Source: Flavobacteriales bacterium
GTDB lineage: Bacteria > Bacteroidota > Bacteroidia > CAIKAF01
Direction: 5' to 3'
Length of the DNA stretch: 37,844 nucleotides
Assembly: GCA_026936045.1 (NCBI GenBank)
Contig: JAIXKU010000206.1
Coordinates: 1-37,844 of the forward strand
The notes under the pieces were generated by a model, which was not told the origin of the DNA, searched no databases, and worked only from the letters and a program-made list of their open reading frames with translations. A program made the translations under genes and the position numbers. Below are positions 1 through 37,844 of the stretch, one piece after another; the stretch's first letter is position 1, and the number at the start of each line of letters is the position of its first letter.

Positions 1-766
1 TGGATGTGCCATGTGCGCTATTGAAAGCACCGATATATTGAGGATTATTGTCATTATCACCCACATCCCAGCCTCTGAAATTATCAATATACCCATCGTT
101 GTCGTTATCAATCCCGTCTATCGGGTCGGCATAATTATAATAGACGTTGGTGACCAAATCGGGGTGTGTGAAGTTAGTACCTCCATCTACAATACCTATT
201 ACCACATTGGTATCGCCTTGTGTGCTGTCCCAAACTTGAAAACAACCGATTTTATTTAGATACCATTGAAGGGAAATACTGGTGTCGTTGGGCGTGAACA
301 GTACCTGATTGTCATGCAGAGGTTGAGCGATAAAAGCAGGTTGAGCATATAATACCACGCCGGATGCATTTATTTGATTTACGACTGTTAATACAGGAAT
401 GTCGGCCTGATACGATAATTGATAGATGAGAGAAAGATCAGTAAGCGCTTGGCCGTATGAATTAAATGGACGTTCGGGAGGTGTATGATGCGGGTATAAT
501 TTATGAATCTCAATAGGTAATAATCTGGATAAAATGGGTTGAAGAGCTTGAACTTGTACAGCGTTGTTTTGGCAAAAAGAACGGTATGCCGGTTTAACTT
601 TTAAAATAATTGTTTTGGGGCGAATATCTATATTTTCCTGTAGAGTAGATGGAAACTGAATCGCGTCAGTTGGCAGCATATCCGAAAGGATATGAGATTG
701 GGCTTGAACTAACAGTGAACTCAATAAAAACGCAAAAAGGAAAGAGAGTAAATGGAGCTTCAACAC
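1..766 (-). CDS. Subtilisin-like (S8) secreted serine protease, N-terminal part
   Basis: The gene enters at 766 and runs off the left edge, so only about 255 N-terminal residues are visible. I chose GTG 766-764 as the start; TTG 763-761 is an alternative, and a stop lies just upstream in frame. The first residues form a signal peptide (VLKLHLLSFLFAFLLSSLLV, then QAQS). About 145 residues of propeptide-like sequence follow, then the S8 catalytic Asp segment VVIGIVDGGTNFTHPDL and the catalytic His segment HGTS right at the window edge. An Asp/Asn-rich stretch lies between them. The catalytic Ser and any C-terminal sorting domain lie outside the window. It follows the TonB receptor by 47 bases on the same strand and may be co-transcribed. 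The family is clear; the substrate is unknown. Confidence 0.85.
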   Translation of the reverse strand, partial: MLKLHLLSFLFAFLLSSLLVQAQSHILSDMLPTDAIQFPSTLQENIDIRPKTIILKVKPAYRSFCQNNAVQVQALQPILSRLLPIEIHKLYPHHTPPERPFNSYGQALTDLSLIYQLSYQADIPVLTVVNQINASGVVLYAQPAFIAQPLHDNQVLFTPNDTSISLQWYLNKIGCFQVWDSTQGDTNVVIGIVDGGTNFTHPDLVTNVYYNYADPIDGIDNDNDGYIDNFRGWDVGDNDNNPQYIGAFNSAHGTS

Positions 767-813
767 CTGGTTATTTTATACTAATGTAAGAAAAAAACAG
801 CAATGTTAACCTC

Positions 814-3120
814 TTAGAATTCAAAATTCAATCCGAAATTGTAAAGGATAGGCAATTGGTTGATGCGTTGAGCTGTCACACGATCAATATAGAAAATATT
901 TTCGCGGTTATAGAGGTTAGACGCACCGGCCGACACTTCCAGTTGTAAATTTTTCCCGAACGTAAAAATTTTCTTGATACTGATATCTAAGCGATGATAC
1001 CAAGGCAAGGTACCTTTATTGATATCGGCATATTGGATACCCAATGTGCCATTGTCGGTTGTGTAGTCTGTATTGATACCGTCTTGGAAATCGAGAAATT
1101 CATAAAACCCTTGTGTTTGCGTGAAGGGGAATCCGGAACCCAAATTCCAACGGGCACTCACTTCCCAGCCTTTTTTCTTTCCAAAACGATAATTCGCCAC
1201 CAAATTGATATTATGTCGTCTGTCGAAATGCGGTGCATACGTTTGTATTTCATCGGTACGTTCAGTTTTCATAAGTGAATATACCAGCCATATATACAAA
1301 TTCTTCCATTCAAACTTGGCTGTGAAATCTACGCCCCATGAATAGCCTGACTCTACTATAAAATCCTTTTTCAGGTATTCCGGCTTGGTAGCATTCTCGC
1401 CGTTATCATCATACAATTTGTTACGATTGATATTGATGATTTGCTGAAAGTTCATATAATATCCTTCAACATTGATAGATAGAAGTTTGGTAATGTCGAA
1501 TTCCATACCGATGATAGCATGTTGAGCTTTTTGGAGTTTAGAACCAACTTCATCACCATGGTATTTCTTAGGCAGATTTTCGGATCCTGAGAGGAAGCCG
1601 TAAAAGAGATTAACCACATCCCGATCAGAGTTGGCTGCCACAAGGTTTTGAGAATACATACCGCCGGCTGCTTTGATACGCCACCAGTCAAAGATGCTAT
1701 ATTTAACCCCCAGGCGTGGTTCAAACGATACATTATTAAGTGAGGCATAATAATGTATGCGGAAGCTAGGGTCTAAAACCAACCCCCATCTGCTGAACTT
1801 ATATTTGATAAAGGTAGCTACTTCCGTCGTGTTCTCTGTTTGATAGATGGTGCGGTTATTGGCATTTACAAATCTAAAATCAGTAGTAAAGCCTAACGCT
1901 TCAATACCATACGTTAGTTTATCAGTACCGAAAAATTGGTGGAAATTAAGACCGATATTAAACCCGTTGATCAAGCTGGATCGGGGTGGAGCAATGGATT
2001 CTTCCATATCTATTTTATAGCTGGAATAACTGACGATACCTTCAATACGCACGTTGGCTTGTCCGGGAACAAAAGCAAAGTTAATACCACCACCGCCGGC
2101 ACGCCAGCTGAGTTTTGTAACATCACTAAAATTCACTTGATCGTTGTATGAAAAACCAAATAAACTAATCTTACTTCCCATACCTGCATTGATAGTAATT
2201 TTACCATAGATATCATAGAAATTATACGGTAAACCGTTAGAGTCAGCATAGGTGTAGAAGGCACGTGAAGAGTGTTGCAGGAAGGACCCTTTAGCGCTCA
2301 GCATAAAAGATGCAGACACTTTTGAATTTTCTTTCATTTTGGCAAAAGGGCCTTCGAGCAGACCTTTAGCCGTAAAGGTATTTACACCAATCTTGCCTGA
2401 AAAACGCTTCATGTTTCCGTCGCGTGTGGTGATATCCATAATGGAAGATATGCGACCACCAAACTGACCACCAAAACCGCCGGTATAAACATCAACGTTT
2501 CGTATAATATCCGTTTCGAATACAGAGAATAAACCGATAGAGTGAAACGGATTATAAATAACGGCGCCATCCAACAAAACTTTATTTTGAATAGGTGGGC
2601 CGCCACGAATATAAAGCTGCCCGCCCTGGTCACCGCTGGACACCACACCGGGAAGAATTTGCATGTATTGGGCAATATCCGGCTCTCCACCTACACTCGG
2701 CATTTTCTTAATGGTTTCAGCTGTTACGCTGATTTGTGATATTTTGACTTCTTCGCGCGCGTCTTGTCTTTCTTGTGTAATTTCCACACCTTTCAACTCA
2801 ATAGCAATCTCTTCTAATTGGAATTTCTCATTTACCGTTTTGCCTTCTACAACTTGTATTGTCTTTGAGAAATTATTATACCCGAGTACTTTGATTATAA
2901 GCTTATAACTGCCGGGCGTTAGTCTTGTGATACTAAAGAATCCGTTATTGTCGGTACTAGTACCGGTTTTTGTCCCTTCCAATATAATATTAGCCATCGG
3001 AATCGGATCGCCGGTGCCTTTGTCATAAACCGTGCCTCGGATACTGCCGTATTTATCTTGTGCAGAAAGAGTGGAGGTAAAGTAAATCAATAAACCCAAC
3101 AGAGGAATAAATTTCTTCAT
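814..3120 (-). CDS. TonB-dependent outer-membrane receptor with carboxypeptidase-D-like N-terminal domain
   Basis: Translation of about 768 residues starts with a signal peptide (MKKFIPLLGLLIYFTSTLSAQ). I prefer ATG 3120-3118 to the upstream in-frame ATG at 3147 because it puts the signal peptide at the N-terminus. Residues about 25-110 form a CarboxypepD_reg-like beta-sandwich (GSIRGTVYDKGTGDPIPMANI), common in Bacteroidetes receptors. Next comes a plug domain containing PSVGGEPDIAQYMQILPGV and GGQLYIRGGPPIQNKVLLDG, then a C-terminal 22-strand-type barrel ending in aromatic residues (LNFEF). It imports an unknown ligand, energised by TonB-ExbBD. No SusD gene lies beside it, so a glycan-uptake role is not supported. 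A -7-like box TAGGTTTG reads toward it at 3152-3145. A subtilase gene follows 47 bases downstream. Confidence 0.92.
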   Translation of the reverse strand: MKKFIPLLGLLIYFTSTLSAQDKYGSIRGTVYDKGTGDPIPMANIILEGTKTGTSTDNNGFFSITRLTPGSYKLIIKVLGYNNFSKTIQVVEGKTVNEKFQLEEIAIELKGVEITQERQDAREEVKISQISVTAETIKKMPSVGGEPDIAQYMQILPGVVSSGDQGGQLYIRGGPPIQNKVLLDGAVIYNPFHSIGLFSVFETDIIRNVDVYTGGFGGQFGGRISSIMDITTRDGNMKRFSGKIGVNTFTAKGLLEGPFAKMKENSKVSASFMLSAKGSFLQHSSRAFYTYADSNGLPYNFYDIYGKITINAGMGSKISLFGFSYNDQVNFSDVTKLSWRAGGGGINFAFVPGQANVRIEGIVSYSSYKIDMEESIAPPRSSLINGFNIGLNFHQFFGTDKLTYGIEALGFTTDFRFVNANNRTIYQTENTTEVATFIKYKFSRWGLVLDPSFRIHYYASLNNVSFEPRLGVKYSIFDWWRIKAAGGMYSQNLVAANSDRDVVNLFYGFLSGSENLPKKYHGDEVGSKLQKAQHAIIGMEFDITKLLSINVEGYYMNFQQIININRNKLYDDNGENATKPEYLKKDFIVESGYSWGVDFTAKFEWKNLYIWLVYSLMKTERTDEIQTYAPHFDRRHNINLVANYRFGKKKGWEVSARWNLGSGFPFTQTQGFYEFLDFQDGINTDYTTDNGTLGIQYADINKGTLPWYHRLDISIKKIFTFGKNLQLEVSAGASNLYNRENIFYIDRVTAQRINQLPILYNFGLNFEF

Positions 3121-3210
3121 AAAGACAATTCTATATACAATCCACAAACCTACAAAAAAAATGAGTTTGTATGTTAAATTCTTAGATATCTGATTTTAAA
3201 TAAAGAGCCA

Positions 3211-4488
3211 TTAAACATGCACGCCTTTTATGATATATTCCGAGAGTCGGTCGGTAGAAAGATGTGTTTGCAAGCAGGCTTGTATTTGCTCCGGACGGGC
3301 CTTTTCTATAGTTTGCAGATATGTGCTGTAATAATCAAGCGGCAGATTGTTCGTAATTAAAGCATTGATATGGTCAGCCTGTGCAAAATACCCATCCATG
3401 GATTTAAGAAAATGACCGGCGATATAATTTTTTACCAGGCGAAGTTCCTCTTCGCCAATAGGCTCTTTTTGTAGTTGGTTAAATTCTTTATATACTTCAT
3501 CTCGCAACATTGGCAAGTATTCGGTCCCGGTTTCGGTGCTGATAACAAAAGTACCGGTAAGTAATGTGCTTATAATGCTTGATCCGATACCATAGGTGTA
3601 TCCTTTCTCTTCGCGGATGTTTTTCATTAGGCGAGAGCCGAAATATCCGCCCAAAATAATATTCCCCAAACTGAGTATGGCATAATCTTCATGATGTTGA
3701 TTAATGACAGGACAACCAATACGTATCGCTGATTGAATGGCATTACGAAAGACTAATTCTTTTTGTGTCGGGGTATAAGATGGTAGGGCAGGCGTTGATG
3801 GCAAAGGCTCTTGCCTTGTCGGCCAATCGCTCCATGCAGATTCGACAGTACGTATAACCGCCTGCGAGGTATTACCTGAGACAGTTATCAAATCCGGGCC
3901 GCGCTGATAAAACGATGTGTAAAACGGAAGTAAATCCTCGCGTTTCACAAGAGCAAAATCCTCCGGTGATGCTGATTGCCCATAAGGGTGATCACCATAG
4001 AGTAATTTTGAGAACTCTTTTCGGCAGACGAAATCCACTTTTTTGAGATTGTGTAACAGCGCTTCTTTTCTATTGTTTAGATTGATAGCCAGCTCTTCTT
4101 CTGGGAATACCGAGGCGGTGATGTATTCTTTGAATATCGGCATCACATCATTAAAATATCGAACAAGAGAGAACAAGGTTACGGTCGCATAATCACTGGT
4201 GACACCTTTAATGACGTATGCGCCATAGGCATCTAACTTTGCGTTGATCTCAGCCGATGAATAACTTTCCGTGCCTTCTCCCAACATCTCATTCACTGTT
4301 GACGCAATCAGATGCTTGGTTTGATGAAGACTGCCTGCTTTGAAAATTACGTCTATTCGAACCAACTCAGGACTGTTGTCGCCAATAAAATAGAACGGCA
4401 CATCTTTATGTATGGACTTCACCGGCTCGATTAAAGAAAAATCAAACCTATTGCTGATTGCCGGTGCTATTTGACGTGCTAATGTCAT
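3211..4488 (-). CDS. M16 family peptidase-like protein, zinc-site-deficient subunit
   Basis: This 425-residue protein has the M16 (pitrilysin/MPP-type) two-lobed fold. Where the zinc motif HxxEH should be, it has STVNE at residues 63-67, so the ligand and catalytic positions are lost. It keeps the C-lobe substrate-binding R/Y segment, about residues 286-300 (RLMKNIREEKGYTYG). The next gene upstream has the opposite pattern, with HxxEH but no clear R/Y segment. This is the division of labour known in heterodimeric M16B peptidases and in mitochondrial processing peptidase. The genes overlap by four bases (ATGA at 4488-4485), which suggests translational coupling and equal production. No signal peptide is seen, so the enzyme may be cytoplasmic or periplasmic by an unrecognised route. 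The partner role is inference. Confidence 0.88.
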   Translation of the reverse strand: MTLARQIAPAISNRFDFSLIEPVKSIHKDVPFYFIGDNSPELVRIDVIFKAGSLHQTKHLIASTVNEMLGEGTESYSSAEINAKLDAYGAYVIKGVTSDYATVTLFSLVRYFNDVMPIFKEYITASVFPEEELAINLNNRKEALLHNLKKVDFVCRKEFSKLLYGDHPYGQSASPEDFALVKREDLLPFYTSFYQRGPDLITVSGNTSQAVIRTVESAWSDWPTRQEPLPSTPALPSYTPTQKELVFRNAIQSAIRIGCPVINQHHEDYAILSLGNIILGGYFGSRLMKNIREEKGYTYGIGSSIISTLLTGTFVISTETGTEYLPMLRDEVYKEFNQLQKEPIGEEELRLVKNYIAGHFLKSMDGYFAQADHINALITNNLPLDYYSTYLQTIEKARPEQIQACLQTHLSTDRLSEYIIKGVHV

Positions 4489-5732
4489 GCAGTTATTGGT
4501 TTTGCTTTATACTCAAGAACGGTGCTATTCTCTATTCTGAATGCCTCCTTCGCTACACGCTGAATAGCATCCGTCGTGACGGCCCGATATAATTTTGACT
4601 CGGTATTAACCAGGTTGATGTCTCCAAGATGCGCGGCAAACGCCAGTTTCATAGCCTTGTTTAATACCGTCATTAACGACAGTTGCTCGGCTGTTTCATA
4701 ACGGTTTTTTACTTTCTGAAGAGTTGTATCTGCTATGCCGGTTCTTTTTATCTCGTTCAGCACATCCCATACGGCTGCTTCTCCATCCTGTAAAGAAACG
4801 CTTCTGTTTAGTCTGCCCGATATGATAATCAGTCCAGGATCTATACTGCCCATCACATAAGCGCCGATATCCGAAAATTTTTTCTGCTCTTTTACCAAGC
4901 GTTGATACAGCAATGACGACTTGCCGTTACTTAAAATATCGGAAAGCAAATCATAAGCGTAATAATCAGAGTGTGAACGTTCGGGCATGTGAAAGGCCAT
5001 CAGTAGCAAATCAGCCGGCACGTTACGTTCTACACGTAATCGTTTTTGCTTGGTCTGCATTGGCTCTTTGGGCAAATGGCGTTGAGGTACTTCCCGTTTG
5101 GGAATCGGCCCAAACCATTTCTCCGATAGCGCGATTATTTGTTCAATATTCACATTTCCGCTGATAACCAACACGGAATTGTTCGGAGCGTAATATTGAT
5201 AGAAAAACGATTTTACCTGGTCTAACGTCGCATGTTCAATATGAGATAAATCTTTGCCGATGGTAGCCCAATGATACGGATGCGTTTCGTATATCAGCGG
5301 ACGAATCAAGAGCCAGATATCGCCATACGGCTGGTTTAAATACCGTTGTTTGAATTCTTCACAAACGACTTTTTTTTGGATATCCAATTTTTCTTGCGAG
5401 AAAGCCAATTGTAGCATGCGGTCGCTTTCCAACCAAAATCCGGTTTCGATATTGACTGCAGGCAGGGTGAGATAATAATTGGTAATATCGTTTGATGTAA
5501 ACGCATTGTTATCGCCGCCGGCCAACTGCAAAGGCGTGTCGTAATGCGGAATGTTTGACGAGCCTTCAAACATCAAATGTTCAAACAAATGAGCAAAGCC
5601 TGTTTTATCGGGATCTTCATCACGAGCACCGACATCATAGAGCAGATTCATGGCGGCCAAGGGTGTGCTTTTATCCACGTGAATAATTACACGCAGCCCG
5701 TTTGATAATGTATGTTCGGTAAAGGCTATCAA
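4485..5732 (-). CDS. Zinc-dependent M16 family peptidase, catalytic subunit
   Basis: A 415-residue M16B-type peptidase. The inverted zinc motif HLFEH is at residues 48-52 and the further acidic ligand is in KKVVCEEFKQR at about 125-126, the usual distance downstream. The N-terminal strand (NGLRVIIHVDKSTPLAAMNL) and the GG/NAFT substrate loop at about 72-80 fit the family. The C-lobe lacks an obvious R/Y pair, which the neighbouring zinc-less subunit retains, so the two probably form one active site. Such enzymes degrade short peptides or process signal or transit-like peptides. The gene lies 12 bases after a lipoprotein gene and overlaps the partner gene by four bases: one three-gene transcription unit. 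No signal peptide is evident. Confidence 0.93.
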   Translation of the reverse strand: MIAFTEHTLSNGLRVIIHVDKSTPLAAMNLLYDVGARDEDPDKTGFAHLFEHLMFEGSSNIPHYDTPLQLAGGDNNAFTSNDITNYYLTLPAVNIETGFWLESDRMLQLAFSQEKLDIQKKVVCEEFKQRYLNQPYGDIWLLIRPLIYETHPYHWATIGKDLSHIEHATLDQVKSFFYQYYAPNNSVLVISGNVNIEQIIALSEKWFGPIPKREVPQRHLPKEPMQTKQKRLRVERNVPADLLLMAFHMPERSHSDYYAYDLLSDILSNGKSSLLYQRLVKEQKKFSDIGAYVMGSIDPGLIIISGRLNRSVSLQDGEAAVWDVLNEIKRTGIADTTLQKVKNRYETAEQLSLMTVLNKAMKLAFAAHLGDINLVNTESKLYRAVTTDAIQRVAKEAFRIENSTVLEYKAKPITA

Positions 5733-5744
5733 GCGTTGAAAGGT

Positions 5745-6260
5745 TTATTTATCGTCAACCAATTCAAGATGAAATTTGCGGGCAAAAGCTTCTTGTGTGG
5801 TGATAAGTATTTGATTGTATTCCGCTTCTTTCTTGTCAAACGCGTTGGCAATCTCATCTATGCGCTGATGGTCAGCTTCGGTCATCAAGGTGTCTTTGGC
5901 AAACAAATCCACCATCTCTTTCAAATCGGTTTTGCATTGGGTAACATAAAAATCAAAAAGAGCTTTCCCACTCTCTCTGAATTCTGTGTTTTCTTTATAG
6001 TCGGCCAGCTTGTTCATTTTATCCGATGCTTCTTTAGCGCGAGTATGCACTTTATTAAGCAGGTTATTGGTCTCATCGATTGAGCCATTTTCAATCAGAG
6101 AAATGAATTCATCAAACACCTCAAATACGGCCATTTGTTCGGTTATAATGTAATCATTGTAATCTTCGGGCTTATCGAAATAGGTAAGATTAGGATCACG
6201 CTTAGCGCCACAAGCCATAAGGAAAGTGATGAAAAATAAGAAGATGGCACGTTGTATCAT
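5745..6260 (-). CDS. Small lipoprotein of unknown function upstream of the M16 pair
   Basis: A 171-residue protein starting with a lipoprotein signal (MIQRAIFLFFITFLMACG) and lipidated Cys at about residue 17. The mature part is charged and mostly helical, with heptad-like stretches (residues 55-120) that could form a coiled coil or helical bundle. It resembles the small helical surface lipoproteins sometimes called LIC11966-like, but I cannot confirm that family. It is the first gene of the unit leading into the M16 peptidases, with only 12 bases to the next start. A TAAATTTG -7-like box lies at 6290-6283, 23 bases before the ATG, although no clear -33 element is seen. Its role with the peptidases is unknown. 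Confidence 0.75.
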   Translation of the reverse strand: MIQRAIFLFFITFLMACGAKRDPNLTYFDKPEDYNDYIITEQMAVFEVFDEFISLIENGSIDETNNLLNKVHTRAKEASDKMNKLADYKENTEFRESGKALFDFYVTQCKTDLKEMVDLFAKDTLMTEADHQRIDEIANAFDKKEAEYNQILITTQEAFARKFHLELVDDK

Positions 6261-6303
6261 GTTGTTTCGTTTATTATTTTGACAAATTTACTAAATAAAT
6301 GGA

Positions 6304-7023
6304 CTAATCCTCGTCCATCACATCGCTTTTTACCTTACGCTCTTTGACCTTCTTTTCGCGTAACGGTTTTGGCGATTTCGGCTTTAGATTTTGCAAACGA
6401 AAAGCGTATTGCAAGCTCAGAGCTATTACGGAATGTACTTCGCCAATACGAATGATGCCCCATAAAGGCAGAATGGCTGTCTCGCCGCTAGGGTATGGTT
6501 TGATAGGGATGACGGAATTCTGAAACCGAAATAGGAATGCCCAGTTATGGTTGATATGATAAGCAGCACCTAAGGCTAGACCTAATTCAAAAATCTGAAA
6601 TCCACGTCCTTGTGTCAGTTCGCCGCCGTTTTGTGTGACATGCTGCCTGACAAGAAACCCGAAGGTTGCACCAAAATCCAATGTGAATCGGTCTTTCTTG
6701 TCAATATACCAACTGAACATGGCCGGCAGTTCGATATAATCTGTTTCAATGGTATATGAATTATAATCGCCAGCATCGGGTTGCGGGTTGCGGCGGGCGC
6801 CTTTCATGCTGTATGTAAGCTCCGGGTCAAAAGAAAAACGAGGTTTGAACCGCCAAGAAACACCAATGCCACCTGTGGCGCCAAACTTATTAAAGCCCTG
6901 CATGCCTACGCCAGAAATCTGCGCGAAATTCATCCCTGCTCTGAACGTCATACGCAGGGGTGATTGCGCCATAAAAAGATGTGAGGCAAGAAGCAAAACT
7001 AAAGAAACCAACCACCGTTTCAT
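6304..7023 (-). CDS. PorT-like outer-membrane beta-barrel protein
   Basis: A 239-residue protein with a signal peptide (MKRWLVSLVLLLASHLFMAQ). It is followed by alternating amphipathic beta strands with turns such as GATGGIGVSWRFKPRFSFDP and ELPAMFSWYIDKKDRFTLDFG. This is the pattern of the small eight-stranded barrels annotated as PorT-like or OMP_b-brl_2 in Bacteroidetes. Unlike a usual barrel, it does not end at the last strand: a Lys/Arg-rich tail follows (about residues 215-239), which may sit in the periplasm. True PorT is a T9SS assembly factor, but this fold is shared by many unrelated proteins, so T9SS function is not established. A TATTTTTG -7-like box lies at 7067-7060, and a palindrome lies between it and the start codon. 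Confidence 0.7.
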   Translation of the reverse strand: MKRWLVSLVLLLASHLFMAQSPLRMTFRAGMNFAQISGVGMQGFNKFGATGGIGVSWRFKPRFSFDPELTYSMKGARRNPQPDAGDYNSYTIETDYIELPAMFSWYIDKKDRFTLDFGATFGFLVRQHVTQNGGELTQGRGFQIFELGLALGAAYHINHNWAFLFRFQNSVIPIKPYPSGETAILPLWGIIRIGEVHSVIALSLQYAFRLQNLKPKSPKPLREKKVKERKVKSDVMDED

Positions 7024-7031
7024 GGCTTAAA

Positions 7032-7054
7032 ATTAGCATAAGATAGATGCTAAT
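7032..7054. repeat. Perfect inverted repeat in the leader of the PorT-like gene
   Basis: ATTAGCAT (7032-7039) and ATGCTAAT (7047-7054) form 8-base perfect arms around a 7-base spacer. The repeat is 9 bases from the PorT-like start codon and downstream of its -7-like box, so it would be a hairpin in the mRNA leader or an operator. It has no T-run and is not a terminator. Confidence 0.6.
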
Positions 7055-7378
7055 CAAAACAAAAATAAAGACATTTTGATTTATTCTGAATTTTTATAGA
7101 TTTGTAAGAGTAGAATCAAGAGGAGAAGAGGTGAGGTGAGAAAGAGGAGGGGGTGGATTGACACCAACCCATACAGAATCGCTAGAAGGGTGTAAGTTTA
7201 TAGCGGAGATAAGTCCGCATCCTATCCGTCTTCTCAAAAATCAGGTTTTATCTCTTTGAAATTGAAATCTCCGGTTTTGACGAATGGCTATTTGAGATAA
7301 CTCCTCTAACAGTTTCCATAATTTAAACTTTTCATGTTTTGATATGGTATTCTTTAGTTTTTGTATTTTTATCACCGC
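7055..7378. other. Gene-free region between divergent genes
   Basis: I see no credible coding sequence here. It holds the -7-like box of the PorT-like gene (7067-7060), a purine-rich plus-strand stretch at about 7109-7157, and a small stem (GCGGA 7203-7207 with TCCGC 7214-7218). Near the RDD gene, TAGTTTTTG at 7355-7363 is one base longer than the TAnnTTTG consensus. There is no strong evidence for an RNA gene. Confidence 0.5.
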
Positions 7379-8110
7379 ATGGAAAATATACGCATACTTA
7401 CCACCCAAAACGTGGGTATTGATCAGGAGTTGGCTACGCTGAGTGATCGGTCATGGGCTTGGGTGTTTGATCGGTTGGTGATTATTGCATGGATCGTTTT
7501 ATTGTTTCAATTCAGAGATGTATTTGGAGATACCAACACAACCGAAAGCACCATTGTCTTTTTGACGGTTCTCCTGCTGCCGATTGCGCTTTATCATTTG
7601 TTCTTTGAGATATTTGCCAACGGCCAGAGTATTGGGAAAATCATCATGCGTATTAAAGTTATTCGAACAGACGGCGCACAGCCTACTTTGGCTAATTATC
7701 TGATTCGTTGGTTGCTTCGCATCGTAGAGTTTACATTGTTTAACGGATTAGGTCTTGTGGCATTCTTGGTTATCAATAAAGGCCAAAGATTAGGCGATTT
7801 GTTTGCCGGCACAACGGTGATTCGCACCAGACGCATATCAATAGAAGAAACCGCATTCAAACAAATTGATCCCAATTACAAACCGACCTATCCGCAAGTA
7901 ATGAACCTTTCGCACCGCGATATCGAAACCATCAAAGAAGCAACGCACTTTTTTGATAAGCATAAAAATTATATTGTATTGGCCGAAGCGTATATCAAGG
8001 TACGCGAATACTTAGGCATAGAGGAGCGAAATGCGGCACAATATGATTTTCTTCAAACCGTTGTTAACGATTTTAATCATTATAAACTTGTAGAATACTA
8101 CAATGCATGA
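7379..8110 (+). CDS. RDD family integral membrane protein
   Basis: The protein has 243 residues when started at ATG 7379; an in-frame TTG at 7361 is less likely. It shows the RDD signature: SDRSWAWVFDRLVIIAWIV near the N-terminus with conserved Arg/Asp, then a pair of hydrophobic helices. NGQSIGKIIMRIKVIRTDG and KGQRLGDLFAGTTVIRTR follow, the typical sequences flanking the third and fourth membrane segments. A soluble tail of about 90 residues after the RDD domain is predicted helical. Some RDD proteins have been linked to ion transport, but the role of this one is unknown. The stop codon overlaps the next start (ATGA, 8107-8110), so the gene is coupled to the globin gene. Confidence 0.88.
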   Translation: MENIRILTTQNVGIDQELATLSDRSWAWVFDRLVIIAWIVLLFQFRDVFGDTNTTESTIVFLTVLLLPIALYHLFFEIFANGQSIGKIIMRIKVIRTDGAQPTLANYLIRWLLRIVEFTLFNGLGLVAFLVINKGQRLGDLFAGTTVIRTRRISIEETAFKQIDPNYKPTYPQVMNLSHRDIETIKEATHFFDKHKNYIVLAEAYIKVREYLGIEERNAAQYDFLQTVVNDFNHYKLVEYYNA

Positions 8111-8574
8111 AATCACTCCATTTATCTTCTTATTATTTTAAAATTATACTGGGCGTACTAGCCTTTAATTTTATGTTGCAAAGTTGCGACAACAACACAA
8201 CGCCCGATCCGCTCTATGCTGAGATGGGTGGGCTTGACAGAATATCTGGTATTGTAGATCAGTGGCTTATCAATATCCAAGCGGATACCATCCTGTATCC
8301 ACATTTTGAAACGGTGTTGACGGACTCCATCGCTTGTTTAAACATGCGAAATCACATGGTTGATCAATGCTGTGCTTTGGCCGGCGGATCTTGTGTGTAT
8401 AAAGGACGAACCATGCGTAATACACACGCCGGCATGATGATTACCTCTGATGAATTTGAAGCGGTTATGATAGATCTTTCGGATGCACTCATACAGAAAG
8501 GCATAACCGGCGATGTGCGCGATCGGTTTATGGTGCGCATACAGGCATTGGAGCTTCAGATTGTCGGTCAATAA
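8107..8574 (+). CDS. Lipid-anchored group 1 truncated haemoglobin
   Basis: A 155-residue protein made of a lipoprotein signal (hydrophobic stretch ending LQSC, Cys27) and a truncated-globin domain (about 35-152). Visible globin features are YAEMGGLDRISGIVDQW, HFETV, and GGSCVYKGRTMRNTHAGMMIT, where His107 is the expected proximal (F8) haem ligand. The B9-B10 positions are Trp-Leu (53-54) rather than the usual Phe-Tyr, so the common distal Tyr is absent. This variant, with VDQCC...GGxC, resembles the exported group 1 subset with paired cysteines. It would sit on the periplasmic face of a membrane, where it could bind O2 or NO; that function is inference. It overlaps the RDD gene by four bases. 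Confidence 0.88.
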   Translation: MKSLHLSSYYFKIILGVLAFNFMLQSCDNNTTPDPLYAEMGGLDRISGIVDQWLINIQADTILYPHFETVLTDSIACLNMRNHMVDQCCALAGGSCVYKGRTMRNTHAGMMITSDEFEAVMIDLSDALIQKGITGDVRDRFMVRIQALELQIVGQ

Positions 8575-8589
8575 CATCAATTTATAACA

Positions 8590-9021
8590 ATGGATTACAA
8601 ACACTCCGTTAAAATTCAACTGCGCTTTGCAGATACCGATATGTTAGGTCATATCAATAACGCATTTTTTCTTTCATATATGGAAGTGGCGAGAATGAGT
8701 TACTTCTCTGAAGTGCTGGCCGAAGAAGTGGATTGGAAAAAAGAAGGTATCATATTAGCTAAAGCAGAAGTGGAATATAAAATTCCCATCTTCATTGAGG
8801 ATGATTTGCATGTGCAAATCCGGGTTGATCAGATTAGTTCCAAGAGCTTTCTTATAACGTATCGTTTTATTAAAGAGAATTTGCCAAATCGCCCGTTGGC
8901 CGCTACCGGCTCGACGTTGATGGTTTGTTATGATTATCAGGAAAACAAATCAATTGTGATGCCGCGGGTGTGGCGAGAAAAAATATTGCAATACGAGCCG
9001 CATCTGGCTGCTAAAACATAA
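8590..9021 (+). CDS. 4HBT (hot-dog fold) acyl-CoA thioesterase
   Basis: A 143-residue single hot-dog domain. The N-terminus carries the 4-hydroxybenzoyl-CoA thioesterase-like signature RFADTDMLGHINN, with catalytic-type Asp17 and HINN at 21-24, followed by the long central helix (FFLSYMEVARMSYFSEV). Members hydrolyse acyl-CoA or acyl-ACP thioesters, and the FadM/YbgC subgroup has this motif. The exact substrate cannot be read from the sequence. It begins 15 bases after the globin stop and is probably the last gene of that plus-strand unit. It ends directly against the 3' end of the convergent pspC gene with no intervening base. I see no terminator hairpin between them. Confidence 0.9.
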   Translation: MDYKHSVKIQLRFADTDMLGHINNAFFLSYMEVARMSYFSEVLAEEVDWKKEGIILAKAEVEYKIPIFIEDDLHVQIRVDQISSKSFLITYRFIKENLPNRPLAATGSTLMVCYDYQENKSIVMPRVWREKILQYEPHLAAKT

Positions 9022-10623
9022 TTAATCGTTTTCGTCTTCATCGGCGTTTTTTCTCTCTCTCATTTGCTTGGGACAATCCAAGCAATCTAAGCCTTTGCGC
9101 TCCATAATCCAGGTATAGCCGACCATGTCGTTATCCCATGTGTCCAGCACATTTTTTACATCATATAAAATCGTCTCCATACCCGGAGCAAGATATACTT
9201 TTTGTTTTTCCGGAATTTTGAGCGTAATCCGGATACGTTGATTCCTGTACATATCGGTATAGGTCATAAGTAAAACAGATTCAAAAAGCAGCGTGGTGTC
9301 GGTTTGGATAACATCGTATTGGATTTTCTTAGCGTACATACTGGCTTCTTCACGTGTCTTGCCGCGAGAAAATTTTATTATCTCTATCTTAGTAATACTA
9401 TCGTTTTCTTGATTATGGATGATATTCAGACGCACATCACCTATCGGATATAGCTTGCCTGCATTATCCATGCCGAAGAATCCGTCTTGCATCCCTTTCT
9501 TTTCTGCACATTGAAAAACCCATGTTTGGCCTTTTTGTATCGAAACGGCCTTTTCATTCGTTACAACAAAGCTCTCACTAAATTCTTTGACCATGCTGAT
9601 AACCACATAGCTGCCTAATATTAACCCTAACGCCCATAATGTGAAAGATGATATATTCAGCCACTTGTTGGAGTATTTGATATTAAACAAAAGCTTAATG
9701 CCTGCATAAATCATCATGAGCATTGGTATGCCGATAATGATGCCGATAGCTGTCAGAGTCAGAATATGCATAATTGGGTTCTGACTGAATATGTTTAGCA
9801 ACGCGCCTGTTGATACATGAAAGAGATTGTCATTTATTTGAATGATAGATGTCGTGCCCATGAACACAATAGAAAACAATAAGATCAATAAAACGATGCC
9901 GGATATTATAAACGCTATACCTATCAATTTACCACTTATTTTTAAAAATCGGTACAGTAAATCAGACAAGGCTTGAAAGAATTCTTGTATGCCTTTGCCA
10001 AGTCGTTGGAAAAAAGAAGAGTGTTGCATGTTTTTTATACCGTCTTTAATATCGCCGACTTCCTCTTTAATCTGCTTTTCCAGGTTACTTACGTTAATAC
10101 GTTCACCGCGCATTTCTAATTTTTCAGCACGTGTTTTGGCTTTTGGCATCGCTATCCACAACAATACATAAATCATTACACCTGTGCCCCAGGCTATAAA
10201 CATGATGCCAAACACCAAACGAAAAGTAATAGGATCAATGTTAAAATAAGCAGCCAAACCCCCGCATACACCGCCAATCACTTTATGCTCCGGATCTCTG
10301 TACAAGCGTTTATGCCCCGTACTGAAACTAATCTTTTCCTCTTGCGTATCGTCTTTCTTCTCTTCTGTAATCATCTCTGGCTGCCCCATAATCTCTATCA
10401 TCTGCTGCACATCAGAGAGCGTGACTACTTCACGCTTATTTTTAATCGCCTCTTTGAAAATCTCCGCCATGCGCCATTCGATATCTTCCAATATCTCATC
10501 GGCACTTTCTTCTGTTTTGAAATGTTGTTTTAAAGCGTTCAGATATTGTTCGGTTGCCAGGTACGCATCATCGTCCATATTGAAAACAAAACCACCAATG
10601 TTTGTTTGTATTGTCTTTTTCAT
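9022..10623 (-). CDS. PspC domain membrane protein
   Basis: A 533-residue protein in three parts. A soluble N-terminal region (1-100, MKKTIQTNIGGFVFNMDDDA...) is found in Bacteroidetes PspC proteins. The PspC domain (about 104-162) contains RLYRDPEHKVIGGVCGGLAAYF and a paired membrane helix. The rest has three further membrane segments (about 230-345) and a C-terminal extracytoplasmic beta-rich domain ending in a CxxC pair (DCLDCPKQ). PspC proteins sense or respond to envelope stress in other bacteria; the signal here is unknown. It sits one base downstream of a PadR-type repressor gene, so it is very likely that regulator's target. Confidence 0.88.
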   Translation of the reverse strand: MKKTIQTNIGGFVFNMDDDAYLATEQYLNALKQHFKTEESADEILEDIEWRMAEIFKEAIKNKREVVTLSDVQQMIEIMGQPEMITEEKKDDTQEEKISFSTGHKRLYRDPEHKVIGGVCGGLAAYFNIDPITFRLVFGIMFIAWGTGVMIYVLLWIAMPKAKTRAEKLEMRGERINVSNLEKQIKEEVGDIKDGIKNMQHSSFFQRLGKGIQEFFQALSDLLYRFLKISGKLIGIAFIISGIVLLILLFSIVFMGTTSIIQINDNLFHVSTGALLNIFSQNPIMHILTLTAIGIIIGIPMLMMIYAGIKLLFNIKYSNKWLNISSFTLWALGLILGSYVVISMVKEFSESFVVTNEKAVSIQKGQTWVFQCAEKKGMQDGFFGMDNAGKLYPIGDVRLNIIHNQENDSITKIEIIKFSRGKTREEASMYAKKIQYDVIQTDTTLLFESVLLMTYTDMYRNQRIRITLKIPEKQKVYLAPGMETILYDVKNVLDTWDNDMVGYTWIMERKGLDCLDCPKQMRERKNADEDEND

Positions 10624-10624
10624 A

Positions 10625-10981
10625 TTATGTTTTTTTGGGTTTAGTGCTTGTAACTAATTTGTGAACTGTCTGGGTTAATTCTTCCCATGTGTTTTTTAAG
10701 GCTGTAAGAAAGCGATGCCCTTCTTCCGTAAGGGCATAATACTTACGCGGCGGACCTTGTGTACTTTCTTCCCAGCGATAGGTTAATAAACCGCCGTTTT
10801 TTAATCGGGTCAACAAAGGATATAAAGTGCCTTCCACCACGATTAATTGCGATTTCTTTAATTCAGCGATGATATCGGATGCATACGCATCATTACGCGC
10901 CAAAACGGATAGAATGACTAATTCTAAAATCCCTTTTCGCATCTGCTGTTGCGTGTTCTCTAAATTGACAACTGTTGACAT
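10625..10981 (-). CDS. PadR family transcriptional regulator
   Basis: A 118-residue protein with the PadR winged helix (about residues 14-90): RKGILELVILSVLARNDAY, then the recognition region SQLIVVEGTLYPLLTRLKNG, and the wing PPRKYYALTEEGHRFL. A short C-terminal helix for dimerisation follows, as in the small (PadR-s2) subgroup. Members usually repress their own operon. One base separates its stop from the start of pspC, so the two genes form one unit. A strong promoter and a long palindrome lie just upstream at 10998-11034, consistent with autoregulation. The inducing ligand or stress is not visible. Confidence 0.92.
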   Translation of the reverse strand: MSTVVNLENTQQQMRKGILELVILSVLARNDAYASDIIAELKKSQLIVVEGTLYPLLTRLKNGGLLTYRWEESTQGPPRKYYALTEEGHRFLTALKNTWEELTQTVHKLVTSTKPKKT

Positions 10982-10997
10982 ACTAAGTTTTATGGCA

Positions 10998-11034
10998 CAA
11001 ATCTATGTATAAATTGGTATTATGCAATACATAG
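10998..11034 (-). promoter_or_regulatory. padR-pspC promoter with palindromic candidate operator
   Basis: On the minus strand, TTG (11027-11025) and TAGATTTG (11005-10998) are 19 bases apart and match the Bacteroidetes promoter consensus. An inverted repeat, CTATGTAT (11003-11010) and ATACATAG (11027-11034), overlaps both elements, with an inner repeat GTATT/AATAC (11017-11021, 11026-11030). The ATGT/ACAT half-site content resembles known PadR sites, although the spacing here is longer. A further TATGTATAA copy is at 11055-11063. Confidence 0.7.
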
Positions 11035-11174
11035 TACTGAAATAAAAATTAATTTATGTATAACTATTACACAGTCAGATGTTTGTGTTTTTGAATTATT
11101 TTGAGTATTTACAAAAGAGAGAAGAGAGGGTAGAAAACCGGTTTGTTTTTAAAAAGGGAGATCTGCTGTTTTTT

Positions 11175-11729
11175 TTATGCACTGCGCATTTGAATCAAAG
11201 CAAAAACAGCGTAATTGATCATATCATAAAAATTGGCTTCAATACCTTCAGATGCGATAGTTGCGCCATTGTTATCTTCCATTTGTTTAATACGCAAAAT
11301 ACGCATGAGCAACATATCGGTAAAGGTGCTGATACGCATATCACGCCAAGCTTCGCCATAATCATGGTTTTTCATTTCCATAAGCGATTTGGCCTGTCCG
11401 GCATGTTTATCATACAATGTTTCCAGGTGGGTTATACCCAGTGATTCATTGCTGGTGGACGGTGGCAGTTCTAATTGTATCAGCGTGATGATGCAGTAGT
11501 TGATAATACCGATAAACTCAGGTTCGATGCCTTCATCTACGAGCGCTTCTTTTTTTTCTTCCAACGTACGTATGCGCTGCGCCTTAATGAAAATCTGGTC
11601 GGTTAAGGAAGACGGGCGCAAGACACGCCACGAAGGCCCGTAATCGGCATTTTTCTTCATGAAAATATCTTTACATATCTTTATCACTGCATCATATTGG
11701 CCTGATGTGGTATTAATCTGCGTACTCAT
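11175..11729 (-). CDS. DUF1599 protein with two tandem repeats
   Basis: A 184-residue protein built from two copies of one domain. Copy 1 (about 12-88) has DYGPSWRVLRPSSLTDQIFI, RIRTLEE and EGIEPEFIGIINYCIITLIQ; copy 2 (about 105-182) has DYGEAWRDMRISTFTDMLLM, RIKQMED and EGIEANFYDMINYAVFALIQ. This matches DUF1599, a helical domain related to nucleotide-modification-associated proteins and common in Bacteroidetes next to folP. The Asp-Tyr-Gly, Trp and Arg residues kept in both copies probably form a ligand site; the substrate is unknown. The gene diverges from folP across a very short gap. A TATTTTTG -7-like box for it lies at 11757-11750, inside the extended reading frame of folP. Confidence 0.85.
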   Translation of the reverse strand: MSTQINTTSGQYDAVIKICKDIFMKKNADYGPSWRVLRPSSLTDQIFIKAQRIRTLEEKKEALVDEGIEPEFIGIINYCIITLIQLELPPSTSNESLGITHLETLYDKHAGQAKSLMEMKNHDYGEAWRDMRISTFTDMLLMRILRIKQMEDNNGATIASEGIEANFYDMINYAVFALIQMRSA

Positions 11730-11774
11730 ATAACATTTGTATCAATGCCCAAAAATACACAAACTAATCATACC

Positions 11775-12614
11775 ATGCAGCTGCGTACATCACATGGGGT
11801 TTTGGATTTGACTAAGCCTGTTGTTATGGGGATTCTCAACCTAACCACCGATTCGTTTTATCCGGAAAGTCGTGTGAAAGATGATAATCATCTGATACAA
11901 GTTACTGCATCAATGATAGAGCAAGGAGCGGTTATACTGGATTTGGGAGGTATGAGCACTCGGCCTGGTTCAGAGCCGGTGGATGAATCAACTGAAATGA
12001 ATCGGTTATTGTATGCCTTAAATATCATTCGTAACGCATTTCCTCATATCATTCTTTCTGTTGATACCTGGCGCAAAGCGGTGGCTGAACAAGCGGTGTT
12101 AGCCGGTGCAGATATCATTAATGATATTTCGGCAGCACAGTTTGATTCGGGCATTCTTGAGGTGGCTGCCGCGCATAACTTGCCATACGTACTCATGCAC
12201 ATGCAGGGCACGCCGGCTAATATGCAACATAAGCCGACCTATCAGGATGTGGTAGCCGATGTGGCTGATTTTTTTTCCATGCAGATAGAACGCTTACGTC
12301 ATGCTGGCATAGAACAAATCATTTTGGATCCGGGTTTTGGATTTGGTAAAACCACAGCGCATAATTATCAATTATTGCATGCCTTATCCATCTATCGTTC
12401 GCAATTTCATTACCCGATTTTGGCCGGCATCTCACGTAAGAAGATGGTACAAAATCCAACAAATATTAATGTGGACGAAGCCATGCATGCCACAACGGCT
12501 GCACAAACGCTGGCCGTTCTGAATGGCGTATCTATCTTGCGTGTGCACGATGTGAAACCGGCTGTTGATTTGATAAATATTGTAGATTTTTATAAAAATG
12601 TCAATGATTTGTAG
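11775..12614 (+). CDS. folP: Dihydropteroate synthase
   Basis: The enzyme condenses para-aminobenzoate with 6-hydroxymethyl-dihydropterin diphosphate in folate synthesis and is the sulfonamide target. All blocks are present: VVMGILNLTTDSFYPESR, GAVILDLGGMSTRPGSEP, SVDTWRKAVAEQAVLAGADI with NDIS, LMHMQGTPANMQ, DPGFGFGKT, LAGISRKKM and a C-terminal RVHDV. I prefer ATG 11775 (MQLRTSHGVLDL, 279 residues). It gives the usual N-terminal length, and the alternative ATG at 11745 would overlap the promoter of the divergent gene. A near-consensus box TAACATTTG is at 11731-11739. cdaA follows 26 bases downstream and is probably co-transcribed. Confidence 0.96.
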   Translation: MQLRTSHGVLDLTKPVVMGILNLTTDSFYPESRVKDDNHLIQVTASMIEQGAVILDLGGMSTRPGSEPVDESTEMNRLLYALNIIRNAFPHIILSVDTWRKAVAEQAVLAGADIINDISAAQFDSGILEVAAAHNLPYVLMHMQGTPANMQHKPTYQDVVADVADFFSMQIERLRHAGIEQIILDPGFGFGKTTAHNYQLLHALSIYRSQFHYPILAGISRKKMVQNPTNINVDEAMHATTAAQTLAVLNGVSILRVHDVKPAVDLINIVDFYKNVNDL

Positions 12615-12640
12615 GATATTCACGTATTGAAAAACAAAAG

Positions 12641-13432
12641 ATGCAACCATTTTCTTTCATACATATCGGTTGGATGGATATCTTGGATATATGCCTGGTG
12701 GGGGTATTGATATTTCAAATTTATCAATTGGTAAAAGGTACGGCGGCAATCAGTATTTTCTTTGGTATTCTTTCGGTGTATATCGTGTATCTCATGGTAG
12801 ATGCATTAAATATGAAACTGCTGAGTAAAATCTTAGGGCAGTTTATTGGTGTTGGTGTGATTGCTTTGATTATTGTTTTCCAGCAAGAGATTCGTCGCTT
12901 CTTATTGTTTATCGGTACCACCGGCTTTCAACGCCGTTTTTGGTTTTTGCAAAAAATATTCAGCGGCTCGATGTATAAAAAAGCATCTGTAAATATTGAT
13001 TTGAATGAGATGTTTACGATTCTCTCGGAATTGTCTGTTTCGCAAACCGGTGCTATTTTGATATTATTAAAGAAATCGGAGCTAAAATTATATTCACGAA
13101 CCGGCGTTATTTTAAATGCCCGTTTGTCGCCGCAGCTTATTTCAAATATATTTTTCAAAAACAGCCCGCTTCATGACGGCGCCGTTATTATTCGAAATCA
13201 AACAGTCATTGCGGCGCGTTGTGTCTTACCCATTAGCGAAAAAACCAATTTCCCCGAAAATCTCGGATTACGCCATCGCGCTGCAGTAGGTGTTACGGAA
13301 CATTCAGACGCTGTTGCTTTAGTGGTATCAGAACAAACCGGTCAGGTGAGCCTGGCTTATCAAGGTAACCTGCACATGAATGTTAATATGGAAGAGCTGA
13401 TAGCGTTAATACGTAACTATCTGAATGATTAA
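12641..13432 (+). CDS. cdaA: Diadenylate cyclase CdaA (cyclic di-AMP synthase)
   Basis: A 263-residue protein with three N-terminal membrane helices (about 14-32, 36-53, 66-82), then a linker (QQEIRRFLLF) and a DisA_N/DAC domain (about 115-255). The catalytic motifs DGA (179-181, in SPLHDGAVIIRNQ) and RHR (211-213, in GLRHRAAVGVTE) are intact, so it should condense two ATP into cyclic di-AMP at the inner face of the cytoplasmic membrane. This domain order is that of CdaA/YbbP; no cdaR-like partner gene is next to it. It lies directly after folP, an arrangement I recognise from other Bacteroidetes. Confidence 0.95.
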   Translation: MQPFSFIHIGWMDILDICLVGVLIFQIYQLVKGTAAISIFFGILSVYIVYLMVDALNMKLLSKILGQFIGVGVIALIIVFQQEIRRFLLFIGTTGFQRRFWFLQKIFSGSMYKKASVNIDLNEMFTILSELSVSQTGAILILLKKSELKLYSRTGVILNARLSPQLISNIFFKNSPLHDGAVIIRNQTVIAARCVLPISEKTNFPENLGLRHRAAVGVTEHSDAVALVVSEQTGQVSLAYQGNLHMNVNMEELIALIRNYLND

Positions 13433-13475
13433 ACAGGTGATTACCAAGCATCTTTTTTCGACCTGAATATTATCT

Positions 13476-13483
13476 TATCTTTG
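13476..13483 (+). promoter_or_regulatory. -7 promoter box of radC
   Basis: TATCTTTG exactly matches the Bacteroidetes TAnnTTTG element, 24 bases before the radC ATG. A T-rich stretch, not a clean TTTG, occupies the -33 position (about 13453-13458). Confidence 0.6.
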
Positions 13484-13507
13484 GAAGCAAATTAGCCCCT
13501 ATATAGT

Positions 13508-14221
13508 ATGAATCCTAAAATCAACTATGCACAAACAACGCATGTGTGTATCAAACAATGGGCTGAAGATGATCGTCCGCGAGAAAAAATGTTGAAGAAA
13601 GGCATTTCGGCATTGAGTGATGCCGAATTGATAGCCATTCTTATCGGTTCCGGTAATCGCGATGAAACAGCCGTTGATTTAGCTAAGCGTATTTTACATT
13701 CCGTGCACCATAACCTATCCGATTTGGCGAAATTAACCATTGCTGATTTACAATCCTTTAAAGGTATGGGAGAGGCTAAGTCAATTCATATTATGGCAGC
13801 ATTGGAATTGGGGCGTCGAAGAAAAGAAACCGAACGGAGCGCGTTAGCATCCATGCAATCCAGTCGCGATGTATATGAGTTTTTGGCGCCACGCCTGATT
13901 GATTTGTCTCATGAAGAATTTTGGGTTTTGCTTCTAAACCGCTCCAATAAAATTATACGCGATGTCTGCATAAGCCGAGGTGGTATCACCGGTACGGTGG
14001 CCGATTTGCGTATGATTTTTAAGTCGGCGGTAGAGGCGTTGGCTACGTCCTTAATTGTTTGTCATAACCATCCTTCCGGTAATCCGAGTCCAAGCAAGGC
14101 CGACAATGATTTAACAAATAAAATTAAACAGGCCGGTGACTTAATGGATATTCAATTGTTGGATCATATCATCGTGACGGAAACTACTTTTTATAGTTAC
14201 GCCGATGAAGGCAAACTCTGA
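13508..14221 (+). CDS. radC: RadC family JAB-domain protein
   Basis: A 237-residue protein with the RadC architecture. The N-terminal region (DDRPREKMLKKGISALSDAE) leads into a helix-hairpin-helix segment (about 75-105, FKGMGEAKSIHIMAALELGR). The C-terminal JAB/MPN domain has the metalloprotease-like motif at 186-199: His186, His188 and Asp199 in CHNHPSGNPSPSKAD. The early link to DNA repair in E. coli was later withdrawn, and the biochemical activity remains unsettled. It has its own promoter box at 13476-13483 and stands between cdaA and the secreted esterase gene. Confidence 0.93.
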   Translation: MNPKINYAQTTHVCIKQWAEDDRPREKMLKKGISALSDAELIAILIGSGNRDETAVDLAKRILHSVHHNLSDLAKLTIADLQSFKGMGEAKSIHIMAALELGRRRKETERSALASMQSSRDVYEFLAPRLIDLSHEEFWVLLLNRSNKIIRDVCISRGGITGTVADLRMIFKSAVEALATSLIVCHNHPSGNPSPSKADNDLTNKIKQAGDLMDIQLLDHIIVTETTFYSYADEGKL

Positions 14222-14290
14222 TAATTCATTAGCAAGTTGTATATTTGATTTATGTTAACTAAGCTTGTTTTAGCTGTAAATAAGGTATTT

Positions 14291-15433
14291 ATGAAACGCC
14301 ACTATTTTGTTTCTTTATTATCGTTTATACCCTTCTTCGCTTTTGCTCAGAGCACCGTTAATGGCTCTTTTGATCATGATGGCATAACGCGCACTTATTT
14401 TAGTTATATACCGGCTTCGTATTCTCCAGCTCAATCGGCGCCGCTTATTCTCAACTTACATGGTTATACATCCAATAATATCCAACAGCAATTATATTCT
14501 GGCTTCGCCCCGATTGCCGATACCGCCGGTTTTATCATGGTATTTCCGCAGGGAACAAATGAGTTGCTGACACAGCAACCATTTTGGAATTTTGGCATCT
14601 TCGGCGAAACGGTGGATGATTTAGGATTCTTAGAGGCATTGATAGATACCATCTCTGCACATTATAATATTGATCAGAAACGAATATATAGTACGGGCAT
14701 GTCCAATGGCGCTTCCATGAGTATTTTCATGGCATGTCGGAGCAATCGTTTTGCAGCCGTCGCATCAGTTTGCGGTTCCATGTCTGTTCAGAATCCTTGC
14801 ACACCATCGTATCCTATTCCGGTGATGGAGATTTTTGGTACCAGCGATCCGATTGGCCCGTATGAAGGGAACGCCACATCACAGCCTATAGAAAATGTTG
14901 TTTCATTTTGGGTTTTAAAAAATCAATGTAACCCAACACCGCAGATAACAGCGGTGCCCGATATCAACACCGGTGATGGTTGTACGGCCGAGCATTATCT
15001 CTATTCAGGCGGTATAGACGGGCATACCGTAGAGTTTTATAAAATCAATAACGGCGGCCATACATGGCCTGGCGTCATACCCATACCAATGTATGGTAAT
15101 ACCTGTATGGATTTTAATGCAAGTAAAGAAATATGGCGTTTTTTCAGACAGTTTAGCAGAGAAAATGCCGTCGGATTGGCAAACGTTGTTACGGATACAG
15201 GCATTGCGGTTATGCCTAATCCAAGCCAAGATCAATTATATATTCAATTTGGGGAGAGTGTAAAGAATGGCTCCTATGAATTGTTGAATATAAATGGTCG
15301 GCTTTTGCGCCGAGGCCGATTAACACAATCCAATCATGTGATAGATACTTCAGATTTGAATGTCGGCACCTATTTTATAAGAATAGAGATAGATAACTAT
15401 ATCATCACACGTAAAGTGATTATCTTAAAGTAA
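14291..15433 (+). CDS. Secreted PHB-depolymerase-like esterase with T9SS sorting domain
   Basis: The protein has 380 residues from ATG 14291. I chose it over the in-frame ATG 14252 because it starts a clean signal peptide (MKRHYFVSLLSFIPFFAFAQ). The alpha/beta hydrolase domain is of the LpqC/esterase-PHB type: LILNLHGYTS (oxyanion region), nucleophile Ser138 in TGMSNGAS, Asp186 in FGTSDPIG and His257 in GGHTWPG. These enzymes cleave polyester or acyl-xylan-type bonds; the substrate here is unknown. The last ~75 residues (VMPNPSQDQLYIQF ... GTYFIRIEIDNY ... KVIILK) form a type A C-terminal sorting domain, implying export by T9SS. A TATATTTG box lies at 14240-14247. Confidence 0.9.
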   Translation: MKRHYFVSLLSFIPFFAFAQSTVNGSFDHDGITRTYFSYIPASYSPAQSAPLILNLHGYTSNNIQQQLYSGFAPIADTAGFIMVFPQGTNELLTQQPFWNFGIFGETVDDLGFLEALIDTISAHYNIDQKRIYSTGMSNGASMSIFMACRSNRFAAVASVCGSMSVQNPCTPSYPIPVMEIFGTSDPIGPYEGNATSQPIENVVSFWVLKNQCNPTPQITAVPDINTGDGCTAEHYLYSGGIDGHTVEFYKINNGGHTWPGVIPIPMYGNTCMDFNASKEIWRFFRQFSRENAVGLANVVTDTGIAVMPNPSQDQLYIQFGESVKNGSYELLNINGRLLRRGRLTQSNHVIDTSDLNVGTYFIRIEIDNYIITRKVIILK

Positions 15434-15731
15434 TGAGTGCAAGGAAGAGTGGGATTCCCAATACGTGTATGTTACAATCTAAAAGTAATGAGTACGAATA
15501 GATGAAATTTAAATAAACGAAGATACATCTTCAATCTCCATACTGAGGTTTGCCGCGTACGATTCCTTTGCCTATATACATTTTTAATACTTGCTGAAAC
15601 GTTGTTTCCGTTAGAGCTTGTAATCTCCTTTATTTAATAAAATGTTAAATAAGGTTAATTTTAACATAGCCTTTTTTTCCCTTTCTATCATGATATTGTC
15701 TGCTTCGTACCTTGTACTCAATTAATACTTA
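15434..15731. other. Gene-free stretch with a short direct repeat and a possible remnant
   Basis: AAAGTAATGAGT occurs at 15427-15438 and again at 15482-15493. On the minus strand, 15629-15531 is open for 33 codons and reads like protein (FQQVLKMYIGKGIVRGKPQY) but has no start before its Met and no recognised family. A box TACCTTG (15708-15714) lies 18 bases before the next gene and is one T short of the consensus. Confidence 0.4.
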
Positions 15732-16307
15732 ATGAAAATGAAAAAACAACACTTTTTTATTCTGATTGCCTTAATGGCAGTTTTTTATGCTTGCTCAAAA
15801 GAAAATGTAACACCTGATCCGAAAGTGGGTGATACTTGGGATTATCGCTATGTTGATTATAACGAGGACGGAAGTATAGCCAGCGAGGATACAATCACAT
15901 TAACGACTACAGAAATAATAATAGAAGATGTATCATGGGTTAAAATTATGAAAGGAAACGATATATTCGGTATTTACCGTATGGCTTCGAATGGATTACA
16001 TAGATTTAATAATAATAATTTAGACGAATTATTCCTTGTCTATCCCGGCGCTGTTGGTGATTCCGCGATTTATTATTATAACGTGGATGTCGCATGGTCT
16101 GTTATTAAAGATATTAATGCGTCAGTAACGGTACCGGCTGGCATGTTTGACTGTTATTATTATGAAGAGTTTGATGATAACAGTATCGAAGGTAAATTTT
16201 GGTTTAATGAACAACATTGGTTATTGCGTCAGCAAGAATTTGACCAAAATATGTCAGGCGATTATATGGATTACATGATAGAGATGATTAGCCATACAGA
16301 AGGATAA
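15732..16307 (+). CDS. Lipoprotein of unknown function
   Basis: A 191-residue protein with a lipoprotein signal (MKMKKQHFFILIALMAVFYAC; Cys at about residue 21). The mature part is acidic and rich in Tyr, Asp and Asn. It starts with KVGDTWDYRYVDYNEDG, a beginning I have seen in small Bacteroidetes lipoproteins, and continues as a predicted beta-rich domain with SVTVPAGMFDCYYYEEF and GKFWFNEQHWLLRQQE. No enzyme motif is visible. ATG 15738 is an alternative start that would also leave a good signal. It is followed by a strong rho-independent terminator at 16332-16375, so it may be a single-gene unit. Confidence 0.7.
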   Translation: MKMKKQHFFILIALMAVFYACSKENVTPDPKVGDTWDYRYVDYNEDGSIASEDTITLTTTEIIIEDVSWVKIMKGNDIFGIYRMASNGLHRFNNNNLDELFLVYPGAVGDSAIYYYNVDVAWSVIKDINASVTVPAGMFDCYYYEEFDDNSIEGKFWFNEQHWLLRQQEFDQNMSGDYMDYMIEMISHTEG

Positions 16308-16331
16308 GCTCACGAAATAATTTTCTCTTTC

Positions 16332-16375
16332 AGACAAGCTCTCATGGAAATTTTCTGTGAGAGCTTGTCTTTTTT
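16332..16375 (+). terminator. Rho-independent terminator
   Basis: A perfect 13-base stem, AGACAAGCTCTCA (16332-16344) with TGAGAGCTTGTCT (16358-16370), is followed by a T-run to 16375. It terminates the preceding lipoprotein gene. Confidence 0.92.
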
Positions 16376-16408
16376 CAGATATTTGCCAATCATGCTAAGT
16401 TTAGCCTT

Positions 16409-16774
16409 ATGATCCGACACTTGCTTATTTATGTCCTTTTCAACCTATGCATCTCGTGTAATAAGCCTCCGTATATAGGTGAATGGATTGCGCAAACAGA
16501 TTCCGCATCTGTACATCTGACATTACAAGCTCATGCATATAGTCTCACTAAAACCTATGCGCAACGTCATTACCTAGAAAAGGGAAAGGTAATGGTACGC
16601 CAAGATTCTATTTGGTTTGTGCCGGTCTATTTTTGGGAAGAGCGATATGAGCGCTGGCTACTCCTAACAAAGCCTAAAGCTAGAGGATACAGATTCTTAA
16701 TTGACGATGAACGCTTAACTTGGATGGAGCGTACAGATACTCTTTTTTGGAAAAAGAAGGAAAATTTGAAATAA
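16409..16774 (+). CDS. Small lipoprotein of unknown function
   Basis: A 121-residue protein with a short lipoprotein signal (MIRHLLIYVLFNLCISC, Cys17). The mature part is basic and aromatic (YIGEWIAQTDSASVHLTLQA ... VYFWEERYERWLLLTKPK). It may fold as a small beta domain of the lipocalin-like type seen in many Bacteroidetes lipoproteins, but I do not recognise it. It is isolated between the terminator at 16332-16375 and the yceD promoter, whose -33 element lies inside its last codons. TAAGTTTA at 16396-16403, within a GCTAA/TTAGC repeat, may be a weak promoter box. Confidence 0.65.
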   Translation: MIRHLLIYVLFNLCISCNKPPYIGEWIAQTDSASVHLTLQAHAYSLTKTYAQRHYLEKGKVMVRQDSIWFVPVYFWEERYERWLLLTKPKARGYRFLIDDERLTWMERTDTLFWKKKENLK

Positions 16775-16795
16775 TTGAAAAAATCACTATTTTTG
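16765..16795 (+). promoter_or_regulatory. Promoter of the yceD-rpmF unit
   Basis: TTTG (16765-16768), 19 bases, TATTTTTG (16788-16795): a full match to the Bacteroidetes TTTG/TAnnTTTG consensus, 17 bases before the GTG start of yceD. The -33 element overlaps the end of the preceding gene. Confidence 0.8.
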
Positions 16796-16812
16796 CAACC
16801 CGTTTTTAAACC

Positions 16813-17340
16813 GTGAAAAAGCTGTTGGAATATATCATTCCTTTTGAAGGATTAAAAAATGGACTCCATCGGTTTGATTTTAATATCACCGATACGTTCT
16901 TTGAGGATTATGGAACAACCATTGATTTTCATCATACAGACCTACAGGTCGTCGTTAATCTGATGAAAAGTGAAACGATGCTGGTGTTTGATTTTTCAAT
17001 CAAAGGCCATGTCGTTTTTCCTTGTGATAGATGCTTGGACGAATATGTGCAGCCAATTAATACAGAGCAAAAACTCATTGTTAAGTTTGGCGAAGAGGAT
17101 GAAGGTGATAAAGACACGGTGATTACCTTATCTCATGCTGAGCATGAAATCCATTTAGCCTATTTTCTCAATGATTACATCCTGTTGGCATTACCGATGA
17201 AACGTATATGTGCCAACCAAATACCGGCTAAAGCATGTAACGAGGCAATGATACAACGAATTGAAGCGATGCAGGCTGTTCCAAAATCTGATAATGAATC
17301 CGATCCCCGGTGGGAAGGATTAAAAAAGTTGAAAGAATAA
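16813..17340 (+). CDS. yceD: YceD/DUF177 family protein
   Basis: A 175-residue protein starting at GTG 16813, with no better ATG in frame near the promoter. It has the YceD hallmarks: a central CDRCLDEY segment (in bacterial members the CxxC helps define the family), an acidic middle (KFGEEDEGDKDT) and a C-terminal DPRWEGLKKLKE. YceD is nearly always encoded just before rpmF. In plants and some bacteria its homologues affect 23S rRNA accumulation, so a ribosome-assembly role is likely but not proven. The stop is 18 bases before the rpmF start, so the genes are co-transcribed from the promoter at 16765-16795. Confidence 0.93.
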   Translation: MKKLLEYIIPFEGLKNGLHRFDFNITDTFFEDYGTTIDFHHTDLQVVVNLMKSETMLVFDFSIKGHVVFPCDRCLDEYVQPINTEQKLIVKFGEEDEGDKDTVITLSHAEHEIHLAYFLNDYILLALPMKRICANQIPAKACNEAMIQRIEAMQAVPKSDNESDPRWEGLKKLKE

Positions 17341-17358
17341 TATAATTTAATAAATAAA

Positions 17359-17528
17359 ATGGCACATCCCAAGCGAAAATCTCAAAACACGCCGTGATAC
17401 ACGCCGTACAAAAGTTACTGTGCCCACGTTATCAAATTGCTCCACTACAGCACGGTACAATCAGCGTCATCGTGCGTATTATGGATGGCAACTTGTACTA
17501 TAAAGGTAAAGTTGAAGCCAAAGCCTAA
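17359..17528 (+). pseudogene. rpmF: Ribosomal protein L32 gene, reading frame broken
   Basis: ATG 17359 opens with MAHPKRK, the standard L32 N-terminus, but this frame stops at 17395-17397. The next conserved part (TRRDTRRTKVTVPTLSNC ... RHRAYY) is in a second frame through about 17479, and the C-terminus (MDGNLYYKGKVEAKA, TAA 17526-17528) is in a third. Adding one A to each of the four-A runs at 17376-17379 and 17384-17387 restores the usual KISKTRRD. Two bases missing near 17477-17483 would restore HRAYYMDG. The gene position (yceD-rpmF-plsX-fabH) is canonical. Sequencing or assembly error, true decay with another copy elsewhere, and recoding are all possible; error is the simplest. Confidence 0.85.
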
Positions 17529-17615
17529 TCATTCCAATTGAATTTTCTTTTACCGGGTGGTCAAGGAACAGACCTTTATATAATGTTGATTTTGTTAATT
17601 TACAAAAATAACAAA

Positions 17616-17648
17616 TTTGATATGAAAATGGTTATATTGATACCTTTG
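17616..17648 (+). promoter_or_regulatory. Promoter of plsX-fabH
   Basis: TTTG (17616-17619), 21 bases, TACCTTTG (17641-17648): full consensus elements, 22 bases before the plsX ATG. plsX-fabH can therefore be transcribed independently of yceD-rpmF. Confidence 0.78.
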
Positions 17649-17670
17649 ATTTTTCTCAGCACAGCAATGT

Positions 17671-18633
17671 ATGACAAATAACACAATACGAATAGGTCTT
17701 GACGTCATGGGAGGCGATTATGCTCCTGATGCAACCATAAAAGGCTGTCTGATGGCAGAACAAGCATGGGGCAACAAAATATGCATAGTGCTGATTGGTG
17801 ACGAAAAAATAATCAGAGAAAAGATACGAGAGGAAGGAGGAGATCCCTCTGCTTTTGATATCATTCATGCACAGGATAAGATGTCCATGTCAGCCAGCCC
17901 GGTTAAAAGCTTTGCCGAGAAACCACAGTCTTCTATTGCTATCGGATTTGACATGCTTAAATCAGGTGCTATTGATGGCTTTACCTCGGCCGGTAATTCA
18001 GGTGCTATGCTTGCCGGCTCTTATCTTAAAATAGGACTTATTCGCGAAGACCTTCGTCCCTGCTTGGTGACGATGCTTCCCAATTTGAATGGTCAGGATG
18101 GAATATTGTTGGATGCAGGAGCTAATGCCGACTGCAAGCCGGAGAATTTGCTGGATTTTGCTATCTTAGGCTCAACATACGCACAAGCTGTTTTAAAAAT
18201 GGAGAAACCACGCGTTGGGCTTATCAATATTGGCGAAGAGCCTGAAAAAGGAAATCAACTTAGCTTGGCAGCTCATAAACTGATGGCAACTTATCCTAAT
18301 ATCCATTTTATCGGGAATTTGGAAGGCCGCGATTTATTTGATGGCAAGGCGGATGTAGCTGTTTGTAGCGGTTTTGTGGGAAATGTGATTCTTAAGCTAT
18401 CGGAAAAATTTTATGAATTAGCGATTAAAAGGGGCGGAGCCGACGACCCGTTTTACTCAAGAATGAATTACGAGACCTATGGCGGCTCACCCATTCTTGG
18501 TGTGACTAAACCTGTTGTAGTAGGACATGGCATCAGCTCTCCTTTGGCTATTAAGAATATGATTGGCCTTTTGTCTGATATGGTGAAGAGTAGAGTATCT
18601 GAAAAAATAAAAGAATCGGTTCAGCATGTCTAA
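17671..18633 (+). CDS. plsX: Phosphate acyltransferase PlsX
   Basis: A 320-residue soluble enzyme that makes acyl-phosphate from acyl-ACP for the PlsY step of phospholipid synthesis. Family blocks are [18 protein letters not shown] at the N-terminus, [15 protein letters not shown], a glycine-rich [30 protein letters not shown] and [11 protein letters not shown] followed by [15 protein letters not shown]. Full length for the family. It has its own promoter at 17616-17648 and overlaps fabH by eight bases, the usual pairing of phospholipid and fatty-acid initiation genes. Confidence 0.97.
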
Positions 18634-19624
18634 ACTGAGAGCAGCCATTACAGGGATTCAGGGTTATATTCCCGATTACGTCCTTACAAATAAAGAATTG
18701 GAAGGGATGGTAGATACTACTGATGAATGGATTGTATCGCGCACAGGTATTCGTGAAAGACGTATTCTCAAAGGGAAAGATGCGGGTACGTCCATTATGG
18801 GCATTGAGGCTGTCAAAAAGCTTTTAGAAAAGAAACAGATTCATCCATCGGAAATTGATTTGTTAATCTGTGCGACGGTTACGCCGGATATGGTTTTTCC
18901 TGCTACAGCCAATTTAATCACAGATGCCATTGGCGCGGTCAATGCATTTAGCTATGACCTGAATGCGGCTTGCAGCGGATTTATTTATGCGTTATCTACT
19001 GGCGCGGCCTTTATTGAGTCGGGGAAATATAAAAAAGTCATCGTGGTTGGCGCCGATAAAATGTCATCTATCATTGATTATACCGATCGCGCTACGTGTA
19101 TTATATTTGGTGATGGTGCGGGCGCTGTTTTGTTGGAGCCGACGTATGAAGAAGAGGGTGTTATGGATTATATTTTACACAGCGATGGTTCGGGTGCGCA
19201 ATATCTTCATCAAAAAGCTGGTGGATCGAGACGACCGCCAACCCATCAAACGGTTGATGCACATGATCATTATGTGTATCAAGAGGGGCAAGCGGTTTTT
19301 AAATTTGCTGTCAAAAATATGGCCGATGTATCGGCTGAAATTATGGAACGTAATCATTTATCATCGGATGATGTTGCCTTTTTAGTACCACACCAGGCCA
19401 ATAAACGTATTATAGATGCAACAGCACATCGTATAGGCCTGGCCGATGATAAGGTGATGTTGAACATAGATCGTTATGGCAATACCACATCCGGTACTAT
19501 TCCGCTTTGCTTATGGGAATATGAGTCAAAGCTCAAAAAAGGAGATAACCTTATTATAAGTGCATTTGGTGGAGGCTTTACCTGGGGTGCCATCTATGTA
19601 AAATGGGCCTATGACCCGTCATAA
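18626..19624 (+). CDS. fabH: Beta-ketoacyl-ACP synthase III
   Basis: A 332-residue condensing enzyme that starts fatty-acid chains from an acyl-CoA primer and malonyl-ACP. The catalytic triad is intact: Cys116 in DLNAACSGF, His256 in VPHQANKRI and Asn286 in DRYGNTTSG. The N-terminal [16 protein letters not shown] and C-terminal [17 protein letters not shown] are typical. The primer preference (acetyl versus branched) cannot be read. It is translationally coupled to plsX by an eight-base overlap. No accB/accC genes follow, and I see no clear terminator in the 156 bases before the convergent rpe gene. Confidence 0.97.
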
Positions 19625-19780
19625 TCATTCTCAACTTCTTTAGACATATAGGACATGTTCTGTTTTGTGTCAGGGATGACAGCAGCATTCTTTTCGGCAA
19701 AAGATACAGCAAACAGACCGGTGCACCGATGCAACGCGAGGGATAGGCGCCCATATAAACAGGATAGTGATAGAGGAAAA

Positions 19781-20434
19781 TTATCTGATATTTTTTAACT
19801 CTGCGATAGTAGCCGTTGGGTTGGGAGAGCTGAACACAAAATTACCGGCAACTAAGGCATCTGCACCGGCAGCTATTAGGCGTGACGCATTGGGTCCATT
19901 CACACCGCCATCTATTTCTATTAAGCAATTGGCTGCTTGTTTGACAATTAAGTCTTTAAGCTCAGATGTTTTGGCGTAGGTATGTTCAATAAATTTTTGC
20001 CCGCCAAAGCCGGGATTAACAGACATGAGAATAACCAGGTCCAAATCGGCAATAATATCTTTAAGAAGTGAAACAGGACTATGAGGGTTCAATGCTACGC
20101 CGGCTTTTACGCCCAGCGATTTGATTTTTTGTATTGTGCGATGCAGGTGTGGACAAGCCTCATAATGCACACTGATTTGCCAGGCACCGTGCTGTTGAAA
20201 CGTTTCTAAGTACCTATCCGGATCAACTATCATCAGATGCACATCTAACGGCTTTTGAGCTACGGCCTGAATAGATTTGAGAACAGGAAAGCCAAACGAG
20301 AGATTGGGTACAAAGACACCATCCATGATGTCAATATGAAACCAATCGGCAGCACTTTGATTCAACATCTCGCAATCGCGCTGCAAATGTCCAAAGTCGG
20401 CAGAGAGAATAGAAGGAGAAATGATGGGATACAT
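19781..20434 (-). CDS. rpe: Ribulose-phosphate 3-epimerase
   Basis: A 217-residue TIM-barrel enzyme interconverting ribulose 5-phosphate and xylulose 5-phosphate in the pentose phosphate pathway. Diagnostic segments are ISPSILSADFGHL, DWFHIDIMDGVFVPNLSFG (metal-binding His and Asp), PLDVHLMI, ISVHYEA, MSVNPGFGGQKFI and IEIDGGVNGPNA near the phosphate site. Length is normal. Upstream, TTACTTTG (20456-20449) is a one-mismatch form of the -7 box. Its 5' end is 45 bases downstream of the 3' end of a sigma-factor gene on the same strand, so read-through from it is possible. Confidence 0.97.
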   Translation of the reverse strand: MYPIISPSILSADFGHLQRDCEMLNQSAADWFHIDIMDGVFVPNLSFGFPVLKSIQAVAQKPLDVHLMIVDPDRYLETFQQHGAWQISVHYEACPHLHRTIQKIKSLGVKAGVALNPHSPVSLLKDIIADLDLVILMSVNPGFGGQKFIEHTYAKTSELKDLIVKQAANCLIEIDGGVNGPNASRLIAAGADALVAGNFVFSSPNPTATIAELKNIR

Positions 20435-20479
20435 ACCTTGTTTTATATAGCAAAGTAAAGCATTTTATATGAAAATGGC

Positions 20480-21343
20480 TTATCCTAAATAGGGTTTTAG
20501 TAAATGACTGCGTTGACCCTGTTTCAAACGCCGGATTGCTTTTTCTTTAATCTGACGAACGCGCTCACGCGTAAGATCAAATTTAGCGCCTATCTCTTCC
20601 AGCGTTAGCGCTGTTTTGCCATTTAGTCCATAAAAATGGCGCAGTACATCTGCTTCACGTGGGGTGAGTGTGGCTAAGGAACGTTCTATTTCTTTACTGA
20701 GAGATTCTGAAACTAATTGTCTGTCGGGACTGGGACTTTCGTGGCTGCGCAGCACATCATACATGTCGGTATCCTCACCTTCTTGTAGCGGCGCATCCAT
20801 GGATACATATCGTCCATTTGATATTAATGACTCGATTACTTCCTGCTCGCTGATATCTAGTATGGTTGCTATTTCTTCGGACGATGGCTCTCGTTCAAAC
20901 TTTTGTTCCAGCTCAGAAAAAGTACGGTTTATTTTGCTTATGGAGCCAATCTTGTTGAGTGGCAAGCGCACGATGCGCGAATGTTCGGCTAGGGCTTGCA
21001 GTATAGACTGACGAATCCACCAAACAGCATAGGATATAAATTTAAAACCGCGTGTTTCATCAAATCGTTGTGCTGCTTTTATCAGACCAAGATTGCCTTC
21101 ATTGATAAGGTCGGGGAGTGTGAGGCCTTGATTTTGGTATTGTTTGGCAACAGACACAACAAAACGTAAGTTGGCTTTAACCAGTTTTTCCATCGCATTG
21201 ATGTCGCCTTCCTTTATCTTTTTGGCCAAATCAACTTCCTCGTCGGCATTAATTAAATCAACACGCCCAATCTCTTGAAGGTATTTATCCAAAGAGGCCG
21301 TGTCGCGATTGGTTACCTGTTTTCCGATTTTAAGCTGTCTCAT
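20480..21343 (-). CDS. RpoD-like sigma-70 factor, second paralogue
   Basis: A 287-residue group 1/2 sigma factor without region 1.1, as usual in Bacteroidetes. It has region 1.2 ([20 protein letters not shown]), region 2 with the core-binding and -10-recognition segment ([36 protein letters not shown]), region 3 and the region 4.2 helix-turn-helix ([21 protein letters not shown]). A full paralogue at 36203-37066 has the same length. This copy differs most in regions 3 and 4.1 ([20 protein letters not shown]). I see no consensus TAnnTTTG promoter before it, unlike the other copy. It could be an alternative group 2 factor; which copy is primary is inferred. Confidence 0.92.
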
Positions 21344-21464
21344 AATAGAAGTGTTACAAACTTCTAGTAAAACGACATCTATTAAAAAAAGGTTGCATGA
21401 ACGATTATACTAAACAGCGTTAGCATAATTTATTTAATTATTATTTACCGGAAGAAAAGACTAT

Positions 21465-21929
21465 TTAATTATAGTCGTCAATATCGGGATCGGGCGCTTG
21501 TTCGTAGGCATTCCCTTTGGGGCGTAATTTTTCTTTAAATATCACATTCAAAACCTCGCGATTGCCTTTTAGTTTGGCTACAACCGGATCGGAAATACCA
21601 TTTTTAATCATGAAATCTTCTTTGACGTCAAACTCCACTTTCTCGTATTTCCCATCCACGAACTTGACATATATTTCTCGCAATGTTCCTTTCTTAACAA
21701 GGCATTTACCATAAAAACAATTGCCTCGTGTACCTTCCCTGAAGCTGATAATTACGTTGTCGTATTCGCCATCGATTACATCATCAGCACCTCTTAGCTG
21801 AAATATCCGCCACCATTTGCGATAACAACTGTCATCATCTTTATCTTTTTGGTCGTTGTTTTGTGCGGAAACCTGACTTGCCAATAAAATCAGAGATAAT
21901 AAGGTACATAGTAACATTCTGTTATTCAT
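21465..21929 (-). CDS. Small secreted protein of unknown function
   Basis: A 154-residue protein with a signal peptide (MNNRMLLCTLLSLILLASQVSAQ) and no lipobox at the cleavage site. The mature part starts with an acidic linker (NNDQKDKDDDSC), then has three Cys residues (about 35, 71 and 75, the last two in NCFYGKC). A charged beta-rich region follows (YVKFVDGKYEKVEFDVKE, LKGNREVLNVIFKEKL) and an acidic tail. I recognise no family; it may be a small periplasmic domain stabilised by a disulfide. It has its own consensus promoter (21947-21978) and diverges from the acyltransferase gene. Confidence 0.65.
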   Translation of the reverse strand: MNNRMLLCTLLSLILLASQVSAQNNDQKDKDDDSCYRKWWRIFQLRGADDVIDGEYDNVIISFREGTRGNCFYGKCLVKKGTLREIYVKFVDGKYEKVEFDVKEDFMIKNGISDPVVAKLKGNREVLNVIFKEKLRPKGNAYEQAPDPDIDDYN

Positions 21930-21946
21930 CGTTTCTTTTCTTTTTT

Positions 21947-21978
21947 CAAACTTAGGGCATTTTATTTAAATCCGCAAA
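21947..21978 (-). promoter_or_regulatory. Promoter of the small secreted-protein gene
   Basis: On the minus strand, TTTG (21978-21975), 20 bases, TAAGTTTG (21954-21947), 17 bases before the ATG at 21929: a full Bacteroidetes consensus match. Confidence 0.78.
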
Positions 21979-22048
21979 TGCTTTAAGAAAAATCTCGGGA
22001 CTTTAGAAGAAGATGTTCTGATTTGTTTATGTAAGTTTGACTTTGCTT

Positions 22049-22921
22049 ATGAAAAATGTTTTCATATCCTTTGCCATAGGTCTGTTAAGACTGTTAGCAT
22101 ATTTGCCTGAAGTGTTTTTAAAAGGTTTGGGGCTGTTTTCGGCATGGCTGCTATATCGCGTTATCGGCTATCGCCGTCAAGTTGTTTCCTTAAATATAAA
22201 ACACGCTTTTGCGTCATTATCGGATAAAGTCCGACGTCAGTTAGTTAAAGATTATTATCGTCATTTAGGTACATTGTTATACGAAATGGTTTTAGGCGTA
22301 CGCTTATCAGCCAAGCAATTAGTTATACGTTGTACCATGCATCAATCACTCACTGATTTGTTTCAGCAATTTTATCATGCGAATCAGGATTTTATTGTAC
22401 TTATGGGGCATACAGGCAATTGGGAATGGAGCGGTTTGGCTACGTCGTCACAGGTGCAGCATCGTGTTGTAGCTTTGTATCGTCCGATTAAAAATAAACA
22501 GTTCGATCGCTTTATGTTTCGCTATCGTACACGCACGGGTATGCATTTATTGCCCATGCATACTATTACACGTGCCATGGTAAAGAAAGCTGAAAAGCCT
22601 ACTTGTTATACATTTATTGCAGACCAATCACCGGTGCCTGAATATGCAGCCTGGTTCCCTTTTTTTAATCAAGAGACGGCTTTTTTTCAGGGCTATGAAC
22701 TATTGGCAAGGCGTTATCAATTGCCGGTGGTGTATGTATCGCAGAAAAAGCGGGAGAAGGGTGGCTATGATCTTTATGGCGAATTAATCTGTATGAAACC
22801 ACATCAGGAAGAGCCGATGTATGTGGTGAAGACGTTTATAAATCTATTAGAGCGCGATATACACCAACAGCCGGATCAATGGTTATGGTCACACCGCCGA
22901 TGGAAACATAAAAGACGATAG
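22049..22921 (+). CDS. LpxL/HtrB-type lysophospholipid (lipid A) acyltransferase
   Basis: The protein has 290 residues from ATG 22049; the in-frame TTG 22037 would start inside the -7 box TAAGTTTG at 22032-22039. A hydrophobic N-terminal helix (ISFAIGLLRLLAYL) anchors it to the inner membrane. The acyltransferase H(x4)E motif is His121 and Glu126 in MGHTGNWEWSG. Further family blocks are VALYRPIKNKQFDRFMFRYR, ADQSP and the C-terminal QPDQWLWSHRRWKHK. Members add a secondary acyl chain to lipid A; here the acceptor could also be another lysolipid. It stands alone, between a divergent small secreted-protein gene and a convergent lipase gene. Confidence 0.92.
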   Translation: MKNVFISFAIGLLRLLAYLPEVFLKGLGLFSAWLLYRVIGYRRQVVSLNIKHAFASLSDKVRRQLVKDYYRHLGTLLYEMVLGVRLSAKQLVIRCTMHQSLTDLFQQFYHANQDFIVLMGHTGNWEWSGLATSSQVQHRVVALYRPIKNKQFDRFMFRYRTRTGMHLLPMHTITRAMVKKAEKPTCYTFIADQSPVPEYAAWFPFFNQETAFFQGYELLARRYQLPVVYVSQKKREKGGYDLYGELICMKPHQEEPMYVVKTFINLLERDIHQQPDQWLWSHRRWKHKRR

Positions 22922-22931
22922 ATTATAAATA

Positions 22932-22958
22932 AATAGCCTTAACGGGTTATTATCTTTT
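22932..22958 (+). terminator. Weak candidate terminator after the acyltransferase gene
   Basis: AATAGCC (22932-22938) can pair with GGTTATT (22945-22951) through one G-T wobble, and TTTT follows at 22955-22958. The stem is short and the T-run is interrupted, so this is tentative. Confidence 0.35.
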
Positions 22959-24609
22959 AGTCAATTATAATACGCGTATTCGCGTGTTTCCCGTTAGCAA
23001 ATACAGAAAGTAGATACACCCCTTTGGCGAGATATCCTACAGGTATTTGAATTGTATTTGCCGCCATTTGAATGGCGTCCATAGATATGATATCACCTTC
23101 TACGCTAACCAAGGCAAACATACCCTGATTCACATCTTCGGTAAAGGCAATATTAATATAGTCTTTCGTTGGGTTGGGATATACAATCCAAGGGAATGCT
23201 GTTTCTGTTTCCTGCACACCAACAACACCAATGCCGGCATAAGCGGTTGCGGAGCATCCGTTGGCATCTGTTACAATAACGGAATATTGCCCGCTACCTA
23301 AGCCATTGATTGTTTCGCCTTGCATACCGTTGTTCCAATTGTATGTAAAGGGTGCATAGCCGCCTTGAGGTATGGCCGTAGCTGTACCATCTTCAATTTC
23401 TGCTCCGCTGGCAGAATAGGTTTGTACTTGAACTGTAAAGCGGTCATTTCGATACAATTCAAAATAAAATTTGGTTTGTAATAAAGCATAGAGTGCACAG
23501 TCCTGATGGCCGGCTGTCGGATTAGCGCTTACTGCTTCCACTTGTGAAGCGCCGTTTGCATGCATGCTGTTCTTCGCTTCTATCGCATTCTTGTAGGTAA
23601 CCAGTTCGTCTGCTTCGCAATAGTACATGCGCATAGGTGCAGTCGGTTTCCAGTTATAACGATTGTTATCTTCCAATGCCAACCTGAAAGGATTATTTGG
23701 ATTATTCTCAAAATCATATAATACAGAAGGTAATAATATGGCTTTTGGGGTGTCAGGGATTAACGCTTCTAACTGGCCAATAGAATAACTGCCATCAAAG
23801 AAAGGTGGGATGAGGGTATCGTACGGTGATTTGTAAATATCACTATACGATGGATAGAGGTTGTAAACCGTATTAAATGTATTGATGATAAAAGGAAGAT
23901 AGCCCGGTGCACCATAAGTACTGTCTTTAGTGATAACCAATGACTGAACGCCGGAGAGTTGATAGGCACCGGAAAGTGGAGCCGAAGCGGTGATATGAAA
24001 CTCACTGCTGAAATAATCTTCAATAAGTTTATGCGCCGCCATAGTTACATGACCGCCTTGAGAATAACCGGTTAGAAAGATTTGATCATTGATACCGAAA
24101 GATAATAATGCAGAAAGCTCTCTTGTGGCACGTAGCATATCAATGACACATGTGGCTTCAGAATGGGCGTGGTGATAAGGATGAATACCCGGACTGCTGC
24201 CCAACCCCAAATAATCGGGCATAGCCACAACCACACCATCCGCGCCCATCGCCACACCAATAAGATATTCGCCATTCATGCTGGAAGGGGCTTCGGCTTT
24301 TTTCATCGTTGTACCGTGATTATAAACCATTATAGGTGATTTACACGTTAATCCGTCAGGTACAAAAATAACACCTGATGCAATGGTTGCGGAGCTATCC
24401 CAACCCACGGTATTGTAAATGATTTTATAAGATTTTATACCATTTGTAATGGGGATAAGTGCAGCCGGTACACCTTGACTGGTTAAATAATCATACGCTT
24501 CTTGCTGGGTGTAGCTGGCTAAAAGTTGATGACTTACTAAATATTGGGCTTGCATCGGTGCACTAGCCAATAATATAAAAAGTAAAAAAGAGATGTAAAT
24601 ATGTTTCAT
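22957..24609 (-). CDS. Secreted lipase/alpha-beta hydrolase with SprB-like repeat and T9SS sorting domain
   Basis: A 550-residue protein. Signal peptide MKHIYISFLLFILLASAPMQ at 1-20; alpha/beta hydrolase about 60-390 with VYNHGTT (oxyanion region), ADGVVVAMPDYLGLGSS, nucleophile Ser183 in LTGYSQGGHV and a late His in NPTAGHQDC. It resembles secretory lipases of the LIP type. Residues about 395-460 form an SprB-like repeat (ATAIPQGGYAPFTYNWNNG, YSVIVTDANGCSATA). The end (VYPNPTKDYINIAFTED ... KGVYLLSVFANGKHANTRII) is a type A T9SS sorting domain. A TATTTTTG box lies at 24634-24627. Acyl-ester substrates are unknown. It is the second T9SS-exported hydrolase in the window. Confidence 0.88.
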   Translation of the reverse strand: MKHIYISFLLFILLASAPMQAQYLVSHQLLASYTQQEAYDYLTSQGVPAALIPITNGIKSYKIIYNTVGWDSSATIASGVIFVPDGLTCKSPIMVYNHGTTMKKAEAPSSMNGEYLIGVAMGADGVVVAMPDYLGLGSSPGIHPYHHAHSEATCVIDMLRATRELSALLSFGINDQIFLTGYSQGGHVTMAAHKLIEDYFSSEFHITASAPLSGAYQLSGVQSLVITKDSTYGAPGYLPFIINTFNTVYNLYPSYSDIYKSPYDTLIPPFFDGSYSIGQLEALIPDTPKAILLPSVLYDFENNPNNPFRLALEDNNRYNWKPTAPMRMYYCEADELVTYKNAIEAKNSMHANGASQVEAVSANPTAGHQDCALYALLQTKFYFELYRNDRFTVQVQTYSASGAEIEDGTATAIPQGGYAPFTYNWNNGMQGETINGLGSGQYSVIVTDANGCSATAYAGIGVVGVQETETAFPWIVYPNPTKDYINIAFTEDVNQGMFALVSVEGDIISMDAIQMAANTIQIPVGYLAKGVYLLSVFANGKHANTRIIID

Positions 24610-24719
24610 AAGGATTAAATAAGATTCAAAAATAGTATTTATAAGATTCTTTTCATAAATTTCTCCATCTATACTTTAGGATGTCTTATTTTAACAAATC
24701 CTTGCATGGTATTTGTTAC

Positions 24720-24727
24720 TACCTTTG
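24720..24727 (+). promoter_or_regulatory. -7 promoter box of mvaD
   Basis: TACCTTTG matches TAnnTTTG and lies only five bases before ATG 24733. The expected transcription start is therefore almost at the start codon. A CTTG at 24701-24704 is closer than the usual -33 spacing. Confidence 0.55.
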
Positions 24728-24732
24728 CCGTT

Positions 24733-25818
24733 ATGATGGAAATAGAGACAGCGCTAATATTTGAAAAAAATGCTATACCGCAAGGTACTGTGGCATGGCA
24801 AAGTCCATCGAATATCGCATTGGTTAAATACTGGGGAAAGAAAGAGCATCAAATACCATGTAATGCATCGGTCAGCTTTACGCTTGATAAGTCAGTTTCA
24901 AAAACCACAGTGCATTACACACCCTCTGATTCGCAAGCTTTTCAATTGGCTTTTTATTTGGATGGCGAAAGAAACGAAAAGTTTGAGAAAAAAATTAGCA
25001 TGTTTTTTCAGTCAATACTTCATCTTCAGCCTTTTCTGAATCAATTATCGTTTACCATACATTCCAGCAATACATTTCCACATTCAGCCGGTATCGCTTC
25101 ATCTGCGTCGGGCATGAGTGCATTGGCACTTTGTCTTTGTCAGATAGAACAGAATCATTTTCAAACGCTGACCAATACAGATACATTTCTCCGCAAAGCC
25201 TCTACTTTAGCCCGTTTGGGATCGGGTAGCGCTTGTCGTTCTGTGTATGGCGGATTGGTTGTTTGGGGGGAGACATCAGCATGCCCTCAGTCTGCCAACA
25301 AATATGCTGTACCGTTAACAGAAAATGTACATCCGGTGTTTCATGACTATTGTGATACCATTCTTATCATTGACGCCGGTCAGAAGAGTGTTTCCAGCCG
25401 TGCCGGTCATGAATTGATGCATACCAATCCATTTGCGGTATCCCGGTTCAGGCAAGCTTCAGAGAATATGGAAATTTTGCTTAAGGCGATATCGGGAGGT
25501 GATTTGGATACGTTTATACGTATTACCGAAAGTGAAGCGCTTACTTTACATGCCATGATGATGACCAGCGAACCGAGTTATATGCTTATGCGTCCGAATA
25601 CTATTCAGGTGATAGAACGCATAAGAGCGTTTCGTTCAGAAACAGGCATTCCCGTTTGCTTTACCTTAGATGCCGGGCCAAACGTGCATACGCTTTATCC
25701 GGCAATTCATAAAAAAGAGGTTTTATCGTTCATTAAAAATGAATTAATCATATATTTGTATAATAGCTTAATGATTGAAGACGGTACAGGTAATGGTCCC
25801 AAAAACTTAGACGTATGA
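24733..25818 (+). CDS. mvaD: Diphosphomevalonate decarboxylase
   Basis: The protein has about 361 residues from ATG 24733 (24736 is equally possible). I do not use ATG 24706 because a -7 promoter box lies between it and 24733. The enzyme converts mevalonate 5-diphosphate to isopentenyl diphosphate using ATP. Family marks are SPSNIALVKYWGKKEHQIPC, NASVSFTLDKSVS, the GHMP ATP-loop FPHSAGIASSASGMSAL, ARLGSGSACRSVYGGLVVW and FTLDAGPNVHTLYP. It overlaps the next gene by four bases (ATGA, 25815-25818), which couples it to the mevalonate kinase gene. Confidence 0.94.
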   Translation: MMEIETALIFEKNAIPQGTVAWQSPSNIALVKYWGKKEHQIPCNASVSFTLDKSVSKTTVHYTPSDSQAFQLAFYLDGERNEKFEKKISMFFQSILHLQPFLNQLSFTIHSSNTFPHSAGIASSASGMSALALCLCQIEQNHFQTLTNTDTFLRKASTLARLGSGSACRSVYGGLVVWGETSACPQSANKYAVPLTENVHPVFHDYCDTILIIDAGQKSVSSRAGHELMHTNPFAVSRFRQASENMEILLKAISGGDLDTFIRITESEALTLHAMMMTSEPSYMLMRPNTIQVIERIRAFRSETGIPVCFTLDAGPNVHTLYPAIHKKEVLSFIKNELIIYLYNSLMIEDGTGNGPKNLDV

Positions 25819-26772
25819 GAAGTACAAGATCCTTTAAAAAGTTTAGCTCTAAAATCTTACTCTTCGGAGAGTATAGCATCATTCATAACTCTATGGGATT
25901 AAGTATTCCCTACGAGGCTTTTGAGGGGAAGTTTACGTTCTCTCCCGATAAGCTCAATGTAGAAGAAGCAACAGCTTCCAATCAGAGTTTACAGGCATTT
26001 GCGACATATCTACGTCAGTTGATGGACGATAATAAATTGCTGTTTACCTGTGATATTGACCAGATGGAAGAGGATATACTGTCAAGGGATTGTTTTTGAC
26101 AGTAGTATTCCTCAAGGTTATGGCGTGGGTAGTTCTGGTGCTTTGGTTGCTGCCGTTTATGACCGTTATGGATTGGATAAAATTACGTACGATCCGACAC
26201 TTTCAGGCAAACTGATTATCCGTCTTAAAGATATTTTTGCGCAGATGGAGAGTTATTTTCATGGTAAAAGTTCTGGCATGGATCCGTTGATTTGTTATAT
26301 GAATCATCCGATGCTTATTCAAAGTAAGGATGCCATAGATCCGGTTGGTATGCCGCCGGCCAGTCAGACCGGAAAAGGCGCTATTTTCCTTATTAATACA
26401 GGTGAGGTAGGAGAGACTCAGCCTTTGGTTAATCTATTTTTGGATAAATGCAAAGAGGAAGGTTTTACTCACGTGATTAAGAATGAGTTAATCCCTTTTA
26501 ATAATAATTGTATCAAGGCTTTCCTAAAAGGAGAAGCCAAAGATTTATTTTCCAATCTTAAAGCCTTATCCGGCTTCTTGTTGAGCAATTTGGCACCTAT
26601 GATACCAAGACGCTACAGAAAGATTTGGCAAAAGGGGCTTGAAACAGAAGCCTATTATCTCAAATTATGTGGCTCCGGCGGTGGCGGTTATATTTTGGGT
26701 TTTACAGAAGATTTAGAGAAAGCGCATAAGGAGCTGAAAGACCATGATATACAGGTGATTCATTGCTTCTGA
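25815..26772 (+). pseudogene. Mevalonate kinase-like GHMP kinase, frameshifted
   Basis: The first frame (25815-26099) encodes the N-terminus, with FSSKILLFGEYSIIHNSMGL, and stops at 26097-26099. The rest, in the next frame, begins near 26082 with GIVFDSSIPQGYGVGSSGAL (GHMP ATP-loop). It continues through QMESYFHGKSSGMDPLICY to the C-terminal GSGGGGYILGF, ending at 26772. Homology is continuous across 26079-26090 (CTGTCAAGGG). Removing one base there or adding two rejoins the frames to about 318 residues, normal for Bacteroidetes mevalonate kinase. Everything else looks intact, so a sequencing error or a recent mutation is likelier than old decay. It is coupled to mvaD by ATGA. Phosphorylation of mevalonate is the family role. 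Confidence 0.85.
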
Positions 26773-26829
26773 TTGTTTTTTTAGCTTCCATTCCTATTCT
26801 TGTCTCATTGCTTTATGTTTCTTTGTTCT

Positions 26830-28443
26830 ATGAATAACGTAAGGGGAGTCATTTTTCTGTTGGCAATGGCTATGGTTTGGTTTTCATGCCGAAAATCGGC
26901 ATCGAACGAGAAGCAAATCTTTCGGTATAACGATTTGGCGGGCATTACATCGCTTGATCCTGCTTTTGCTAATAATTTATCTAATATTTGGGCTGTACAA
27001 CAACTATACAATAGTTTACTACAGTTTGATGACAACCTTCAGATTCAGCCTTGTATTGCAAAACGTTGGGAGGCATCTGATGATAACACGCTTTTCACTT
27101 GTTATTTGCGCGATGACGTTTATTTTCATCCGGCACCTTGTTTTACCGGACCTCGCAAACTCGTTGCTTCTGATGTTCAATTTACGTTTAACCGATTACT
27201 GCAAACAGGGAACGCTACTTGGGTCACATCTTATATTCAGCGTAATGAAAATGATAGTTTACTCATTGATTGTCCGAACGACAGCACCGTCACTTTTCAT
27301 TTGCAGCGATCGTTTATGCCTTTTGTACAGATATTAGCCCTTCCGATGGTAGGAATTGTACCCGAAGAAGCGTTGATATTCTATGGCCAGGACTTTGGCC
27401 GAAACCCTGTCGGTACCGGTCCATTCCTTATGAAAAGATGGGTTGAGAATGAGAAATTAGTCCTGTCTAAAAATAACTCATATTTTGAGTGTGATTCTTT
27501 GGGAAACAGCTTGCCTTATATTGATGGCGTAGCGATTAGTTTTATTAAAGATCCTCAAACGGTATTATTAGGTTTTATGACTGGTTCTTTTGATATGCTA
27601 AGTGGTATGGAAAAGCCGTATAGAGAAACATTGGTCAATGAGCAGGGCGATTTGAAGACCTCATTCAGGGCGGATATGGACTTGTTAAGAATCCCCTTTT
27701 TAAATACGGAGTATATTGGTTTTAATCTAACATCCGAGCCTAATCATTCGCTTCGGTATCCGCAGGTACGTCAGGCCTTACATTTGGTTTTGGATAAACA
27801 GATGATAACCAAATACGTGCGCAGAGATGTGGGCATTCCTGCTTATCAAGGGTTCTTACCGCCTTCTTTGCAAGTTGTTTCTTGGCCAACACGTTATGAC
27901 CGACCCAATCGTACAACAGCTCTGCAATTATTACAAGAAGTAGGCTACGAGCATCCTTCAATGGTTGATCCTTTTACGTTGTATTGTGACCCGTTGAGCG
28001 CCGATGTTTATACGCAACTAGTGAACCAATGGAGGCGAGAAGGTTTTCGTGTGAAGCTGGAAGTAATAGACCGTCCCACGCTGAGAAGTCAGCTGGCCAA
28101 AGGCCAACTCTTGTGTTTTAGGGCGTCCTGGATAGCAGATTTTCCGGATCCGAATACCTATTTATCGTTATTTTATTCGCCTAATTTCAGTCCGCGAGGC
28201 CCTAATTATACGCATTTCCATAATGTGAAAGCCGACCAATTATTTGAACAATCCATGTCAGAAACGGATGATAGTTTAAGAATGGCGATGTATCGTGAGA
28301 TGTATGCATTGGTAGAGGCAGAGTCGCCGGTAATTCCGGTTTATTACGATGAGGTAATTCGGTTTGTAAGACATCGCGTGTCAGGATTAGGTATTAATGC
28401 TATGAATCTTCTTTTATTGAAGAGCGTTAAGATACAATCATAA
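26830..28443 (+). CDS. Family 5 (peptide/nickel-type) solute-binding lipoprotein
   Basis: The protein has about 537 residues from ATG 26830; the in-frame TTG 26800 would push the signal inward. A lipoprotein signal (FLLAMAMVWFSC) gives lipidated Cys at about residue 20. The mature protein is an SBP_bac_5 domain: SLDPAFANNLSNIWAVQQLY, the signature region CIAKRWEASDD ... FTCYLRDDVYFHP, GRNPVGTGPFLMKRW and, near the end, DSLRMAMYREMYALVEAESP. It would bind oligopeptides or similar ligands for an ABC importer, but no permease or ATPase genes are adjacent in this window. It is 57 bases after the mevalonate kinase gene. It converges on the ribosomal operon. Confidence 0.92.
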   Translation: MNNVRGVIFLLAMAMVWFSCRKSASNEKQIFRYNDLAGITSLDPAFANNLSNIWAVQQLYNSLLQFDDNLQIQPCIAKRWEASDDNTLFTCYLRDDVYFHPAPCFTGPRKLVASDVQFTFNRLLQTGNATWVTSYIQRNENDSLLIDCPNDSTVTFHLQRSFMPFVQILALPMVGIVPEEALIFYGQDFGRNPVGTGPFLMKRWVENEKLVLSKNNSYFECDSLGNSLPYIDGVAISFIKDPQTVLLGFMTGSFDMLSGMEKPYRETLVNEQGDLKTSFRADMDLLRIPFLNTEYIGFNLTSEPNHSLRYPQVRQALHLVLDKQMITKYVRRDVGIPAYQGFLPPSLQVVSWPTRYDRPNRTTALQLLQEVGYEHPSMVDPFTLYCDPLSADVYTQLVNQWRREGFRVKLEVIDRPTLRSQLAKGQLLCFRASWIADFPDPNTYLSLFYSPNFSPRGPNYTHFHNVKADQLFEQSMSETDDSLRMAMYREMYALVEAESPVIPVYYDEVIRFVRHRVSGLGINAMNLLLLKSVKIQS

Positions 28444-28466
28444 AAAAAGCCACTATTAAAGTGGCT
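28442..28466 (-). terminator. Rho-independent terminator of the S10 operon
   Basis: Arms AGCCACT (28448-28454) and AGTGGCT (28460-28466) enclose a five-base loop. The A-run at 28442-28448 is a T-run on the minus strand, after the stem, so this terminates transcription coming from rpmC, 24 bases downstream of its stop. The plus side lacks a T-run. Confidence 0.88.
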
Positions 28467-28489
28467 CTCAAACATACATTTATGATTTT

Positions 28490-28684
28490 TTATTTGCTGA
28501 GTGAGCGTTTCTTCTTTTCTGTCAGCAAACGTGCAATATCCTTTCTGTTTTTACGAATCAACATCGGGTTTTCAAGTGGAGAAATGACATGATTCATTTT
28601 TTGCTTAGACAATTGTTCGCGAATAAAATCTATTTTTTCGTATAATTCTTTGTCAGCTAGCTCTTTTATTTCTGATGATTTCAT
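28490..28684 (-). CDS. rpmC: 50S ribosomal protein L29
   Basis: The protein has 64 residues from ATG 28684. The longer in-frame version starting at 28732 would overlap rplP by 29 bases and add a non-homologous N-terminus. It has the L29 two-helix pattern: MKSSEIKELADKELYEKIDF, EQLSKQKMNHVISPLENPML and RKNRKDIARLLTE. It is the last gene of this operon and is followed by a terminator. The usual next gene, rpsQ (S17), is not here. Confidence 0.92.
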   Translation of the reverse strand: MKSSEIKELADKELYEKIDFIREQLSKQKMNHVISPLENPMLIRKNRKDIARLLTEKKKRSLSK

Positions 28685-28703
28685 GATTGTCGAGTTTTTA
28701 AGA

Positions 28704-29123
28704 TTATTCAGTATAGTCTCTACGGGTAACAAATTTTGTTTTAACCGGTAATTTCTGAGCAGCCAATCGCATAGCTTCCTGAGCTACGATCAAGGGTACG
28801 CCATCAATTTCAAAAAGGATACGACCCGGTTTAACAACGGCAGCCCAAAATTCAGGGTTCCCTTTACCTTTACCCATACGAACCTCAGCCGGTTTTTTAG
28901 TGATAGGCTTATCAGGAAATACGCGAATCCAAACCTGACCTTCTCTTTTCATGAAACGGTTCATCGCTACCCTGGCTGCTTCCAATTGACGGGAAGTCAT
29001 CCATACTGTTTCAAGTGACTTTAGTGCAAATGAACCAAAAGCGATATCTGTCCCGCGGTGAGCATCACCCGGCATTCTGCCTTTTTGTACTTTTCTATAT
29101 TTTGTTCTCTTCGGCTGTAACAT
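28704..29123 (-). CDS. rplP: 50S ribosomal protein L16
   Basis: A 139-residue protein of normal length. Conserved parts are [69 protein letters not shown] and [17 protein letters not shown]16 helps form the A-site region of the 23S rRNA. Its start is 28 bases after the rpsC stop, and rpmC begins 19 bases downstream: canonical order. Confidence 0.97.
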
Positions 29124-29151
29124 CTCAGCTTATTTTTTAATTAATTCAAAC

Positions 29152-29868
29152 TTAGTTTTTCTTTTTTCTGCTGCGAGGTGCTGCCACACCGGTAGGTGCT
29201 TTTGTTTGCTTACTTGCAGTAATATTAGGTGATAAGTCACGCTTACCATATACTTCGCCTAAACAAATCCATACTTTAATACCAATTCGACCATAGGTTG
29301 TATGTGCTTCGGCATTAAAATAATCAATATCGGCTCGGAATGTATGTAAAGGAATACGTCCATCTTTAAGGTGCTCGCGTCGTGCAATTTCAGCACCTCC
29401 CAAACGGCCTGAAACACTTACTTTGATACCTTCAGCACCCATACGCATAGTAGAAGCAATAGCCATTTTAATGGCGCGACGATATGAACTTCGTCCCTCA
29501 ATCTGCTTAGCAATAGAATCGGCAACTAAACGGGCATCTAACTCCGGTCTTTTTATTTCGGAAATATTGATTTGAATCTCTTTGCGTGTAATTTTCTTTA
29601 ATTCTTCGCGCAATTTGTCCACTTCCTGTCCACCTTTACCGATGATAATACCCGGACGTGCTGTGTAAACAGTGATGGTTACCAGTTTTTGTGTGCGTTC
29701 AATCACTATTTTAGAAACGCTGGCTTTTGCTAAACGTGTACGCAAGTAATTGCGTATCTCTTCATCTTCTACCAGTTTCTCGGTAAAGTTAGTGCCGCCG
29801 TACCAGCTGGATTCCCATCCGCGAATGTAACCTAAGCGTATCCCGATTGGATTTGTTTTCTGTCCCAT
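29152..29868 (-). CDS. rpsC: 30S ribosomal protein S3
   Basis: A 238-residue protein: [20 protein letters not shown] at the N-terminus, a type II KH domain with [19 protein letters not shown], and the C-terminal [20 protein letters not shown] and [21 protein letters not shown] basic tail (APRSRKKKN) ends the protein. S3 lies at the mRNA entry channel and contributes to helicase activity. It is 16 bases after the rplV stop in the standard operon order. Confidence 0.97.
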
Positions 29869-29884
29869 TTCCTATTATTAATGC

Positions 29885-30310
29885 TTATTCTGTTTCTACT
29901 GTTTCTGTTTTCTCAACGGCTTTTTTTGTATCCACTATAAGTGTTACATGGTTTGAACGCTTGCGAATGCGGTGTGCTCTACCTTGTGGAGCAGGTTGTA
30001 CTCGCTTTAAAACGCGACCACCATCTACAAAAACAGCGCTTACATACAAATCACTATCATTAGCTCTCAAACCTGATTTTTGTTCGTAATTTGAGATGGC
30101 TGAACGAAGTAGTTTTTCCATAGATTTGGCAGCCTCTTTTCTGGTGAATTGCAAAGTATCTAATGCTTTGTTGGCATCCATACCTCTGATTAAATCAGCT
30201 ACCAAGCGCATCTTGCGTGGTGAGCTCGGACAATTGTTCAACTTGGCTATATAAGTTGTCTTTCTTTCTTCCTTACGCTTTACAGCCGACTCGTGTTTTC
30301 TTGATCCCAT
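29885..30310 (-). CDS. rplV: 50S ribosomal protein L22
   Basis: A 141-residue protein with the L22 core ([40 protein letters not shown]) and the beta-hairpin tip region ([20 protein letters not shown]) that lines the peptide exit tunnel, the site of macrolide-resistance changes. An extra basic N-terminus ([18 protein letters not shown]) and an acidic, Thr/Glu-rich C-terminal tail lie outside the core. It is located between rpsS and rpsC as expected. Confidence 0.96.
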
Positions 30311-30330
30311 GACGTGTAATTTCTATATTA

Positions 30331-30612
30331 TTACTTCTTGCCTTTATCTTTTCGTTGTCCAGCATGTCCTCTCCATGTACGGGTTGGTGCAAATTCACCT
30401 AATTTATGTCCTACCATGTTTTCGGTCACATATACCGGAATAAACTTATTCCCGTTATGAACAGCTAGTGTGTGTCCTACGAAATCCGGTGTAATCATTG
30501 AGCGTCGGCTCCATGTTTTGATTACATTCTTTTTACCTGCTTCGTTTTGATCCAATACTCTTTTTTCGAGTTTGAAATCTACAAATGGACCTTTTTTTAA
30601 TGAACGTGCCAT
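30331..30612 (-). CDS. rpsS: 30S ribosomal protein S19
   Basis: A 93-residue protein, normal length. Conserved sequence includes [60 protein letters not shown] and the C-terminal [13 protein letters not shown]19 binds 16S rRNA in the head of the small subunit near the A site. The gap to the preceding rplB is five bases. Confidence 0.97.
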
Positions 30613-30617
30613 ATTAT

Positions 30618-31442
30618 TTATTTCTTCCGTCTTTCAATTATATACTTTGATGAACTTTTCTTCGGTGCTCTAGTCTTGTAACCTTTAGCAGGCAATCCTT
30701 TTCTTGAACGTGGATGACCGCCGGATGCTCTTCCTTCACCACCACCCATTGGGTGATCTACAGGGTTCATAGCTACACCTCTTGTACGTGGACGACGACC
30801 TAACCAACGGTTGCGGCCAGCCTTGCCGTGCACCACCAAACTGTGTTCGGCGTTAGATACAGCACCTATCACTGCTTTGCAAGTGGTAAGTATCATGCGC
30901 GTTTCGCCTGAAGGCATTTTTACAATCGCATATTTACCGTCGCGGGCAGATAGTTGCGCACCGGATCCCGCGCTGCGACAAATAGATGCGCCTTTACCCG
31001 GCTGCATCTCAATATTATGAATAACAGATCCAAGAGGTATTTCAGCTAAGGGAAGGGCATTGCCGATATCAGGTGAAACACCTTTACCGGATACAACGGA
31101 TTGACCAACCTTAAGACCTTGAGGCGCCAAAATATATCGTTTCTCTCCATCGGCATATACCAAAAGAGCAATACGAGCCGTACGATTAGGATCGTATTCT
31201 ATCGTTTTTACGGAAGCGGTAATGCCGTCTTTGTTTCTTTTAAAATCAATTAGACGATACTGCTTTTTATGACCACCACCAATATAACGTGATGTCATCT
31301 TTCCATCAGAGTTTCTCCCCCCTGATCGTTTATTAGGAAGAACCAAGCTTTTCTCAGGTCGAGAAGCCGTGATTTCGGAAAAATCATTTCCTACTTTAAA
31401 CCTTGAACCGGGTGTGACCGGATTAAATTTTCTTACGCCCAT
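30618..31442 (-). CDS. rplB: 50S ribosomal protein L2
   Basis: A 274-residue protein, full length. Features are the N-terminal [77 protein letters not shown] and [20 protein letters not shown], the last containing the conserved His needed for peptidyl transfer. L2 binds 23S rRNA near the peptidyl-transferase centre. Gaps to rplW (six bases) and rpsS (five bases) show tight operon packing. Confidence 0.98.
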
Positions 31443-31448
31443 ATTCTA

Positions 31449-31739
31449 TCAAATGTTTGAGAAGAAATCGATTGTCTCGCCATCCTTCAGGGTTACTATT
31501 GCTTTCTTAAATGCATTTTTGCGCCCAGACGAAAAACCTCGTTTGGTATAGCGCACAGATTTTTTTCCAATATAATTCATGGTGTTCACATCTGTTATGC
31601 TTACGCCATACATGGACTCTATTGCTGTTTTGATTTCGAGTTTGTTGGCTCTTTTGTCCACACGAAACCCATACCGCTGCTTGGCAGCCATAGCGGTCAT
31701 CTTTTCTGTGATAATAGGCTTAATAAGATTTGTTGCCAT
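31449..31739 (-). CDS. rplW: 50S ribosomal protein L23
   Basis: A 96-residue protein with the typical start NLIKPIITEKMTAMAAKQRY, the rRNA-binding core RVDKRANKLEIKTAIESMYG, and the loop VNTMNYIGKKSVRYTKRGF, ending with KKAIVTLKDGETIDFF. L23 sits at the tunnel exit and docks trigger factor and SRP. Two bases separate it from rplD. Confidence 0.96.
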   Translation of the reverse strand: MATNLIKPIITEKMTAMAAKQRYGFRVDKRANKLEIKTAIESMYGVSITDVNTMNYIGKKSVRYTKRGFSSGRKNAFKKAIVTLKDGETIDFFSNI

Positions 31740-31741
31740 GA

Positions 31742-32371
31742 TTACTTGCTTAACAGATTATCAATTGTGGTTAAGGATTCTTCTAAAATAAACAACTTGT
31801 TGGCATCTAGCACTTCGTATGTGTTTAACTCAGATGCTGTGATAACATTGGCAGAAGCGATGTTTCTTGAAGAAAGATAAACTTCAAGGTTGCGATCAGG
31901 CAAAACCAAAAGCGATTTGGTTGTATTAGCTTCAAAGTTCTTTAAAAAGGACTCAAAACTTTTGGTTTTCGGAGTGTCTATTTTAAAGCTGTCTAAAATA
32001 GTGATAGCCCCTTCTTTCGCTTTGTATGAAAGTGCCGACTTACGCGCCAATTGCTTTAATTTTTTATTCAGCTTGAAGCTGTAATCGCGTGGTTCTGGTC
32101 CAAAAACACGACCACCGCCACGATACAAAGGGTTCTTAATGCTACCTTTACGTGAACCGCCGGTGCCTTTTTGCTTGTGCAACTTGCGTGTTGAGCCATG
32201 CACTTCGTTACGCTGCTTAGATTTGTGTGTGCCTTGACGACCATTGGCTAGATGTTGTTTAACATCCAAATAAATAGCATGATCATTAGGCTCGATACTA
32301 AAAATAGCATCATTCAACCGCGCTTTTTTGCCGGTTTCTTTACCTTCTATTGAATATATTGACAGTTCCAT
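31742..32371 (-). CDS. rplD: 50S ribosomal protein L4
   Basis: A 209-residue protein. The N-terminal EIPD-like region is MELSIYSIEGKETGKKARLN. The exit-tunnel loop carries GTHKSKQRNEVHGSTRKLHK, QKGTGGSRKGSIKNPLYRGG and GRVFGPEPRDYSFKLNKKLK. The C-terminal half has the usual helical/beta pattern (LLVLPDRNLEVYLSSRNI). In E. coli, L4 also represses its own operon; whether that happens here is unknown. Two bases separate it from rplC. Confidence 0.96.
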   Translation of the reverse strand: MELSIYSIEGKETGKKARLNDAIFSIEPNDHAIYLDVKQHLANGRQGTHKSKQRNEVHGSTRKLHKQKGTGGSRKGSIKNPLYRGGGRVFGPEPRDYSFKLNKKLKQLARKSALSYKAKEGAITILDSFKIDTPKTKSFESFLKNFEANTTKSLLVLPDRNLEVYLSSRNIASANVITASELNTYEVLDANKLFILEESLTTIDNLLSK

Positions 32372-32373
32372 AA

Positions 32374-32991
32374 TTACTTCTCAATTATCACGTAAGACCC
32401 TTTGTAACCCGGTATATTGCCGCTTACAACTAAAATATTTTCTTCGGCTATCACTTTCAACACCTGTAAGTTTTGCGCTTTAACGCGATCACCTCCGGTA
32501 CGCCCGGCCATTCTCAGACCTTTAAATACTCTTGAGGGGAAAGACGACGCACCTAATGATCCCGGGTGGCGCTGACGATTGTGCTGACCGTGTGTACGGC
32601 CACCTACACCGGAAAATCCATGACGCTTAACAACGCCCTGAAACCCTTTCCCTTTTGAGGTACCTACCACATCCACATATTCACCTTCCTGGAAATACTC
32701 GGCTGTTAATACATCGCCTAATTTGAATTCGCCTTCCATACGACGGAATTCTACGGTTTTGCGCATAGGTGCAGAACCGGCTTTTTTGTAATGACCGGAT
32801 TCGGCTTTAGTGGTATGCTTTTCTTTCTTTTCGTCAAACGAAAGCTGAATTGAATCGTAGCCTTCTTTTTCCTGTGTCTTGATTTGAGTAATCACACATG
32901 GACCAGCTTCAATAATCGTACAAGGTACTATTTGACCTTTTTCGTTATAAATGCTTGTCATCCCAATCTTCTTGCCAATGAGTCCTGACAT
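32374..32991 (-). CDS. rplC: 50S ribosomal protein L3
   Basis: The protein has 205 residues from ATG 32991 ([20 protein letters not shown]), the family start; the in-frame ATG at 33030 would add 13 residues absent from L3. Signature region: [40 protein letters not shown] and [17 protein letters not shown]3 binds near the 3' end of 23S rRNA and starts large-subunit assembly. The 56 bases to rpsJ form the longest gap inside this operon. Confidence 0.97.
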
Positions 32992-33047
32992 TTTCTTCTT
33001 TGTTGTGGCAGCGGAGGCGAAAAGCCTCATGCCCTGTTATACTTATT

Positions 33048-33350
33048 TTATTTAATTTCTACTTCTACGCCACTGGGTAATTCCAGCTTCATCAATGCAT
33101 CAATAGTTTTGGTTGATGAATTATAGATATCCATCAATCGTTTATATGTACTTAGTTCGAATTGCTCTCTGGATTTTTTGTTGACGTGGGGTGAACGTAA
33201 TACCGTAAAAATACGCTTGTGCGAAGGAAGTGGGATAGGCCCGTTAACAACGGCTCCTGTTGATTTTACGGTCTTTACAATCTTTTCAGCGGATTTGTCC
33301 ACCAAATTGTGATCATACGATTTCAACTTTATCCTGATTTTCTGGCTCAT
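33048..33350 (-). CDS. rpsJ: 30S ribosomal protein S10
   Basis: A 100-residue protein with S10 blocks: [60 protein letters not shown] and the final [13 protein letters not shown]10 also binds NusB in antitermination. It is the first gene of the unit here, with a promoter 51-81 bases upstream. In many Bacteroidetes rpsL-rpsG-fusA precede it; here a divergent gene lies upstream instead. Confidence 0.97.
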
Positions 33351-33400
33351 AGAACTGTTTACTAATAACTAAATACAACTTAGCCCCAAAAACGGGCTTG

Positions 33401-33431
33401 CAAAGGTGCAGTTATTTTTTTTAATATCCAA
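33401..33431 (-). promoter_or_regulatory. Promoter of the S10 ribosomal operon
   Basis: On the minus strand, TTG (33431-33429), 20 bases, CACCTTTG (33408-33401), a one-mismatch TAnnTTTG. Just downstream, AGCCC (33382-33386) and GGGCT (33394-33398) form a small stem around the expected transcription start. Confidence 0.65.
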
Positions 33432-33644
33432 CATCCTTGTTAATTTTTTTTTATTCAATGGCATTATACTATTGCCTTCTTGAAGAGTCTTTAAGAGAGT
33501 TTTATTTTCTTAATAGTTTTTTTCCGTTTTTTACAATGCTGGTATACAGTGATTTAAATTGTTTGCTGATTAATATTCATCCCAGATTTACTTTATCGAA
33601 AAAAAATGCTTAGCATTGTTTGAGAATAACTTATAAGCAATAAA

Positions 33645-34214
33645 ATGGCTATTACCGGGAAACAGTTTTTAATCAGAAGGAAGTTTCTGAAATTACTAGG
33701 TGCAGATTTTCAGGTTTTTGACGAAAATCAACGCCAAATTCTTTTTGCCCATCTCAAAGCTTTTAAATGGAAGGAAGATATTACGCTTTATTCCGATGAG
33801 TCCAAAACCGAAGCAGTTATTCAAATTAAGGCCAGGCAAATCATTGATTTCTCAGCAGCTTATGATTTTTTTGACAGTAAAACAGGAATGAAGATTGGTG
33901 CTGCCAAGCGTAAGGGATGGAAATCCATCCTTCGTGATGAATGGATAATAATGGATGTGGATGACCGAGAGCTTGGTACGATAAAAGAAGACAGTACGAT
34001 GATGGCTTTATTAAGACGTTTTATTACGGCACTCATTCCGCAACGTTTTCATGTGATGATAAACAATGTTGAAGTCGCTCATTATCGAAACAATGTTAAT
34101 CCGTTTATAAGCAAGGTGCAGGTCGTGCTTCTTAAAGAGGAACCGGCTTTTCAACCGGCATTTGCCATTGCCATGGGTATTTTGCTATGTGCCATAGAAG
34201 GTAAACAGCATTAA
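33645..34214 (+). CDS. LURP-one/scramblase-related family protein
   Basis: A 189-residue protein without a signal peptide. Its alternating strand pattern (KQFLIRRKFLKLLGADFQVF, LYSDESKTEAVIQIKARQI, AYDFFDSKTGMKIGAAKRKG, DEWIIMDVDDRELGTIKEDS) resembles the tubby-like LURP-one-related / phospholipid-scramblase beta-barrel. The hydrophobic C-terminal helix (FAIAMGILLCAIEG) fits the central helix of that fold. The function of bacterial members is not established. It diverges from rpsJ across 294 bases. A perfect palindrome, AATGCT-T-AGCATT (33605-33617), lies 28 bases before its start; no clear TAnnTTTG box is seen. Confidence 0.65.
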   Translation: MAITGKQFLIRRKFLKLLGADFQVFDENQRQILFAHLKAFKWKEDITLYSDESKTEAVIQIKARQIIDFSAAYDFFDSKTGMKIGAAKRKGWKSILRDEWIIMDVDDRELGTIKEDSTMMALLRRFITALIPQRFHVMINNVEVAHYRNNVNPFISKVQVVLLKEEPAFQPAFAIAMGILLCAIEGKQH

Positions 34215-34258
34215 CGCACTTCCCTTTAGTATTTTTAACGGTTTTGGCCTTTTTTACA

Positions 34259-34289
34259 TTGTTTAGACAAGGCGTTGGACGTATCTTTG
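34259..34289 (+). promoter_or_regulatory. Promoter of the YceI lipoprotein gene
   Basis: TTG (34259-34261), 20 bases, TATCTTTG (34282-34289), 24 bases before ATG 34314. Both elements match the Bacteroidetes consensus, so the gene has its own promoter. Confidence 0.8.
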
Positions 34290-34313
34290 TCGCAAAATAA
34301 ATATTTTTAAATC

Positions 34314-34976
34314 ATGCAATTAACCAAGATTACAACAGGCGCGGCATTGGCTGTATTTTTATTAGCATCATGTGGAGGTAAGACCAATACCGTTCAGCTT
34401 GCTTCAGAGCAAGAAGTAGCTGTGGCTACAGAAGCATCGAAAGAATATGTCGTGGATGCGGCTTCCAGTATTTTGAAATGGAGAGGTTCTAAATTGACAA
34501 AAGATCATTTTGGTACGATTCAAATAGAATCGGGTAAGGTAAACTTAGAAAATGAGGCCATCAAAGCCGGTACTTTTTTGATTGATATGAAAACAATAGT
34601 GGTGGAGGATATAAAGGAGGAAGAATATAATGCCAAGCTGAGAAATCATTTAGCATCCGAAGATTTCTTCAATATTGATAAGTTTCCTACAGCAAAATTT
34701 GATATTACCTCCTCAGAAAAGTTGGCTACACCGGATGAGAAAGGAAATAACTATATCATCAAAGGTAATCTGACGATTAAAGATATAACCAAAAACATTT
34801 CTATACCGGCCAAGATAGATATTCAGGAAAATGCATTTCATACGGTGGCGGCTTTTGTCATTGATCGTACAGAATGGGATATTCGATTCAATTCAGGTAA
34901 GTTCTTTAAGGATTTGGGCGATAAAATGATTAATGATGCGATTGAGTTTGAGCTGACCTTAATTGCTAAATCATAA
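34314..34976 (+). CDS. YceI family lipoprotein
   Basis: A 220-residue protein with a lipoprotein signal (LAVFLLASCGG; Cys at about residue 20), a short linker and a YceI lipocalin-like barrel (about 45-218). Typical segments are YVVDAASSILKWRGSKL, HFGTIQIESGKVNLENEAI, ASEDFFNIDKFPTAKFDITS, GNLTIKDITKNISIPAKIDI and DRTEWDIRFNSGKFF. YceI domains bind isoprenoid lipids such as polyprenyl quinone-like molecules in a central pocket; here the domain is tethered to a membrane. The ligand is unknown. It is monocistronic, between its own promoter and a terminator. Confidence 0.93.
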   Translation: MQLTKITTGAALAVFLLASCGGKTNTVQLASEQEVAVATEASKEYVVDAASSILKWRGSKLTKDHFGTIQIESGKVNLENEAIKAGTFLIDMKTIVVEDIKEEEYNAKLRNHLASEDFFNIDKFPTAKFDITSSEKLATPDEKGNNYIIKGNLTIKDITKNISIPAKIDIQENAFHTVAAFVIDRTEWDIRFNSGKFFKDLGDKMINDAIEFELTLIAKS

Positions 34977-35001
34977 TATTTAACTGTTCTTTTCTAAGAT
35001 G

Positions 35002-35035
35002 AAGGGGGTGATTTTCGGGTTACCCCTTTCTTTTT
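35002..35035 (+). terminator. Rho-independent terminator after the YceI gene
   Basis: AAGGGG (35002-35007) pairs with CCCCTT (35023-35028), followed by TTTCTTTTT to 35035. It overlaps the last bases of the convergent serine-hydrolase gene. Confidence 0.7.
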
Positions 35036-36134
35036 ATAGCTGATCGAGCATTTGTATCAGTTGATCTTGCCACATGAAGTTGAAATGCACTGCTCTTTTG
35101 GCAAAGCGAAGAATAATAATATTCTTTTTAGGATAAATAAGAATATACTGACCATACAAGCCGGCTGCATAAAAATAGCTATATTCTTTGGGTCCCAGAT
35201 ACCAAAAAAATTCATTGTCCCAGGCGCTGGCATCGCTTATGTCGTATTGTAATGTGCGGTCAATCCATTCGCTTGGAATAATCTGTTCTCCATTCCAGTT
35301 GCCACGTTGTAAATACAGTTTGCCAAACTTGGCAAAATCGCGCATGCGGGCGTTGATACAACAAAACGTTTTTAAGTTCTGGTCTTTGCGATTATCCATG
35401 CTCCATAACATTTCATATTCAGTACTGATTTTTTGCCATATTTTTTCTTGAAAATAATCTTGAAATTTTCGGCCTGTTGCACGTTCAATAATTAAAGTGA
35501 TAAGTAAGGTATTGCCATTGGCGTAAGCATATCTGACACCTGGCCCCGTGCCATATTTGATTTTTTGAAGAAATTTATTGTAATTATGAGAATAATAAGT
35601 CCAAATCAACGAAGGGAATTCAATACCGGCTACATGATTTAAAACATGGCGTATCCTGATTTTTTCAAAGCGTTTATCTTTCAATTCCGGCAAGTAATGG
35701 GTAATAGGATCTTCAACAGAATGAATGTATCCTTCGTGAATGGCAATACCCAAAACAGCTGAAACAAATGATTTAGCGACAGAAAAGGATGTGACAATAT
35801 CGGTTTCGTTATAATCATTATCATAATATTCAAAGAGAATGGAATCGTTGCGAATGATGCAGAAAGCTATGGTGGGCGTACTTTCTAAAAAATTATTTAG
35901 ACTAACGGCATTCATGTTAAATGCACTTTTGTTTACTTTGATTTGATTACCTAATAACGAGGTATTTGCGCATTCCTGAAAGCAGAATGGTGTACCATGT
36001 CCGTAAAATGTATAATTGTCAAAAGCCAAGTAGGAATCTACATTTGGTGCGCCACTCTTTATCAGCCCGTTTCGGATACTACAGCTGGTTGAGAAAAGAA
36101 TAAAAATCGGAAGAAAATGGACGAGACGAATCAT
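35034..36134 (-). CDS. Serine hydrolase of the beta-lactamase (class C-like) family, lipoprotein
   Basis: A 366-residue protein with a lipoprotein signal (VHFLPIFILFSTSC, Cys18). It has the penicillin-binding-protein-type catalytic SxxK, Ser118-Val-Ala-Lys121 in SFSVAKSFVSA, and the YxN motif Tyr204-Ala-Asn206 in RYAYANGN. The third motif is atypical (GLYGQ near the C-terminus) instead of KTG. This matches COG1680-type esterases/DD-peptidases rather than a true resistance beta-lactamase. A near-consensus promoter, TTG-N20-CAACTTTG (CAACTTTG at 36147-36140), ends five bases from the ATG. It lies between yceI and rpoD. Substrate unknown. Confidence 0.88.
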   Translation of the reverse strand: MIRLVHFLPIFILFSTSCSIRNGLIKSGAPNVDSYLAFDNYTFYGHGTPFCFQECANTSLLGNQIKVNKSAFNMNAVSLNNFLESTPTIAFCIIRNDSILFEYYDNDYNETDIVTSFSVAKSFVSAVLGIAIHEGYIHSVEDPITHYLPELKDKRFEKIRIRHVLNHVAGIEFPSLIWTYYSHNYNKFLQKIKYGTGPGVRYAYANGNTLLITLIIERATGRKFQDYFQEKIWQKISTEYEMLWSMDNRKDQNLKTFCCINARMRDFAKFGKLYLQRGNWNGEQIIPSEWIDRTLQYDISDASAWDNEFFWYLGPKEYSYFYAAGLYGQYILIYPKKNIIILRFAKRAVHFNFMWQDQLIQMLDQL

Positions 36135-36155
36135 GTTTGCAAAGTTGCAATAAAT

Positions 36156-36183
36156 AAAAGGCTACCGCAACGGATGACCTTTT
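36156..36183 (-). terminator. Candidate terminator of rpoD
   Basis: On the minus strand AAAAGG and CCTTTT (36183-36178 and 36161-36156) flank an inner CCG-TTG-CGG hairpin, followed by an AT-rich stretch (ATTTATT). It is 20 bases after the rpoD stop. The T-run is imperfect. Confidence 0.45.
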
Positions 36184-36202
36184 AGAGTTTCGTTAAAAAA
36201 GG

Positions 36203-37066
36203 TTATCCTAAATAGGTGCGAAGCAATTTGCTTTTAGAACTTTGACGTAACCGCTTAAGTGCTTTTTCTTTAATCTGGCGTACGCGTTCACGAGTCAAAT
36301 CAAATTTCTCGCCAATTTCATCTATGGTTAATCCATGATTCATGCCGATACCGAAGTATAACTTGATGATTTCTTTCTCGCGTTCGTTCAGTGTATCAAG
36401 TGTGCGTTCAATTTCCGTTTGCAACGATTCTTTTATTAAAGAACGGTCGGCGCGTGGCGAATCTTTATTCACCATCACATCATATAATGTGCTCTCCTCG
36501 CCGGAAACCAATGGCGCATCCATCGAGATATGACGGCCGGATATAGAGATCGAGTCTTTGATTTTATCTTCAGGCAAGTCGAGTATTGTTGCTAATTCTT
36601 CTTCTGTCGGTTCGCGTTCAAATTCCTGTTCCAGTTTAGAGAAAGCCTTATTCAGCTTATTGAGAGAGCCAACCTGGTTAAGCGGAAGGCGTACAATACG
36701 AGAGTGCTCGGCAATAGCCTGAAGAATAGATTGACGAATCCACCAAACAGCGTACGAAATAAATTTAAAACCACGTGTTTCGTCAAAGCGTTGAGCCGCT
36801 TTGATTAATCCCAGATTCCCTTCGTTAATCAAGTCAGGAAGTGTTAAGCCTTGGTTTTGATATTGCTTGGAAACAGATACAACGAAACGCAAGTTTGCTC
36901 TGGTTAATTTTTCAAGAGCGGCCTGGTCTCCTTGTTTGATTTTACGAGCGAGTTCAACCTCTTCTTCGGCTGTTATCAACTCTTCTTTTCCTATTTCCTG
37001 TAAGTATTTATCAAGAGAACGGCTTTCGCGGTTCGTGATGGATTTTGTAATCTTAAGTTGCCTCAT
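36203..37066 (-). CDS. rpoD: Primary sigma-70 factor RpoD (sigma A)
   Basis: A 287-residue sigma factor that directs RNA polymerase to the TAnnTTTG promoters seen throughout the window. It lacks region 1.1, as is normal in the phylum. It has region 1.2 ([20 protein letters not shown]), region 2 ([36 protein letters not shown]), region 3 ([20 protein letters not shown]) and region 4.2 ([20 protein letters not shown]). Compared with the paralogue at 20480-21343, regions 1.2 and 3 look more like the family norm, and it has a full consensus promoter, so I take this one as the housekeeping factor; that ranking is inferred. Confidence 0.93.
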
Positions 37067-37094
37067 AAATTAAGAAAGGATTTTAGATAGCTTG

Positions 37095-37124
37095 CAAAGA
37101 TAGTATAATATTTAGAAAACTCAA
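37095..37124 (-). promoter_or_regulatory. Promoter of rpoD
   Basis: On the minus strand, TTG (37124-37122), 19 bases, TATCTTTG (37102-37095), 28 bases before the ATG at 37066. Full consensus match. Confidence 0.78.
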
Positions 37125-37175
37125 GCATGAACGTCAGGAATTAAAAAATATTGTTTTGTTGACGAACATGCAGGG

Positions 37176-37844
37176 TTAGTTAAACGAATAAAATACTTTT
37201 TCTCCGCTAGGGTACATACCGCCAATATAAAAGCCGCCTTTCTCGTTATTAAGTGCTGTGGTGATATCGTTAACCGTACGAATGATTTTGCCATTTATTT
37301 CGGTGATTATATAACCGGCTTTAACGCCTGCCATACGCAGCTTCCCATTCGTAACCTCTTCCACTCTCACGCCATTTTTAAGTTTGTATTTCGACAGTTC
37401 GGATTCTGTTAGCGGACTGAATCGGGCGCCTAAAAGGGTATTTACTTCAGTCGGTTTGTCTGTGAGTTGGGTCGAACCTGTTTTGTTTTTAAGTTCTACC
37501 TCTACCGGCATTTCGTTATGATTGCGTCTAACCAAAAGCGTGAGTTTGTCACCCGGTCTGTATAAGCCGATCTGCTCCTGTAGCTCTGATACACTATTTA
37601 TGTTCTTGTTGTTTACCTTGAGAATAATATCACCTGATTTCAAACCTGCTTCTTCAGCTGCGCTACCGATAATGGGTGCTTCAACCCATACACCTTCAAG
37701 GGCTTTAAGTGATTTCTCGGTGGCAAAATCAGATGTAATCTCTCGAATATTTACACCTAATATGCCGCGTTGAACAGTCCCAAACTCAATCAAATCTCTG
37801 GCAATTTTTTGTACCAAATTGGATGGTACTGCAAAGGCATATCC
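37176..37844 (-). CDS. HtrA/Deg-type periplasmic serine protease, C-terminal part
   Basis: The gene enters from the right edge, so its 5' part, including the catalytic triad, is outside the window. The visible ~222 residues start with GYAFAVPSNLVQKIARDLIE, the end of the trypsin-like domain. PDZ1 follows (about GILGVNIREITSDFATEKSL ... LTLLVRRNHNEMPVEVEL), with LEGVWVEAPIIGSAAEEAGL and SGDIILKVNNKNI. Then PDZ2 (LLGARFSPLTESELSKYKLK, VRVEEVTNGKLRMAGVKAGY, ITEINGKIIRTVND). Two PDZ domains indicate the DegP/DegQ type, which degrades and chaperones misfolded envelope proteins. The stop is 81 bases upstream of the rpoD -7 box region, on the same strand. Confidence 0.93.
   Translation of the reverse strand, partial: GYAFAVPSNLVQKIARDLIEFGTVQRGILGVNIREITSDFATEKSLKALEGVWVEAPIIGSAAEEAGLKSGDIILKVNNKNINSVSELQEQIGLYRPGDKLTLLVRRNHNEMPVEVELKNKTGSTQLTDKPTEVNTLLGARFSPLTESELSKYKLKNGVRVEEVTNGKLRMAGVKAGYIITEINGKIIRTVNDITTALNNEKGGFYIGGMYPSGEKVFYSFN

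Follow-up and report, generated by a model that had tools for sequence, protein, structure and literature searches.

The rpmF gene, for ribosomal protein L32, is broken across three reading frames in the window analysed here, a whole contig of 37,844 nt (contig 13) from a Flavobacteriales draft genome, and the break is probably a local sequence error, or at the very most a gene loss of very recent date, not a new mode of reading a gene. The initial annotation had left three options: that the sequence is wrong here, that the organism uses another L32 copy, or that it recodes. The first is now the best supported and likely holds, in view of the density of indels, the lack of any nonsynonymous excess and the finding of only one other frame change in 90 other genes.

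The rpmF locus and its relatives

The source draft amounts to 2.79 Mb in 341 contigs, many of them only 3-5 kb, and is 96.7% complete and 3.2% contaminated. Linkage of yceD, rpmF and plsX/fab genes is widely conserved (PMC5049393). The window has this arrangement, its rpmF locus (17359-17528) being adjoined upstream by an intact yceD and downstream by an intact plsX-fabH, and Pfam and tblastn bear out the original description of a core gene broken within an otherwise intact cluster. The features of the locus, including comparisons with the genome of a close relative (G003), are:

16813-17340, plus strand: yceD (DUF177), intact upstream neighbour (Pfam PF02620, 72 bits; one frame, 66% identity to G003)
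17359-17379, plus strand: rpmF piece 1, frame 1, MAHPKRK (translation, tblastn, alignment)
17387-17482, plus strand: rpmF piece 2, frame 2, TRRDTRRT...RHRAYY (translation, tblastn)
17484-17528, plus strand: rpmF piece 3, frame 3, DGNLYYKGK-VEAKA and stop codon TAA (translation, tblastn)
17671-18633, plus strand: plsX, intact downstream neighbour (Pfam PF02504, 279 bits; 77% identity to G003)
17671-19624: plsX-fabH, intact

The translations place the three recognisable L32 pieces in frames 1, 2 and 3, as first reported, and tblastn with the G003 L32 recovers them as collinear segments at 17359-17391 (frame 1), 17384-17482 (frame 2) and 17481-17525 (frame 3), with E = 2e-12. The L32 of a second same-genus genome, G001, likewise matches in three collinear pieces (E = 8e-11), and the G003 protein searched against the whole genome finds the middle piece at E = 2.2e-10; with such values the three-frame match is not due to chance. 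Synteny of yceD and plsX with both G003 and G001 accompanies the match, and homology and position together identify the site beyond doubt as the rpmF locus by descent. No sign of a contig mis-join was found, a single alignment to G003 spanning 16736 to 19641.

A functional bL32 (PF01783) is expected to occupy a single open frame of about 55-65 codons. Here frame 1 reaches a TGA at 17395-17397, after 12 codons, the middle frame runs 49 codons without a stop, and the Pfam score of 17.9 bits falls below the cut-off of 21.3. With the bL32 type in which CSTTGTVH replaces a full zinc ribbon, that of G003 for instance, the gene shares the yceD-rpmF-plsX-fabH locus, the MAHPKRK start and the RRDTRRT, PTLSNCSTT, QRHRAY, DGNLYYKGK and VEAKA segments; it differs in lying over three frames, in lacking residue pairs HY and LV, and in its low score, against 65-71 bits for the intact single-frame L32 of all three congeners.

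An L32 over the cut-off was found in 57 relatives, always in an open frame (57/57), and the breaks are shared by none of the relatives. A search across the order gave L32 over the cut-off in 13 of 15 genomes, namely, in open frame, the three congeners (3/3) and 10 of 11 other family members, the exceptions being the source genome and the eleventh family member, G006. Both G006 (L038) and G045 (L044) score without L32 and also lack any plsX match though rated 97-98% complete, the rpmF-plsX locus being either missing from these drafts or changed. Their weak L32 matches are unrelated sequence, and with plsX missing too they were rejected as parallel losses of L32. Use of another L32 copy is not supported: neither the Pfam model nor the G003 protein found one in the source draft, itself incomplete (96.7%), and a weak match, C99, holds no L32-like protein. 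The only hit of a contig scan was a distant relative (YceD 33% identity), and no further genome of the species came up.

Lesions relative to the congeners

Lesions were called against three same-genus genomes with intact L32, by DNA alignment and by frame-aware alignment. The latter requires a minimum of four indels, and the count rises to as many as seven, within about 135 bases (17376-17511):

17379-17388, plus strand: lesion 1, net loss of 2 bases, as one 2-base or two 1-base losses (DNA and frame-aware alignments)
17410-17411, plus strand: lesion 2, in-frame loss of 6 bases, for residues HY of the RRTHYKA motif (alignments, DNA and frame-aware among them)
17450-17461, plus strand: probable compensating -1/+1 pair, turning the family GTVH into ARYN (by eye from the DNA sequences)
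17477-17483, plus strand: lesion 3, loss of 2 bases in the Val codon before DGNLYY (DNA and frame-aware alignments)
about 17510-17511, plus strand: lesion 4, in-frame loss of 6 bases, for residues LV of GKLVVEAK (alignments, DNA and frame-aware among them)

The initial annotation had proposed that one A was lost from each of two four-A runs and that two bases were missing near 17477-17483. The latter are confirmed as the 2-base loss of lesion 3. The first A run is A5 in the relatives, in agreement with the proposal; the second is A4 in the relatives, as in the window (DNA alignment), and so does not fix the site of the other loss. The second base lost in lesion 1 may instead come from the third position of a Ser codon, or a single 2-base loss may account for the two. 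The probable -1/+1 pair at 17450-17461 gives the best fit at the DNA level, while the coarser frame-aware alignment does not require it.

It had also been thought that undoing three shifts restores the family spacing. It does not, since the 6-base losses of HY and LV remain against every same-genus L32; the belief arose because only the frame-changing lesions had been listed. In 37 of 38 L32 readings (one genome or more entering twice) the RRTHYKA-type motif has its His, which is missing from the window together with the following Tyr. The damaged stretch also shows two changes to Val, at codons 22 and 24 (G003 numbering).

Selection and the local indel rate

With each piece read in its own frame, comparison of the surviving codons with G003 counts 25 synonymous and 5 nonsynonymous differences (pS 0.64, pN 0.041), a pN comparable to those of intact ribosomal proteins on the same contig (0.042-0.059), and neutrality is rejected (P = 1.5e-11). 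The gene is therefore not an aged pseudogene; full selection acted on it until very recently, or does so still. Neutral decay that leaves four to seven indels is expected to bring many more substitutions than indels. No in-frame indels relative to G003 were found over 1,547 codons of yceD, plsX, fabH, rpsC, rplV, rplP and rplD.

A survey of frame changes drew on about 352 kb of the source draft (G000), about an eighth of it. Among 91 genes (83.6 kb compared) only two are frame-changed, rpmF and a GHMP kinase gene, with 0 of 89 in the reverse comparison. At the background rate set by the one other frame-changed gene, three frame changes within 170 b have a chance of about 1e-9, or about 2e-7 at the upper bound. 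The damage is therefore local and does not reflect a genome-wide error rate, and genome-wide indel error is ruled out as the sole cause.

The GHMP kinase (mevalonate-kinase-like; 25815-26763, plus strand), which follows immediately on diphosphomevalonate decarboxylase, carries an additional base near 26079-26082 when compared with G003 and lies in two frames; with this +1 frameshift it is the second broken conserved gene of the contig. The contig also carries two rpoD-like sigma-70 family genes of 287 aa each (20480-21343 and 36203-37066, both minus strand), with 87% and 68% identity to one and the same G003 sigma protein.

Explanations of the break

The likely explanation is that the draft contains a local consensus or assembly error: indels are dense while substitutions are not in excess, and they strike a core gene in a fragmented assembly. 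The frameshift in a second conserved gene of the contig, that for the GHMP kinase, also favours this reading. The organism would then have, like its congeners, a normal rpmF in one frame, and 17376-17511, with its mostly small deletions, could for example be a badly supported or gap-filled patch; we infer both that the breaks are absent from the DNA of the cell and that their cause is technical. Sequencing errors in homopolymers have been reported to contribute heavily to mistaken pseudogene annotations (PMC2916853), and the gene resembles the false pseudogenes that sequencing and assembly indels produce in drafts: the indels are small, relatives are intact, amino acid changes are not in excess and the draft is fragmented. 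It departs from them in that the damage is confined to one short stretch instead of being spread over the genome, and a clear homopolymer case is seen solely at the first A run. Counting against error, most lesions are not simple homopolymer errors, two changes to Val lie in the same stretch, and the contig is otherwise almost free of damage, so that a specific local cause must be assumed. The two exact in-frame 6-base losses are odd for sequencing error, being atypical of any single error mode, and they keep alive the main rival, a real and very recent inactivation of rpmF.

That rival, ranked next after local error, is doubtful but carries some weight. The cell would either lack L32 or encode it in the few percent of the genome that are not assembled. 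Taken at face value the sequence has no L32, no second one having been found, and the lost HY and the change to Val look like relaxed constraint. One proposed minimal translation set omits rpmF, and many ribosomal proteins can be deleted singly in Escherichia coli and Bacillus subtilis (PMC9035817). However, a dense TraDIS library contained no transposon insertion in E. coli rpmF (PMC5821084), so that losing this gene probably has a cost, and all congeners keep L32; G006 and G045 score without it but also without plsX, the whole locus being missing from those drafts or changed. The codon test does not independently prove error, since a loss too fresh to have gathered substitutions would pass it as well. 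What strains the recent-loss reading is the number of separate indels: four to seven, with almost no nonsynonymous substitutions, do not make a pattern of step-by-step decay. That a bacterium with a 2.8 Mb draft very recently lost functional L32 without replacement, its codons still looking selected, is improbable.

Recoding, by two ribosomal shifts at the A runs and one near 17480 or by RNA polymerase slippage, to yield one L32, is very hard to credit. A single -1 slip is mechanically conceivable, since the first A4 run lets Lys tRNA re-pair one base back, and frameshift correction by slippage is documented elsewhere (reviewed in PMC5009743), in genes that, like this one, are broken by small indels, here with one at an A run. 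Unlike those genes, this one has very short runs (only 4 long), several lesions and no conservation: relatives have one intact frame and share none of the breaks. Several efficient shifts would be needed within 57 codons of an abundant protein, and no shift could supply the missing HY, LV or GTVH segment. No stimulatory downstream structure was detected, the RNA of 17359-17460 folding no better than shuffles (z = 0.36). The suggestion of recoding thus finds no support. Least credible of all is that one frame encodes a new short product and L32 has been repurposed: the middle frame is indeed open for its 49 codons, but the codons that survive in each piece keep the conservation of L32 in that piece's frame, and no new start or family was seen. 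The two papers found to mention rpmF, L32, frameshift and pseudogene together are on other topics, judged by title and abstract.

The case is mainly a caution against taking a broken core gene in a fragmented draft, before a check of the reads, as ribosomal protein loss or recoding. Should the break prove real, it would represent a fresh, natural case of L32 loss, through which to learn how dispensable the protein is outside laboratory strains.
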